64,000 bases of DNA from NCBI GenBank assembly GCA_029946065.1, contig JAQSDU010000020.1:124001-188000 (forward strand), in the 5' to 3' direction. Of this stretch, positions 1-64,000 are shown piece by piece. The position numbers and the translations under genes are program-made. Within the stretch, counting starts at the first letter, position 1. Each line of letters opens with the position of its first letter. The notes under the pieces are model-generated. The model ran no database searches and was not told where the DNA came from. It saw only the letters and a program-made list of their open reading frames with translations. Source of the DNA: Flavobacterium sp. GTDB taxonomy: Bacteria; Bacteroidota; Bacteroidia; Flavobacteriales; Flavobacteriaceae.

Positions 1-462
1 AATAAGGCCGACGGTATCTTATTTCTGTCATTAATCTCTGGCAGAAATCCCGATTTCCTAATTGAACATCATGTTAAAGCCGCAACAATACTAAAAAAGT
101 CAAATCTCGAAATCATTCCAACTGGCTACATTTTAATCGACGGTAATAACGAAACCGCAGTTGCTAAAATCAGCCAGACCAAACCAATGCTCATAGAAAA
201 TCCCGAAGCTATTCTAGCTACAGCACAAGCAGGAGCAATGTTAGGAAAAAAACTGATTTACCTTGAAGCGGGAAGCGGCGCAAAAAATCCTGTTCCAACA
301 AAAATCATCACATTAATTTCCCAAAACATTGAAATCCCATTGATTGTCGGTGGTGGCATCGTAACTTTGAAAGGCATCCAAAAAGCTTACGACGCCGGTG
401 CTGATATCGTTGTTATCGGTACCGCTTTCGAAAATGATACTAACTTTTTTAACCATGATTGA
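1..462 (+). CDS. Geranylgeranylglyceryl phosphate synthase / PcrB family protein (5' truncated by window edge)
   Basis: Open frame from base 1 (NKADGILFLSLISGRNPDFLIEHHV...) through IPLIVGGGIVTLKGIQKAYDAGADIVVIGTAFEND; TIM-barrel phosphate-binding motifs of the GGGPS family. Confidence 0.85.
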   Translation, partial: NKADGILFLSLISGRNPDFLIEHHVKAATILKKSNLEIIPTGYILIDGNNETAVAKISQTKPMLIENPEAILATAQAGAMLGKKLIYLEAGSGAKNPVPTKIITLISQNIEIPLIVGGGIVTLKGIQKAYDAGADIVVIGTAFENDTNFFNHD

Positions 463-1078
463 TTTTTTCTTTGAACCCTACAAGACCGCATCAACATTCC
501 AGATTTTTATGGAATTTCTTGCTTTTGTATTCGGAATCGTAAGCGTCTGGTTTGCCAAAAAAGAAAATATTTGGGTCTATCCAACAGGCTTAATTGCCAC
601 CATTATCACCACATATCTTTTATGGATTGCGGGTTATTTGGGTGATATGCTTATCAATGGCTATTTTACGGTGATGAGTATTTATGGATGGATCAATTGG
701 GCGAAAAAAACCGATACAAACGACAATCTGCCGATTACAAGAACTACACATAATGAAAAATTAACAGGTATTTTGCTGTTTTTAATCACAATTTTTGTAG
801 TTTTCGCCATCTATAAAGGCGTTGGACAAGAAATAAAAAACGACAATTATATAGATATTATCTCCTCCGGCATATTTTTTACCGGAATGTGGTACATGGC
901 CAGAAAAAAAATAGAAAATTGGACCCTCTGGATCATCGGCGACATTATTGTGACGCCACTTTATGCCTACCGCGGATTAGGCATGTTGTCTCTTCAGTAT
1001 TTAATTTTTACAATTATGGCTGTTTCAGCTTATTTAGAATGGAAGAAAATCTTAAACAACAACCCACAACCACTATAA
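455..1078 (+). CDS. pnuC: PnuC-family vitamin transporter (nicotinamide riboside or thiamine, PnuC/PnuT)
   Basis: MIDFFFEPYKTASTFQIFMEFLAFVFGIVSVWFAKKENIWVYPTGLIAT... typical PnuC; internal ATG at 455 preferred over ORF start 398. Confidence 0.85.
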   Translation: MIDFFFEPYKTASTFQIFMEFLAFVFGIVSVWFAKKENIWVYPTGLIATIITTYLLWIAGYLGDMLINGYFTVMSIYGWINWAKKTDTNDNLPITRTTHNEKLTGILLFLITIFVVFAIYKGVGQEIKNDNYIDIISSGIFFTGMWYMARKKIENWTLWIIGDIIVTPLYAYRGLGMLSLQYLIFTIMAVSAYLEWKKILNNNPQPL

Positions 1079-3153
1079 AAATAGCCTTGTTTGGTCCGGA
1101 ATCAACCGGAAAAACTACGTTAGCACAACAACTCGCCAATCATTTTGAAACGGTTTGGGCCCCCGAATTTGCACGCGAATATTTACAAGAAAAGTGGAAT
1201 CGTACTCAAAAAAATTGTGAACCCGAAGATTTGCTTCCCATCGCCATTGGGCAGACAAAATTGGAAAATGAAACGCTTTTAACCGCAAACAAATATATTT
1301 TCTGCGATACAAATTTGCTTGTAACAAAAGTATTTTCAGAAATGTATTATGACTTTTGTGATCCAGTCTTGGAAAAGGCCGCACGCAAACACAAATACGA
1401 TTTGTTTTTTCTTACAGACGTTGACGTGCCATGGGAAAAAGATGATTTGCGCGACAATCCCGACAATCGCAAAATGGCTTTCGAGACGTTTGAAAGCGCT
1501 CTAATTGAGAACCAAAAACCATTTATCAAGCTTTCCGGAAATGCCAACGAAAGATTTCAAAAGGCAATAACGATACTCAAAGCATTGGAAAAAGCTAAAG
1601 AAATGGGATTTTCGTCGCACGATTTTGTACAGATATACGAACACGGTATTCCAATAGAAAACATCCAAAAACAACTTGATATTTTTAGGAAAGGCATCGC
1701 AAAAACCATTCTGTACAAACCAGCGATCAAAGACGACGGTATTTTGCGATTAAGCGAACAGGATTTTTATGATTATTCTGAATATTTCGACAAGCGAAAA
1801 AGCAACTTAAAAATCAAGAAATTCGTTCCAGCATCGGGCGCTGCGAGCAGGATGTTTAAATTTCTGAACGAATTTCTGAACGAATTCAACATCGACGAAG
1901 AAACCATAAACGCATACATCAATCGGAAAAATGCGACTTCTCTTTCGGTTTTTTTAGTCGGATTGGAGAAATTTCCGTTTTATGAAGCGGTTGATTTAGA
2001 ACTCAAAAAAAAATATTCTAATTTCCGTTCTTGGAACAAAGATTTAAGGGATTTTTATTTTATAAAGATGTTGCTTTCGGCAAAACATTTTGATTTTGCT
2101 AATAAGCCGAAAGGCATTTTGCCATTCCATAAATACAGCACGCATATCGCCACACCATTGGAAGAACACCTAAATGAAGGCGGATTTTATGCCAGTTCCA
2201 ATAATATTTCGAATATACATTTTACAATTTCAAAAGAGCACCAAAACAATTTTGAGACCATTATTCACGAAGTACGCAATAAGGTAGAAATCCAATCCGA
2301 CACCAAAATCAACATCAATTTTTCGTACCAAGACAAAGTTACCGATACGATTGCCGTCGATATGGACAACAACCCTTTTCGCACCGACGAAGGACGATTG
2401 GTTTTCCGTCCTGGCGGTCACGGTGCCCTCATTCAGAACCTTAATGCCCTCACTTCAGATGTTATTTTTATAAAGAACATTGACAACATCATACAAAATC
2501 ACATCCAGTCGATTGCATTGTATAAAAAAGCACTGGCTGGAATTTTAATCAGTTTGCAAGAACAAATTTTCAGGTATCTCAGCGGTATCGAAAAGAATAC
2601 TATTGCCGAAGAAAACATTGCAGAGATTTTGCAATTTGCCACTGAAAAACTCAATATTGAAATTATAGAGGATTTCGAAAAATATACAATCGACAATAAA
2701 ATTGCCTATTTGTATGATAAACTTAATCGTCCCATCCGCATTTGCGGCATGGTAAAAAATGAAGGCGAACCTGGTGGTGGGCCGTTTTGGGTCAGTAATT
2801 CAAAAGGTAATATTTCCTTACAGATTGTTGAAAGTTCTCAAGTCGATTTGACCAATGAAAGCCAAGTCGCAATACTAAAAAGCGCTACCCATTTCAACCC
2901 AGTCGATTTGGTTTGTGGCATAAAAAACCACAAAGGAGAAAAGTTCGATTTGCTACAATTCATAGACCACAACAGCGGATTTATTGTAGAAAAAACCAAA
3001 AGCGGTCGCAATCTAAAAGGCTATGAATTACCGGGACTTTGGAATGGTGCAATGGCAAAATGGATTACGGTTTTTGTACAAGTACCGTTAATTACTTTCA
3101 ATCCAGTAAAAACGGTCAATGATTTACTAAAACCTGCACACCAAATACAATAA
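1039..3153 (+). CDS. Fusion: NadR-like ribosylnicotinamide kinase/AAA ATPase domain + DUF4301 domain
   Basis: N-terminal IKIALFGPESTGKTTLAQQLANHF (Walker A, NadR C-terminal-like kinase); from ~1603 MGFSSHDFVQIYEHGIPIENIQKQ...FVPASGAASRMFKFL resembles DUF4301. Confidence 0.8.
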   Translation: MEENLKQQPTTTIKIALFGPESTGKTTLAQQLANHFETVWAPEFAREYLQEKWNRTQKNCEPEDLLPIAIGQTKLENETLLTANKYIFCDTNLLVTKVFSEMYYDFCDPVLEKAARKHKYDLFFLTDVDVPWEKDDLRDNPDNRKMAFETFESALIENQKPFIKLSGNANERFQKAITILKALEKAKEMGFSSHDFVQIYEHGIPIENIQKQLDIFRKGIAKTILYKPAIKDDGILRLSEQDFYDYSEYFDKRKSNLKIKKFVPASGAASRMFKFLNEFLNEFNIDEETINAYINRKNATSLSVFLVGLEKFPFYEAVDLELKKKYSNFRSWNKDLRDFYFIKMLLSAKHFDFANKPKGILPFHKYSTHIATPLEEHLNEGGFYASSNNISNIHFTISKEHQNNFETIIHEVRNKVEIQSDTKININFSYQDKVTDTIAVDMDNNPFRTDEGRLVFRPGGHGALIQNLNALTSDVIFIKNIDNIIQNHIQSIALYKKALAGILISLQEQIFRYLSGIEKNTIAEENIAEILQFATEKLNIEIIEDFEKYTIDNKIAYLYDKLNRPIRICGMVKNEGEPGGGPFWVSNSKGNISLQIVESSQVDLTNESQVAILKSATHFNPVDLVCGIKNHKGEKFDLLQFIDHNSGFIVEKTKSGRNLKGYELPGLWNGAMAKWITVFVQVPLITFNPVKTVNDLLKPAHQIQ

Positions 3154-3554
3154 TGGAAGCCGATAAACTGATCTCAGAATTGAATTTTAAAGCCGTTCGC
3201 AGTTCAGGCGCCGGCGGGCAAAATGTCAATAAAGTTTCCTCAAAAGTGGTTTTGTCTTTTGATGTCAATAATGCCCAAGCACTTTCAGATGAAGAAAAAT
3301 TATTGATTACGAATAAACTTTCACCCAGACTTACCACCGAAAACATCCTGATTTTAAATTGTGATGAAGACCGCAGCCAACTCAAAAACAAAGCCATTGT
3401 AACGAAAAGATTTCTCGATATTATTACAAAAGCGTTGGTGGTGCCAAAAATCAGAAAAGCCACAAAAGTCTCGAGATCAGTTATCGAAAAACGACTCAAA
3501 TCCAAACGCAATCTTTCAGAAATCAAGCAATCAAGGAGGAAACCGGATTTTTAA
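3153..3554 (+). CDS. arfB: Peptidyl/aminoacyl-tRNA hydrolase (ArfB/YaeJ-like, GGQ protein)
   Basis: RSSGAGGQNVNKVSSKV motif and basic C-terminus; start overlaps upstream stop (TAATG). Confidence 0.85.
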   Translation: MEADKLISELNFKAVRSSGAGGQNVNKVSSKVVLSFDVNNAQALSDEEKLLITNKLSPRLTTENILILNCDEDRSQLKNKAIVTKRFLDIITKALVVPKIRKATKVSRSVIEKRLKSKRNLSEIKQSRRKPDF

Positions 3555-3560
3555 TTGTTT

Positions 3561-3616
3561 TAAATTTTGAATTTTAAATGTTCGTGTATAATTTATAATT
3601 CAAAATTCAAAATTTA
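3561..3616. repeat. Imperfect inverted repeat (arms 3561-3579 / 3598-3616, 18/19 match)
   Basis: taaattttgaattttaaat ... attcaaaattcaaaattta. Confidence 0.8.
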
Positions 3617-3630
3617 TAATAAACTAATTA

Positions 3631-3638
3631 TATCTTTG
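3631..3638 (+). promoter_or_regulatory. Bacteroidetes -7 element upstream of the TPP riboswitch
   Basis: TATCTTTG matches TAnnTTTG. Confidence 0.6.
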
Positions 3639-3639
3639 C

Positions 3640-3728
3640 CCCGTCTCAAAGGGGTGCTCCAAATAACGAGCTGAGATTATACCCAAAGAACCTGGGCGGG
3701 TAATGCTGCCAAGGGAAAAAGTGACAAA
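3640..3728 (+). ncRNA. TPP riboswitch (thi box)
   Basis: ggggtgctc...gagctgagattatacccaaagaacctg...cgggtaatgctgccaagggaa carries the conserved CUGAGA, ACCY and GAUAAUGC-like elements; upstream of a TonB receptor. Confidence 0.93.
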
Positions 3729-3821
3729 GTTGCGGAGTGCACGCCGTATTTTTGCCATAGGATCAATCAATTTTAATTTTAACAAAGAGTAATTACCCCT
3801 TTTATTCGTGATATTTTACGG

Positions 3822-5981
3822 ATGAAAAAGTTATTTAAACAAAGTTACAAAGTTACAAAGTTACAAAGGTTCAAAGCGGGAACGTCTTGCTTCTTGCTTC
3901 TTGCTTCTTTTCTCTCTTCAGCGCAACAAAAAGAACAAGACACGACAAAAGTAAATCAGCTTGATGATGTTTTGGTTACAGCAGTTCGTGCCACGATAAA
4001 AACACCGGTTAGTTTTAGCAATCTTTCCAAAGAAGAAATCGCATCGCGGAATCTCGGTCAGGATATTCCAATTCTGATGAATTTTCTGCCGTCGGTCGTC
4101 ACCACTTCTGATGCAGGAAATGGCGTTGGCTATACCGGAATTCGCGTCCGCGGAAGCGATGCCACACGTGTCAATGTCACCATCAATGGCATTCCCTATA
4201 ACGATTCGGAAAGCCACGGTACGTATTGGGTCAATATGCCCGATTTTGCTTCTTCGACCGAAAGTTTACAATTGCAACGCGGTGTTGGAACTTCAACAAA
4301 TGGAGCCGGTGCTTTCGGCGCGAGCCTTAACGTATTAACAGATTCGTATTCAAAAGATGCCAATGGCGAAATCTCGAATTCTTTCGGGAGTTTTAACACT
4401 CGGAAACACACGGTGAAATTTAGCACAGGCTTGCTCAACGACCATTTTGAAATCGCTGGGCGTTTGTCGAATATTGATTCTCACGGTTATATTGACCGAG
4501 GGTTTTCCGAATTGCATTCGTATTTTCTGCAAGGCACTTATGTAGGAAAAACAACCTTGATCAAAGCTTTGGTTTTTGGCGGAAAGGAACGAACGTACCA
4601 GTCTTGGAACGGCATCGATGCGGCGACATTGGAAAGCGATAGGACTTTTAATCCGTCGGGAATTTATACCGATGAATCCGGAAACACGCGCTATTATGAC
4701 AACGAAACCGACAATTATCAACAAGACCATTATCAATTGCATTGGAATGAAAAATGCAACGAAAATTGGAGTTTGAACCTCGCGTTGCATTATACCAAAG
4801 GCAAAGGTTATTATGAAAATTACAAAGAAGATGCTGATTTCGCTGATTATGGATTGCTTCCGGTCGGGGCAGAAACGACAACGGATTTAATCCGTCAAAA
4901 ATGGCTCGATAACGATTTTTACGGCTATACGTTTTCTGTAAATTATAAGAAAGAAAAACTCGATTTGCTTATCGGCGGCGGCTGGAATAAGTATGAAGGT
5001 GCGCATTTCGGAGAAGTGATCTGGGCAAGATTTGCCTCGCAAAGTGAATTGGGCGACCATTATTACGACGATTATGCCGACAAAACCGACGGCAATATTT
5101 TTGCAAAAGCAAATTACCAAATTACCAATAAAATTAGCCTTTTTGGAGATTTGCAATTCAGAAATGTAACGTATAAAGCCGATGGCGTTCAGACAGAACC
5201 GGTTGATGATAACTTTAGTTTCTTCAATCCAAAAGCCGGATTGAATTATGCCCTAAACGATAAAAACATATTTTATTTTTCTTACGCAATTGCAAACCGT
5301 GAACCCAATCGAACCGATTATGAAGGCGGCAGCGTAAAACCCGAAAAACTCAGTGATTTCGAATTGGGATGGCGATTGGCAGCTTCAAAGATCAAATTGA
5401 ATATTAATGGTTATTATATGCTTTACAAAGACCAGTTGGTTTTAACGGGTGCTTTGGATGATGTTGGCAGCCCAATACGCACCAATGTTGGAAAAAGTTA
5501 CAGAATGGGCGTAGAGGTTGATGCAGCAGTACGCCTTTTGAAAAAGTGGAGCTGGCGTCCGAATATAACTGTTAGCAGCAATAAAAACAAAGATTTTGTG
5601 ATTGACAACGGTAGCGGATTGGAAGATTTAGGCAATACAAATATCGCCTATTCGCCCAATGTTATTGTTGGGAATATGCTGATTTTTCAACCATCTGATA
5701 ATTGGAGTATGGCGTTGATGACCAAGTTTGTCAGTGAACAGTATATGTCGAATATTGACGACCAGAATTCGAAGTTAGAGGCTTACACACAAACAGATTT
5801 CAGTATTTCGTATGAATTAAAGCCTAAAAAAGTTTTCAAGTCAATTGTCTTTACGGGATTGCTGAATAACATTTTCGACGAAAAATATGTCTCAAATGGA
5901 GCAGATTATGGCGGCGGGTACATTTACTATTTCCCGCAAGCCGGAATTAATTTCTTGGTAGGGATGACGTTGAAGTTTTAA
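3822..5981 (+). CDS. TonB-dependent receptor, TPP-riboswitch-controlled (likely thiamine uptake)
   Basis: Signal peptide, plug domain (VRATIKTPVSFSNLSKEEIASRNLGQDIPILMNFLPSVVTTSDAGNGVGYTGIRVRGSDATRVNVTINGIPYND), C-terminal beta-strand ending in F; riboswitch upstream. Confidence 0.93.
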   Translation: MKKLFKQSYKVTKLQRFKAGTSCFLLLASFLSSAQQKEQDTTKVNQLDDVLVTAVRATIKTPVSFSNLSKEEIASRNLGQDIPILMNFLPSVVTTSDAGNGVGYTGIRVRGSDATRVNVTINGIPYNDSESHGTYWVNMPDFASSTESLQLQRGVGTSTNGAGAFGASLNVLTDSYSKDANGEISNSFGSFNTRKHTVKFSTGLLNDHFEIAGRLSNIDSHGYIDRGFSELHSYFLQGTYVGKTTLIKALVFGGKERTYQSWNGIDAATLESDRTFNPSGIYTDESGNTRYYDNETDNYQQDHYQLHWNEKCNENWSLNLALHYTKGKGYYENYKEDADFADYGLLPVGAETTTDLIRQKWLDNDFYGYTFSVNYKKEKLDLLIGGGWNKYEGAHFGEVIWARFASQSELGDHYYDDYADKTDGNIFAKANYQITNKISLFGDLQFRNVTYKADGVQTEPVDDNFSFFNPKAGLNYALNDKNIFYFSYAIANREPNRTDYEGGSVKPEKLSDFELGWRLAASKIKLNINGYYMLYKDQLVLTGALDDVGSPIRTNVGKSYRMGVEVDAAVRLLKKWSWRPNITVSSNKNKDFVIDNGSGLEDLGNTNIAYSPNVIVGNMLIFQPSDNWSMALMTKFVSEQYMSNIDDQNSKLEAYTQTDFSISYELKPKKVFKSIVFTGLLNNIFDEKYVSNGADYGGGYIYYFPQAGINFLVGMTLKF
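3839..3906 (+). repeat. Two short tandem repeats inside the signal-peptide coding region: (ACAAAGTT)x3 at 3839-3862 and (CTTGCTT)x3 at 3886-3906
   Basis: Direct reading; neither repeat unit length is a multiple of 3. Confidence 0.9.
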
Positions 5982-6000
5982 AAAAAAAGTCTAAAGTCAA

Positions 6001-6070
6001 AAGGCTGAAAGTCGAAAGAAGGGATGCGATTTTAATAACCGCAAACCTACCACTTTCGACTTTCAGCCTT
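6001..6070. repeat. Perfect 18-bp inverted repeat (6001-6018 / 6053-6070), possible bidirectional terminator
   Basis: aaggctgaaagtcgaaag ... ctttcgactttcagcctt between convergent genes. Confidence 0.9.
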
Positions 6071-6073
6071 CGG

Positions 6074-6505
6074 CTAATTATAAACCCTAATACTCGTTGA
6101 ACTCAAAACCTCTACACGATAGGGTTTCATCGTATATTGCTCTTCACCATTGCCGACTCCGGTAAAAAGGCTGTAAGTATAATCTTCACAAGAACATTTT
6201 GCATTAACGCCATTAACGGCCATCGTGGAACACGAAGTTGGATATTGGTTCGGGCAACTGGCTTCCCAAGCGCGGTAATCGGTTTCGGAAACCCGCATTA
6301 CGATTATACCGCTTACGCCGGAAGTGCCATCATTAACGTAAACTGGATTGATCGGCGATTTTAGGCCGCTGTAGAGTGGCAGATTTTCGTCAATAATAAT
6401 CGAAAAATTGTAATTTGGTATGTACGGGTTTTTATAGCGCGTTCCACTGTTGTCACAGCTTAAAAAGACAAGGACAGTCGCCGTAAATAGGATTATTTTT
6501 TTCAT
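6074..6505 (-). CDS. Hypothetical lipoprotein, Cys-rich
   Basis: MKKIILFTATVLVFLSCDNSG lipobox; Cys-containing segment CPNQYPTSCSTMAVNGVNAKCSCEDYTYSLFTG. Confidence 0.75.
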   Translation of the reverse strand: MKKIILFTATVLVFLSCDNSGTRYKNPYIPNYNFSIIIDENLPLYSGLKSPINPVYVNDGTSGVSGIIVMRVSETDYRAWEASCPNQYPTSCSTMAVNGVNAKCSCEDYTYSLFTGVGNGEEQYTMKPYRVEVLSSTSIRVYN

Positions 6506-6605
6506 GGTATAAAATTTCTTGTGATAATGGAAGAAACAAATTTAATTTAATTAACTTTGAAATATATATGATTAACATATTATTATAGACTGAACCTAAA
6601 AATAC

Positions 6606-6613
6606 TATCTTTG
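6606..6613 (+). promoter_or_regulatory. -7 element for greA
   Basis: TATCTTTG matches TAnnTTTG. Confidence 0.65.
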
Positions 6614-6617
6614 CAAA

Positions 6618-6646
6618 AAGGAATCCCGTCGCGATGGGATTTTTTC
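6618..6646 (+). terminator. Promoter-proximal terminator-like hairpin in the greA leader
   Basis: aatccc-gtcgcgat-gggatt followed by tttttct, between the -7 box and the greA start. Confidence 0.6.
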
Positions 6647-6666
6647 TATTTATATAACGAATGATT

Positions 6667-7140
6667 ATGAGCGTATCTTATTACACCGCAGAAGGATTAA
6701 AAAAATTAAAAGACGAGTTGGAACAACTCAAAAGTATAGAGCGCCCGAAAGCGTCACAAGCCATCGCTGAAGCAAGAGATAAAGGAGATTTGTCTGAAAA
6801 TGCGGAATACGATGCGGCAAAAGAAGCACAAGGCTTGTTGGAAATGCGCATTTCCAAGATGGAAGATGTATATGCCAACGCACGCCTAATTGACGAATCA
6901 CAACTTGATGTATCCAAAGTATTGGTGTTGTCTAACGTAAAAATAAAAAACCAAGCCAATGGTATGGAAATGAAATATACGCTTGTTGCAGAAAGTGAAG
7001 CAGATTTAAAAACCGGAAAAATATCGGTAACTTCTCCAATCGGAAAAGGCCTTTTAGGGAAATCTGTCGGTCAGGTTGCTGAAATCACAGTGCCGAATGG
7101 CGTATTGCGATTTGAAGTATTGGAAGTGTCACGCGATTAA
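6667..7140 (+). CDS. greA: Transcription elongation factor GreA
   Basis: MSVSYYTAEGLKKLKDELEQLKSIERPKASQAIAEARDKGDLSENAEYDAAKEAQG. Confidence 0.97.
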   Translation: MSVSYYTAEGLKKLKDELEQLKSIERPKASQAIAEARDKGDLSENAEYDAAKEAQGLLEMRISKMEDVYANARLIDESQLDVSKVLVLSNVKIKNQANGMEMKYTLVAESEADLKTGKISVTSPIGKGLLGKSVGQVAEITVPNGVLRFEVLEVSRD

Positions 7141-7209
7141 ATTAGTTTGAGGTTTAAAGTTCAAAACATAGCATCCAGCACCCAGAACCCAACACCTAAA
7201 ATCCAAAAA

Positions 7210-7599
7210 ATGGCAAGTATATTTACTAAAATAATTAGCGGCGAAATCCCTTCTTATAAAATTACGGAAGATGAGCATTTCATTGCTATTCTCGACGTAA
7301 ATCCGAATACAAAAGGTCATACGCTTTGCATTCCAAAACAGGAAATCAATAAGATTTTCGATTTGGATGATACGACCTATTTGGGGCTGATGCAATTCTC
7401 AAAAAGAGTCGCGAAAGCACTTGAGAAAACAATAGCGTGCAAAAGAATCGGAGTGGCTGTTGTCGGACTAGAAGTGCCTCATGTGCATGTTCATTTGATT
7501 CCGCTTCAAGACATGGACGATATGCGTTTTCAGCGCAAAGCTAGCTTTAGCAAAGAAGAATTTGAATCGCTGATGTATGCGATTCAGGCGAATTTGTAA
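7210..7599 (+). CDS. HIT family hydrolase
   Basis: MASIFTKIISGEIPSYKI...HVHVHLIPL histidine-triad motif; start at 7210 rather than 7147. Confidence 0.93.
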   Translation: MASIFTKIISGEIPSYKITEDEHFIAILDVNPNTKGHTLCIPKQEINKIFDLDDTTYLGLMQFSKRVAKALEKTIACKRIGVAVVGLEVPHVHVHLIPLQDMDDMRFQRKASFSKEEFESLMYAIQANL

Positions 7600-7651
7600 A
7601 AGAACTATAACAAGAATTTACTTCGTCAGTTCGCCCTTTTGGGGCTCGGGT

Positions 7652-7688
7652 CACGAATTAACACGAATTTAATTTGTGAAAATTTGTG
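7652..7688. repeat. Inverted repeat (7652-7669 / 7671-7688, 14/18)
   Basis: cacgaattaacacgaatt-t-aatttgtgaaaatttgtg. Confidence 0.7.
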
Positions 7689-7698
7689 TTTAACATTT

Positions 7699-8841
7699 CT
7701 ATTCCGGTTTTCGGAAACTGACTTGCATTGTAGTTCCTTTACCAATTTCTGAATGCAAAACCCTAATTTTCCCTTTGTGATATTCTTCTACAATTCTTTT
7801 AGTAAGCGATAATCCCAATCCCCAACCGCGCTTTTTGGTCGTAAATCCAGGTTCAAAAACGCTCTTAAACTGATTTTTCGGAATACCTTTTCCAGTGTCA
7901 GAAATATAAACCATCACAAATTTATCTGCGTCAATAATGGCGACATCAAGATTGCCGCGGCCGCGCATGGCATCAATGGCGTTTTTGACTAAATTTTCGA
8001 CCGTCCAACTGTGCAATGCGGCATTGATCATTACGTTGACAGGATAATGTGGTGCGGTAAACGTAAATTCGACCTGTTTTGAAAACCTTGATTTTAAATA
8101 CTCGAAAGATTTTTCGGTTTCAGAAATTAAGTCGAGGCTTTCCAACACGGGCTCCGAGCCAATTTTCGAAAAACGGTCGGCAATCGTTTGTAAACGCACA
8201 ATATCTTTTTCTATTTCTTCAACGGTAGTTGCGTCAACATTGTCGGCTTTCATGATTTCCAGCCAGCCTAAAAGTGATGATAAAGGCGTGCCAATTTGGT
8301 GTGCAGTTTCTTTTGCCATTCCGGCCCAGAGTTTGTTTTGTGTTGCCATTTTTGTACTTCTGTAGAAATTATAAACGACAGTTCCAAAAAGAACGATAAT
8401 TAGCATTAGTGCAATCGGATAGTATTTTAATTTATTGAGAAGGTTCGAATTTCCGTAATACAAGTGTTGGAATTTCCCTGGTAAATATTCCCTTCGAATA
8501 GGATCATTCTCTTTCTTTAGTTGATTTATCAATATACGCAGTTCAGCGTCTGTAGCATATGTTTTTTCATCGATGTTAATCTTGCTGATAATCTTGCCTT
8601 TTTCGTCTGTAAGGATAATTGGAATCGTCTTGTTCCGGGTAATAATGGATAGCGGTAACTCAAAATCATTGGTGGTACTTAAGCTTTTTTGTGCGTCGGC
8701 CCAAACTTCCATTTTATCCCGCTCTTCGGTTTTGAATGTTTGGAACAATTCATACGTGTTCCAAAGTATCAGCAATACGATCACAAAAGAAGCGATGATA
8801 ATAACCCAGCGTGTAGAAGTCCTGCGTTCAGAAAACTGCAT
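7699..8841 (-). CDS. Sensor histidine kinase (orphan)
   Basis: N-terminal TM, MAKETAHQIGTPLSSLLGWLEIM H-box, NLVKNAIDAM N-box, DTGKGIP, GWGLGLSLTKRIV. Confidence 0.92.
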   Translation of the reverse strand: MQFSERRTSTRWVIIIASFVIVLLILWNTYELFQTFKTEERDKMEVWADAQKSLSTTNDFELPLSIITRNKTIPIILTDEKGKIISKINIDEKTYATDAELRILINQLKKENDPIRREYLPGKFQHLYYGNSNLLNKLKYYPIALMLIIVLFGTVVYNFYRSTKMATQNKLWAGMAKETAHQIGTPLSSLLGWLEIMKADNVDATTVEEIEKDIVRLQTIADRFSKIGSEPVLESLDLISETEKSFEYLKSRFSKQVEFTFTAPHYPVNVMINAALHSWTVENLVKNAIDAMRGRGNLDVAIIDADKFVMVYISDTGKGIPKNQFKSVFEPGFTTKKRGWGLGLSLTKRIVEEYHKGKIRVLHSEIGKGTTMQVSFRKPE

Positions 8842-8884
8842 AAGATAAATTTGAGGGATAAATATAAGGATTTTATTTTTTTGG

Positions 8885-8966
8885 CAGCTAATCCCGCTGT
8901 GCGCTCTATCTTTTCTCCGCTAAAGAAGCGGAAGAAAAGGATGCCGCTTCCATCAGGGCTAGGGCA
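8885..8966. repeat. Putative structured interspersed intergenic repeat (flavobacterial 'AATCCCGCT...GGGCTAGGGC' type)
   Basis: cagctaatcccgctgtgcgctctatcttttctccgctaaagaagcggaagaaaaggatgccgcttccatcagggctagggc; central hairpin ctccgct..agcggaag. Confidence 0.5.
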
Positions 8967-9001
8967 GTCGTTTTCAATTGAAAAATCAGCAAGCAATTTC
9001 A

Positions 9002-9009
9002 TATATTTG
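9002..9009 (+). promoter_or_regulatory. -7 element for the 9027 lipoprotein gene
   Basis: TATATTTG matches TAnnTTTG. Confidence 0.6.
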
Positions 9010-9026
9010 AATCTAAATACAACAAG

Positions 9027-9554
9027 ATGATAGATAGATTTTTATGTTTAGCGATGGTTGTTTTTCTGTTTTCTTCTTGCAAAAAAAAGATGGAAGTCGC
9101 TCCAGATGAAAGCATCGATATATCGATTATAGCAAAGGATGGTATTGCGTCTTATAAAATTCAAGAAGACGGAAGCGCTCTTTTAGTAAAAGAACGTTTT
9201 GATGCATTAGACGAAATATACGATTTTGAATTTACCACTCCGGAAATGGACAGTATCAGAAAAGCGATAAGAAGACTAGAAGATTTATCAGTACCAAAAT
9301 CAGAGGCCAACGTCGACGCCAATAATTATGCCATTATCATAAAAACCGCAGATGCAGATATAAAACTTTACACGAATAAAAAAGACAGTAATGCGATAAA
9401 TAATTTCACCGACAATCTTGATAAATATTTTCTTTCTTCCAAATCGATCGAGGTTTTTAAAAGTCGTGAAGGATTGGTTTATCCTCCGCCACCGCCAATG
9501 TCGGATAGAATGATTGATGAAGTTAAATTTGTAAATCCTTCATCAGGAAACTAA
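9027..9554 (+). CDS. Hypothetical lipoprotein
   Basis: MIDRFLCLAMVVFLFSSCKKK lipobox. Confidence 0.75.
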   Translation: MIDRFLCLAMVVFLFSSCKKKMEVAPDESIDISIIAKDGIASYKIQEDGSALLVKERFDALDEIYDFEFTTPEMDSIRKAIRRLEDLSVPKSEANVDANNYAIIIKTADADIKLYTNKKDSNAINNFTDNLDKYFLSSKSIEVFKSREGLVYPPPPPMSDRMIDEVKFVNPSSGN

Positions 9555-9587
9555 TCCATTTCCGTATTTTTACACAAACAAATTACC

Positions 9588-10466
9588 ATGATCAGCATAT
9601 CCCCAAAAGACCTTACACCTCAAAAACTACAAGGCTACTTGCAAAGTGCCGTAGGTCCGCGACCCATAGCGTTCGCCAGCACCATCGACACAAATGGAAC
9701 GCCTAATTTATCGCCTTTTAGTTTTTTCAACGTATTCAGTTCTAATCCGCCGATATTGATTTTTTCTCCGGCAAGGCGCGTGCGGGATAATACTGTAAAA
9801 CACACTTTAATTAACGCTGAAATCACACGACAGGTAGTTATTAATATCGTCGATTTTGAAATCGTACAACAAGCATCGCTTTCGAGTACGGAATATCCAA
9901 CCGGTGTCAATGAATTCGTCAAAGCCGGACTCACGGCCATTCCGTCGGATGTCGTAAAACCGTACCGTGTTGCAGAAAGTCCGGTGCAATTTGAATGTAA
10001 AGTCAACGATATCATCCAATTGGGAACTGAAGGTGGTGCAGGAAATTTAGTTATCTGTGAAGTCGTAAAAATCCATATCAGCGAAAAAATCCTCGATGAA
10101 AACGGGAATATTGACCAGAAGAAAATTGATTTAGTCTCAAGGTTGGGCGGCAACTGGTATTCCCGTGCGAATGCCGGACTTTTTGAAGTAGAAAAACCGC
10201 TGACAACACTAGGGATTGGCGTAGATCAGATTCCAAGTTTTATCCGCGAAAGTGTCATTTTCAACGGGAACGATTTTGGTAAATTAGGCAATGTAGAATC
10301 GTTGCCTACTACCGAAGAAATTAATATATTTGTAAAAGAAAACATTTCGGTAAAAGGAGCGCTAAGTGCTGATGATGAGGAAAAAGTGCATTTGAAAGCC
10401 AAAGAATACCTCGACAAAGATGATGTTTTAGCCGCATGGAAAGTGCTTTTGGCCGAAAGAATTTAA
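9588..10466 (+). CDS. Flavin reductase family / FMN-binding split-barrel protein
   Basis: VGPRPIAFASTIDTNGTPNLSPFSFFNVFSSNPPILIFSP. Confidence 0.92.
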   Translation: MISISPKDLTPQKLQGYLQSAVGPRPIAFASTIDTNGTPNLSPFSFFNVFSSNPPILIFSPARRVRDNTVKHTLINAEITRQVVINIVDFEIVQQASLSSTEYPTGVNEFVKAGLTAIPSDVVKPYRVAESPVQFECKVNDIIQLGTEGGAGNLVICEVVKIHISEKILDENGNIDQKKIDLVSRLGGNWYSRANAGLFEVEKPLTTLGIGVDQIPSFIRESVIFNGNDFGKLGNVESLPTTEEINIFVKENISVKGALSADDEEKVHLKAKEYLDKDDVLAAWKVLLAERI

Positions 10467-10488
10467 TAATCAACATAAAATACAGAAG

Positions 10489-10866
10489 ATGGAAGTTACA
10501 GGAAAGATTAAGATGATTGACCAAACTAAAGAAGTAGGTTCGGCAGGTTTCAAGAAAAGAGATGTTGTAGTAACAACAGATGAGCAATATCCACAGCATA
10601 TTTTAGTGCAGTTTGTACAAGACAAAACCGATTTGCTAAATAATTTTAACGTTGGCGATGCTGTAAAAATCGACATCAACCTAAGAGGTCGTGAATGGAC
10701 AAATCCACAAGGAGAAACAGTTTATTTTAATACTATTCAAGGTTGGAGAATCGGAAAATTAGCGACTGAAGCACCCGTGCAAAATGTACCAGCGATGCCT
10801 GCTGCAGCAGCTTTTGAACCGGCTAACGATTTTAAAGAAGAAGACCACGACGATTTGCCATTCTAA
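10489..10866 (+). CDS. DUF3127 domain-containing protein (OB-fold-like)
   Basis: MEVTGKIKMIDQTKEVGSAGFKKRDVVVTTDEQYPQHILVQF; acidic C-terminal tail EEDHDDLPF as in SSB-like proteins. Confidence 0.85.
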   Translation: MEVTGKIKMIDQTKEVGSAGFKKRDVVVTTDEQYPQHILVQFVQDKTDLLNNFNVGDAVKIDINLRGREWTNPQGETVYFNTIQGWRIGKLATEAPVQNVPAMPAAAAFEPANDFKEEDHDDLPF

Positions 10867-10889
10867 ATCATCGCACAATCAATTAATGG

Positions 10890-10921
10890 AACCCGACACA
10901 TTTTGCTGTCGGGTTTTTTTT
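10890..10921 (+). terminator. Rho-independent terminator after the DUF3127 gene
   Basis: acccgacacattttgctgtcgggttttttt. Confidence 0.9.
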
Positions 10922-10979
10922 GAGTCAAAAGTCAAAAGTTTTTCACAACACGAGACTTTCCTGCTTTCCTGCTTCCGAC

Positions 10980-10987
10980 TATATTTG
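10980..10987 (+). promoter_or_regulatory. -7 element directly abutting the aat start codon
   Basis: TATATTTG followed 4 nt later by ATG at 10992. Confidence 0.55.
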
Positions 10988-10991
10988 TAAT

Positions 10992-11633
10992 ATGTATTAC
11001 CTCCTCAAACAAGAATTGTTTTTCCCGCCCGTTTCAGAAGCAGACGAAGACGGTATTCTTGCCATTGGCGGAGATTTATCTATTGAACGTTTGCAATTGG
11101 CATATCGTTCCGGAATTTTTCCTTGGTTCGAAGATTTTGATCCAATTATTTGGTGGTCGCCAGATCCGCGGATGGTATTGGTTCCGAATGCGTTTAAAAT
11201 TCCCAAAAGCATGCGCAATATCATAAACCGCAATGTTTTCAAGGTGACTTTTAACCAAAATTTCCGGGAAGTGATTACCAATTGCAAAAACATCCCGCGT
11301 GACGGCCAAAACGGCACATGGATTACTAACGAAATGGTCGAAGCCTATTGTAAGCTTAACGAAATTGGCTTTGCCAAATCAATCGAAGTTTGGCAAAATG
11401 ACCAACTAGTCGGCGGCTTATACGGAATAGACTTAGGTACTGTTTTTTGTGGCGAAAGTATGTTTTCAAAAGCGGCAAACGCCTCAAAAATGGCTTTTAT
11501 CGCATTGGTCGATTACCTGAAAGCGCAGCGTTATGAATTGCTCGATTGTCAGGTTTACAACGAACATCTTGAAAGTCTGGGCTGCAGAGAAATTCCGCGC
11601 TCAGAATTTATGAAATTCCTAAAAATAAAATAA
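10992..11633 (+). CDS. aat: Leucyl/phenylalanyl-tRNA--protein transferase
   Basis: MYYLLKQELFFPPVSEADEDGILAIGGDLSIERLQLAYRSGIFPWFED...WWSPDPRMVL. Confidence 0.96.
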   Translation: MYYLLKQELFFPPVSEADEDGILAIGGDLSIERLQLAYRSGIFPWFEDFDPIIWWSPDPRMVLVPNAFKIPKSMRNIINRNVFKVTFNQNFREVITNCKNIPRDGQNGTWITNEMVEAYCKLNEIGFAKSIEVWQNDQLVGGLYGIDLGTVFCGESMFSKAANASKMAFIALVDYLKAQRYELLDCQVYNEHLESLGCREIPRSEFMKFLKIK

Positions 11634-11671
11634 TCACACACTATACCCTTTAATAAATAGGGGTAAAACTG

Positions 11672-11679
11672 TATATTTG
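11672..11679 (+). promoter_or_regulatory. -7 element for ald
   Basis: TATATTTG matches TAnnTTTG. Confidence 0.6.
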
Positions 11680-11701
11680 GTTAAATATTAAATTTTTTGC
11701 T

Positions 11702-12775
11702 ATGAAAATAGGGGTTCCTAAAGAAATAAAAAATAATGAAAGCCGTGTCGGGTTAACGCCAGCCGGAGTTTTTGAACTTGTAAAGAACAATCATACCGTA
11801 TATATTCAAAATACTGCGGGCGAGGGAAGCGGTTTTTTTGACGATGATTATATTGCGGCAGGTGCTCAAATGCTCGCTAAAGCCGAAGATGTATTTTTCA
11901 ATAGCGACATGATTGTAAAAGTCAAAGAACCTGTTGCAGAAGAATACCCATTGATTAAAGAAAACCAAATCGTTTTTACCTATTTTCACTTTGCTTCGAG
12001 CAAGGAATTGACTGATGCGATGATCCAAAGCAAATCGGTTTGCATCGCTTATGAAACCGTTGAAGATGAAGACGGCACTTTACCACTTTTGACGCCAATG
12101 TCTGAAGTTGCAGGAAGAATGGCGATCCAGCAAGGTGCTAAATACCTCGAAAAACCAATTAAAGGTCGTGGCATTTTGTTGGGTGGCGTTCCGGGCGTTC
12201 CTCCGGGAAGGGTTTTGATTTTGGGCGCAGGCGTTGTGGGTATTCAAGCGGCGAAAATGGCGGCAGGTTTAGGTGCACATGTGACGATTCTCGATATTAA
12301 TATGAAAAGATTGCGGTATGTAAATGATGTCATGCCAAGCCACGTGGTCACGGAGCTTTCGACAGAATACAACATCCGTCGTCACATCAAAACCCACGAT
12401 TTGATTGTTGGCGGCGTTTTGATTCCGGGTGCAAAAGCACCTAAATTAATTACAAAAGACATGCTTAAAGACATGAATCCTGGAACTGTTTTAGTTGATG
12501 TCGCTGTTGACCAAGGCGGCTGTTTTGAAACGACACGACCGACAACGCATGAAGATCCGACTTATATCATTGACGATGTGGTGCATTATTGCGTTACAAA
12601 TATGCCCGGGGCTGTGCCTTATACATCAACTTTAGCACTGACGAATGTAACTTTGCCGTATGTTTTAAAAATCGCAAATTTGGGTTGGGAAGAAGCTTGT
12701 GAGCGTAATAAAGACCTGAAAAAAGGGGTCAATATCGTTCTCGGGAATATTATTTATGAAGGTATTCGGAAATAA
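11702..12775 (+). CDS. ald: Alanine dehydrogenase
   Basis: MKIGVPKEIKNNESRVGLTPAGVFELVKNNHTVYIQNTAGEGSGF...VLILGAGVVGIQAAKMAAGLGAHVTILD. Confidence 0.96.
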   Translation: MKIGVPKEIKNNESRVGLTPAGVFELVKNNHTVYIQNTAGEGSGFFDDDYIAAGAQMLAKAEDVFFNSDMIVKVKEPVAEEYPLIKENQIVFTYFHFASSKELTDAMIQSKSVCIAYETVEDEDGTLPLLTPMSEVAGRMAIQQGAKYLEKPIKGRGILLGGVPGVPPGRVLILGAGVVGIQAAKMAAGLGAHVTILDINMKRLRYVNDVMPSHVVTELSTEYNIRRHIKTHDLIVGGVLIPGAKAPKLITKDMLKDMNPGTVLVDVAVDQGGCFETTRPTTHEDPTYIIDDVVHYCVTNMPGAVPYTSTLALTNVTLPYVLKIANLGWEEACERNKDLKKGVNIVLGNIIYEGIRK

Positions 12776-12779
12776 AGTA

Positions 12780-13286
12780 TTACTTAACGGCTGCTAATAT
12801 CGCTTTGATTTTATTGTAATTGGCCTTGTTTTTAAAGCTGATAAAACCTCTTCCTGTCGGTTGGGTATTAATCAAAATCAGATCTTTTGTAACCTTAATT
12901 ATTGTAATTTTTTCTCCCCAGGAGAACGCCGATATGCGCGTCCCGATTTCAAGAACACCATCGGTTTGATTTACGAAGCTAAAGGTATTTTTTTCTAATA
13001 TTTTTGCGATTTCGCTCGTTGACCAATCTTTCGTCAACGTTAATTTTTTAAATGTTCTTTCTGTTTCAACGCCATAAATTATTAGAAAAATAAGGAACAA
13101 GCTAATAAAAATCAAACCTGCTATTGGACGTCCTCTATCATATTCAGTTGGTACAATACTTAATAATACAGCAGGTACAAACAGACTAAAATAATTCCAT
13201 AAATAGCCTGTAAAACCAATTGGCCATTTTAGGTTTTTTATTATATATTGTTTTTTCTTCTCAGTCATGGTTTCGTTATCCAGCAA
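12780..13286 (-). CDS. Hypothetical membrane protein (start possibly 13268)
   Basis: Two predicted TM segments; start region overlaps the tag 3' end. Confidence 0.65.
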   Translation of the reverse strand: MLDNETMTEKKKQYIIKNLKWPIGFTGYLWNYFSLFVPAVLLSIVPTEYDRGRPIAGLIFISLFLIFLIIYGVETERTFKKLTLTKDWSTSEIAKILEKNTFSFVNQTDGVLEIGTRISAFSWGEKITIIKVTKDLILINTQPTGRGFISFKNKANYNKIKAILAAVK

Positions 13287-13828
13287 TCTGCAATATGATC
13301 GTTAACCATTCCCGTTGCCTGCATGTGTGCGTAAATAGTTGTTGAGCCAACAAATTTAAACCCGCGTTTTTTTAAATCTTTACTAATAGCATCAGATAGC
13401 GGTGTCGTTGCCGGAATTTCAGACATCGATTTTCTGTTGTTTTCGATCGGTTTTCCATCCGTGAATTTCCAGATGTAATTGGAAAAACTGCCGAATTCTT
13501 TTTGTATTTCCATAAAACATTGTGCATTGGAAATAGCAGAACGGATTTTCAATTGGTAACGTATAATACCGGCATCTTGCATTAATGCATCAACTTTTGC
13601 ATCGTCGTATTTTGCAATTTTTTTGTAATCAAATTGGTCAAAAGCCTTTCTGAAATTTTCCCGCTTGCGCAGAATCGTAATCCAACTCAAACCCGCTTGA
13701 AAAGTCTCAAGGACCAGGAATTCAAACAAAGTGGCATCATCATAAACAGGTTTTCCCCATTCTTCGTCGTGGTATTTTTCGTAAAGTGCATCGCCGACAC
13801 ACCATCTGCATCTTTTTTTTTCTTCCAT
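13265..13828 (-). CDS. tag: DNA-3-methyladenine glycosylase I
   Basis: RCRWCVGDALYEKYHDEEWGKPVYDDATLFEFLVLETFQAGLSWITILRKRENFRKAF. Confidence 0.96.
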   Translation of the reverse strand: MEEKKRCRWCVGDALYEKYHDEEWGKPVYDDATLFEFLVLETFQAGLSWITILRKRENFRKAFDQFDYKKIAKYDDAKVDALMQDAGIIRYQLKIRSAISNAQCFMEIQKEFGSFSNYIWKFTDGKPIENNRKSMSEIPATTPLSDAISKDLKKRGFKFVGSTTIYAHMQATGMVNDHIADCWITKP

Positions 13829-13829
13829 T

Positions 13830-14501
13830 TTATAAAGCCTCTTCGGCCAAGTATTTTTTAATGATATGATGCGCCCAATAAATGACAGGTGTTAGTAAAA
13901 CCGCAACGCCTAATTTAAAAGTATAACCCGTTATTGCAGAGGTGAGGAATGTTTCTCCATCCATTTTTCCCGGAAGCCAAAACGCAATTCCCAAAACGAT
14001 AAACGAATCGAATAGTTGGGAAATTACCGTTGAACCTGTCGTTCTCAGCCAGATTTTGCCTTCGCCGGTTTTGTTTTTTAAAAACCAAAACAGCGAAACA
14101 TCTATTAATTGTGATACCATAAAAGCAATGATGCTTCCTACGATAATCCACATACTTTGACCGAAAACGGCTGTAAATTCTGTGTCGTTTACCGGACTTA
14201 TTCCTTTTGCTGCCGGAATTATTATAGCGATGAATAATATGATAAACGCATACGCAATAAGACCCGCAGTGATTAATGACAGTTTTCGGACACCTTTTTC
14301 ACCGAAATATTCATTGATTAAATCGGTGGTCAGGAAAACAATCGGCCACGGAATGATGCCGATACTCATTACAAACGGCTTGAAATTAAAGAACGGCCCG
14401 ATCTGTATTAGTTTGCCGCCAATCAATTCTGCGACAACTGCATTGGTAATAAAAATTCCCGCAAGGATAATAAAAACTAGTTCTTTTCTGGTTTTAAACA
14501 T
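13830..14501 (-). CDS. Queuosine precursor transporter, YhhQ/DUF165 family
   Basis: MSIGIIPWPIVFLTTDLINEYFGEKGVRKL and multiple TM segments. Confidence 0.9.
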   Translation of the reverse strand: MFKTRKELVFIILAGIFITNAVVAELIGGKLIQIGPFFNFKPFVMSIGIIPWPIVFLTTDLINEYFGEKGVRKLSLITAGLIAYAFIILFIAIIIPAAKGISPVNDTEFTAVFGQSMWIIVGSIIAFMVSQLIDVSLFWFLKNKTGEGKIWLRTTGSTVISQLFDSFIVLGIAFWLPGKMDGETFLTSAITGYTFKLGVAVLLTPVIYWAHHIIKKYLAEEAL

Positions 14502-14516
14502 AACCCAAATTACATA

Positions 14517-17500
14517 TTAATAATCGTCATATCTGAAATTCTCATTGTCCGAAGGTTTGTCATAATTCGCCCTCGTATGCTGCCCGTTAAGGGTTTTATT
14601 GATGATGGTTTGGTATTCGTCTTCCAGATCTTCATCACCATTCAAGATCTTTTGCCCCGCCATTTTATAGGCAAGCGGATTGATCTTGTGGTTGTCATTG
14701 ATAAAAGCCAAAGCATACAATGTGTCCTTAGGCATTGATTCTTCAGTATCTTCTTTTGGTGTTTTGGTGATTTTAAAGAAATAGAAAGTAATTTCCTTAT
14801 TGCTGTTTTCAACGACTTTCTTTTGCAACAAACTTACGCTGTCTTTTTCGGTGATAGTTTGAAAATTATGAACAGCAGAAAGAGCAATTTCATCATCAGT
14901 AATATTCTTCAGCACATCAGTTTTGCCTTTGTTGAGTAGCAAGTTCATTATCGCAAATTTTATTTTAGGATTGTCCAAAGCTTCGCGGATTTGTGTGTCG
15001 TTGTACTTTCCATAAACAATTCCGAGTCGTGCCAACTCAATATCCAACTCTGGAATATCTAGATTATGTGCTTTTTCAAGCAATTCAGAAATTTCTTTGT
15101 CATCTGGAAAATGCTGTAATAAATTGATGTAATTGATCAAATCTTCTGCCGGAGCACTGCTGTTATCGCTATAGTTCACTTCGTCATCACTTTCCTGACT
15201 ATTTTTTTCCTTCCAACTCACAAGTCGTTTACACTCTAATTTGGCGTTGGTATTGAGGATTTTCTTAAACGAATTGAGCTTTTTGTATGATACAAGGTGT
15301 TCTTCCAGCAATTTGTTACAGAGGTTTATAATTGGTGTATTATATTCCGGAATGCTATAAAATTGAAAGATTTTTGGAAACAATTCTTTGCTGTTCTGTA
15401 AATCATTTTGGAAATAATAAAACAAGGTGTTGATTTGGTACCTTTCATCAGGAAGCGGCAAATCGTATTCGAGTAGCGACAGTAGTTTTTTATAACCAGT
15501 TTTGGAACCCTGATTCGCGAGCGCTTGTAAAATGCTCATTTGGATGGCCGTTTTGGTGTTTTCTCGCTTGTAGAGTGCTTCTAGAAACGGAATTACTCTT
15601 TCGTCCTCTTTTATCTTACCAAGCATTTCGACTAGTGATTTTACGGCGTTGGTTTCGCTGTCTTTGAATTTAAAAGTATTGAGAAAATTACGAACTTTTT
15701 CAAAATCAGCCTTGTTAATTTTGAGTTCTTCAACAGATTCCATGGCAGAATAGCGGATAGTGTCTTTCTCGCTTTTCGCATCTTCAATAAAAATGTCGAT
15801 TTTATCGCCGAAAACAGAAGCGGTATTTTTATCGGTTGGTTCAAATGAATTAAATGTTTTTTCGATAAACGAATCATCGTTTTTGTAATTGCGGTCAACT
15901 AAAGTATTCAAAGTATAACAGGCATTTCCGGTAAAAAATATTTTGGATTTTACTGCTTGAGTAGCGTTTGGTTTGGAAACCGTCGTGTCGAAAATATAAA
16001 CATTTTTATCTTTGTCATAAGTAGTAACGTCGCTTACAATCTCATATTTGTCGTTGCTCGCCATCAATTCGCCCCATTTTGAAACAGAAAATCCGTTCTT
16101 GATAGCGAGACTATAATTCAGTATCGAAACAGCACTCGAAGCGTCATAATTATCCTCGTAATCGTCTTCAACCACATAATCATCATGTTTTAGCAATTCT
16201 TTTTTAAAGATTGCTTTTATGGAATCAAGGCTGATGGCGGTTTCATATTTGCTGTATTTGTAATAGCGCAACTCGACGGTTTTGCCGGATTCTGAACTAA
16301 AATTATAGAATTGGTATTTTGATTCGAAAGCGTTCTTCTCCGGTTTTCTTGCAAATGATCTGTTAAGGCCGAGCAGAATGTTTTCGTTTTGCTTTTCCGG
16401 GATTTCAACCTTGAATTTAGTAATAGTATCGTTATAAATTTTTATCGCAGATTTGTAGTTGAAAGGCGCCGTGGTGAAGGAATCGAAAAATCTTCTGATG
16501 TTTTTTTCGGAAACATTCACTGTGCCCAAAAGGTAATATTTGTTGCCCTTGATGAACGATTTTAGCTTTATTTTCTTATCGCCTTTTGAAGCCGACGCAA
16601 AGCTTAGGGTTACTTTGTCAAAATGGGTGTCGGTAGAATCCGTTTTCTGCAGTTTATAGAATTCGTAGTGAATTTGTTGTTGTTCATATTGAGAATCTTC
16701 GAGGCTGTTGATGTCGTTGAGCGTTTTTTCGGTCAAGAAATAATAGCCTTTCTCCATATCGTCATACGCCTGAATCGTAACGCTATTTTGTTTTTTTGCG
16801 ACGTTATTTCCATAAACAGTATTGAATGATGGTACTTCAATTGAAAAGCCACCTTTTTCCGGGGTGAATTTTTCCCATGTATTTTTGAATGATTTGATCT
16901 GGATTTTGTCAAAAGCTTCGTTTTCATATTGGCGCACATAATTGCCCGTGCCGGTCATGGAAACCGCAATTAATTCTAGAGGCGTGATGTAAAATTTATT
17001 CCGTTGGGCATTTCCGGTCTTGGTTTTATTCTTAATATCATAACCGGTAAAATTGTCCTGCTCGAAGTATTTTTTCTCGATAATGTCACCGGCAATTTTC
17101 TCGAAAAACAAACTGTCAAGTGCTTTTGCATTGAAAAGTTGTTCTTTATTTAGAAATGAATTGAGCGGAATCCGTCGGATATTAATCACGGCTCCATTGG
17201 TCAAATCGGGCGAACTGATGTCTTCTTCTTGGCTGATGACGTTTTTGTTCAACGGCATTTTCACCATGCCATCGCGTGTTCCGGAAATTGCAAATGTAGG
17301 TGCCGGAAAATATTCTTCGATGGTCTTTTTTTGCTTTGCGCCATTCTCAGTAAAAACATCAATGATTGGTGTAACAGTATAGCCTTTATTGCGCAACAAC
17401 TGAATAATACCGCCTTTTCCCGCAAGATGAGCAGCACCAACAGCAGCAAATAGACTTCCGGTATGTGCGAGCGAGTCGATGCTTTTTGTCATGATGATAT

Positions 17501-18188
17501 TGCGGTCGATGATCAAAGCTTTGTGTGTATTTTTCGGGAACATCAGTTTGTATATAGAATCGAGCATCACGATGTCTTTTTCGCGGTAGAGATCGTTCAT
17601 GGCTTCGGTATAATTTCTATTTTTAAGAATTTTCAATAATACTTGTTGGTTTTCTTCTTTTGGGGCTGTATAATCTGTTCTCGATTTGTATAAAGAGACC
17701 ATCGACGCTTTGGCATTTTCAAGACCAACTATTTTCTTTTTGTATTTTCTTCCGGTTTGGTATATGAACATGTCGAGAACGGTATTTTCTGCGAAATCTG
17801 CCGCCTGATCATTCGTCACCGAAACCATATTATTGAGGTAATAATTGTTATAGAAGATCATAGCGATTTCTTTCTTTTTTGCCGGTGTCTGGAAGAAATC
17901 GGCATAAAAATGCGAAGTATTGTCGTTGTTATATTCTTCGGTCATGCTTGGAATATCTTCCCAAGTTTCTGGATCGCTTTCGTTGCTGACGATATCGGCG
18001 GCGAGTAAATTCGTAAAAAAAGCATCCGAAAGGTGGTAAGAAATCTTTTCATTCACGTGCATCGTTCCGTAAACATAAGATTTTTTGGCAAGGCCGTTTC
18101 CGGAGATTTCCCAGAACAGCGTATTGGCAGTTTGGGCATTTGTATATACAGTAAAAATAATTGCCGAAAGGAAGAGAAATCGTTTCAA
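14517..18188 (-). CDS. TraB/GumN-domain protein with very long C-terminal extension
   Basis: LFWEISGNGLAKKSYVYGTMHVNEKISYHLSD; the ORF track starts at 18302 but TTG at 18188 gives signal peptide MKRFLFLSAIIFTVYTNAQ just after a -7 box. Confidence 0.8.
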   Translation of the reverse strand: MKRFLFLSAIIFTVYTNAQTANTLFWEISGNGLAKKSYVYGTMHVNEKISYHLSDAFFTNLLAADIVSNESDPETWEDIPSMTEEYNNDNTSHFYADFFQTPAKKKEIAMIFYNNYYLNNMVSVTNDQAADFAENTVLDMFIYQTGRKYKKKIVGLENAKASMVSLYKSRTDYTAPKEENQQVLLKILKNRNYTEAMNDLYREKDIVMLDSIYKLMFPKNTHKALIIDRNIIMTKSIDSLAHTGSLFAAVGAAHLAGKGGIIQLLRNKGYTVTPIIDVFTENGAKQKKTIEEYFPAPTFAISGTRDGMVKMPLNKNVISQEEDISSPDLTNGAVINIRRIPLNSFLNKEQLFNAKALDSLFFEKIAGDIIEKKYFEQDNFTGYDIKNKTKTGNAQRNKFYITPLELIAVSMTGTGNYVRQYENEAFDKIQIKSFKNTWEKFTPEKGGFSIEVPSFNTVYGNNVAKKQNSVTIQAYDDMEKGYYFLTEKTLNDINSLEDSQYEQQQIHYEFYKLQKTDSTDTHFDKVTLSFASASKGDKKIKLKSFIKGNKYYLLGTVNVSEKNIRRFFDSFTTAPFNYKSAIKIYNDTITKFKVEIPEKQNENILLGLNRSFARKPEKNAFESKYQFYNFSSESGKTVELRYYKYSKYETAISLDSIKAIFKKELLKHDDYVVEDDYEDNYDASSAVSILNYSLAIKNGFSVSKWGELMASNDKYEIVSDVTTYDKDKNVYIFDTTVSKPNATQAVKSKIFFTGNACYTLNTLVDRNYKNDDSFIEKTFNSFEPTDKNTASVFGDKIDIFIEDAKSEKDTIRYSAMESVEELKINKADFEKVRNFLNTFKFKDSETNAVKSLVEMLGKIKEDERVIPFLEALYKRENTKTAIQMSILQALANQGSKTGYKKLLSLLEYDLPLPDERYQINTLFYYFQNDLQNSKELFPKIFQFYSIPEYNTPIINLCNKLLEEHLVSYKKLNSFKKILNTNAKLECKRLVSWKEKNSQESDDEVNYSDNSSAPAEDLINYINLLQHFPDDKEISELLEKAHNLDIPELDIELARLGIVYGKYNDTQIREALDNPKIKFAIMNLLLNKGKTDVLKNITDDEIALSAVHNFQTITEKDSVSLLQKKVVENSNKEITFYFFKITKTPKEDTEESMPKDTLYALAFINDNHKINPLAYKMAGQKILNGDEDLEDEYQTIINKTLNGQHTRANYDKPSDNENFRYDDY

Positions 18189-18210
18189 TTGAAGTGATTT
18201 AGATGTGAAA

Positions 18211-18218
18211 CAAATATA
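18211..18218 (-). promoter_or_regulatory. -7 element for the TraB/GumN gene
   Basis: Minus strand TATATTTG (plus strand caaatata). Confidence 0.6.
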
Positions 18219-18342
18219 TAAGTTTTCGGAAATCTGCAATGCGGTTTTTAAAGAATTTGCATTGCAATTTCTGAATATTATTGGTAACGGAAACTTGTGC
18301 AAATAATTTTAAGAGTTGTTTAATTGCTATTCGTTATGGTAC

Positions 18343-18380
18343 AAAAAAAAGAGGTGTCTGAATAAACAGACACCTCTTTT
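18343..18380 (-). terminator. Intrinsic terminator after tsf
   Basis: gaggtgtctg-aataaa-cagacacctc flanked by A/T tracts. Confidence 0.92.
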
Positions 18381-18398
18381 GAATAGAATGAATTAATA

Positions 18399-19220
18399 TT
18401 ATCCTAAAGCAACTCTTTTAAATCCTGTAACTGTAAGACCACCATCAACAGATTTGATATAAGCAGCAACGCTCATCGATCCATCTTTAATATAGTCTTG
18501 GTTTACAAGTGTATTGTCTTTAAAGAAACGGCCTAATTTACCTTTAGCGATGTTTTCGATCATGGCTTCCGGTTTGCCTTCTTGACGCAAAATATCTTTT
18601 GCAATTTCGATTTCTTTTGCAACAGTTTCTGAATCAACACCGGCTTCGTCTAAAGCGATTGGTGCCATTGCAGCAGCTTGCATTGCAACGTTTTTAGCAG
18701 CTTCTTCAGCACCGTCAACATTTGCAGAAAGTGCTACTAAAGTTGCGATTTTTCCTGAGTGGATATAAGAACCAACGAAAGCACCTTTCAATTTCTCGAA
18801 AGAGTTTACTTCGATTTTTTCTCCGATAACGCCAGTTTGCTCGATTAGTTTATCAGCAACAGTGATACCGTTAAAATCGGCAGCAAGGAAAGCTTCTCTG
18901 TTGTCAAATTGCATAGCAAGATTAGCCAATTCTGTAGCCAATTTTACGAAGCCTTCGTTTTTACCAACAAAGTCAGTTTCACAGTTCAAAGTGATTGCAA
19001 CACCTTCAGTTTTGTCAGCATTTACAACGGCAACAGCAGCACCTTCAGTGTTTTCACGGTCTGAACGGTTAGCGGCTACTTTTTGTCCTTTTTTGCGTAG
19101 GTTTTCGATAGCAAGATCAAAATCACCGTCGGCTTCAACAAGTGCTTTCTTGCAGTCCATCATTCCTGCACCTGTGATTGTTCTTAATTTATTTACGTCT
19201 GCAGCAGTTATAGTTGCCAT
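18399..19220 (-). CDS. tsf: Translation elongation factor Ts
   Basis: MATITAADVNKLRTITGAGMMDCKKALVEADGDFDLAIENLRKKGQK. Confidence 0.98.
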   Translation of the reverse strand: MATITAADVNKLRTITGAGMMDCKKALVEADGDFDLAIENLRKKGQKVAANRSDRENTEGAAVAVVNADKTEGVAITLNCETDFVGKNEGFVKLATELANLAMQFDNREAFLAADFNGITVADKLIEQTGVIGEKIEVNSFEKLKGAFVGSYIHSGKIATLVALSANVDGAEEAAKNVAMQAAAMAPIALDEAGVDSETVAKEIEIAKDILRQEGKPEAMIENIAKGKLGRFFKDNTLVNQDYIKDGSMSVAAYIKSVDGGLTVTGFKRVALG

Positions 19221-19261
19221 TTTGTTTATATTTTTAAGATTATAATTTAGTGTAAAAAAAG

Positions 19262-19357
19262 AAATTCCAAACTTCAAATTCCAAATTCCAGTTTTATCAA
19301 ATCAATAAATTTTCGTTACTGACTTTTTTGGATTTTGGAATTTAAATTTTGGAATTT
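19262..19357. repeat. Long imperfect inverted repeat between rpsB and tsf (19262-19289 / 19330-19357, 25/28)
   Basis: aaattccaaacttcaaattccaaattcc ... ggattttggaatttaaattttggaattt. Confidence 0.85.
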
Positions 19358-19368
19358 AATATGATAAT

Positions 19369-20220
19369 TTATTCTTCAGTTGTAGCGTCGGCTTCAGGAG
19401 CAGCTTCTACTTCTGCCTCAACAGCAGGAGCTTCTTCTACAGCAGGAGCAGCAACTTCAGCTACAGGAGCCGGAGCAGCAATAACTTCGTCAGCTTCTTC
19501 CATTCCTTCAACATCACCTTCTTTATCAGAAGTTCTGTTAGAAAGACCGTCGATAACTGCGGCAGTTACTAAAGATAAAATTTTATCGATTGATTTCGAA
19601 GCATCATCATTTGCAGGGATTACATAGTCAACTTCACGTGGATCGGAGTTGGTATCAACCATTGCGAAAACCGGAATGTTTAATTTTTGAGCTTCTTTAA
19701 CAGCGATGTGTTCAGCTTTGATATCTACAACGAAAAGCGCAGCAGGTAGTCTTGACATATCAGCGATAGAACCTAAGTTCTTCTCTAATTTTGCACGCAA
19801 ACGGTCAACTTGCAAACGCTCTTTTTTGGAAAGTGTCATGAAAGTTCCGTCTTTCTTCATCCTGTCGATAGTGGCCATTTTTTTAACGGCTTTACGGATA
19901 GTAACGAAGTTGGTCAACATTCCGCCAGGCCATCTTTCAGTGATGTAAGGCATGTTGGCGGCTGCTGCTTTTTCAGCGACAATGTCTTTAGCTTGTTTTT
20001 TTGTAGCTACGAATAAAATCTTTCTGCCTGAAGCAGCGATTTTTTTAAGGGCGTCATTAGCCTCTTCGATTTTAGCTGCAGTTTTGTACAGGTTGATAAT
20101 GTGAATGCCATTACGCTCCATGTAGATGTAAGGGGCCATGTTTGGATCCCATTTTCTGGTCATGTGTCCGAAGTGAACACCGGCTTCCAGTAAGTCTTTA
20201 ACTTCTATTTTGTTTGCCAT
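19369..20220 (-). CDS. rpsB: 30S ribosomal protein S2
   Basis: MANKIEVKDLLEAGVHFGHMTRKWDPNMAPYIYMERNGIHIINL; Ala/Glu-rich C-terminal tail. Confidence 0.98.
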   Translation of the reverse strand: MANKIEVKDLLEAGVHFGHMTRKWDPNMAPYIYMERNGIHIINLYKTAAKIEEANDALKKIAASGRKILFVATKKQAKDIVAEKAAAANMPYITERWPGGMLTNFVTIRKAVKKMATIDRMKKDGTFMTLSKKERLQVDRLRAKLEKNLGSIADMSRLPAALFVVDIKAEHIAVKEAQKLNIPVFAMVDTNSDPREVDYVIPANDDASKSIDKILSLVTAAVIDGLSNRTSDKEGDVEGMEEADEVIAAPAPVAEVAAPAVEEAPAVEAEVEAAPEADATTEE

Positions 20221-20406
20221 TTTGTAATAGTTTACGTTCTGTTAATTAGCAATGTTTCTGTCGGCTTCAGGCAATAAGCTTTAAGCTTTAGACTTCATTT
20301 AGATGCTAAACTAATTTCCTGCCTCGGCGGGAATAGTAACAATAACTCTGTTTTTAATAATTGAATGAACATTGTGTCCTGTACCAATTGTACAAGACAG
20401 GTAATA

Positions 20407-20793
20407 TTAACGTTTCGAGAATTGGAATCTCTTACGGGCTTTTTTCTGACCGAATTTTTTACGTTCAACCATTCTTGGATCCCTTGTCAATAAACCTTCT
20501 GGTTTCAGGATGGCTCTGTTTCCTTCGCCAACTTCACACATTGCTCTTGCCAAAGCCATTCTCACAGCTTCTGCTTGTCCTGTTGAACCACCTCCGTAAA
20601 CGTTTACTTTTACGTCAAAGTTGTTTACATTTTCTGTCATAGACATTGGTTGTAAAACTTTGTACTGTAAAGTTGCAGTTGGAAAGTAAGTTGCAAATTC
20701 TTTTTTGTTAACGGTGATTTTACCTGTTCCTTCAGAAACATACACACGTGCAACAGCGGTTTTTCTTCTACCGATTTTGTGGATGATTGCCAT
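20407..20793 (-). CDS. rpsI: 30S ribosomal protein S9
   Basis: IGRRKTAVARVYVSEGTGKITVNKK...RKKFGQKKARKRFQFSKR. Confidence 0.98.
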   Translation of the reverse strand: MAIIHKIGRRKTAVARVYVSEGTGKITVNKKEFATYFPTATLQYKVLQPMSMTENVNNFDVKVNVYGGGSTGQAEAVRMALARAMCEVGEGNRAILKPEGLLTRDPRMVERKKFGQKKARKRFQFSKR

Positions 20794-21248
20794 TACTTAA
20801 GATCGTTTAGGTTAACAGTTCTAGGTTTTTGAGCGCCTTGTTTGTGCTCTGCTCCTACAACAACATTTAAATTTCTGAAAAGTTCTGCTCCTAATTTGTT
20901 TTTAGGTAACATTCCTTTTACAGCTTTCTCTACTAGTGATGCAGGGTTTTTCGCCTGTAAAACTTTAGCGGTTAAAGTTCTTTGTCCTCCTGGGTAGCCT
21001 GTGTGACGCATGTAGATCTTGTCGTCCATTTTAGTACCTGTAAGGTTGATTTTCTCTGAGTTGATAACGATCACGTTATCTCCGCAGTCGACGTGTGGTG
21101 TATAACTCGGCTTGTACTTACCTCTCAAAATCATTGCGACTTTTGAAGCAAGACGTCCTAAGTTATGACCTTCGGCATCAACAATGATCCACTCTTTTTG
21201 TACGGTGGCTTTGCTTGCTGATTGTGTCTTGTAGCTTAATGCGTCCAT
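20793..21248 (-). CDS. rplM: 50S ribosomal protein L13
   Basis: WIIVDAEGHNLGRLASKVAMILRGKYKPSYTPHVDCGDNVIVINSEK. Confidence 0.98.
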   Translation of the reverse strand: MDALSYKTQSASKATVQKEWIIVDAEGHNLGRLASKVAMILRGKYKPSYTPHVDCGDNVIVINSEKINLTGTKMDDKIYMRHTGYPGGQRTLTAKVLQAKNPASLVEKAVKGMLPKNKLGAELFRNLNVVVGAEHKQGAQKPRTVNLNDLK

Positions 21249-21291
21249 AATATAATTTAAATTAAACATTCCGTCCCCAATAAAGGGGTTG

Positions 21292-21299
21292 CAAAAGTA
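21292..21299 (-). promoter_or_regulatory. -7 element for rplM
   Basis: Minus strand TACTTTTG. Confidence 0.55.
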
Positions 21300-21452
21300 C
21301 AAATAAATATTTTAAATCCAAACCCGAATAAAAAATTCTTTTACATTGATTGTCAGATAGAAAAAGATCGCTTCGCACAAGACCATTTTGCTGAAAGTGT
21401 AATACTATATATTGTATTTTAAACATCAACCCCAGAACCCAATCTAATACCA

Positions 21453-21488
21453 TAAAAAAAGCCACCTTAATTAAAAGATGGCTTTTTT
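21453..21488. terminator. Hairpin with A/T tracts, terminator downstream of the ferritin-like genes
   Basis: aaaaaaagccaccttaattaaaagatggctttttt. Confidence 0.8.
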
Positions 21489-21505
21489 ATAGCAATTTTT
21501 ATTTT

Positions 21506-22333
21506 TTATACAATAAATATATTTGCGATATCAACAGCTTTCTGAGTGGTGATTGGCTCATCATAGGCTTCGCTTCCCGCTATGGCCGGAATTGTCGGGC
21601 CCGCTGAACCATTGCTTACAGAAGCGGTGTTGAAGCCTGCCTGCGTAGTCACTTCCTCTCCGTCATAAACTGGTTGGGTTTCGGGTGGCATTCCTGCGCC
21701 TCTTATATTTCCGGAGATCCAACCTTTCAATCCACGCAATCTTCTTACCTCAGATGCGTGACGGGCCTCAACAGAGTGAATCTGTAAAGCGGCAGTCAAT
21801 AAATCCGGACTTCCAATTAAATTACCAGCTTGTCCTTTATAAGCCCTTACTCCTGTATCTTCGAAAGCTTGCGCCAACGCAAGGAATTCCTGATAATTTC
21901 CGAAAGGATCGAATGCACCACCAACAGTAAAGTCGAAAGTTGGTTTTGGAACAAAATTAGCGCTTCCTAAACCAGCAATGAGAAAATCAACGTGATCGTT
22001 TTCATGCTGTGCGATTTGTTGGAATACTTTTAAATCACGGCCGCCATTTTCTGAAGCCGGAATTACGCCTGAATCCAGTGCCATATTATAAAATTCTTTT
22101 TCAAGATATTCTAATGTCAATGCCAATTGCAGTGCGCCGATTGCTGTTGATGGCGGTGGTGTAATATCATTGGCAAAAGCTTTATTGCTTAATGCAGACA
22201 ATCCGAACGGAACAGTTGCCAAAGCCAAACCTTTACCGATGGTGCCGAACTGGCCCAAACTTTTTCTTCTGTCGCCTGTACTGTTAAGGAATTTCTCGTC
22301 AGTAAACGACTCTATAAATTTTAATAGATTCAT
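21506..22333 (-). CDS. Ferritin-like domain-containing protein
   Basis: ALQLALTLEYLEKEFYNMALDSG...VFQQIAQHENDHVDFLIAGLG...QIHSVEARHASEVRRLRG. Confidence 0.9.
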   Translation of the reverse strand: MNLLKFIESFTDEKFLNSTGDRRKSLGQFGTIGKGLALATVPFGLSALSNKAFANDITPPPSTAIGALQLALTLEYLEKEFYNMALDSGVIPASENGGRDLKVFQQIAQHENDHVDFLIAGLGSANFVPKPTFDFTVGGAFDPFGNYQEFLALAQAFEDTGVRAYKGQAGNLIGSPDLLTAALQIHSVEARHASEVRRLRGLKGWISGNIRGAGMPPETQPVYDGEEVTTQAGFNTASVSNGSAGPTIPAIAGSEAYDEPITTQKAVDIANIFIV

Positions 22334-22346
22334 GATTTCAGGGGAT

Positions 22347-23105
22347 TTAAGTTAAATATATGGCTGTGAATTCGGTTGTGATGAAAGGATCTGCGATCTG
22401 GATGATTTGAGCCGGAGTTTTAGCCTGATCAAGTCCGTTAGACGCACTTACAACATCATCACCTGCGAAATCTTTCGAATTCGGGTTGATCAAGCTCCTG
22501 ATTGCTGATGCGTGTCTTGCTTCTACAGAAACAATTTTCCCTGCAAGGACAAGATAATCCGGGCTGGTGATTAATTTCCCTGCCCCATTATAAGCAGCTA
22601 CTCCTGTATCTTCCAGCGCTTTTGCCGTATTGAGCACAGAAAGGCGGTCGGAAAAATTTACTGTCGTATAGCTGAAAGCCAGATTCGGCAAAAGGTGCGC
22701 GCTTACATCCTGATTAGCGGCTGTCAATGCCCCACTGATTGCTGCTTTGAAAAATTCACGGTGGATGACCTCGTGGTTATACAAATCTGTTAAAACCGCT
22801 TTCTCTTCGGTGCTAAAAAGTGTACCAAAATTATTCAGGTTGACCACCTTTGTATAAAAATCGGCTTCAAGCTGTTCCAATGCATACGCATAGGTGAGCA
22901 CGCCAAGATCGCCACCTCCTAAATCGAACTTTCCGTTCCTGATACCCGGAAGTGAATTAGCGGGATTGGTACTCGTGCTGTCATCGTCATTACAACCGGC
23001 TAATAACAATCCTGTGCCTGCCAATGTGAGCCCGCTGATTTTCAAGAAATTCCTTCGGCTGGCGTGTGAAGATTTTACCTCCTGAACTTTAACTGTGTTT
23101 TTCAT
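22347..23105 (-). CDS. Ferritin-like domain-containing protein with twin-Arg/lipobox N-terminus
   Basis: SRRNFLKISGLTLAGTGLLLAGCNDDD; AYALEQLEADFYTKV...HEVIHREFFKAAI...SVEARHASAIRSL. Confidence 0.9.
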   Translation of the reverse strand: MKNTVKVQEVKSSHASRRNFLKISGLTLAGTGLLLAGCNDDDSTSTNPANSLPGIRNGKFDLGGGDLGVLTYAYALEQLEADFYTKVVNLNNFGTLFSTEEKAVLTDLYNHEVIHREFFKAAISGALTAANQDVSAHLLPNLAFSYTTVNFSDRLSVLNTAKALEDTGVAAYNGAGKLITSPDYLVLAGKIVSVEARHASAIRSLINPNSKDFAGDDVVSASNGLDQAKTPAQIIQIADPFITTEFTAIYLT

Positions 23106-23297
23106 AATCTAACATTTAAAAAGGTTAATAATCTGCTGCCGTTTCTAATGATATAATGTTATATTTGTGTTTGAGAATCATATCATCAAACCGGCAAAGA
23201 AATAGATAATCATACGAGTCTATTGGTTCTATTTATTTTGGTTTTGTAAAATTGGTTCTATTTCCCGCAGATTGTATTACAACATTTCCGCAATGTG

Positions 23298-23314
23298 TTG
23301 TACAATTTGTACAA
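23298..23314. promoter_or_regulatory. Tandem palindromes TTGTACAA-T-TTGTACAA, candidate operator
   Basis: Two 8-bp perfect palindromes spaced 9 bp start to start, 29 bp upstream of the LacI-type gene. Confidence 0.45.
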
Positions 23315-23342
23315 AATGTAAAATTTCATAACTACTCATCCG

Positions 23343-24362
23343 ATGAAAGAAAAAGCCACGTTAAAGCAAATAGCCAAGGAGTTAAATGTATCAGTATCAA
23401 CTGTTTCTAAAGCCCTTAACGACAGTCCTGAAATCAGCGAACCAACAAAAATCAAAATTCAGGAATTTGCCAAACTCAAAAATTACAAGCCAAATATCAT
23501 CGGGCTCAACCTAAAAAATCGCAAAACCAAAACCATCGGTGTTATTATACCTAATATATTGAATCCATTTTTCGCTAAAGTTTTCAGCGGTATCGAAAAG
23601 GTCGCCGAAGAAAAAGGATATAATGTTTTGACGTGCATTTCGAACGAATCGCTCGAAAAAGAAATTCACACTTTAGACATGCTAAGTAATGGAACGATTG
23701 ACGGTTTCATTCTTTCTGTTTCCGAAGAAGCGCAAAAACTAGGTGAATTCCAGCATTTCACAGATATTATCAACGACGGAACGCCAATCGTGATGTTCGA
23801 TCGTATTTCGGAACAGGTCGATTGCGATAAAGTAATTGTTGACGATTTCGATTCTGCGGTTTATGCAACAGAACATCTGATCAAAATTGGCTGTAAAAAT
23901 ATAGCACTGTTTTCTTCGATTGATAATTTGAGCGTGGGAAAACTCCGCGCCAAAGGTTACTTCAAAGCGTTAGAAAAAGCGGGTTATAAAGTAGATGAAA
24001 ACCTAATCGTACTTGCCGAGTCCGAAGAAGATTTCGATAAAAAAGCCCAAGCAGTTTTTAATGACAATAAATTCGATGGCGTTTTTGCATTCGATGAACA
24101 TACCTCGACGATGGCGATGAAATTTGCGATCAAAAAAGGTATTAAAATTCCAGAAGAACTTTCCGTGATTGGTTTTGCCGACGGCGTTTGGTCGCGCAGA
24201 ATGACGCCAAGTCTCTCTACCATCAGCCAACACGGCCCTGAAATAGGCGAAGCTGCCGCAAAATTATTGATCGACAATTTAGAAAGTAAAGAAGAATACG
24301 CATTCAAAACTACTGTAATTAAAACAGAATTAAGACAACGCGATTCGACCAGAAAACTATAA
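23343..24362 (+). CDS. LacI-family transcriptional regulator
   Basis: TLKQIAKELNVSVSTVSKALNDSPEISEPTKIKIQEFAKLKNYKPN. Confidence 0.96.
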   Translation: MKEKATLKQIAKELNVSVSTVSKALNDSPEISEPTKIKIQEFAKLKNYKPNIIGLNLKNRKTKTIGVIIPNILNPFFAKVFSGIEKVAEEKGYNVLTCISNESLEKEIHTLDMLSNGTIDGFILSVSEEAQKLGEFQHFTDIINDGTPIVMFDRISEQVDCDKVIVDDFDSAVYATEHLIKIGCKNIALFSSIDNLSVGKLRAKGYFKALEKAGYKVDENLIVLAESEEDFDKKAQAVFNDNKFDGVFAFDEHTSTMAMKFAIKKGIKIPEELSVIGFADGVWSRRMTPSLSTISQHGPEIGEAAAKLLIDNLESKEEYAFKTTVIKTELRQRDSTRKL

Positions 24363-25019
24363 ACGTTTAATACTGAAGATAAAATTCCTTTCAGCGAAGA
24401 CTTTTTTCTCCAGCAACAATTCAAAAGCCATCCCGTTTTTTAGCGCGATGGCTTTAATATTTTCGATAGCACAGTCTTCCGACAAAATCATTGCAACCAC
24501 AGTATTTTCGTTTGTAAATTTAGGAAGCTGAGAAAATAAACCTTCAAAATAGTCGAAATTTTCTCCGCAAAACCAAGCGTTTTCCGCAATAGAAGCTGGA
24601 TTTTTAGGATAATAAGGCGGATTGATGATAATGTAATCAAAAATTTTTCCGTTTAGATTTTGAAATAAATCGGATGAAATAATGTCTAAGACAACGCCAT
24701 TTTTAACAGCATTTTTTTCTAAAGCGTCTAATGCAATTTGGTTGATATCAGTCGCCGTTACTACAGCGCCTTTTTTAGCAGCCAATATTGAAATAACGCC
24801 ACAACCACAACCTAATTCTAGAAATCGCTTATTTTTTATGGGAAGATCCTCAATAAATTCCAACAATATTTTTGTGCTGAAAGTAAGAAATGGCGTAAAA
24901 ACGGTTGGTACGACCCATACTGAAATCGTTTTATAAGAATACAACCTTGGTTTTTTAAGGTAGATTTTATTCCCAGTTTTCAAAAAGGGATCAATAATTT
25001 TTTTTATAAGTTGCCTCAT
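24357..25019 (-). CDS. SAM-dependent methyltransferase (NPPY motif)
   Basis: FLELGCGCGVISILAAKKGAVVTATDI ... DYIIINPPYYPK. Confidence 0.88.
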   Translation of the reverse strand: MRQLIKKIIDPFLKTGNKIYLKKPRLYSYKTISVWVVPTVFTPFLTFSTKILLEFIEDLPIKNKRFLELGCGCGVISILAAKKGAVVTATDINQIALDALEKNAVKNGVVLDIISSDLFQNLNGKIFDYIIINPPYYPKNPASIAENAWFCGENFDYFEGLFSQLPKFTNENTVVAMILSEDCAIENIKAIALKNGMAFELLLEKKVFAERNFIFSIKRL

Positions 25020-26543
25020 TTATTCGGAATAAAAGCCTTCGATTTCTGGCTGCCGGTACTTCCAAATCTTATGCAAAGCCTTGATTTCATATGGATAATG
25101 GTATATGTTATTTTTATACCGAAGTCCAGAAACCATTTTCAAAAGCTGTCGCTTGTAACCACGGATCCTGAAATCGGAAACCGTTGGATAATAACCGTTG
25201 AGCACCGTTTCAAAATTGCGGATTGTATCAATCATATAAGGTTTAAGCCAAGGTGTAAGTGGATTTTTTCGCAAATCGAAATTTTCCCAACTCGGCGAAA
25301 TCCATTCTTCTAAAATTGAAGGAAATGAAAATCCAGCATCGAGAATCTGTTTGTAAAGATCAGAACCTTCCGTTGGCACCGGACTAAAAAGATAAATGAT
25401 AATTTCCGAATTGGGATTGATTTCCTTGATTTCCTTGATGAAATTGATGTCCCAAAGGATTTGGTCGTAAACTTCTTTTTCAGTCTTGGCGGGCATTCCG
25501 AGCACAAAAGACAATTCGGGAATGATATCGGCATTTTTCATCCGAAGCACAAAATCCTTGATCATTTGACCCGTTTGTGTACCACCTTTATTCATTTGTT
25601 TCAGAACGGCATCGTTACCGGTTTCGGCACCCAAAAAAATCATTTTACAACCCGCTTTTCGCATCAGTTTTAAGTCGGCATCAGAATACATGTTGATGGT
25701 ATCAATACGCCCTTCTCCCCAATAACTGATGTTGTCGTTCATGATCAATTCTGAAAATTCGAGCACCCGTTTTTTGGAAGTAAAAAAATTATTATCGTGA
25801 AATTCAACCGCATCGATGCCATACTTTTCCTTGAAATATTTCACATCTTCATAGATTCTTTCTGCAGACATGCCTTTCCATTTCGCATTAAAAATGGGAA
25901 CAACGGCACAAAAGGAACACGAAAACGGACAACCCATACTCGAATGGTACGAAAGGGTTTTGTTGCCCATAAATGTTTTTGCAAGATAATTTTCGACAGG
26001 ATAAAATGAATTGAGATAATCGTATGGAAATCTCGGCAGTGCATCTTGGTCTAATAGGGCTTCAACAGCCGTTTTTATGATTTCGCCTTTATCGTTTTTG
26101 AAAATCAGGTTTTTGATTAAGATAAGGCCATCGGTTGATTTTTCTTCGATAGCTTTTACGAGTTGCGGAAAAGTATTGTCGCCAGGACCGTTTATCACAT
26201 AATCAACAACATCCGAATTTAATGCAGTTTTGTATTGATTGGAAGCAAAATAGCCACCCCAAACCACAATCGTTTCAGGATATAACGCTTTTATTTTTTT
26301 AGTGTAAGGAATCGCCTGACGCAATTGCGGGCCCGGCATTACTGTCGAACCGAAGTATTTAAATGTACCGGTTTTCAGATAGTTTTCAATGGTTTGCCAT
26401 GGATCTTTTTCGAGATTGCCATCTACAAAAACATAGTCGTATTTTCCATGGATTGATGCGCCGACTTGTAAAATCGAATTTGGGATTCGGTGTTTGCCGT
26501 TGGCACTTCGAGGATTGAATAATATGATTTTGTTTTTGCCCAT
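25020..26543 (-). CDS. B12-binding-domain radical SAM protein
   Basis: N-terminal cobalamin-binding-like region; SSMGCPFSCSFCAVV (CxxxCxxC). Confidence 0.9.
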   Translation of the reverse strand: MGKNKIILFNPRSANGKHRIPNSILQVGASIHGKYDYVFVDGNLEKDPWQTIENYLKTGTFKYFGSTVMPGPQLRQAIPYTKKIKALYPETIVVWGGYFASNQYKTALNSDVVDYVINGPGDNTFPQLVKAIEEKSTDGLILIKNLIFKNDKGEIIKTAVEALLDQDALPRFPYDYLNSFYPVENYLAKTFMGNKTLSYHSSMGCPFSCSFCAVVPIFNAKWKGMSAERIYEDVKYFKEKYGIDAVEFHDNNFFTSKKRVLEFSELIMNDNISYWGEGRIDTINMYSDADLKLMRKAGCKMIFLGAETGNDAVLKQMNKGGTQTGQMIKDFVLRMKNADIIPELSFVLGMPAKTEKEVYDQILWDINFIKEIKEINPNSEIIIYLFSPVPTEGSDLYKQILDAGFSFPSILEEWISPSWENFDLRKNPLTPWLKPYMIDTIRNFETVLNGYYPTVSDFRIRGYKRQLLKMVSGLRYKNNIYHYPYEIKALHKIWKYRQPEIEGFYSE

Positions 26544-26545
26544 GA

Positions 26546-27625
26546 TTAAAACGCACTACAACAGCGACTGCAAGCGGGTAAAAATCCACCGGCGTTCCTA
26601 AGATCTTTTCTAAATTTACCAAAAGCGGAAGACGTCCAGACCTCTTTTAAAGATTCTGTATAAATATTACCGACTTTCAGATTATAACAACGGCCATGCG
26701 CAGGAATCGCCGAGCCATCAGACTTGATCATTATACTCGAAAAAACGGCTTCACATCTTTTGCCGATAATTACATCCGATTTGTGATAATAGGTTTCCAT
26801 ACTTTCGAGATTGGTCAGTTCTGGCGAAAAATATACTCGAAATGGATACTCCGACGCTTTAATGGCTTCGACTTGTTGCAACAATTTTGGTAAATCCATG
26901 TTGTTAAGGTTCACTTCATCCAGGTTTGATTCTGTTGCGGGATAAATATCGCCCCAAATCTTATTATGCGTGATGGCAATTGCCGGTTCTCCGAATTGGG
27001 TGTGCATAAAACCAATATCGGTTAAAGGTATATCTTTGAAATAATCAGCAAATTCTTTGAGACTGTCGGCATTCCATTCTGTAATAGCACTTACAATCGA
27101 AACTTTCGGATGATTTTCAAAAGTGAATAACTTCCGGATGCCTTCAAGCGCTTTTTGGAAAGATTTTGCGTTGCCACGAATCATATTATGGGTTTCTGTC
27201 AAGCCATCTAATGATACGAAAATCTCGCTCAACCCTGCTTTTACAAGCGCTTCAGCTTTATTAGGTAATAAAAGTGCATTGGTTGTAATAGCGGTATATA
27301 AATTTCTGTCACTTGCATATTGCACCGCTTTTACAATATGCGGATAAGCCAAAGGTTCCGTGAATGCAAAACCCAATTTGGCTTTTGGATAATATTTTTG
27401 GGTTTGATCGGCGATTTTTTCGAACAGTTCCATCGGCATGTTCAAGGGTGTCGTGCCAACAAGGTTTTTGGCGAAATTGGTCTCGAAATTTAAAGTTCCT
27501 ACATCGCACATCTTACAATGCAGATTGCAGGTATTATTGATGCCTAGAACAATCCACTCTGGTGAAAACAAGTAGTTTTCGGGAATAATTTTCTTGTTGG
27601 CATATTTTAGGACTCGTTCTACCAT
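26546..27625 (-). CDS. Radical SAM protein, SPASM-like C-terminus
   Basis: NNTCNLHCKMCDVG (CxxxCxxC); C-terminal CEAV...HGRCYNLKVGNIYTESLKEVW...CSRCC. Confidence 0.9.
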   Translation of the reverse strand: MVERVLKYANKKIIPENYLFSPEWIVLGINNTCNLHCKMCDVGTLNFETNFAKNLVGTTPLNMPMELFEKIADQTQKYYPKAKLGFAFTEPLAYPHIVKAVQYASDRNLYTAITTNALLLPNKAEALVKAGLSEIFVSLDGLTETHNMIRGNAKSFQKALEGIRKLFTFENHPKVSIVSAITEWNADSLKEFADYFKDIPLTDIGFMHTQFGEPAIAITHNKIWGDIYPATESNLDEVNLNNMDLPKLLQQVEAIKASEYPFRVYFSPELTNLESMETYYHKSDVIIGKRCEAVFSSIMIKSDGSAIPAHGRCYNLKVGNIYTESLKEVWTSSAFGKFRKDLRNAGGFLPACSRCCSAF

Positions 27626-27660
27626 TACTGCTTTTTCAGATTAAAATGCTATGTGATAAA

Positions 27661-27668
27661 CAAAAGTA
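27661..27668 (-). promoter_or_regulatory. -7 element for the minus-strand radical SAM operon
   Basis: Minus strand TACTTTTG. Confidence 0.5.
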
Positions 27669-27688
27669 GGCATTTTAAATATTTTTTC

Positions 27689-27696
27689 TAATTTTG
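27689..27696 (+). promoter_or_regulatory. -7 element abutting the start of the 27698 glycosyltransferase gene
   Basis: TAATTTTG followed by aATGATG. Confidence 0.5.
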
Positions 27697-27697
27697 A

Positions 27698-28810
27698 ATG
27701 ATGATTGCTACAAATAAACGCCGCCTTCTTGATATTTCCGTTTACAACAGAGGTATAAAATCCATCAAAGAAGAAAAGGAATTGACCATACATTCATTGG
27801 GTTATCTTGATTTTTTGGATGAAGAAACCAATGCTTCTGTCATTCGTTTTGGTAAAAATTCCGAACAAAAAGACAACTATTATCTTTATAGATACAATTT
27901 TAAGGATGTGTTGCGTGTATTGCAGCATATTAATGCTCAAAAACCTGCAATTGCTATCTTTCATGGTTTTTCTTTCCCGATAAGGTTCTGGCTGCTGCAT
28001 ACTTTTTTCGGAAAAAAAATAAAATGGATTGTGCAACACCACGCCGGAGATCCATCGCCAAATTCTTTAAAAAGAATGGTACAAAAATGGTGCTATTCAA
28101 AAGCAGATCGTTATATGTTTGTTACCAAAACACAAGCGCAGCCGTTTGTAAAAGCGGGTATTGTAAAATCGAATGCGCAAGTGGCAGAAATTATGGAATG
28201 TTCGACAGCTTTTACGATGCAGGATAAAAATGAATGCAGGAAACAGCTCGGCCTGCCGTTAGAAAAGCGCATTTTTTTGTGGGTTGGCAATCTTGATGCC
28301 AATAAAAATCCAATGTGTTTGTTGGAAGCCATACATAATCTCAATCAAAGCGGACAGGATTTTTTGCTTTACATGTTTTTTGCCAAGACTGATTTGTTGT
28401 ATGAAGTGCAGCAATTTGTCGAACAAAATCAATTGCAGGAAAAAGTATTCTTGAAAGGAAAAATTCCAAACAACGCTCTTGAAACGTGGTACAACGCCGC
28501 CGATTTTTTTATTTCGTGTTCTTTTTCAGAAGGCAGTGGCGTTGCGCTTGCAGAAGCAATGGCTTGTGGATGCGTCCCAATCGCAACTGATATTCCGTCG
28601 TTCAGGCATATGACCGCGAATAGTGTGGCAGGCGCTATTTTTAAAACCGGAAGCAGCAGTGATTTATTTGAAAAACTGATCGCTATCCAGCAGGAAAATT
28701 TAGAAATCGAGCGCACAAAAGCCAATCGTGTTTTCAAGGAAATGCTTTCTTTTGAAGCCATAGGCAGGCAAACCTCGGCGTTGGCCAAGGAAATAATGCA
28801 TCAGGAATAA
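27698..28810 (+). CDS. Glycosyltransferase family 4 (GT-B)
   Basis: RIFLWVGNLDANKNPMCLLEAI...ISCSFSEGSGVALAEAMACGCVPIATDIPSFRHM. Confidence 0.88.
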   Translation: MMIATNKRRLLDISVYNRGIKSIKEEKELTIHSLGYLDFLDEETNASVIRFGKNSEQKDNYYLYRYNFKDVLRVLQHINAQKPAIAIFHGFSFPIRFWLLHTFFGKKIKWIVQHHAGDPSPNSLKRMVQKWCYSKADRYMFVTKTQAQPFVKAGIVKSNAQVAEIMECSTAFTMQDKNECRKQLGLPLEKRIFLWVGNLDANKNPMCLLEAIHNLNQSGQDFLLYMFFAKTDLLYEVQQFVEQNQLQEKVFLKGKIPNNALETWYNAADFFISCSFSEGSGVALAEAMACGCVPIATDIPSFRHMTANSVAGAIFKTGSSSDLFEKLIAIQQENLEIERTKANRVFKEMLSFEAIGRQTSALAKEIMHQE

Positions 28811-29832
28811 AACAAGTCGTAAATTTCCTGACAAACAAAATCCATTGAATAATAACGGATGCGTTTTGCCGGAATCGGATTTTCAAGCAACCAGATTATT
28901 TTTTCGACAATTGCTTTTTTTGATTCGTGCAGATGAAAATTCTCCAAGGTTTTGTCCATCATCGGCAAAGTCCCGATCAACTGACAGCCAGAGAAAAGCG
29001 CTTCAAAATAAACGGTAGAGCCGCCTTCATAAATGCTGGGATGTAAAAATATTTTCGAGTTGTTCATCTTTTCGAGTGTTTCGCGATGAGAAATCAATCC
29101 GGTAAAGACAACGTTATCCTGAAGGTTATTTTCAGTTGCGAAAAGTTTTAGTGCCGTTTCTTGATCCCCAGTTCCAGCAATTTCTGCCTTTATTGCCGGA
29201 ATCGTTTTCTTAACTTCAAGAATGACTTCCAGAAAAAGTTTGTAATTTTTTAAAGTGGAGAGCCAACCAGCGCCAAAAATCGCAATTGCCCTTTCGCCCT
29301 CATTAAGTTCAGGAAATATTGCTTCATCAATTGCCATGGGAATAATCTTATGCGCCCTGATGCCGGCTGTCTTGTATAAAATCTCGTTGTTAAAATGCGA
29401 TAAAGCCCTTATTTTATCAGGTTTTGGAGTAAATATTTTCAGTGTAAGGTTGTTGTTTTTTACATCTTGTCCCATCAACCACGTAAAAGTGTTTTTGTTG
29501 ATGAAAGGAGTAAAAACGCTAAACTCATGAAACCATAAATTGAAAATTCCATCATAGCGATTTAAACGTTGCAGCTTCCAGATTTTAAAAAATGATTTTG
29601 TCAAGAACCACAATTTCAATGGGTATTTCAGATCATTTCCGTTTAACGGAATTACGCCCATACCTTTAAAAAAATAAGGTTCACCAACGGGTTTGTGAAT
29701 GGCTATAATGGTGAGTTCCACCTCTGAATGATTTTTCTGAAAAACACCTAAAACGTGCTGCAAAAAAGGAATTATATGGCTCTCGCTAGCATCTTTCGGA
29801 AAACTAGGTGTTATTACTAGCAGCTTTTTCAT
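28801..29832 (-). CDS. Glycosyltransferase (GT-B)
   Basis: IAIFGAGWLSTLKNYKLFLEVI...NSKIFLHPSIYEGGSTVYFEALFSGCQLIGT. Confidence 0.87.
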   Translation of the reverse strand: MKKLLVITPSFPKDASESHIIPFLQHVLGVFQKNHSEVELTIIAIHKPVGEPYFFKGMGVIPLNGNDLKYPLKLWFLTKSFFKIWKLQRLNRYDGIFNLWFHEFSVFTPFINKNTFTWLMGQDVKNNNLTLKIFTPKPDKIRALSHFNNEILYKTAGIRAHKIIPMAIDEAIFPELNEGERAIAIFGAGWLSTLKNYKLFLEVILEVKKTIPAIKAEIAGTGDQETALKLFATENNLQDNVVFTGLISHRETLEKMNNSKIFLHPSIYEGGSTVYFEALFSGCQLIGTLPMMDKTLENFHLHESKKAIVEKIIWLLENPIPAKRIRYYSMDFVCQEIYDLFYS

Positions 29833-31529
29833 GGCGATGCTTTTAGGTTATTTTGCTCCAATGAAAATGTGTTGTCGCAAAAAATGCCAACACGCGAATT
29901 GTGAGAAACGGCCAGTACGGTCATGTTTTCCGTTACAACAATAGATTTGATGAATTCATAAATTTTGACTTCAAGCGCCTCATTCTGTTGGTTGGTAGCT
30001 TCGTCCAAAATAAGCAGTTGCGGCTTGTGATATAAAGCGCGGAGCAATGCCAGTCGTTGCTTTTGACCGCCTGATAATTTTGAAGAATTGTGCGTGACAA
30101 TCGTTTGCAACCCATCAGGAAGTTGTTCAAAGAGCGACTTTAATTCTAGTTTTTCAATCAAGAAATCGATATGGGCGTAATCTATATCGCCTATTTGCTG
30201 TCGCATCGTAATGTTATCTAGCAAAGTACCGCCAAACAAAAAAGGTTGTTGTGGGACATAACTAACAAATGCAAAAAAGTGATTGTTTTCAATGATGTTT
30301 CCGTCAAGTAGAATATTGCCTTTTTTGGGAGGAAGTAAACCTGCAACCAAATGTAAAAAAGTTGTTTTGCCAGATCCCGTGATACCTTTTATTGTGGTCA
30401 TTTTTCCTTTTTCTACGGTAAAATCGAGTCCTTTAAAAATCGGGATATCTTCCTGATACTGGAAACTGATATTTTCAAAAATGATTGCCTTTTCAAATGC
30501 TTTATATACGTTAGATTTGTTTTTTGTTTGATGAAAATTCTTTAAAATCCCGATGCTGTACAGATGCGAATTCACCATCGTTAAGGCATTTAGAATTTTT
30601 CCAATCGAAGGCACAATTCTTATACTCAAAGCGGCTAAAATCGAAACCAGCACTAGATTATCCGCATTTCCGGAAATAAAGTAATTATAGAAAATAAGTC
30701 CCGAAATACCCATAATCAGAAACAATTCGAGGTATTTCTGGTAATTTGCCGATGATGTCGTAAGCAACCCCGAAACATGGTGTAACGCCTGGTTGCTGGT
30801 TTTAAATTTATCGAGAAAAGCGTCATGATTTCCGGAATTTTTGATATCGAGATAACCGTCAAGGATGTTGATCAATTCGGCATTCGATTGCGCAGCAGCT
30901 TCTTTGTAAGTGGAGTTGATGAGCGTCATTTCTTTTCTTTTTACTTTATAAATCAGCAGTGCAAATACTGTAATTCCTATTACTGAAATGGCCGTAAGCG
31001 CAAAATAAAAGACCAATAAACCGGCTAAAACAACAATCAATATAAAACTTTCTACAAACAATAAAATTCCGGAAGGCAGTAGTATTGTAGCAAAATCGCG
31101 CGTCGCGGTTGTTACATCTTGTATGAGCTTGCCTTTGTTTTGTTGCTGAAATGCGAGATAATCACCTTTGAGGTAACTGTCAAGCATTTCCATGGACAAT
31201 TCGTGCGATAAACTGTAGAAAAAATGGTACAATTTCCGGCTGAAGCGCGCCTGCAATAAGTTTTTTACAACATACAAAACAACCAAAAGGACAATTGCTG
31301 CAACTAAGGTTTTTGGCTGCAGCAAATCGACTTTTATATTGTATTCCTTAAAATAAGTTGCGATTTTATTCCTGTCCAATAACAGCAAAACGGCCGGGAT
31401 AAGGTAACCAATAGAAATAAGGTCGAGTAGGCTAAAAAAGGTACTGGCGTACAACAGCTTCCGGAAGGTTTTGCGCTGTTGCTCCGGGATTATTGCATAG
31501 CTGTCCGTTATGGTTTTTTTCAAATTCAT
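29829..31529 (-). CDS. ABC transporter, fused permease/ATP-binding (MsbA/PglK-like exporter)
   Basis: Six-TM N-terminus; GITGSGKTTFLHLVAGL Walker A; KLSGGQKQRLALLRAL signature; LLILDEATN. Confidence 0.93.
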   Translation of the reverse strand: MNLKKTITDSYAIIPEQQRKTFRKLLYASTFFSLLDLISIGYLIPAVLLLLDRNKIATYFKEYNIKVDLLQPKTLVAAIVLLVVLYVVKNLLQARFSRKLYHFFYSLSHELSMEMLDSYLKGDYLAFQQQNKGKLIQDVTTATRDFATILLPSGILLFVESFILIVVLAGLLVFYFALTAISVIGITVFALLIYKVKRKEMTLINSTYKEAAAQSNAELINILDGYLDIKNSGNHDAFLDKFKTSNQALHHVSGLLTTSSANYQKYLELFLIMGISGLIFYNYFISGNADNLVLVSILAALSIRIVPSIGKILNALTMVNSHLYSIGILKNFHQTKNKSNVYKAFEKAIIFENISFQYQEDIPIFKGLDFTVEKGKMTTIKGITGSGKTTFLHLVAGLLPPKKGNILLDGNIIENNHFFAFVSYVPQQPFLFGGTLLDNITMRQQIGDIDYAHIDFLIEKLELKSLFEQLPDGLQTIVTHNSSKLSGGQKQRLALLRALYHKPQLLILDEATNQQNEALEVKIYEFIKSIVVTENMTVLAVSHNSRVGIFCDNTFSLEQNNLKASP

Positions 31530-31570
31530 TTAGAAGCATTGGTCTTTCAAAGATATTGTTTTTGGGTATT

Positions 31571-32467
31571 TTACCCGTAATAAAGTTTTGTCCTTTCAGA
31601 AGAAAGTAACCAGAATTTGTGTATATGTGCAAAAAAAAGTGTGCTTTTCAAAATCGCTTCAGAAGCAATTATTTTTCCCACATATACATTCTGGTTGTCA
31701 TATCTTATGATTTCTGTAATCGATACAAAATGATTTTCGACAACAATTTCAGGTACTGCGATGTTATATTTTTCGTTACGGGTGAATTGGATCAAATTTT
31801 GTTCTGGAATGTATTTACCGAGTTGATAAATGAGATCCCGTTTTGAAAAATCGGAAAGCCCAATCGCAATGACATCGCCTGGATTTATAGTGCTAATAAT
31901 TGCATTGGATCGTCTTACGCCAAATATAAAATGGTTACCGATTTGCTTACAGGTATCTACAGGAAATGCATTTTTACCAAGGTTCGCCTGGGTACTGACA
32001 ATGAAAACGGGTTTTGGATAATAAAAAAAAGCAATTAGTTTTTGATAAACTTTTGCGTCAAAAGTCTTGATGATAAAATTATTTTTGGCAATCGCACGGT
32101 TATAAAAACGATTAACATACCATTTTTTTAACATACCATTTTTTAATTTTGCTTCTTGCACTGAAAAAACTGCAATTTTGACTTCATCTGCGAGAATTGT
32201 CCTTTCAAAAATTACGTCGAAATGTATTTGCTGTATTTTTTTTTCATTTGAGATTGTCATTTTCGTAACATCTTCAAAACCATAATTATTCCATTTGTTT
32301 GGAATTACTACACCTATGAGCTGTGGCTCATAAAGCATATTGAAAAAGGTAAATTCATGTTGTTTTCCTTCAATTTTCAAGGAAATAATATGCTCCGGAA
32401 TTTCGGTCAGCGCCAAAGGAACAAATTCAGGATATTTTTTTCGAAAAAAGGAAATTAGGTTGTTCAT
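31571..32467 (-). CDS. Hypothetical protein with C-terminal flavin-reductase-like (split-barrel) region
   Basis: KPVFIVSTQANLGKNAFPVDTCKQIGNHFIFGVRRSNAIISTINPGDVIAIGLSDFSKRD resembles flavin-reductase-like folds; low certainty. Confidence 0.6.
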   Translation of the reverse strand: MNNLISFFRKKYPEFVPLALTEIPEHIISLKIEGKQHEFTFFNMLYEPQLIGVVIPNKWNNYGFEDVTKMTISNEKKIQQIHFDVIFERTILADEVKIAVFSVQEAKLKNGMLKKWYVNRFYNRAIAKNNFIIKTFDAKVYQKLIAFFYYPKPVFIVSTQANLGKNAFPVDTCKQIGNHFIFGVRRSNAIISTINPGDVIAIGLSDFSKRDLIYQLGKYIPEQNLIQFTRNEKYNIAVPEIVVENHFVSITEIIRYDNQNVYVGKIIASEAILKSTLFFAHIHKFWLLSSERTKLYYG

Positions 32468-32473
32468 ATCGTT

Positions 32474-33397
32474 TCAGAAAACATCGGCATCACCAAGCGA
32501 GAATTGCAATTTTTCGAGTGGAAAATTCGAATTAAAATTTTTATAACCGGCAATCCATGACTCGAATTGAAATGTTTTTTCGCTTTTCATCAAATCAGAA
32601 AGTATCGTTCCCGGTGAGGTTTGTATCATGATCTCGGAAATTCTAGCTTTTTGGCACAACTTTTTAAATTTTTGAAAGCTTTGGCGAAATTCAGCTTCAT
32701 CGGTCGCCGAAGCACTACCGATCCAACAGCCGTTTTTAAGATTTATAAAAAAGCAACAACCTTCAATTTGTATGGCAAAGTTACCCGAAAAAGATTTATA
32801 GTCGTAATATTCTTTGGTATGGAAAACGGTAACGGCTTCAGTAGCTATAGGTCTTGAGGCATTTTCTGTTTTATAAGGCAAAAATAGTTTCTCAGCATTA
32901 TCAATGTATTCAGTTTTCAACGATGGTATTTTGTTAAGCACTCTTCGGATATAATTTCGTTGAATTTTTATGACATAACCCTCTAGCCGATGCTGGTATT
33001 CCCAGTCTAATTTATTTAAGAATGTAGGCTCTGAATGCTGATTGGGAAATCCCCAGACAAACCTGATTCCAGCTTCAGCCATTTTTTCATAAGTCATTTT
33101 AGCCAGTTTTATAAACAATCCTTTTCCGCGATAATCCGGATGCGTCATTGTATTGACCGATTGTGCTGCTATTTCGGTTTTGTTCTTGTAACACATTTGA
33201 ACCGGAATTGCACCATAAAAAGCGATTGGTTTCGAGCCGTCGTAAGCAAAAAAACCAAAAAATCCATCGATCAGGTATTTAGTGTCAAACTTTCGGGTCA
33301 CATGTTCCAAAGCAATTTCTTTTCCATAAACTGCGCGGTAAAGTACCGGAAAATGAGCAATATTTTGTTCTGAAAAAGGGACGATTGTATATTTCAT
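32474..33397 (-). CDS. GNAT family N-acetyltransferase
   Basis: VNTMTHPDYRGKGLFIKLAKMTYEKMAEAGIRFVWGFPN. Confidence 0.85.
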   Translation of the reverse strand: MKYTIVPFSEQNIAHFPVLYRAVYGKEIALEHVTRKFDTKYLIDGFFGFFAYDGSKPIAFYGAIPVQMCYKNKTEIAAQSVNTMTHPDYRGKGLFIKLAKMTYEKMAEAGIRFVWGFPNQHSEPTFLNKLDWEYQHRLEGYVIKIQRNYIRRVLNKIPSLKTEYIDNAEKLFLPYKTENASRPIATEAVTVFHTKEYYDYKSFSGNFAIQIEGCCFFINLKNGCWIGSASATDEAEFRQSFQKFKKLCQKARISEIMIQTSPGTILSDLMKSEKTFQFESWIAGYKNFNSNFPLEKLQFSLGDADVF

Positions 33398-33399
33398 GG

Positions 33400-34389
33400 C
33401 TATCGGTAAGAACCTTTTAACAGGCTGGATAAAAAGAGTTCTTTTGATATATATGGATTTACGACAAAACGGTTGCGTAAGACAGTTTCTTTTTTATCGG
33501 AGGAATTGTTGTAATCGAGCAGCAATAATTTCGAAAACCCTTCTTTTTTTGCCGCCTGAACTAGTTCCGAAGTATAAGTCCCAAATGGAAATGCAAAATC
33601 CGTTATTGGTTTTTGTACGATCGCTTCAAGATTAATTTTGCTTTGACGCAATTCCAAAAGCGCATTTTCGATGGAAATTTCAACGAGATTGGCATGTGTT
33701 TTTCCATGTGCTCCGATAGTAAATAATGGATTTTTTGCGATTTTTCTGATTTGTCCGGCCGACATTAATTTCCAGTAAATGTCTAAATCGGCTGCTATAA
33801 TGGCTTCCCATTCTGTGGCAAAAATTTCAAACAAAGGCGTGATTTGTTCGTATTCTAAATATTTACAGCGGTTTTTTAAAGTTGTTCCATTGTATGAAAA
33901 TTCGTTTTTCGAATTTTTTCGGTAGTGATTTCCTTCAAAAACAATTTCTTTTTTAGCGGTATGTAAAGTAACTAAATCAAGAAAATCGGCCCATAAAAAG
34001 CCTTTTTTTTCGAGTGTCGTTGTAATAAAAAAAGTAGCAGGGATATTATGTTTTTCCAGAACCGGAATTGCGAGCTCATAATTGTTTAGCAATCCGTCGT
34101 CAAAAGTAATGGCGATATTAAGCTTTCCTGGAACGAAATCGCCCGCATAATAAGCATCAAGACTGATGACATTGTAATGTGCTTTAAAAAACTTTAGCAG
34201 TTCTTCAAAATAATCCTGCGCTATATAACGGCTGTTGAGTTTTGTTTCGCCTTTGACATCGATACTGTGAAAGACCAAAATACGCTCGCCATATCTATTT
34301 TTCAGCAAATGGGTGCCCAAGCCACAACGGAACAAAAAGGTTTTAGACAACAGTGCTAGGCGGTGTCGTATTTTTCTGAGAAGCATCAT
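33400..34389 (-). CDS. Polysaccharide deacetylase family protein
   Basis: LNIAITFDDGLLNNYELAIPVLEKHNIPATFFITT ... IGAHGKTHANL. Confidence 0.92.
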   Translation of the reverse strand: MMLLRKIRHRLALLSKTFLFRCGLGTHLLKNRYGERILVFHSIDVKGETKLNSRYIAQDYFEELLKFFKAHYNVISLDAYYAGDFVPGKLNIAITFDDGLLNNYELAIPVLEKHNIPATFFITTTLEKKGFLWADFLDLVTLHTAKKEIVFEGNHYRKNSKNEFSYNGTTLKNRCKYLEYEQITPLFEIFATEWEAIIAADLDIYWKLMSAGQIRKIAKNPLFTIGAHGKTHANLVEISIENALLELRQSKINLEAIVQKPITDFAFPFGTYTSELVQAAKKEGFSKLLLLDYNNSSDKKETVLRNRFVVNPYISKELFLSSLLKGSYR

Positions 34390-34464
34390 TTTACGTGAAT
34401 CAATAGCAAATGTTTCCGATGATAAAAAATACGCTGATGCCTGAAAAGATCATTAATCATTTTG

Positions 34465-34472
34465 TATTTTTG
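34465..34472 (+). promoter_or_regulatory. -7 element for the 34493 radical SAM gene
   Basis: TATTTTTG matches TAnnTTTG. Confidence 0.5.
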
Positions 34473-34492
34473 AAAATTAAAGATAGTATTTT

Positions 34493-35905
34493 TTGAGAGA
34501 CATCGTCCTATTATATAATCCCATAGCTGTTTTTTTTGATATGCCGCTGGCCTTGCTCGCAATTGGGTCTGTTTTGGATGTGGAAAAATATGAAGTGATT
34601 ATTGTTGATGCCCGTGTTGAAGACCAACCGTTTGAAATCATCGAAAAATATCTCGATAAAGCCATCTGTTTTGGTGTTACGGCGCTTACAGGAAGTCCGG
34701 TTAAAGACGCACTCGATATGACCCAAAAAGTCAAGCATGCACGACCTGATATTCCGGTTATCTGGGGCGGATGGCATACTTCGCTGTTTCCGGAGCAAAC
34801 ATTAAAAGATGAACTTTGTATCGATATTACGGTTCAGGGACAAGGGGAGCAGACTTTTTTAGAACTTGTCGAAGCCATTAAAACCCATGTTTCCTTATCA
34901 GCGATACGTGGCATTTGTTATCGCGAGAATGGGAAAATTATAAAAAACCCACCGCGCATATTGGTTCCTATGGACCAGTTTGGGGATGTCAATTACGATT
35001 TGATTGATGTTGAAAAATATTTTAAGAAAAAAGGCAAACGACAACTCGATTATATCTCTTCGACAGGCTGTTATTTCCGCTGTACTTTCTGCGCAGATCC
35101 GTTTGTGTACGAAAGGAAATGGTCTGCCGTTTCTCCGGAAACGATGGTCGATAAACTCGAGAAATTATATCAAAAATACCGTTTTACCGACCTCAATCTG
35201 CAGGATGAAACCTATTTTACATATGCCGACAGGGTAATTGCAATCGCCGAACAAATCATCGAAAGAAAATTAAAATTCACTTGGGCAGCTACCATGCGCG
35301 CCGACCAGGGTTCAAGGATGAGCGACCATGATTTTGAAATTTGTGCGAATTCAGGTTTACGGAGATTGCTGATTGGTGTTGAATCCGGCTCTCAGGAAAT
35401 GATGGACTGGCTTAAAAAAGACATCAAGCTCGAACAGGTTTTCCTATGTGCAGAACGTTGCAGGAAACTCGGCATTGCTGTGATTTTTCCTTTTATTGTC
35501 GGTTTTCCAGACGAAACAGAAAAAAGCGTGCAGGCAACGATTGATGTCGCCAAAAAACTCAACAGCATGCATCCCAATTTCTCAACACCGATATTTTATT
35601 TCAAGCCCTATCCGGGTTCCAAGATTACCGAAGACGTCATTAAAAAAGGTTACATACTTCCGCAAACCATACAGGAATGGTCCGATTTTGATTACATCGG
35701 GTCTTCAGGGCCATGGGTAAGTGATGAGAAGTATGAGTTTTTCGAAAAGTTTAAATTTTACCTCAAGCTTTCTTATTCCAAGCAACACCCATTATTCAAG
35801 CCGCTTCAGGCGATTGCAAGGGCCAGGATGAAACATAATAACTTCGCAATGCCGATAGAAAAGAAAATCGTTGACACTTTTTTCACCAGACAAAAACTTT
35901 CGTGA
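34493..35905 (+). CDS. B12-binding-domain radical SAM protein (TTG start)
   Basis: CFGVTALTGSPVKDALDMTQKV...WGGWHTSLFPEQTL; SSTGCYFRCTFCADP (CxxxCxxC). Confidence 0.92.
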   Translation: MRDIVLLYNPIAVFFDMPLALLAIGSVLDVEKYEVIIVDARVEDQPFEIIEKYLDKAICFGVTALTGSPVKDALDMTQKVKHARPDIPVIWGGWHTSLFPEQTLKDELCIDITVQGQGEQTFLELVEAIKTHVSLSAIRGICYRENGKIIKNPPRILVPMDQFGDVNYDLIDVEKYFKKKGKRQLDYISSTGCYFRCTFCADPFVYERKWSAVSPETMVDKLEKLYQKYRFTDLNLQDETYFTYADRVIAIAEQIIERKLKFTWAATMRADQGSRMSDHDFEICANSGLRRLLIGVESGSQEMMDWLKKDIKLEQVFLCAERCRKLGIAVIFPFIVGFPDETEKSVQATIDVAKKLNSMHPNFSTPIFYFKPYPGSKITEDVIKKGYILPQTIQEWSDFDYIGSSGPWVSDEKYEFFEKFKFYLKLSYSKQHPLFKPLQAIARARMKHNNFAMPIEKKIVDTFFTRQKLS

Positions 35906-35906
35906 T

Positions 35907-37286
35907 TTATTTCGAAATCGACATTAATGCACCCGCCAAAACAGACTTCGTTTTTAGTTTCAATATCTTCAATGGATTCTTGTTTTGCTTGTTCGATTCG
36001 CGGTGAAATTCCACTTCATTCACGACTTTCTTCACCGCATAATCATAATATTTCCTTGAATAATTCCGCTTGAAATCAATTTCACGGTCCGTCGAAGTTT
36101 CCCAATCGGGTTTTATGGTAATATCGTTTTCAATCTCGTCATACAGCGAAGTGCCTTTTATCGGATAAGCAATCGTAATGGTATAATGCGTCGGATTGGC
36201 ATCTTTCAAATATTGGATCGTTTCCGAAATATCTTCCTGTGTTTCACCTGGATATCCAACCATAATGAACGTACCGGTTTCGATGCCCATCGCATTCGTA
36301 TCTTGGATCATTTTCTTCACATGGTTCACATCCACGCGGCGGTCCATAGCATCGATGATTTTCTGCGAGCCGCTTTCTGCTCCTATCCAAATGCGAAAAC
36401 AACCAGCTTCGTGGAGTAATTTCAGGATTTCTTCATTAAGGCGCTCTGCTCTTGTGATGCATTCAAATCGAATTTGTGCATTCTGTTTCACCACTTCTTC
36501 ATGGAAAGCCGTCAGCCATTTGTGACTTATCGTAAACACATCATCAACAAACCAAATCGCATCGGGATTGTATTTGTCTTTGAGCATTTTCATTTCCTGA
36601 GCGACCAGATGCGCAGGTCTTCTGCGATAACTTTGCCCGTAAACCGCCGTGCTGCACCATTTACAGGTGTAGGGACAACCACGCTGAGTAGAAATTGTCA
36701 TCGAGCTTTCGCCGTGGTTCTTCTTCCAGGTGTCGAGGTATTTTTCATTCGGAATGGCATCGCGGTTCGGCAATGGCAAATCGTCGAGTTCACGGAATTT
36801 TGTTCTTGCAGGCGTTTTTATGGCAATACCGTTTTCCAGGTAAGCAATACCATTTACGGATGAAAAATCCAATTCATTTATAATCGCCTGATAAAGCTCG
36901 AAAGTTGTTTCTTCGCCTTCGCCAATTACTAAAAAATCGGCGCCTGTTTTAAGATAATTGTCGAGATTGAAAGTGATATCAGGTCCGCCCAAAATAATTT
37001 TAGGAAAATTGAATTCGGCAGTTTTTAAGATTTTGATGAGTTTAACGACTTCAATCTTCGTCATCAGATTTGTATAAATGCAAACGACTTCCGGTTTTTT
37101 TTTGCGTATGAAAGCAAGTTGTTCTTGCTGCGAATAAAATGTGCTGTCAAAAACGTGGTTCGGAATATTTTTGCTCAAAAGATAAGCAGAAACGTACAAC
37201 AAACCCAACGGAGGATAGGGTTTCATGATTTTCTGTTCCTTTGGATCGGAAGACAGATAATAGGCATGTGTGAAAAGAATACTCAT
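35907..37286 (-). CDS. B12-binding-domain radical SAM protein
   Basis: KPYPPLGLLYVSAYLLSKNIPNHVFD; LGGPDITFN; STQRGCPYTCKWCST. Confidence 0.93.
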   Translation of the reverse strand: MSILFTHAYYLSSDPKEQKIMKPYPPLGLLYVSAYLLSKNIPNHVFDSTFYSQQEQLAFIRKKKPEVVCIYTNLMTKIEVVKLIKILKTAEFNFPKIILGGPDITFNLDNYLKTGADFLVIGEGEETTFELYQAIINELDFSSVNGIAYLENGIAIKTPARTKFRELDDLPLPNRDAIPNEKYLDTWKKNHGESSMTISTQRGCPYTCKWCSTAVYGQSYRRRPAHLVAQEMKMLKDKYNPDAIWFVDDVFTISHKWLTAFHEEVVKQNAQIRFECITRAERLNEEILKLLHEAGCFRIWIGAESGSQKIIDAMDRRVDVNHVKKMIQDTNAMGIETGTFIMVGYPGETQEDISETIQYLKDANPTHYTITIAYPIKGTSLYDEIENDITIKPDWETSTDREIDFKRNYSRKYYDYAVKKVVNEVEFHRESNKQNKNPLKILKLKTKSVLAGALMSISK

Positions 37287-38059
37287 CGTTTTTGAAAAAC
37301 TATACAATAATGATCGGCGTATTTTGACAGGAATCCAAAATTTGTAACGGTATTTTCAAACCAATCCAGGAAATTCGAAAGCCATTTTCTGTTTTTCAAA
37401 AAAGGCTCGAGATAGGAGGGTGGAATAAAAAATCCAATCGGATATTTTGTCAAAATTTCAAAGTGTTGTGCCGCTAAAGTTACGGTTTCTTTTGGATTGT
37501 GGTAATAGGTTGGTACGTTTTCACCGTCAACATTGGCGATATTTAAAGTTTTTTTTCTTCGGAATATCTTTTTGAAATTGCCTTTCATCAAAAAATAAAA
37601 CTGTTCCCACAGCGTATTTTTTGGCATGATGACTAAAACGAGTTTCCCTTTTTCGTTTAAAACGGTAGAAATATTTTTAAAAAACTGACCAAATTCAGGT
37701 TTCGAAAGGCAATTCAGTCCGCCGAAATTGGAGAAAACCAAATCGAATTTTTCATTCCCGAAATCAGTAATTTTATTAATATCAGTCACTTCAAAATGAA
37801 TATTTTGCGCGAAATTTTTGTGCTTCGCAGCAGCAATCATCTTTTCAGAGATATCGGTCGCGGTTACGAAATGCCCATTTTTTGCCAACCAAATCGCATC
37901 TTCTCCGGTGCCGCAATTGATTTCGAGAATATTTAATTGCTTTCCGTCAAGAACCTTTAAAAAATGCCGATACACATATTTGCGTTGTAATTTCCCGATT
38001 ATGGAATGGGTAAAAGTACTGTCATAAGCCGCCGCCGCAGTATCGAAACTAGCGCTCAT
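37283..38059 (-). CDS. Class I SAM-dependent methyltransferase
   Basis: LNILEINCGTGEDAIWLAKNGHFVTATDISEKMI. Confidence 0.9.
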   Translation of the reverse strand: MSASFDTAAAAYDSTFTHSIIGKLQRKYVYRHFLKVLDGKQLNILEINCGTGEDAIWLAKNGHFVTATDISEKMIAAAKHKNFAQNIHFEVTDINKITDFGNEKFDLVFSNFGGLNCLSKPEFGQFFKNISTVLNEKGKLVLVIMPKNTLWEQFYFLMKGNFKKIFRRKKTLNIANVDGENVPTYYHNPKETVTLAAQHFEILTKYPIGFFIPPSYLEPFLKNRKWLSNFLDWFENTVTNFGFLSKYADHYCIVFQKR

Positions 38060-39509
38060 CGCGGAGTTTTTTCAAATCCACAGCATCCATATAAGCGCCC
38101 GGAATGTAGTAACCCAGTTTCAAGATTGATTTGGCTTTTCGCATCGACATTTGTCCTGGATGTTGCAATACTTGCTTGAGGTTAAAAACGCCCTGACTTT
38201 TTCGGTATTCCTTGTGCACGAACCGCTGTAATTTTTTGTAAAAAGGCGACTGAAAACTACCATTGAACATCATTTCCAAATCGTCCGAATCTTTCCAGTT
38301 GACCTTTAGTTTCAGGTCATTTTTTACGTTTTCGTAGAATTTGGTTCCCGGTAACGGATAGGAAACAGAAACCCCAATATTGTCTGGCTGTAAATCTTTC
38401 ACCATTGCAATTGTTTTGGCAATATCTTCCGGATTTTCGCCCGGATAACCAAATTGCAAGAACAGTGCCACGCGAATATTTTTTTCTTTCAGCAGTCGCG
38501 TTGCTTCATAAATCTGAGCGACTTTTGTGCCTTTGTCCATTGCATCGAGGATTTTCTGTGAAGCACTTTCGGCACCAACCCAAACTTCCTCAAGTCCGGA
38601 TTTTGCGAGTGCATCGATGGTATCTTCCTTCAACAATAAATCTACACGACTTTGAATATAATAGCGAATTTTGAGGTCTCTTTCTTCGAGTGCGGAATTG
38701 AATTCCTTCACCCAATTGGGTTTTAATCCAAAAATGTCATCGCACATCCAAAAACGGTTCACACCATATTTTTGTGATAAAAAAGCAAGGTGTTTTGCGA
38801 TATATTCTGGAGAATGTGAGTTGTATCGATTGCCGTAAATTGGTTTTGCACACCAGTTGCATTTGTAGGGACAGCCGCGCGTAGTAGCCATATTGAGTGT
38901 GAATTCCTGACCGCTTTGTTGCCAGATTTTGCGGTATCTTTTGATATCGGCTAAATCCCAAGCCGGCATCGGCAGTTCGTCGAGGTTTTGTAGTACAGCC
39001 CTTTTCGGATGGACTTTTGCGACAGCATTTTCATACGAAACAATTCCTGGAATATGTTCGGTGTCGCCATTGGCATCAAGCGCATTGATGAGTTCGAGTA
39101 AGGTCAGTTCGCCTTCGCCTTGTATGATATAATCGGCACCTTTTTTTAGGTATTTTTCGTAATGATCGGTTGCGTCAGAGCTGCATACAATTACCATACA
39201 GCCGTTTTTTTTGCCAAGACCAATCATCGAAAAACAGGCATCGCGCATGTTCGTCAGGCACATTTTGGTCAGATAATTGAATCCGTCATCATAAATAACG
39301 AGGTATTTCGGCTTTAGTGTAGAAAGTATGGGTGCAATGGCAAAGGGGCTGTCGAGCAAATTCGTGTCAAACAAATCCACATTATAACCATTTTTTCGCA
39401 TTAGCGCAGCGGCATAAAGCGTTCCCAAAGGTGGAAAAGGTGTTTTATTTTTCCATTGCTTCGGGTCGAGCTTGTAGTAATACGAGTGCGAAAAGAGAAT
39501 ATCAGACAT
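38049..39509 (-). CDS. B12-binding-domain radical SAM protein
   Basis: TPFPPLGTLYAAALMRKNGYNVDLFD; ATTRGCPYKCNWCAKP. Confidence 0.93.
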   Translation of the reverse strand: MSDILFSHSYYYKLDPKQWKNKTPFPPLGTLYAAALMRKNGYNVDLFDTNLLDSPFAIAPILSTLKPKYLVIYDDGFNYLTKMCLTNMRDACFSMIGLGKKNGCMVIVCSSDATDHYEKYLKKGADYIIQGEGELTLLELINALDANGDTEHIPGIVSYENAVAKVHPKRAVLQNLDELPMPAWDLADIKRYRKIWQQSGQEFTLNMATTRGCPYKCNWCAKPIYGNRYNSHSPEYIAKHLAFLSQKYGVNRFWMCDDIFGLKPNWVKEFNSALEERDLKIRYYIQSRVDLLLKEDTIDALAKSGLEEVWVGAESASQKILDAMDKGTKVAQIYEATRLLKEKNIRVALFLQFGYPGENPEDIAKTIAMVKDLQPDNIGVSVSYPLPGTKFYENVKNDLKLKVNWKDSDDLEMMFNGSFQSPFYKKLQRFVHKEYRKSQGVFNLKQVLQHPGQMSMRKAKSILKLGYYIPGAYMDAVDLKKLRDER

Positions 39510-40425
39510 ATTCTTTCGTTAATTCGATGTTATGTTTTAGCCTGACCTCTTCATATTTGTGGTTCAGTGAAGTGATGACTTTCTTTTGGAAATTCAGCGG
39601 GTGGTGTTTTGAGATGTTTTTGGTCGATTTCAATGCAATTTTAAATTCTTCATTGTTCATTTTTCGGAATTTGATTTTCCAAAAATAAACTGTCGTACTT
39701 TTAAACATGTTATCTAAGATATTCCCTACACCATTATTCAGGATAATTTCCGAAAATCTTGTGAAACGCGGCTTTTGAATGTTTTCTATTTTTTCAAACT
39801 GCGGATTGAATTCGCCTAAAACTTCTGCGACCCATTTGTTTTTAAGGTAAAATTCCTTGAAAACGTCTTTGCCCTGAAATGGAATAAGCGTTTTGATTTC
39901 GGTGGCGGTAAAGCGGTTTTTTTCTTCAATTTCGAGGCTTCCCGAAGAAAGAAAATAATTGATACAGAAAAATTTCCTCGAATTCAACAGAAAAATCTTT
40001 TTATAAAGCATCAATAGGCTGCGGCAAATCCAGATTTTTTCAGGTTTTGTAATAACAAAAAAATCGATGTCGCTTTCGTTGTCATAATAGCCTTTTGAGA
40101 GCGATCCTGAAACGCCAACAGCTTCTACGAAAGGAAATTTTGCAATGAATGCGGCTTTTTGTTTGGCTTTTATGAGTGCATCGATTGCCATTTTGTTACC
40201 ATTTTTTCTTTTTTGGATGCTTCCAGGGTCATTTTCCGAAAGATAAAATTCGTCTATGCGGAAGATGATTTTCTGTTCGACCAAAGTTTCCAATTCTATG
40301 GCTATTTGTGGACAGTCTTTTGAAACCGAAAAATGGCATACTTCTTCCATTGTCAGCGGATACCTGAAAAGGGAAAAATAGAGTATGGTTTTTAATGATT
40401 CCAATAGATTAGGTTTTATGGGCAA
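39502..40425 (-). CDS. Nucleotidyltransferase-domain protein
   Basis: VEAVGVSGSLSKGYYDNESDIDFFVIT (GS...DxD). Confidence 0.85.
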   Translation of the reverse strand: MPIKPNLLESLKTILYFSLFRYPLTMEEVCHFSVSKDCPQIAIELETLVEQKIIFRIDEFYLSENDPGSIQKRKNGNKMAIDALIKAKQKAAFIAKFPFVEAVGVSGSLSKGYYDNESDIDFFVITKPEKIWICRSLLMLYKKIFLLNSRKFFCINYFLSSGSLEIEEKNRFTATEIKTLIPFQGKDVFKEFYLKNKWVAEVLGEFNPQFEKIENIQKPRFTRFSEIILNNGVGNILDNMFKSTTVYFWKIKFRKMNNEEFKIALKSTKNISKHHPLNFQKKVITSLNHKYEEVRLKHNIELTKEYV

Positions 40426-40570
40426 AAAACAAAAAAATGCTTTTCTTTTTGATGCATTAGTTGTTAAAAGGTTGCGTTGTTATAGTTGTTTGTGCGTTTT
40501 TTTAGAAAAATAACACAAGATAAATATAGAAATAAAATCCCCACGAATTAAATTTAAATGACGAACTGGA

Positions 40571-43405
40571 TTAATGCGCCTCCAACCAATCTTTCCCCAC
40601 GCCCATGTCTACTTCCAAAGGCACCGCCATTATAAACGCATTTTCCATTTCATACTTGATCATAGGCTGTATTTTCTCGAGTTCATCATTGTGAACATCA
40701 AACACAAGCTCATCATGCACTTGCAATAACATCTTGCTTTTCCAGTTTTCTTCGGTTAGTTTTTTATGGATATTAATCATGGCAATTTTGATTATATCTG
40801 CTGCGCTTCCCTGAATTGGCGCGTTAACGGCATTTCTTTCTGCACCGCCTCGCACCATAACGTTTTGGGAGTTGATGTCTTTCAGGTAACGTCTTCTTCC
40901 AGAAATGGTCTGTACAAAACCATTCTCGCGCGCAATTTCAATTTGTTCCTGGATATAGGCTTTCAATCTTGGATAGGATTTGTAATATGCGTCGATCAAT
41001 GCAGCACTTTCACTGCGTGTTAACGAGGTTTGGTTGCTCAATCCGAATGCTGAAACGCCATAAATAATTCCGAAATTCACGGTTTTGGCATGGCTTCTCT
41101 GTTCACGCGTCACCTCCTCCAAAGACACATTGAATACTTTTGCGGCGGTCGATTTATGGATGTCTTCGCCATTTTTGAAAGAATTGATCATGTTTTCTTC
41201 TCCGCTCAAGGCAGCAATGATGCGCAATTCTATTTGCGAATAATCTGCAGAAAGCAATGTATGGTTTTCATCACGGGCGATAAAAGCTTTCCTGATTTGT
41301 CTTCCGCGTTCGGTACGAATTGGAATATTCTGCAAATTTGGGTTATTAGAACTCAATCGGCCTGTCGCCGCAACTGCCTGCATATAATCGGTATGCACGC
41401 GTCCGGTTTTGGAATTGACTTGCAACGGAAGCGCCGTTACATAAGTATTCTGCAATTTTACTAATTGCCTCCAATCAAGAATTTCCTGAACAAACGGACT
41501 GGTTAACGCGAGATATGAAAGTACTTCTTCGCCCGTGGCATATTGCCCTGTTTTGGTCTTCTTTTGTTTGGTACCTCCGATTTTCAATTTGTCGAATAGG
41601 ATTTCTCCGAGTTGTTTTGGCGAAGCAAGATTGAATTTTTCGCCTGCAGCTTCGTATATTTTTGTTTCTAAAACTTTAATATCGTTGTCTAATTCTCCGG
41701 CAAGCGAATGCAGAAAATCTACATCAAGGCGCACACCTTCCGTTTCCATAGCGGCCAAGACTGAAATTAGCGGCACTTCGATATCATCGAATAATTTTCT
41801 GGTTTCTGTTTTTTCGAGTATTGGGGCGAAATGTTGCTTGAGTTGAAAGGTTACGTCGGCATCTTCGGCGGCATATTCCTTCACGTCTTCCAAGGCAACT
41901 TCGCGCATGGTTTTTTGTCCTTTTCCTTTTTTTCCGATTAAATCTTCGATTGGTTTTGGGGAATATTTAAGATAGGTTTCAGACAAAACGTCCATATTAT
42001 GTCGCATGTCGGGATTGATGAGGTAATGTGCAATCATCGTATCGAACAGCTTTCCTTTCACGGTTAGACCGTAATTCGCTATGATTTTTAAATCATATTT
42101 TAAATTTTGTCCGACTTTTTCGATGTTTTCTGCATCAAAAAACGGTCGGAATTTGTCAACAATTGCTTGTGCTGCTTCACGGTTTTCGGGAACTGGAACA
42201 TAAAACCCTTTTCCGGTTTCCCACGAAAAGGAAATACCGACCAACTCGGCCCAAATTGGATCAATGCCAGTGGTTTCGGTGTCAAAACTTACAGATTCTT
42301 GTTTGAGTAAATTTTGCAACAAGAATTTTATTGCCATATCTCCTTCAACAATTTGGTAGAAATGTTCCGTGTCGGCTAAGGTTTTATAAAATCCGGTTTT
42401 GATTTCGTGATCGGCGGAATTTTCATCTGAAGGCAAAGCAAAAAGATCGAATTGTTGTTCATTTTTGCTGTTTGTTTTTGTTGCTGCAGTGGTTGGCGTT
42501 TCATTTCCAGAAGCATCTTGGGCTTTAAAGAAGAGGCTGTTGAATTGTTCCGACATCCGGCGAAATTCGAGTTCCTGGAACAAGGCTTCGGTTTTATCAG
42601 CGTCGGGTTTTGTGAGTTCGTAATCGTCTTCGTTGAAAGTCACATCGCAGTCGCAAATAATCGTCGCTAGCTTTTTTGACAAAAGGCCAAGTTCCTTATT
42701 GGCTTCGATATTTTCTTTCATTTTGCCTTTCAGCAAGTGCGTGTTTTCTAGCAAATTTTCCATCGACCCAAATTCTTTCAGCAGTTTTTTTGCTGTGACT
42801 TCGCCTACGCCCGGCAATCCCGGAATGTTATCTACTGCATCGCCCATCATCCCGAGGAAATCGATGACCTGCTCCGGTCTTTCTATTTCAAAACGCTCCA
42901 GAACTTCGGGAACACCCCATATTTCGATGCCGTTGCCCATTCTTGCAGGCTTGTACATGAAAATATTCTCAGAAACCAACTGCGCAAAATCCTTGTCCGG
43001 CGTCACCATAAAAACCTTATAATTTTGTTTTTCGGCTTGTTTGGCGATTGTTCCGATTAAATCATCGGCCTCGCAACCTTCAAATTCTATGATTGGAATG
43101 TGCATTGCGCGCAACAAATCATGAATGTATGGAACGGCAATTTTAATAGCTTCGGGAGTGGCGCTTCGGTTGGCTTTGTATTCTGTAAACATTTCGCTGC
43201 GCACGTGACTACCGCCTTTGTCAAATGCCACGGCAAGATGATCCGGTTTTTCGCGCTTGATTACATCCATCAATGAATTCATAAAACCCATAATGGCCGA
43301 AGTGTCCATGCCTTTTGAGTTGATGCGTGGGTTTTTGATGAAAGCATAATATCCGCGAAAAATCAGGGCATAAGCATCGAGTAGAAAAAGGCGTTTTTGT
43401 GACAT
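40571..43405 (-). CDS. polA: DNA polymerase I
   Basis: N-terminal 5'-3' exonuclease, 3'-5' exonuclease (SFDTETTGIDP), polymerase motifs (LLSADYSQIELRIIA, VHDELVFDV). Confidence 0.98.
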   Translation of the reverse strand: MSQKRLFLLDAYALIFRGYYAFIKNPRINSKGMDTSAIMGFMNSLMDVIKREKPDHLAVAFDKGGSHVRSEMFTEYKANRSATPEAIKIAVPYIHDLLRAMHIPIIEFEGCEADDLIGTIAKQAEKQNYKVFMVTPDKDFAQLVSENIFMYKPARMGNGIEIWGVPEVLERFEIERPEQVIDFLGMMGDAVDNIPGLPGVGEVTAKKLLKEFGSMENLLENTHLLKGKMKENIEANKELGLLSKKLATIICDCDVTFNEDDYELTKPDADKTEALFQELEFRRMSEQFNSLFFKAQDASGNETPTTAATKTNSKNEQQFDLFALPSDENSADHEIKTGFYKTLADTEHFYQIVEGDMAIKFLLQNLLKQESVSFDTETTGIDPIWAELVGISFSWETGKGFYVPVPENREAAQAIVDKFRPFFDAENIEKVGQNLKYDLKIIANYGLTVKGKLFDTMIAHYLINPDMRHNMDVLSETYLKYSPKPIEDLIGKKGKGQKTMREVALEDVKEYAAEDADVTFQLKQHFAPILEKTETRKLFDDIEVPLISVLAAMETEGVRLDVDFLHSLAGELDNDIKVLETKIYEAAGEKFNLASPKQLGEILFDKLKIGGTKQKKTKTGQYATGEEVLSYLALTSPFVQEILDWRQLVKLQNTYVTALPLQVNSKTGRVHTDYMQAVAATGRLSSNNPNLQNIPIRTERGRQIRKAFIARDENHTLLSADYSQIELRIIAALSGEENMINSFKNGEDIHKSTAAKVFNVSLEEVTREQRSHAKTVNFGIIYGVSAFGLSNQTSLTRSESAALIDAYYKSYPRLKAYIQEQIEIARENGFVQTISGRRRYLKDINSQNVMVRGGAERNAVNAPIQGSAADIIKIAMINIHKKLTEENWKSKMLLQVHDELVFDVHNDELEKIQPMIKYEMENAFIMAVPLEVDMGVGKDWLEAH

Positions 43406-43480
43406 ATCGGATTAAAATTGGAACGGTAAAAATAAGCAATCGAAGTGGAAAGTTTTGTTTAGAGTTATAAATTTATTTTA

Positions 43481-43732
43481 ATGCTAACACACAATGAACA
43501 AGGCAATACTATTATTGTAACGATTTCAGAAAATATAGTGTTTTTCCAAAATTCTAGCGTTGAAAACGCGCTTGCGCTCGATACCCTTATTAATTGATTT
43601 TTAAAATTAGATCCTTCTTCAAAAGGGAACGGACTTGGCATGGCCATTATTAAGAAAATCGGGAATGGGGACCATTGGAAAATTACTTATTTTTTCGAAA
43701 ATAATCTTCACAGCTTTGTGGTGAAATGCTAA
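43481..43732 (+). pseudogene. Decayed histidine-kinase HATPase C-terminal fragment with in-frame TGA
   Basis: MLTHNEQGNTIIVTISENIVFFQNSSVENALALDTLIN*FLKLDPSSKGNGLGMAIIKKIGNGDHWKITYFFENNLHSFVVKC*; stop TGA at 43595-43597; GNGLGMAI is a HATPase G2 box. Confidence 0.65.
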
Positions 43733-43789
43733 ATTAATTCAAAATTATGACGTAATTTGCACAACAAACTTCAATTATCCCGATTTCGT

Positions 43790-45748
43790 ATGTTCAAAAG
43801 ATGGCTTAATTCCGGCAGGTTTTCACTGCTTTCCTATTTTATATTATGGTATTTATTGATGTCGCAATTGTTACGACTGGTTTTTTTTGTATGGCAATTC
43901 GATGAAGTTTCTTGGAACATTATCGATTTTCTCCGAACGATTCTAACTGGTTTGTTTTTTGACATCGGGACGATTACTTTTATAAGTTTCGGTGCGGTTT
44001 TGTATTATGTTTTGTTGCCAAATCGCTTGATAGGGACTTTATTAGACCGAGTTTTGGTCTGGTTTTTCACAGTACTTACTATTTTTATTTTTGTATTTGC
44101 TTTTTTTGCAGAACTTACTTTTTGGGAGGAATTCCGTACCAGATTTAATTTTATTGCGGTCGATTATCTTATTTACACACACGAAGTTGTTGCCAATATT
44201 AATGAATCTTATCCGTTGCCGTTGCTTATTGGAGGTGTGTTGCTGGTTACGGCAATTGTTCTTTTTGTTTTTTATAAACGAGGCGCGTTTGCCGTTACTT
44301 TTGCTAGTAAAATAAATTTAAAAAGCAGGCTGAAAGTTCTTGGAAGCACCTTGGCAATAGTTCTTTTTTATTCCTTTTTGATTAGCAATTATCAGGCAGA
44401 ATGGTCGCTGAACCGTTATAATTCAGAAATTTCAAAAGCCGGTGTTTACTCGTTTTTTGCTGCTTTTAGAAACAACCAGATGCAATATGAAGCATTCTAT
44501 ACTTCGGTGAAAAATGAAAAAGCATTCGCGTTGATCAAGGAAAAACTCGCTGCTTCCAATTCAAAATATAGCGATAATGGGAATTCTATTCATCGTACGA
44601 TTACTGACAGCCTTCCGTCTGACGAAAAGAAAAATGTAGTTTTTATTTTGGTAGAAAGCCTGAGCGGCAGTTTTCTTGGAGAATTTGGGAATACAGAACA
44701 CATTACACCTTTTATGGACAGCCTTGCGCAGAAAAGCGTGTTCTTTGAAAATCTTTATGCCACTGGAACCAGAACCGTACGCGGAATGGAAGCCGTAACA
44801 TTGTGTATTCCGCCAACACCAGGGCAAAGCATTGTAAAGCGTCCGGAAAATCAAAATCTTTTCACCGTTAGCAACGTCTTCAAGGCCAAAAACTACGACT
44901 GCAATTTTTTCTACGGCGGCGACGGCTACTTTGACAATATGAATGCTTATTTCGGCGGCAATGGCTTTGCAATTTATGATCGTGGGCGTGGCAGCGTGCT
45001 TAGCGACAATATTAAGACCACACGCCACAATATTACCGACAATGAAGTAACTTTTGAAAACGCCTGGGGCATTTGCGATGAAGATATTTTTAACAAAATG
45101 CTCAATGTAGCCGACGAGCAATATAAAAACAATCAGCCATTTTTTAATTTTATAATGACAACTTCCAATCACAGACCTTATACTTATCCGTCAGGGAAAA
45201 TCGATATTCCATCTGGGAAAAGTAGGGAAGGTGCTGTAAAATATACAGATTTTGCCTTGCGTGAATTATTTAGGAAAGCAAGTAAAAAACCGTGGTATAA
45301 AAACACTGTTTTTGTAATCATTGCCGACCATTGTGCCAGTAGCGCGGGGAAAGATGAAATCGATGTAAAAAATTATCACATTCCTGCATTTATTGTGAAT
45401 TTACCCGAAGCCGAAAATAAAAAAATCGCAACGCAGTGTTCACAAATAGATTTGTTTCCAACATTGTTTTCTATATTTCATTGGAATTATGAATCGGATT
45501 TTTTTGGTAAAAACGTGCTTGATCCAAAATTTGAGGAGCGTTCTTTAATGGGCACCTACAGAAAATTGGTTTTGATGAAAAAAGAAAAAGTTATGATTTT
45601 ATCCGACCAGAAAAAACAAGCTTTTTATACTTGGGATAAAACAAACAACAGCCTGAAGCCACTGCCGATGGAACGCACATTCCTCGACGAAACCATTTCG
45701 TGGTACCAAACTGCCGATTATCTTTTTACCAATAAATTATTGAAGTAG
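43790..45748 (+). CDS. LTA synthase family / alkaline-phosphatase-superfamily sulfatase membrane protein
   Basis: Five N-terminal TM; VVFILVESLSGSFLGEFGNTEHITPFMDSLA...YATGTRTVRGMEAV...FVIIADHC. Confidence 0.92.
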   Translation: MFKRWLNSGRFSLLSYFILWYLLMSQLLRLVFFVWQFDEVSWNIIDFLRTILTGLFFDIGTITFISFGAVLYYVLLPNRLIGTLLDRVLVWFFTVLTIFIFVFAFFAELTFWEEFRTRFNFIAVDYLIYTHEVVANINESYPLPLLIGGVLLVTAIVLFVFYKRGAFAVTFASKINLKSRLKVLGSTLAIVLFYSFLISNYQAEWSLNRYNSEISKAGVYSFFAAFRNNQMQYEAFYTSVKNEKAFALIKEKLAASNSKYSDNGNSIHRTITDSLPSDEKKNVVFILVESLSGSFLGEFGNTEHITPFMDSLAQKSVFFENLYATGTRTVRGMEAVTLCIPPTPGQSIVKRPENQNLFTVSNVFKAKNYDCNFFYGGDGYFDNMNAYFGGNGFAIYDRGRGSVLSDNIKTTRHNITDNEVTFENAWGICDEDIFNKMLNVADEQYKNNQPFFNFIMTTSNHRPYTYPSGKIDIPSGKSREGAVKYTDFALRELFRKASKKPWYKNTVFVIIADHCASSAGKDEIDVKNYHIPAFIVNLPEAENKKIATQCSQIDLFPTLFSIFHWNYESDFFGKNVLDPKFEERSLMGTYRKLVLMKKEKVMILSDQKKQAFYTWDKTNNSLKPLPMERTFLDETISWYQTADYLFTNKLLK

Positions 45749-45773
45749 TACAATTTAGAGATTAAAATTTTTT

Positions 45774-45840
45774 AAACCATTTAGGCGTTAAACACCATTA
45801 AGAAAAGAAACTTAATGTGTTTTTTATACCTAAATGGTTT
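45774..45840. repeat. Imperfect inverted repeat (45774-45802 / 45811-45840), likely terminator
   Basis: aaaccatttagg ... ttaag-aaaagaaa-cttaa ... cctaaatggttt. Confidence 0.75.
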
Positions 45841-45939
45841 TAATTTTGTGGGTTCAACATGAAATTTCACGGTTAAAATTTCATTAATAAAACCGGCAAT
45901 GTCATCATATTTCATTCCTTTGCGTTATATTTTATTTTG

Positions 45940-46614
45940 ATGAATATTTTAATCGTTGAAGATTACCGTGAACTTGCCGAAGAACTCATCAGTTATCTCG
46001 GTAACAACGGCTATATCTGTCGGCATGTTACCAGTTGCGAGGCGGCGCTTGAAGAACTTGAAGTTAACACTTTTGACATCATGCTACTCGATTTAGGTTT
46101 GCCCGACGGAAATGGCTTTGAAGTGCTAAAAACCGTCAGGAAAGCACGTTCCAAAATGGCGATTATCGTTATTACGGCGCGTGGCGAACTCGATGACCGC
46201 ATCAATGGCTTGCAGCTTGGCGCCGATGACTATCTTACCAAACCTTTTGCGTTAACGGAACTTGGTGCGCGGCTTTATGCCATCGTCAGGCGAATGCATG
46301 GTTATGCCGTCAATACAATTGAAGTGCATGGCTTCAAAATGCAGCTTGAGGATTTTAAGGTGACTTTTGAAGAAAATCCAATCAGTCTTACCAAAAAGGA
46401 ATTCCAGATTTTTCAATATCTTGTACTCAACAAAAACCGTGTAATTACGAGGCTTCAGTTAACAGAACATATTTGGGGTGATGTTTTGGAAATCAATTCA
46501 GATTCTAATTTCATCGATGTGCATGTGCGCAATCTTCGCAAAAAACTCGACAAATTTACAAAACTCGATTGGTTTGAAACGGTTCGGAATGTGGGCTATC
46601 GCATTAATATGTGA
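45940..46614 (+). CDS. OmpR/PhoB-type response regulator
   Basis: MNILIVEDYRELAEELISYL...DIMLLDLGLPDGNGFEVL...ADDYLTKPF; C-terminal winged helix. Confidence 0.96.
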   Translation: MNILIVEDYRELAEELISYLGNNGYICRHVTSCEAALEELEVNTFDIMLLDLGLPDGNGFEVLKTVRKARSKMAIIVITARGELDDRINGLQLGADDYLTKPFALTELGARLYAIVRRMHGYAVNTIEVHGFKMQLEDFKVTFEENPISLTKKEFQIFQYLVLNKNRVITRLQLTEHIWGDVLEINSDSNFIDVHVRNLRKKLDKFTKLDWFETVRNVGYRINM

Positions 46615-46692
46615 AATTGTAAATGATAAGTTTTGAAGTATAAATGAAAACATAACACATTCGAAATTTACAATTCATCATTCAAAATAATT

Positions 46693-48012
46693 ATGAAAAT
46701 AAAGCACCAACTTGCCATCTTCAACGTCATCACCAGATTGTTACTCATTGTGGTGCTGGTGTTCTTGTTGCCGGTTGTGGTGGAGCAAGTTGTTTATAAA
46801 CATATTAATAAAACCTTATTAGAGAAAAAGCAAAAATTCATTGAACATCTAAACGATGCCGAAATCAACGAATTCATCAACAAAGGCGGCAAAGACGATA
46901 CGTATGCGAGCTTTTCGATTTTGCACGATGAGTTTATTTTGCTTTCCAAATTGGGCAACGGAAAATCGGCACAGCAATCGGTTTTTGTGAATGAGCCGCG
47001 CATCATCGAAGGTCAGGAAGACGATTACAGGATACTACAATATACTTTCGGCTACAAAGGTCAGATTTATCAGTTGGAAGTCGGCAGCAGCCTTGCTGAG
47101 ATCAAAGACTTGACTTTTATGATTCGGATTTTTACTTTGGTGACTTTACTCATTATCGTATTGCTGACTTTTTTGATGGATTCTGTTTACATAGAATACC
47201 TTTTTGCGCCGTTTTATAAAATTATCGATACTAAAATCAGACGCGTTAACGATCTGAGCTCATTTAATTTTACGACAATCAACTCGCATTCGGCAGAATT
47301 TCGAGAGTTAGACGAAGTGTTAAACGGAATGATGTCGCGCATTGATACGTTATTCCGCAAGGAAAAAGAATTCATTGCTAATGTTTCGCATGAATTGCTG
47401 TCGCCGATTTCACTGTTGAAAAACAAGTTCGAAAACATGCTGCAACAAGAAAACATTGACAATGAAACCATCGATAAAATTGCGGGGTCGCTTAAAACCT
47501 TGGATTTACTTCGAAGAATCATCCACAATTTGCTGCTGATTTCTAAAATCGATAACAACCAGTTTTCTGAAACAGAAAATATAGCGATAAAGGAACTGCT
47601 TCTGGAAATCGCCGAAGAAGCCGAAGACAGGCTTGAAGTGAAGGCAATTTTGTTTACGATGGCATTGCAATATGATTTTGTTTTTTCGGGCAACCGTACG
47701 CTGATTCGGATTTTGCTTTTCAATCTTTTGTCGAATGCCATTAAATACAACCATCAAAAAGGAACCATTCATATTTCAGACGAAAAAAATGCGACACATT
47801 ATTGCATTCTCATTGCAGATTCCGGAAAAGGAATGACTGCCGATGAAGTCGCGCAGATTTTCAATAGGTTTACGAGAATTGCATCGGATACCGACGGACA
47901 AGGACTCGGATTGGCGATTGTTGACAGCATTGCGCATTTTCATCATATTGCTATTGAAATCGTATCGGAGCGCGAAAAAGGCAGTGTTTTTCGGGTTTGT
48001 TTTCCTTTATAA
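46693..48012 (+). CDS. Sensor histidine kinase (partner of the 45940 regulator)
   Basis: FIANVSHELLSPISLLKNKFE H-box; NLLSNAIKYN; DSGKGM; GQGLGLAIV. Confidence 0.95.
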   Translation: MKIKHQLAIFNVITRLLLIVVLVFLLPVVVEQVVYKHINKTLLEKKQKFIEHLNDAEINEFINKGGKDDTYASFSILHDEFILLSKLGNGKSAQQSVFVNEPRIIEGQEDDYRILQYTFGYKGQIYQLEVGSSLAEIKDLTFMIRIFTLVTLLIIVLLTFLMDSVYIEYLFAPFYKIIDTKIRRVNDLSSFNFTTINSHSAEFRELDEVLNGMMSRIDTLFRKEKEFIANVSHELLSPISLLKNKFENMLQQENIDNETIDKIAGSLKTLDLLRRIIHNLLLISKIDNNQFSETENIAIKELLLEIAEEAEDRLEVKAILFTMALQYDFVFSGNRTLIRILLFNLLSNAIKYNHQKGTIHISDEKNATHYCILIADSGKGMTADEVAQIFNRFTRIASDTDGQGLGLAIVDSIAHFHHIAIEIVSEREKGSVFRVCFPL

Positions 48013-48087
48013 AACGCCCAAACTATAAATAAATGTTAATGTTTCTGACGGCTTTGCAATCTTCATGCAATCTTCATTTTCGCATTG

Positions 48088-48095
48088 TAGTTTTG
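48088..48095 (+). promoter_or_regulatory. -7 element for the 48135 gene
   Basis: TAGTTTTG matches TAnnTTTG. Confidence 0.5.
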
Positions 48096-48134
48096 ACCTA
48101 TAAAATAATTAATAACAAATAATTTATAAAGGTC

Positions 48135-48359
48135 ATGAAAAAAATTTTAATGTTAATCGCAGTAGTTTTAGGAACAACAGTAATGGTAAATGCTCAGGCA
48201 ACACCAGCAAAAGTGCAAGCTAAAGAAGTGAAATCTGAAAAACACAAAGCAGAGAAAAAAGCAAAAGCCGCAAAAGCAGAAGCTAAAACTATGGTAAAAG
48301 CAACTCCTGTAAAAGCAGAAACTACTGCTAAAACTGTAAAAGCTGCAGTAAAAAAATAA
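48135..48359 (+). CDS. Small secreted Lys/Ala-rich protein
   Basis: Signal peptide MKKILMLIAVVLGTTVMVNAQ; rest is mainly K, A, E, T, V. Confidence 0.75.
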   Translation: MKKILMLIAVVLGTTVMVNAQATPAKVQAKEVKSEKHKAEKKAKAAKAEAKTMVKATPVKAETTAKTVKAAVKK

Positions 48360-48431
48360 TCCCCGTTATTTCTGATTTCGTTTCATAGATTAGGTTTTAA
48401 AATAGTGATTGAAATAAGAGGTTTATTGTTG

Positions 48432-48461
48432 AAAAGCCGTCAGTTCTCTGGCGGCTTTTTG
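48432..48461 (+). terminator. Intrinsic terminator
   Basis: aaaagccgtcagttctctggcggcttttt. Confidence 0.85.
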
Positions 48462-48621
48462 TTTTATTAAAGTCCAAATTCCAAACCCCAATTGTCGTTG
48501 TTTTTAAAAATTGGAATTTGGGATTTGAGATTTGGAATTTCCTACATTATTATTGTTAAATATTTGGTAACGAATAATTTTTGCGTCCTCATAATTTGTT
48601 ACTTTGTTCAAAATTTTTCCT

Positions 48622-49854
48622 ATGCTACGTTGGATAATTGCTATTGTTATTTTATTAGCGATAGAGTTTTATGCCTTTCAGGCGTTCAGATCCGTCACAA
48701 AAATCAAATGGATTTTAATCGGATACCTTGTTTTAAGTACACTCATTCTTGCCTTTATTATCTATTCTTTTACGCAATTTGACCGTTCGGTGGGGCAAAA
48801 CAGCAAAACGTTGTTTACGCTCGGACTGCTGCTCGTGGTGTATATTCCGAAAATCGTGCTCACTTTTGTGATGTTCGGTGAAGATATTTTTAGGTTGATG
48901 GCCGGAATGGTGAATTATTTTGTCAACAATGATCCAAATGTCAGCAATATTCCGTCAAGGCGAAAGTTTGTCGGGCAGATTGCGTTGGGGCTGGCGGCAA
49001 TACCGTTCTCATCAATTTTGTATGGAATTTTTGAGGGAAAATACAACTTCAAAGTACACAAACAAACCATATATTTTCCTGATTTGCCCGATGCTTTCGA
49101 CGGATTTAAGATCACGCAGATTTCCGACGTACACAGTGGAAGCTTCGATAATAAGGAAAAAATAGAATATGCCATCGACTTGATTAATGCTCAAGAAGCC
49201 GATATGATTTTGTTTACCGGCGATATCGTCAATACGTTTGCAACAGAAATGCATCCGTGGATTGAAACTTTCAACCGTATTAAAAAGTATGAATATGGTA
49301 AGTATTCCGTACTCGGCAACCACGATTATGGTGAATATGTTACTTGGTCATCGGCAGCAGCCAAAGACGCCAACTTTGAAGCTATTAAAAAATTATATGG
49401 ACAAATTGGCTTTGATTTAATTTTAAACAACCATACTTTCCTTCAAAAAGGAAATGATAAAATTGCACTTGTTGGGGTTGAGAATTGGGGCAAAGGCTTT
49501 AAACAAGCCGGCGATTTGACAAAAGCTTCCGAAGGATTGACGAAAGCTGATTTTAAGATACTAATGTCGCACGACCCATCACACTGGGAAATGGAAATCA
49601 AAAACCACCCAAAACATTTCCAATTAACGCTTGCTGGACATACGCACGGCTTACAGTTTGGCATTGAAATTCCCGGTTGGATCAAATGGAGTCCGGTGCA
49701 ATATGTTTATAAGCAATGGGCCGGTTTATACGAAAACGTTGGAAGATACGTTTATGTAAACCGCGGATTGGGTTTTCATGCCTATCCTGGACGCGTTGGA
49801 ATATGGCCTGAAATTACTGTGCTAGAACTAAAAAAAGGTAATAAAGTAGCATAA
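48622..49854 (+). CDS. Metallophosphoesterase (membrane-anchored)
   Basis: ITQISDVHSGS...ILFTGDIVN...LGNHDYG...LAGHTHG. Confidence 0.95.
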   Translation: MLRWIIAIVILLAIEFYAFQAFRSVTKIKWILIGYLVLSTLILAFIIYSFTQFDRSVGQNSKTLFTLGLLLVVYIPKIVLTFVMFGEDIFRLMAGMVNYFVNNDPNVSNIPSRRKFVGQIALGLAAIPFSSILYGIFEGKYNFKVHKQTIYFPDLPDAFDGFKITQISDVHSGSFDNKEKIEYAIDLINAQEADMILFTGDIVNTFATEMHPWIETFNRIKKYEYGKYSVLGNHDYGEYVTWSSAAAKDANFEAIKKLYGQIGFDLILNNHTFLQKGNDKIALVGVENWGKGFKQAGDLTKASEGLTKADFKILMSHDPSHWEMEIKNHPKHFQLTLAGHTHGLQFGIEIPGWIKWSPVQYVYKQWAGLYENVGRYVYVNRGLGFHAYPGRVGIWPEITVLELKKGNKVA

Positions 49855-49905
49855 TTCGTTAAAAACATTACATTTGTATATTAGTTTACTATTAAATTTT
49901 CTTTT

Positions 49906-50202
49906 ATGTCAAAATTTGGAGAACTTATAAACGCCCAGGTTCCAGTATTAATTGATTTTTATACAGAATGGAACGAGCAATCAGTATCAATGCATCCGGT
50001 AATTCGCGATGTTGCTGCGGCTTTGGGAGATAAGGCCAAAGTAATCAAAATCGATGTTGATAAAAACCAAGAGCTTGCGGATGCTTTGCGTATCAAAGGC
50101 CTGCCAACACTTATGATTTATAAAAGCGGACAGATGATCTGGAGACAATCCGGAGAGTTGGACGCCAATACAATCATAGGCTTGGTACAAGAGCAGATCT
50201 AA
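49906..50202 (+). CDS. Thioredoxin-family protein lacking the CxxC motif
   Basis: VLIDFYTEWNEQSVSMHPVIRDVAAAL...KIDVDKNQELADALRIKGLPTLMIYKSG. Confidence 0.92.
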   Translation: MSKFGELINAQVPVLIDFYTEWNEQSVSMHPVIRDVAAALGDKAKVIKIDVDKNQELADALRIKGLPTLMIYKSGQMIWRQSGELDANTIIGLVQEQI

Positions 50203-50837
50203 CGGATCACGTCAAAACTAAATCCCTTTTCTTTTAAGATTCTTATTGTTTCCGGCAGGGCAAATTCCACATTGGAAAAAGCTTTTATGCTGTCGTGAAA
50301 AATAATGATGCTTCCCGAAGTTGTTTTTTTGGTGGCATTTTCAAGGCATTTTTGCGGACTGACATTTTTGTCGTAATCTGCCGTAAGCACATCCCACATA
50401 ATTATTTTGTAACCTGATTCCAATATTTGTAACGATTGGGATCTTTTGATTTTGCCATAAGGCGGACGAAAGAGTTTGCGGTTTTCAGGAAGCTGTTGGT
50501 AGATTTCAGTTTCACACAACCGAAAATTTTTAATATATTCTGAAGTTTCCGTTTTCCAGCCTTTAAGGTGATTGAAAGTATGGTTGCCAATCGTATGACC
50601 TTCGGCAATCACTTGTTTGAAAATTTCAGGATATTTCCGGATGTTATCGCCGATACAGAAGAATGTTGCTTTAATTTGATGCTTTCTCAAGACATCTAAA
50701 ACCCACGGAGTAATGGTGGGTGTCGGACCGTCGTCAAAAGTAAGAAAGACGGTTTTATTCGCATTCGGAATGTCCCAAATTAGCTTTGGGAACAGTTTTT
50801 TGATGATGCGATTGGTCTTGACCCAGTAAAAGTTCAT
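50199..50837 (-). CDS. Polysaccharide deacetylase family protein
   Basis: KTVFLTFDDGPTPTITPWVLDVLRKHQIKATFFCIGDN...GHTIGNHTFNH. Confidence 0.95.
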   Translation of the reverse strand: MNFYWVKTNRIIKKLFPKLIWDIPNANKTVFLTFDDGPTPTITPWVLDVLRKHQIKATFFCIGDNIRKYPEIFKQVIAEGHTIGNHTFNHLKGWKTETSEYIKNFRLCETEIYQQLPENRKLFRPPYGKIKRSQSLQILESGYKIIMWDVLTADYDKNVSPQKCLENATKKTTSGSIIIFHDSIKAFSNVEFALPETIRILKEKGFSFDVIR

Positions 50838-50854
50838 CGGGAACGTTATTTTAA

Positions 50855-50913
50855 ATTTTGAATTATAAATTTTAAGTGCGGTTGTGCTACATTTAAAATT
50901 TATAATTCAAAAT
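50855..50913. repeat. Perfect 21-bp inverted repeat (50855-50875 / 50893-50913)
   Basis: attttgaattataaattttaa ... ttaaaatttataattcaaaat. Confidence 0.93.
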
Positions 50914-50926
50914 GGATAGTAATCAG

Positions 50927-53900
50927 CTACTCGTTGTCACGTTTATATTTGTCAAACAATTTATTAAAACTGTTAAAAGTACTTCTGTTTTTTTGATAGA
51001 ATTCAAGATCTCCACTGTCTTTGGCGACCAATAATAGCGCTCTATAACGTTCAATATCGGTAATGATATCCAAATACATTTCATTCTGCCACGAAGTGGT
51101 CTGTCCGTGATAAAACGTTATATTTTCTTGGTATTTTTTAATCAATTTTGATAAAATGTTACGCGCTTTTTGTTTTTCATTGACGGAATAATAGCCGGTT
51201 GCAAAAGGCTCGAGCATCGTATAATATCCAAAATATTCTAGCGGCATTTTCTTCATTCCCAAGTCAAGAATGTTTTTGGCTTTGTCTAATTTGCCTTCTT
51301 TGATAAGTTGTTCTGTGAGTCTCGAAAGATTGGTGCGATAAGAAATACTGTTTTTTCTGGTTTCCGGATCGTGGTAAATTTTCGGGCTTTCGCTGTTGCC
51401 CCAATCCCATTTCATAACAATGTCATACATTTTGTCTGAATCGATTTGACCCATATCGAATGAGCTTTTGTCTTTTGGAATCGTGGTTTTGACAGGCACG
51501 AGTTTGTAAACCATTCCGTCTAGTTGCAGGTAATCCTTCATCCAAATATAATCGTCATCGCCAAAACTTCCACCGGTAAAATAAATTGGTCGTTTCCAGT
51601 TGTTATTGGCTAAAATATCGAGCATCATTAGTCGGTTTTTGTATAACGCCTGACCTTTTATGTCAACATCTATGTAAGGAACGATGGAATCATTATATTT
51701 CGCATTGACAACTTTATTAGCTATAATGGCGTTCTTGTCAACTGGAATTCTGATTTTATTGGTTGGATAGAAATGGATTTTTTGACCGTTTTTCATTTCA
51801 ATAGTAGCTCTCGGATCGTCAATCAATTTGATGAAGTCACTAATGTTCCAACGGTTTTCTGTTTTTGCAGTATGAACCGAATAATCGAGTTTATCACCAA
51901 CATATTGGTCGTGTGTGAACGATATTGGCATGCCTTCGGATTCGTGTGCTTTGGCCTTCATCTGGTCGATATACCAATCGGTCATTAGCAGGCTTGTATT
52001 GACGATTCTTACATCTGTACGATAATTTTCAATTTCTTGTGCATACCAAAGCGGGAATGTGTCGTTGTCGCCAATGGTAAATAATATCGCATTAGGTTCG
52101 CACGAACTCAGATAGGCTTTTGCCATCGCGATTGCCGTATATTTTCCGGAACGGTCATGGTCGTCCCAGTTTTGAGAAGCCATTAATACGGGTGCTGCTA
52201 AAAGTGTAAAAGCAATTACGATTGGCCCGGCAATTTTTGGTGTCAACCATTGTTTGACGGTATCATAAATCGCATATACACCAAATCCGATCCAAATCGC
52301 AAACACATAAAACGAGCCGACGAGTGCATAGTCGCGTTCTCGTGGTTCGAAGGGTCTTTCGTTGAGGTATATTTTTAGCGCCAATCCGGTAAACAAAAAC
52401 AGCACTAAAAGGATATAAAAACTTTTAAGGTCTTTGTTAGCGTGGTAAATAAGTCCGATAATGCCCAAAATAAATGGAAGAAAGAAGTAAACATTATGTG
52501 CTTTGTTTTCTTTCATATCCGTCGGAAGATTGTCTTGCGAACCAACGTGGGCTTTGTCGGCAATACTGATGCCGCTGATCCAATTGCCGTCGAGGTCGTC
52601 ATATTTTCCTTGATTGTCGTTTTGTCTTCCTACGAAATTCCACATCAAATACCTCCAATACATATATCCGAATTGGTATTCTACCATAAAACTGAGGTTG
52701 TCAGCCGTGGTTGGTTTTTCTACAATTAAATAATCACTATAATTTTTAAGGAATTTATCATAATCGCCAGTGTCATATTCGCCTCTTGCAAAACCAGATT
52801 TGAATTCGATGACCGTTTTTTCGATTTCACCCTGAAGCTTTGCAATATAACCGTTGGCCTCTTCTTCTGTCATGTTGTCCGGATCGAGACCATATTGTCT
52901 CAAATCATCGCTATAATCGTGATTTGGGTCTAGGCGGAATTCCAGCGGATGCGTAAAAGTCATATAATTCGCCGAATGTTCTGTGCTCCACATTCTTGGC
53001 AAAATCGCTTTCTGCTTGTCGTCGCTGTTCTGCTCGGCATTTTTGAAATTATTGGTAATGATATATTTCCCGGTTTTGTAATCCCTTTCGTAATTTGGGG
53101 CTTTGTCGGTATAAGGGTTGTCTTTATCTAATCCGGAATAAGAATCAGAATATTGCGGACCATAGAACAACGGATTTACGCCATATTGTTCTCTATTATA
53201 ATACGCCAAAACCTCACGTGCGTCTGACGGTTTGTTTTCATTGATTACAGTGTTCGCATTCGCACGAATCGGTAGCATCATCCACGTTGAAAATCCGATA
53301 AGGATAAAAAGGATGCATAAAATCATGGTATTGATTTGAGCAAACCCTTTTTTTCTGGTGTATTTCAATCCGAAATAAAAGAAAGCAATGAATAGTAAGG
53401 TCACGAAAATCGTTCCGGAATCAAATGGCAATCCAATTGAGTTGACCATAAAAACTTCCGTCTGACCAAAAAGCGCCATTGTAAGCGGCAACAATAATTT
53501 GAAGATAAAAAGCAAAATGCCTACTACAATTATGTTCGCAACAATAAAATTTTTAAGTGTAATTTTTTCGTAATTTTTGAAGTAATATAAGAAACCAATT
53601 GAGGGAATCGTCAACAACGCCATAAAGTGAACTCCGAACGACAAACCAATCAGCAGCGAAATAATAAGTAGCCAGCGGTTGCCTCGCGGATTGTGCATGT
53701 CTTGTTCCCAACGCAAACCAAGCCAGAACAAAAGCGCAATAAATAATGACGCCATCGCATATACTTCTGCTTCAACGGCATTGAACCAAAAACTATCTGA
53801 AAACGTATAAGCCAGCGCGCCAACTGCCGAAGCGCCTATAATAGCGATTGAATTGCTACTGTCGATCTCTGAAAATCGTGCCACCAGTTTCTTCAAAATC

Positions 53901-54202
53901 ATCGTTGATGACCAGAACATAAACAAAATCGTGAACGCACTCGAAAACACCGACATCATATTCACCATCACAGCGACATGTGCTTTATCGATGGCAAACA
54001 TGGCGAAAAAGGCACCAATCATTTGGAATAAAGGTGCGCCCGGTGGGTGTCCTACTTCGAGTTTGGCTGCCGTTGCGATATATTCGCCGCAATCCCAGAA
54101 ACTCATCGTTGGCTCAACGGTTAGTGTATATGTAGCCAAAGCTACTGCAAACACGATCCAGCCTGTAATTGTATTCCACTTTTTGAAGTTAAATGTCACC
54201 AT
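50927..54202 (-). CDS. DUF2723 (protein O-mannosyltransferase-like/GT117) membrane protein
   Basis: TLTVEPTMSFWDCGEYIATAAKLEVGHPPGAPLFQMIGAFFAMF; multiple TM. Confidence 0.95.
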   Translation of the reverse strand: MVTFNFKKWNTITGWIVFAVALATYTLTVEPTMSFWDCGEYIATAAKLEVGHPPGAPLFQMIGAFFAMFAIDKAHVAVMVNMMSVFSSAFTILFMFWSSTMILKKLVARFSEIDSSNSIAIIGASAVGALAYTFSDSFWFNAVEAEVYAMASLFIALLFWLGLRWEQDMHNPRGNRWLLIISLLIGLSFGVHFMALLTIPSIGFLYYFKNYEKITLKNFIVANIIVVGILLFIFKLLLPLTMALFGQTEVFMVNSIGLPFDSGTIFVTLLFIAFFYFGLKYTRKKGFAQINTMILCILFILIGFSTWMMLPIRANANTVINENKPSDAREVLAYYNREQYGVNPLFYGPQYSDSYSGLDKDNPYTDKAPNYERDYKTGKYIITNNFKNAEQNSDDKQKAILPRMWSTEHSANYMTFTHPLEFRLDPNHDYSDDLRQYGLDPDNMTEEEANGYIAKLQGEIEKTVIEFKSGFARGEYDTGDYDKFLKNYSDYLIVEKPTTADNLSFMVEYQFGYMYWRYLMWNFVGRQNDNQGKYDDLDGNWISGISIADKAHVGSQDNLPTDMKENKAHNVYFFLPFILGIIGLIYHANKDLKSFYILLVLFLFTGLALKIYLNERPFEPRERDYALVGSFYVFAIWIGFGVYAIYDTVKQWLTPKIAGPIVIAFTLLAAPVLMASQNWDDHDRSGKYTAIAMAKAYLSSCEPNAILFTIGDNDTFPLWYAQEIENYRTDVRIVNTSLLMTDWYIDQMKAKAHESEGMPISFTHDQYVGDKLDYSVHTAKTENRWNISDFIKLIDDPRATIEMKNGQKIHFYPTNKIRIPVDKNAIIANKVVNAKYNDSIVPYIDVDIKGQALYKNRLMMLDILANNNWKRPIYFTGGSFGDDDYIWMKDYLQLDGMVYKLVPVKTTIPKDKSSFDMGQIDSDKMYDIVMKWDWGNSESPKIYHDPETRKNSISYRTNLSRLTEQLIKEGKLDKAKNILDLGMKKMPLEYFGYYTMLEPFATGYYSVNEKQKARNILSKLIKKYQENITFYHGQTTSWQNEMYLDIITDIERYRALLLVAKDSGDLEFYQKNRSTFNSFNKLFDKYKRDNE

Positions 54203-54415
54203 AATACGTAATGATTGTTGTTTTAAATTTCAGCTACAAAGAAAATGTTTTTTTGCGGATTGGAACGGGCATTAACAAATTTTTCGGCAAATGCCTGTGT
54301 TATTATCCGATTCATTCTCAGTGGGCAAATTAACGGTAAATAAAACGGTCACATTTCATAAAAAAACAAATTTCATTTTTTTTGTATAAAAATTTGTGAG
54401 AGATAAAATTTGTAC

Positions 54416-54423
54416 TAAATTTG
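54416..54423 (+). promoter_or_regulatory. -7 element for tRNA-Gln
   Basis: TAAATTTG matches TAnnTTTG. Confidence 0.6.
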
Positions 54424-54444
54424 CACTCGCTAATAAAGCAACGC

Positions 54445-54515
54445 TGGTCTATGGTGTAATGGTAACACAGCTGTTTTTGGTGCAGCCTTTCTAGGTTCGA
54501 GTCCTAGTAGACCAA
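54445..54515 (+). tRNA. tRNA-Gln (anticodon TTG)
   Basis: Acceptor TGGTCTA/TAGACCA; anticodon arm GCTGT-TTTTGGT-GCAGC; T-loop GGTTCGAGTCC; CCA not encoded. Confidence 0.95.
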
Positions 54516-54517
54516 CG

Positions 54518-54546
54518 AAAAAAGCCTCCTTTTTAGGAGGCTTTTT
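54518..54546 (+). terminator. Terminator downstream of tRNA-Gln
   Basis: aaaaagcctcctttttaggaggcttttt. Confidence 0.92.
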
Positions 54547-54561
54547 AAATTTCAATACTTT

Positions 54562-54603
54562 AAATCCCAAATCCCAAGCGTTATAAGTTGGGATTTGGGA
54601 TTT
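54562..54603. repeat. Perfect 16-bp inverted repeat (54562-54577 / 54588-54603)
   Basis: aaatcccaaatcccaa-gcgttataag-ttgggatttgggattt. Confidence 0.93.
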
Positions 54604-54624
54604 CATTTTTTTTAGTTTTAAAAT

Positions 54625-55449
54625 TTATATTTTAAACGTAACCACCGGTCTTACCGTATGATTCACCAAATCCTCACTGATACTTCCGTTAAAAAAGTGT
54701 GACAATCCGGTTCTGCCGTGTGTGCACATTCCAATCAAATCTGCATCGACTTTGTTGGCATAATTCAGAATGCCTTTTTCAACATTGGTGTCGTTATAAA
54801 TATGTAACGAATATTTATCAATTGAAAAATCCTTAATAAAATCGGTCATTATTTTTTCTGCAACGCTGTTAGATTTGAAACTATTTGGCGTATTGATCAT
54901 AACCAGATTCAGATTAGCGCCGAAAACATTGGCAAAATTCACCAATTTTTCAAATGGTTTTCTAATTTCTTTGGAAAAATCCGAAGCGAATACAAAATTA
55001 TCAGCTTTGAAGTTGGCGATTTCGTTTTTAATCACCAATACTGGAATTTCCGAGGTACGAACCGTTTTTTCAGTGGTTGTGCCCATATATAATTCCTGAT
55101 AACCAGAAGAACCGTGTGATCCCATAACAATCAAGTCAACATTGTGTTCTTTGCTGTAAGTTGCGATGCCTTCAAAAGCCTTTTCAATCCTCGCTTCTGT
55201 AACAACATGGATACCGTTCAGTTCGCCGTTAGATCTTAAAGCTTCCAGTTTGTCTTGTGTTTTACTAAGGAACAACATTACTTCAGGAATATTTACGCCG
55301 CTACTAACAGCATCGTTCATGTGCGTAGGAAGATCAAGTAGGTTGAGTATGAATAATTCACAATTGTACTGCTTAGCGATCTGTGCGGCAGTATTTAAGG
55401 CATAATTGGCGTGGTCGGAAAAATCGGTTGGCACTAAGATTCTCTTCAT
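54625..55449 (-). CDS. Universal stress protein (two UspA-like domains)
   Basis: MKRILVPTDFSDHANYALNTAAQIA...VMGSHGSSGYQELYMGTTTEKTVR...GMCTHGRTGLSHFFNGSISEDLV. Confidence 0.95.
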   Translation of the reverse strand: MKRILVPTDFSDHANYALNTAAQIAKQYNCELFILNLLDLPTHMNDAVSSGVNIPEVMLFLSKTQDKLEALRSNGELNGIHVVTEARIEKAFEGIATYSKEHNVDLIVMGSHGSSGYQELYMGTTTEKTVRTSEIPVLVIKNEIANFKADNFVFASDFSKEIRKPFEKLVNFANVFGANLNLVMINTPNSFKSNSVAEKIMTDFIKDFSIDKYSLHIYNDTNVEKGILNYANKVDADLIGMCTHGRTGLSHFFNGSISEDLVNHTVRPVVTFKI

Positions 55450-55698
55450 AATGGGTAAGTGTAAGGAGTTGGTATTTGTATGCGTTAGTTTTTACATATT
55501 AAAGGTAAGGAATTTTTTTACAATTGACAATTAATTAACTTGAAGTTGGTTTTTTGTAAATAAAATGTGACAAACAAAAATTTGAAATTTAACTCAGTTG
55601 GGATTTCAAAAAATGCGCTTCAAAGCTTTTTGCCCGCAAAACAAAGGACAGCAGATTTTTAGATTGCAGAATGATTTTTGATTTATTAAAAAAAACAC

Positions 55699-55706
55699 TA
55701 TATTTG
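55699..55706 (+). promoter_or_regulatory. -7 element for rimP-nusA-infB
   Basis: TATATTTG matches TAnnTTTG. Confidence 0.65.
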
Positions 55707-55735
55707 CACCGTTATTTATTAAAAAACTGAATAAT

Positions 55736-55763
55736 GAGGGAAGCAATGCTTCCCTCTTTTTAT
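55736..55763 (+). terminator. Terminator/attenuator-like hairpin in the rimP-nusA-infB leader
   Basis: GAGGGAAGC-AAT-GCTTCCCTC-TTTTTAT: perfect 9-bp stem, 3-nt loop, U-tract. Confidence 0.8.
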
Positions 55764-55769
55764 AAAAAT

Positions 55770-56234
55770 ATGACATTTAAAGAGAAAGTAGTAAATTTAC
55801 TCGAAGAAGGCCTTGCAGACAAGCCGTCGATTTTCTTAATTGATCTCACAATTACGGATGCTTTCAAGATAATCGTGACTTTAGATGGTGATAACGGAGT
55901 GCAATTGCAGGATTGCATTGATGTAAGCCGCGCTATCGAACACAATATCGACCGCGAGGAGCAGGATTTTTCGTTAGAAGTTGCCTCTGTCGGAGTGGGT
56001 TCACCATTGAAGCTAATCCGCCAGTATAAAAAAAATATCGGTAGAATGCTAATCGTAAAATTAGCCACCGATACCATAGAAGCTGAACTTGCCGATGCCA
56101 ATGATGATTGCATTACGCTCGCTTGGGAAGCTAGAGAACCAAAAAAAGTGGGTAAAGGAAAAGAAACTGTTCAAAAAAGACAGGAAATTCCATATTCAGA
56201 AATAAAAGAAGCAATTGTTACAGTAACATTTTAA
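55770..56234 (+). CDS. rimP: Ribosome maturation factor RimP
   Basis: [61 protein letters not shown]...[15 protein letters not shown]. Confidence 0.92.
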
Positions 56235-56248
56235 TTTAAAGAGTTGGC

Positions 56249-57493
56249 ATGGAAAATTTAGCATTAATCGATTCATTTTCAGAGTTTAAAGACGACAAAC
56301 TTATTGATCGTGTAACGCTTATGGCGATTTTGGAAGATGTGTTCAGAAATGCATTGAAGAAGAAATTCGGTTCAGATGATAATTTTGATATCATTATCAA
56401 TCCTGATAAAGGAGATATGGAAATCTGGAGAAGACGCGTTATCGTTGCTGATGATGATCTTGATTTAGAGAATGAAGAAATTACGCTGACAGAAGCAAGA
56501 AAAATCGAGCCAGATTTTGAAATCGGCGAAGAAGTTTCTGAAGAAGTAAAACTAATCGATTTGGGGAGAAGAGCCATTTTGGCACTTCGTCAGAACCTTA
56601 TTTCAAAAATACACGAACACGATAATACCAATCTTTACAAACAATTTAAAGATTTAATTGGCGAAATTTATACTGCCGAAGTACACCACGTTCGTCCAAG
56701 AGTTGTAATTTTGGTTGATGACGAAGGCAACGAAATCGTGCTTCCTAAAGAAAAACAGATTCCGTCTGACTTTTTCCGTAAAGGAGATAACGTTCGCGGT
56801 ATCATTGAAAGTGTTGAATTGAAAGGCAATAAGCCACAAATCATCATGTCTCGTACATCGGAGAAATTCCTTGAGAAATTGTTCGAACAGGAAATTCCTG
56901 AAGTTTTTGACGGTTTAATTATGGTGAAAAACGTAGTAAGAATTCCAGGCGAAAAAGCAAAAGTAGCTGTAGATTCTTATGACGATAGAATTGATCCTGT
57001 TGGTGCTTGTGTCGGCATGAAGGGTTCACGTATTCATGGCATCGTTCGTGAATTGGGCAACGAAAATATCGATGTAATCAATTATACCACTAACACGCAA
57101 TTGTATATCACAAGAGCACTAAGTCCTGCAAAAGTTTCTTCTATCAAAATCAACGAAGAAACCAAAAGAGCGGAAGTGTTTTTGAAATTAGAAGAAGTAT
57201 CAAAAGCTATCGGAAGAGGTGGGCATAATATTAAATTAGCGGGTCAATTAACCGGCTATGAGCTAGATGTTATTCGCGAAGGTAATGTTGCTGAAGAAGA
57301 AGATGATGTTGAATTGACAGAGTTTTCAGACGAAATCGATGCTTGGGTTATCGAAGAATTCGCAAAAATCGGTTTGGATACAGCAAGAAGCATTCTTAAA
57401 CAAGATGTGAATGATTTGGTCAGAAGAACAGACCTTGAAGAGGAAACCATCCAGGAAGTGATGCGCATCCTTAATGAGGAATTCAACAGCTAA
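56249..57493 (+). CDS. nusA: Transcription termination/antitermination factor NusA
   Basis: LIDSFSEFKDDKLIDRVTLMAILEDVFRNALKKKFG...DPVGACVGMKGSRIHGIVRELGNENIDVI. Confidence 0.98.
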   Translation: MENLALIDSFSEFKDDKLIDRVTLMAILEDVFRNALKKKFGSDDNFDIIINPDKGDMEIWRRRVIVADDDLDLENEEITLTEARKIEPDFEIGEEVSEEVKLIDLGRRAILALRQNLISKIHEHDNTNLYKQFKDLIGEIYTAEVHHVRPRVVILVDDEGNEIVLPKEKQIPSDFFRKGDNVRGIIESVELKGNKPQIIMSRTSEKFLEKLFEQEIPEVFDGLIMVKNVVRIPGEKAKVAVDSYDDRIDPVGACVGMKGSRIHGIVRELGNENIDVINYTTNTQLYITRALSPAKVSSIKINEETKRAEVFLKLEEVSKAIGRGGHNIKLAGQLTGYELDVIREGNVAEEEDDVELTEFSDEIDAWVIEEFAKIGLDTARSILKQDVNDLVRRTDLEEETIQEVMRILNEEFNS

Positions 57494-57540
57494 ACCGTTC
57501 TACAACAACACAATAAAAAAGGTAATAATAAAAAGGTTTT

Positions 57541-60351
57541 ATGTCTGAAGAGAGAATAATAAGAATAAACAAGGTTTTAAGGGAATTAAATATTTCTTTG
57601 GAAAGGGCTGTGGATTATCTGAAAGATAAGGGCATCGCTATTGATGCCAATCCGAATGCCAAGATTTCTGAGAAGGAATTTAGTATCCTGCAAAACCAAT
57701 TTGCAGGCGACAGGGGCAATAAAGAAGCTTCGAAAGAAGTAGGCGAAGAGAAACGTAAAGAAAAAGAAGCTTTGCGTATCGAGAGGGAAAAAGAGATCGA
57801 AGACAAACGCAAACAAGACGAAGAGCGTTTAAGACAACAGCAGGAAGTGATCAAAGCGAAAGCCATTGTGAGCGCACCAAAAACTGTTGGAACGATTGAC
57901 CTAAATCCAAAAAAGCCAACTGTGTCTGCTCCAGCACCAACTCCAGTAGTTGAAAAAGCACCGGAAGTTGTTGCGAAGCCAGTTGAAAATAGGCCAGAAA
58001 AACCTATTGAGGAAAGACCAGTCGCAGTTGCTATTGAACCCGTTCAGCCAAAAGCGGAAACAAAAAATGTGCCTTCAGGAGATAATGCCGATACTGAAAA
58101 TGAGTCCGTTACCACTCAATATGTTCAGTTGTCAGGAACAACTTTTACTGGACAAACCATCGACTTGTCGCAATTCAACAAGCCTAAAAAGAAAAAAGAA
58201 GAACCGAAAATTACGCCTAATAAACCAGGTGCAACTCCGGGAGCAGGTGCAGGCGCTAACGCAAATGCCAATAAGAATAAAAGAAAAAGAATCATCCCGA
58301 AACCAGGCGCTCCGCGACCAGCAGGAACCGGAACTCCAGGTGCCAATAAAATTGTTCCGAATGCAGGTGGTGCTAATGCCAACAGAAGCGCGAGACCAGG
58401 ATTCGTAAAAGGAAACCGTCCGGCAATTGTGGCAAAAGTGGAGCCTACGGAAGAGGAAGTTAAAAACCAAATCCGTGAAACCCTTGAGAAATTACAAGGA
58501 AAAGGAGGAAAATCAAAAGCAGCCAAATACAGAAGAGACAAAAGAGAAACGCACCGCCAGAAATCTGACGACGAGCAACGTGCTTTTGAAGAAGGCAGTA
58601 AAACCATCAAAGTAACCGAGTTTGTAACCGTTGGCGAAATCGCCATTATGATGGATGTGCCAATTACAAAAGTGATTGGAACTTGTATGTCGCTTGGGAT
58701 CATGGTAACCATGAACCAACGTTTGGATGCAGAAACATTAACTATTGTTGCTGATGAATTTGGTTACGAAGTAGAATTCATCACCACTGAACTAGAAGAT
58801 TCTATTCAGGCCGTTGAAGATAAAGAAGAAGATTTGTTAGATCGTGCGCCAATTGTTACCGTAATGGGACACGTCGATCACGGAAAAACATCGCTTTTGG
58901 ATTATATCCGTAAGGAAAATGTTATCGCTGGAGAATCAGGGGGGATCACACAGCACATTGGTGCCTATGGGGTGACTTTGGATAACGGGCAAAAAATAGC
59001 ATTCCTTGATACACCGGGTCACGAAGCGTTTACCGCGATGCGTGCGCGTGGTGCTCAGGTAACCGATATTGCAATCATTGTCGTGGCGGCGGATGATGAT
59101 ATCATGCCACAAACGAAAGAAGCTATTTCTCATGCTCAGGCGGCGAATGTGCCTATTATCTTCGCTATCAACAAAGTGGACAAGCCGAATGCAAATCCCG
59201 AAAAAATTAAAGAAAGACTCGCCGGAATGAACCTTTTGGTAGAAGACTGGGGTGGAAAAATACAATCCCACGATATTTCTGCAAAAGTAGGAACAGGCGT
59301 AAAAGAATTACTCGAAAAAGTATTGTTGGAAGCGGAAATTCTCGAATTGAGATCCAATCCAAACAAAGCGGCATCAGGAACTGTGGTAGAAGCTTTCCTT
59401 GACAAAGGAAAAGGTTATGTTTCAACAATCCTCGTGCAAAACGGAACTTTACGTGTGGGCGATTATATGCTTGCTGGTAAACACCACGGAAAAATCAAAG
59501 CAATGCATGATGAGCGTGGACATGTTGTTAAAGAAGCTGGGCCGTCAACACCAGTATCGGTTTTAGGCCTTGATGGTGCTGCAACAGCCGGTGATAAATT
59601 CAACGTTTTTGAAGACGAAAGAGAAGCAAAAGCTATTGCGGCAAAACGCACACAATTGATGCGCGAACAATCTGTTCGTACACAACGTCATATTACGCTT
59701 GCGGAAATCGGAAGAAGGATTGCACTTGGACAATTTAAAGAACTCAACATAATCCTTAAAGGTGACGTGGATGGTTCGGTTGAAGCGCTTTCTGATTCGT
59801 TCTCGAAATTATCGACAGACGAAATCCAAATCAATATTATTCATAAAGGTGTTGGTGCGATTACAGAAACTGATGTCATGTTGGCTTCTGCGTCTGACGC
59901 AATTATCATCGGATTTAACGTTCGTCCGGCAGGAAACGCAAGACAATTAGCGGACAAAGAAGAAATCGATATCAGAAATTATTCCATCATCTACGATGCA
60001 ATTGACGATTTGAAAGATGCGATGGAAGGCATGCTTTCTCCGGAAATGAAAGAAGAAATTACCGGAACTGCCGAAATTCGCGAGATATTCAAAATCTCAA
60101 AAGTCGGATCTATTGCAGGTTGTATGGTTATGGACGGAAAAATCTTCAGAAATTCAAGAATACGAATCATCCGCGAAGGGGTTGTGGTTTTCACAGGCGA
60201 ACTAACGGCATTGAAGCGTTTCAAAGACGACGTAAAAGAAGTTGCAAAAGGATATGATTGTGGTATTCAAATCAAGAACTACAACGACATTGAAGAGCGC
60301 GATATCATCGAAGCTTTCCAGGAAGTTGCGGTGAAGAAAAAGTTGAAATAA
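57541..60351 (+). CDS. infB: Translation initiation factor IF-2
   Basis: [43 protein letters not shown]...[17 protein letters not shown]...NKVDKP. Confidence 0.99.
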
Positions 60352-60366
60352 GATTTATTGTATATA

Positions 60367-60399
60367 AAAAAAACGCTCCGTATTCTGGAGCGTTTTTTT
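60367..60399. terminator. Intrinsic terminator after infB
   Basis: aaaaaacgctccgtattctggagcgttttttt. Confidence 0.92.
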
Positions 60400-60420
60400 A
60401 TGGATGAAAGTTTAGGATTT

Positions 60421-60810
60421 TTACTTATTCGGCTTAATCAAAAGTGCATTCGGATAATTCTTTTTGATATCGGTAAGATTTCTTTCAGCTTCAATCCGCG
60501 TTTTAAAATTCCCAACCCATACTTTATAAAAAGGTGTGTTGAAAATGATGGTGCCATCGAAGTTTTTATATTGTTTTTTGAAGTCGTTCAGTGTTTTTTT
60601 TGACGTTTCGCTATCGCCATTGAAGATCTGAATTTTATAACGATCATTTACCGTTATAGAAGAATTGATTCTTCGCTTTTCTTTTAAGAGATTTTCAAAC
60701 TTTGGGTCTTCCGAAACCGTTATTTTGGCATCTTGTGCATGCAAATTAGCAGAAGATAAAAGCATTATTAAAAGCGCGACAAATAACAGTTTTTGGTTGA
60801 TTTTTTTCAT
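60421..60810 (-). CDS. SPOR-domain secreted protein
   Basis: Signal peptide MKKINQKLLFVALLIMLLSSANLHAQ; YKIQIFNGDSETSKKTLNDFKKQY...YKVWVGNFKTRIEAERNLTDIKKNYPNALLI. Confidence 0.88.
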   Translation of the reverse strand: MKKINQKLLFVALLIMLLSSANLHAQDAKITVSEDPKFENLLKEKRRINSSITVNDRYKIQIFNGDSETSKKTLNDFKKQYKNFDGTIIFNTPFYKVWVGNFKTRIEAERNLTDIKKNYPNALLIKPNK

Positions 60811-60933
60811 AATATGGTGTTTTTTAAACAAATGTAATATTTATGGAAATAATTGTGTCAATAAAATTATTTAGAATTGGTATAAATTGACAATTAAGAT
60901 ATATTTAAGGTTTTGAGAATAGTTCATAAGTCG

Positions 60934-60941
60934 TATTTTTG
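60934..60941 (+). promoter_or_regulatory. -7 element for the alternative complex III operon
   Basis: TATTTTTG matches TAnnTTTG. Confidence 0.55.
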
Positions 60942-61026
60942 TGCAAGTTTAAAAATAATGTGCAGCTTTTTCAGTCACAATACACTGAAAAAACCGTACC
61001 AAAATTAGTCGATAATCATTTATAAT

Positions 61027-62400
61027 ATGAAAAAGGTGGGTAACCATAATTCGATTTCAAGGATTTTCATTTGTAGTCTAGCGTTCATGCTGACTTTCTC
61101 CTTAACTTCATTAGCTCAAAGTGCTCCCGCAGTTCCGACTGCTGCTCCAACGGCAGCTAATCCGGCTACAACGGCAGCAACGCAACCTGCGGTAACTCCT
61201 GCTCCTGCGAATGCTGGCGCCGGAGATCCTGTTGTTGGAAAATCATTGTTCAGTGCCAATTGTGGTGCTTGTCACAAACTTGATGCTAAAATGACCGGTC
61301 CGGCATTGCGCAACATCAGTGATAAGCACGATAAGGAATGGCTTTACAAGTGGATCCACAACAGTACTGAATTGATCAAGTCTGGTGATGCGGCGGCGGT
61401 TAAGCTTTGGGATGAAAATAAACCGAGCGTTATGACGGCATTTCCTCAGTTGTCAACTCAGGATATTGATAATATCATTGCTTATACTTCTTTTGTTGAA
61501 CCAAAATCAGAAGCAAAATCACCACTTCTTGGTGGTCCAGCTCCTGAAAGTGGTGTTACAAATACAGTGATTCTTAGTGCGCTAGCTGTAGTTTTGTTGA
61601 TTCTTGTAGTAATGTTGTTCTTGGTTAACAATGTGCTTAGTAAAGTAGCAAAAGCCAACGGTATTGAAGTGGCAGACAAAGAACCAACAATGCCAATCTG
61701 GAGAGCGTATGCTAAAAACCAGTTTCTTGTATTGATTACTGCTATATTCCTATTGCTTTCCAGTGGATATTATGTATATGGTTATTTGATGCAAATAGGT
61801 GTCGATCAAAATTACCAACCTATTCAGCCAATTCACTACTCTCATAAAATTCACGCTGGCGACAACGGAATCGATTGTAAATATTGTCACTCATCAGCAC
61901 GTGTAAGTAAAAACGCAGGAATTCCATCGCTAAATGTTTGTATGAATTGTCATAAAAATATTGCAGAATTTCAAGGCGACAAAGATTCTACTTACGTTGA
62001 ATACACTAAAGAATACTATACTGCAGAGATCCAGAAATTATATGCTGCAGTAGGTTGGGATAAAACTACACAGAAATATACAGGAAAAACAAAACCTGTA
62101 AAATGGGTGCGCATTCACAATCTTCCTGATTTTGCATATTTCAACCACTCGCAACACGTTACTGTTGCTGGAATCGAATGTCAGAAATGTCACGGACCCG
62201 TGCAGACTTATGAAATCCAGAAACAATTTGCTCCTTTAACAATGGGTTGGTGTATCAATTGTCACCGCGAAACAGATGTTAAGATGGAAGGAAATGCTTA
62301 CTATACGAAAATTCACGAAGAGCTTTCCAAAAAGTATGGTGTTGACAAGTTGACTGCTGCTCAAATGGGTGGATTAGAATGCGGTAAATGCCACTATTAG
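61027..62400 (+). CDS. Multiheme cytochrome c, ActA-like subunit of alternative complex III with N-terminal monoheme domain
   Basis: Six CxxCH motifs (CGACH, CKYCH, CMNCH, CQKCH, CINCH, CGKCH). Confidence 0.92.
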   Translation: MKKVGNHNSISRIFICSLAFMLTFSLTSLAQSAPAVPTAAPTAANPATTAATQPAVTPAPANAGAGDPVVGKSLFSANCGACHKLDAKMTGPALRNISDKHDKEWLYKWIHNSTELIKSGDAAAVKLWDENKPSVMTAFPQLSTQDIDNIIAYTSFVEPKSEAKSPLLGGPAPESGVTNTVILSALAVVLLILVVMLFLVNNVLSKVAKANGIEVADKEPTMPIWRAYAKNQFLVLITAIFLLLSSGYYVYGYLMQIGVDQNYQPIQPIHYSHKIHAGDNGIDCKYCHSSARVSKNAGIPSLNVCMNCHKNIAEFQGDKDSTYVEYTKEYYTAEIQKLYAAVGWDKTTQKYTGKTKPVKWVRIHNLPDFAYFNHSQHVTVAGIECQKCHGPVQTYEIQKQFAPLTMGWCINCHRETDVKMEGNAYYTKIHEELSKKYGVDKLTAAQMGGLECGKCHY

Positions 62401-62430
62401 ATTTGCTAATTTCGTGATTTGGTTATTATA

Positions 62431-62454
62431 CCGAATTGCCGAATTGCCGAATTG
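62431..62454. repeat. (CCGAATTG)x3 tandem repeat in the ActA-ActB intergenic region
   Basis: ccgaattgccgaattgccgaattg. Confidence 0.9.
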
Positions 62455-62516
62455 CTGAATCAACGAATAAACAATAAAATAATTAAGAAGCTAATATTTA
62501 TATAAGATGTCATCAA

Positions 62517-64000
62517 ACAAAAAATACTGGAAAAGTGTTGAAGAACTAAACGAAAATAGTTCTATTGTTGAGACGTTAAGAAATAACGAATTTGTGGAAG
62601 CAATTCCAACAGCCGAGTTTCTTGGTGACGACGCGACTTTGTCGGCGGCATCAACAAGTCGTCGTGATTTCTTAAAGTACGTTGGATTCACCACAGCCGC
62701 CGCTTCATTAGCTGCCTGTGAAGGTCCTGTAGTAAAATCTATTCCTTATGTAGTTCAGCCTGAATCAATCATTCCGGGTGTTGCCGATTATTATGCAACT
62801 TCCGTTTTTGATGGTTTTGACTTTGCTAATATCTTAGTAAAAACAAGAGAAGGTCGTCCAATTAAGATAGAAAACAACACTTTACCCGGAGCAAAATTTG
62901 CTGCTAATGCAAGGATTCACGCATCGATTTTGTCATTATATGACAGCATGCGTTTGAAATATCCAAAAATTGCTGGTAAAGAAGCGTCTTGGAGCGATGT
63001 TGACACAAAAGTAAAAGCAAGTTTGGCTGACGCGAAAGTAAAAGGAAAACAAGTAGTTTTACTTACAGGTACTACCGCAAGCCCTTCTACAGATAAATTG
63101 ATAGGCGAATTCATTACAGCCAATCCAAACGCAAAACATGTTGTGTATGATGCTGTTTCTTCCTCTGCTGCTTTGGATGCTTTCGAAGCGGTTTATGGTG
63201 AAAGAGCTTTAGTGGATTATGATTTTGAAAAAGCTTCAGTAATTGTTTCTGTTGGTGCCGATTTCCTTGGAGACTGGCAAGGTGGAAGCTACGATTCAGG
63301 ATATGCAAAAGGACGTGTTCCGAAAAACGGAAAAATGTCGAAACATTTCCAATTCGAGTCTAATATGACTTTGTCTGGCGCTGCAGCTGATAAGCGTGTG
63401 CCGATGACAAGTTTTGATCAAAAGCAAGCATTAGTAAAAATATACAATATTATTGTTGGCGGATCTACTTCAGTAAGTTTAGACAGTAAATTTGATGCAG
63501 AAGTTACCAAAGCAGCAAAGCAATTAAGCGACGCGGGTTCCAAAGGTGTTTTAGTATCCGGAATCGATGACAAAAATGCGCAGTTACTTGTTATAGCAAT
63601 CAACAATAAATTGGCGAGTGCGGCTTTCTCAACTGCCGCTACAAGACAAATAAGAAAAGGATCTGACGCAAAAATGACGCAGTTATTAAGTGATATGAAA
63701 GCAGGAAGCGTTCATACCTTAATTATGAGTGGCGTTAATCCAGTTTATACGTTCCCGGGGAACCAGTTTGCTGATGCTTTGAAAAAAGTATCACTTTCAG
63801 TAGCTTTCTCTTTGAGAGAAGATGAAACTGCTTTGAGTGCAAATGTTGCTGTCGGAACGAAACATTATTTAGAATCTTGGGGTGATGTTAGCATCGTGAA
63901 AGGTAGTTATGCTTTAACGCAGCCAACGATTCGTCCATTATTTGCTCAAACAAAACAATTTCAAGAAGCTTTATTGGCTTGGACAGGCAATACGGGAGAA
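62517..64000 (+). CDS. ActB-like TAT-variant molybdopterin oxidoreductase-family subunit of alternative complex III (3' truncated by window)
   Basis: MSSNKKYWKSVEELNENSSIVETLRNNEFVEAIP...STSRRDFLKYVGFTTAAASLAACEGPVVKSIPYVVQPESIIPGVADYYATS. Confidence 0.93.

Follow-up and report, generated by a model that had tools for sequence, protein, structure and literature searches.

The window, a stretch of 64,000 nucleotides from a Flavobacterium sp. genome, carries the rimP, nusA and infB genes one after another on the forward strand, and the short leader in front of rimP comprises a -7 box, two hairpins, a T tract and an additional ATG codon (Table 1). The first-pass annotation of this DNA had described a -7 box, a perfect 9-bp stem with a 3-nt loop and a U-tract before the rimP ATG. 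This description proved exact to the base, with one small correction to the spacing: the ATG lies 13 nt from the end of the stem and 6 nt from the end of the T tract. The box, as TATATTTG or TATCTTTG, was found at an equal distance in the Flavobacterium homologues, and the sequence points to a start of transcription at about 55710-55713.

Table 1. Features of the rimP leader and operon, with positions in the window
Feature	Position	Strand	Basis
-7 box TATATTTG of the Bacteroidota type, promoter of the rimP operon	55699-55706	+	read from sequence
A+T-rich upstream hairpin P1 (GUUAUUUA / UGAAUAAU)	55711-55735	+	RNAfold; RNAalifold on 45 distinct Flavobacterium leaders
ATG at the hairpin base, in frame with rimP; possible alternative start or short leader ORF	55734-55736	+	
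Terminator-like hairpin GAGGGAAGC-AAT-GCTTCCCTC, perfect 9-bp stem, 3-nt loop	55736-55756	+	sequence, fold, compensatory changes
T tract TTTTTAT, short and interrupted	55757-55763	+	read from sequence
rimP, ribosome maturation factor, ATG at 55770	55770-56234	+	Pfam PF02576 (RimP_N), E 4.8e-7
nusA, N-terminal domain and KH domains	56249-57493	+	Pfam PF08529, E 4.5e-31; PF13184, E 9.8e-27
infB, translation initiation factor IF-2	57541-60351	+	Pfam PF11987, E 7.1e-44

The 90-nt leader was predicted by RNAfold to fold with -17.7 kcal/mol (z = -2.98), and an equal stability was reached by 1 of 200 shuffled sequences. In the upstream hairpin P1 the changes among the 45 distinct leaders were mostly from A-U to G-U; its covariation was weak and it was found in the genus only, and on these grounds P1 was rejected as an essential part of the element.

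Approximately 1.2 kb upstream of rimP and on the same strand, at 54445-54540 (+), a tRNA gene is closely followed by a terminator-like GCCTCC/GGAGGC hairpin with T5. A universal stress protein gene in the opposite orientation is located between this pair and rimP.

The rimP leader hairpin was the top terminator-like site of the surrounding 14-kb region, and the pattern GAGGG-N9..14-CCCTCTTTT occurred once in the 3.83-Mb genome. The leader sequence is present in a single copy, which led to rejection of a dispersed repeat or mobile palindrome as its origin. For comparison, 766 kb of the genome were sampled by regions and 541 genes were called by a crude ORF-based procedure, 117 of them preceded by a TAnnTTTG box and a scannable leader. 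The leader of rimP was the sole one among these 117 with a terminator-like hairpin between the box and the gene, defined as a stem of 6 bp or more, including 4 or more GC pairs, followed by a T-rich stretch. The hairpin is thus genuine, unusual for its genome and no product of chance.

Strength of the hairpin and of the T tract

The stability of the hairpin was calculated at -14.5 kcal/mol, in comparison to a median of -10.2 kcal/mol for 42 sites in this genome presumed to be 3'-end terminators. The T tract is short by the same standard, with a run of 5 T instead of the typical 6-7 and with 6 T in the first 8 positions instead of the typical 7. The combination of a strong hairpin with a short, interrupted U tract suggests that termination in the rimP leader would be incomplete and sensitive to a factor. 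The short tract by itself is no proof of factor dependence, since about one third of the presumed ordinary 3'-end terminators also have no more than 6 T in the first 8 positions. Moreover, factor-dependent terminators often have weak hairpins, unlike the strong one in the rimP leader. Distal interruptions of the U-tract have been reported for the NusA-dependent terminators of B. subtilis (PMC8060035).

Conservation and covariation of the hairpin

The first-pass annotation had left the conservation of the stem in relatives to be checked. When the check was run, the stem was found to be kept across the genus and far beyond Flavobacteriaceae, with compensatory changes. The genus set consisted of 80 related loci from a species-level genome collection, in 78 of which the whole leader was available; together with the window this gave 79 intact rimP leaders, and all 79 contained the hairpin. 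The tail TTTTTAT was present in 78 of them and took the form TTTTCAT in the remaining one. The outer pairs GAGG/CCTC were nearly invariant, the inner stem occurred in the paired versions GGAC/GTCC, GAAGC/GCTTC and CACGC/GCGTG, and the loop sequence was free to vary. When 151 genomes of the genus were scanned, 135 had a matching place, and the inner stems GGAGC/GCTCC, GGTGA..TCACC, CAGGC/GCCTG and GGCTT/AAGCC could be added to the list; these matches were taken irrespective of their distance from rimP, and some are clearly located elsewhere.

In a set of 41 diverse sequences, two-sided changes were observed in 8 of the 9 stem pairs. The covariation score of 0.402 compares with 0.173 ± 0.018 after shuffling, none of 500 shuffles reaching it, and with 0.100-0.162 for slid registers; as the sequences are related the shuffle count does not constitute a probability, whereas the slid-register control preserves the relatedness. 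The sequence of the element, its place between the promoter and the operon, its conservation and its covariation were all observed directly.

Outside the genus, the hairpin with its T tract preceded rimP in all 18 other Flavobacteriaceae genomes examined. Families f2, f3, f6, f7, f10, f12, f13 and f14 have the same hairpin, which extends over most of the sampled order; in f14 the count refers to the proximal hairpin, and one later scan chose a different, distal one. By our own count, a hairpin with a T tract stood before rimP in 29 of the 30 Bacteroidia loci examined, mostly in the form GAGGGGAC/GTCCCCTC. The exact pattern AGGGGACN3-7GTCCCCTNTTT was detected in 56 of 149 Bacteroidia genomes, and in 47 of these it had the orientation of rimP and preceded the RimP_N match by 37-101 nt. 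The same pattern read backwards, used as a control, was found in none of the 149. In 11 genomes the exact pattern occurred elsewhere, mostly as matches on both strands, like bidirectional terminators.

In some families a different hairpin takes the place of the class form. Family f8 has GGGGAGC/GCTCCCC, and in family f4 (loci L160-L171 and L199-L204) AAGGC-(CTTCG..)-GCCTTTTTTCGTA replaces the GAGGGGAC hairpin upstream of rimP. The f4 T tract together with CGTAAAT could pair with the upstream ATTTACGGAAAA to form an extended stem, which may act differently.

In other classes of the phylum most of the examined rimP leaders retain some hairpin and T tract whose sequence differs, including forms with a C-rich 5' arm; the scan took the best hairpin within 330 nt, so single cases are less certain. 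By this best-hairpin scan several rimP leaders outside Bacteroidia had no hairpin with a T tract. In family f79 (L265, L268, L269 and L271) two GC-rich hairpins with T tracts, GGGGGGC..GCCGCCC and CGTCCGT..GCGGGCG, stand in tandem before rimP, like the tandem arrangement described for Gammaproteobacteria. Within the order, the two related genomes L105 and L106 have the hairpin about 110 nt upstream of rimP, with approximately 90 extra nucleotides between it and the rimP start. The extra stretch is rich in CCGG and in inverted repeats and looks like a small repeat element that inserted at this site.

The distance from the -7 box to the hairpin was 8-31 nt in 91 leaders. The distance from the hairpin to the rimP start was 10-39 nt in most of the order and exceeded 100 nt in two genomes.

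Probable attenuation of the operon and other readings of the hairpin

The rimP-leader was described by Naville and Gautheret in 2010 as the most ubiquitous attenuator, with no antiterminator and with NusA as the best candidate effector (PMC2965389). Both the attenuator and the NusA proposal have thus been published already, and the Bacteroidia leader is not a new kind of element. It shares with the general form (Fig. 2b of PMC2965389) the position in the 5' UTR of rimP-nusA-infB, the G-rich 5' arm, the C-rich 3' arm and the T tract. The published form has no visible antiterminator, and likewise an RNA antiterminator can be discounted in the Flavobacterium leaders, since in none of them does an upstream segment form 6 or more contiguous pairs with the 5' arm of the hairpin. 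The published signature GGGc(...)gCCC differs at the fourth pair from the class-wide GAGGGGAC/GTCCCCTC and from the GAGGGAAGC and GAGGCACGC forms. GGG...CCC is present; at the pair after it the window has A-U and the class form G-C (GGGG/CCCC), and in the GAGGCACGC subgroup only GG is found. We take the lower-case pair of the signature to mean that it is not invariant. In comparison to the general rimP-leader the Bacteroidia leader is minimal, with the hairpin so close behind the -7 box.

Rfam did not recognize the element. For the rimP family RF01770, no match was listed around the leader even when E values up to 10 were allowed, and none was found in this genome; assignment to it was rejected as there was no covariance model match; among 14 control genomes only E. 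coli reached its cut-off. Other Rfam matches in this region at E up to 10 (STnc290 and others) were far under their gathering scores and were dismissed as chance. Elsewhere in the window, at 8886-8964 (-), a Flavo-1 RNA (RF01705) scored 68.9 bits, well over its gathering score; no clear function was found for it in PMC9723704. The same transcriptome paper on F. psychrophilum reports a structured 5' element upstream of rimP, conserved in other Flavobacteriaceae genera and without an Rfam match, which is very probably the hairpin described here. Its main text gives no mechanism and places the conservation within the family. New in this work are the extent of the element across the class, its covariation, the near-fixed sequence of the stem and the very short distance from promoter to hairpin; extent and covariation are described in more detail here than in the main texts of PMC2965389 and PMC9723704.

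In E. coli, terminators t1 and t2 of metY-rimP-nusA-infB are likewise situated immediately ahead of rimP, one example being GGGCTTTAGGCCC with seven T after it, but that leader is long and has a tRNA gene, two terminators and another stem sequence. According to PMC6511841, NusA controls both its own expression and the expression of the operon in E. coli, and its repression of the operon is cited in PMC2965389. In B. subtilis, NusA-stimulated intrinsic termination in the nusA leader, reported to be about 180 nt long (PMC2965389), autoregulates NusA (PMC12288461); the dependence on NusA was measured in that organism, whereas for the window it is drawn by analogy.

Taken with these precedents, the leader element is best explained, with a probability of roughly 0.6, as the Bacteroidia form of the rimP-leader, an intrinsic-type, promoter-proximal terminator attenuating rimP-nusA-infB with NusA as the likely factor. 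RNA polymerase would start near 55711 and synthesize about 45-50 nt, and the GAGGG..CCCTC hairpin would fold during transcription of the short U5-A-U tract. Some polymerases would then release a leader RNA of approximately 50 nt and the remainder would read through into rimP. NusA, the product of the second gene, would stimulate termination in the leader and so limit its own synthesis; the analogy with B. subtilis and E. coli makes such autoregulation of the operon likely. A terminator-like attenuator before rimP-nusA-infB, as the first-pass annotation had proposed, is well supported by position, T tract, covariation, conservation and replacement hairpins, whereas the control by NusA that it had added we only infer, as we do the occurrence of termination and its partial character. 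The near-fixed stem sequence across the class could also be read by another protein.

A fixed leaky terminator, keeping the expression of the operon low and constant without NusA-specific feedback, has a smaller but real chance of being correct. Such a device fits the lack of an antiterminator or sensor domain and the persistence of terminator function while the stem sequence differs between families. However, a free-running damper needs no near-fixed stem sequence class-wide, and the position is conserved ahead of an operon that encodes NusA, at the place where NusA autoregulation has been reported in E. coli and B. subtilis (PMC2965389, PMC12288461). It is unlikely that the hairpin is instead an element of mRNA processing, stability or translation (a nuclease site, 5' protection or control of ribosome access) and no terminator, for all that it lies only 13 nt from the ATG in Flavobacterium and P1 lies near the 5' end. 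A translation element is expected to keep a constant spacing to the start codon. Here the hairpin and the sense T tract near the promoter are constant, the T-rich tract following the stem in essentially all homologues, while the distance to the start codon varies over the range given above, which favours the terminator.

Still less likely is coupling to translation, in which hairpin formation would be prevented by a ribosome starting at the leader ATG (55734) and read-through would depend on the capacity for initiation (RimP, IF2). All 83 Flavobacterium leaders contain ATGAGG, 71 of them in the rimP frame, but changes in hairpin or spacer length break this frame in the other 12, and the ATG is missing from most leaders outside Flavobacteriaceae and a few neighbours, where the hairpin is retained. 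The feedback would also have a positive sign, which is unlikely for this operon. Since 12 of the 83 leaders are out of frame and the hairpin length among the Flavobacterium relatives may be 20, 21 or 22 nt, the conservation of the leader is non-coding; an N-terminal extension of RimP from this ATG, for which the frame is open in the window, was rejected and appears unlikely as a conserved feature. Within Flavobacterium some translational input through the ATG could still contribute. The perfect inverted repeat just past the start site would also suit a DNA operator for a promoter repressor, which we consider very improbable. The T tract invariably follows the dyad on the 3' side of the sense strand, the inner half-site has several versions within the genus, and distant families have other terminator-like hairpins in place of the dyad. 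In addition, the one-sided stem changes on the sense strand comprised 11 G-U and 2 A-C cases (small numbers; the 2 A-C cases belong to rows with arms cut in the wrong register, and some C-to-T changes adjoin the T tract), and this predominance of G-U favours a sense-strand RNA over a DNA operator.

NusA, RimP and IF2 have central roles in transcription termination, 30S maturation and the start of translation, and to our knowledge little is known on how Bacteroidota set their levels. The retention of a terminator in the same position throughout a class whose phylum is remote from E. coli and Bacillus supports an ancient and general attenuation of this operon. The leader also offers a compact natural substrate for studying termination by Bacteroidota RNA polymerase and the role of NusA in it.

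More tentatively, and with a rather low likelihood in our estimate, the leader may represent an ultra-short Bacteroidia attenuator with the near-fixed GAGGGGAC/GTCCCCTC stem, in which termination would take place at or just after promoter escape and the stem would be read by a specific protein, NusA or RimP. If so, the terminated RNAs would be only about 30-50 nt long. In some Bacteroidia genomes the hairpin begins only 8-12 nt after the -7 box.
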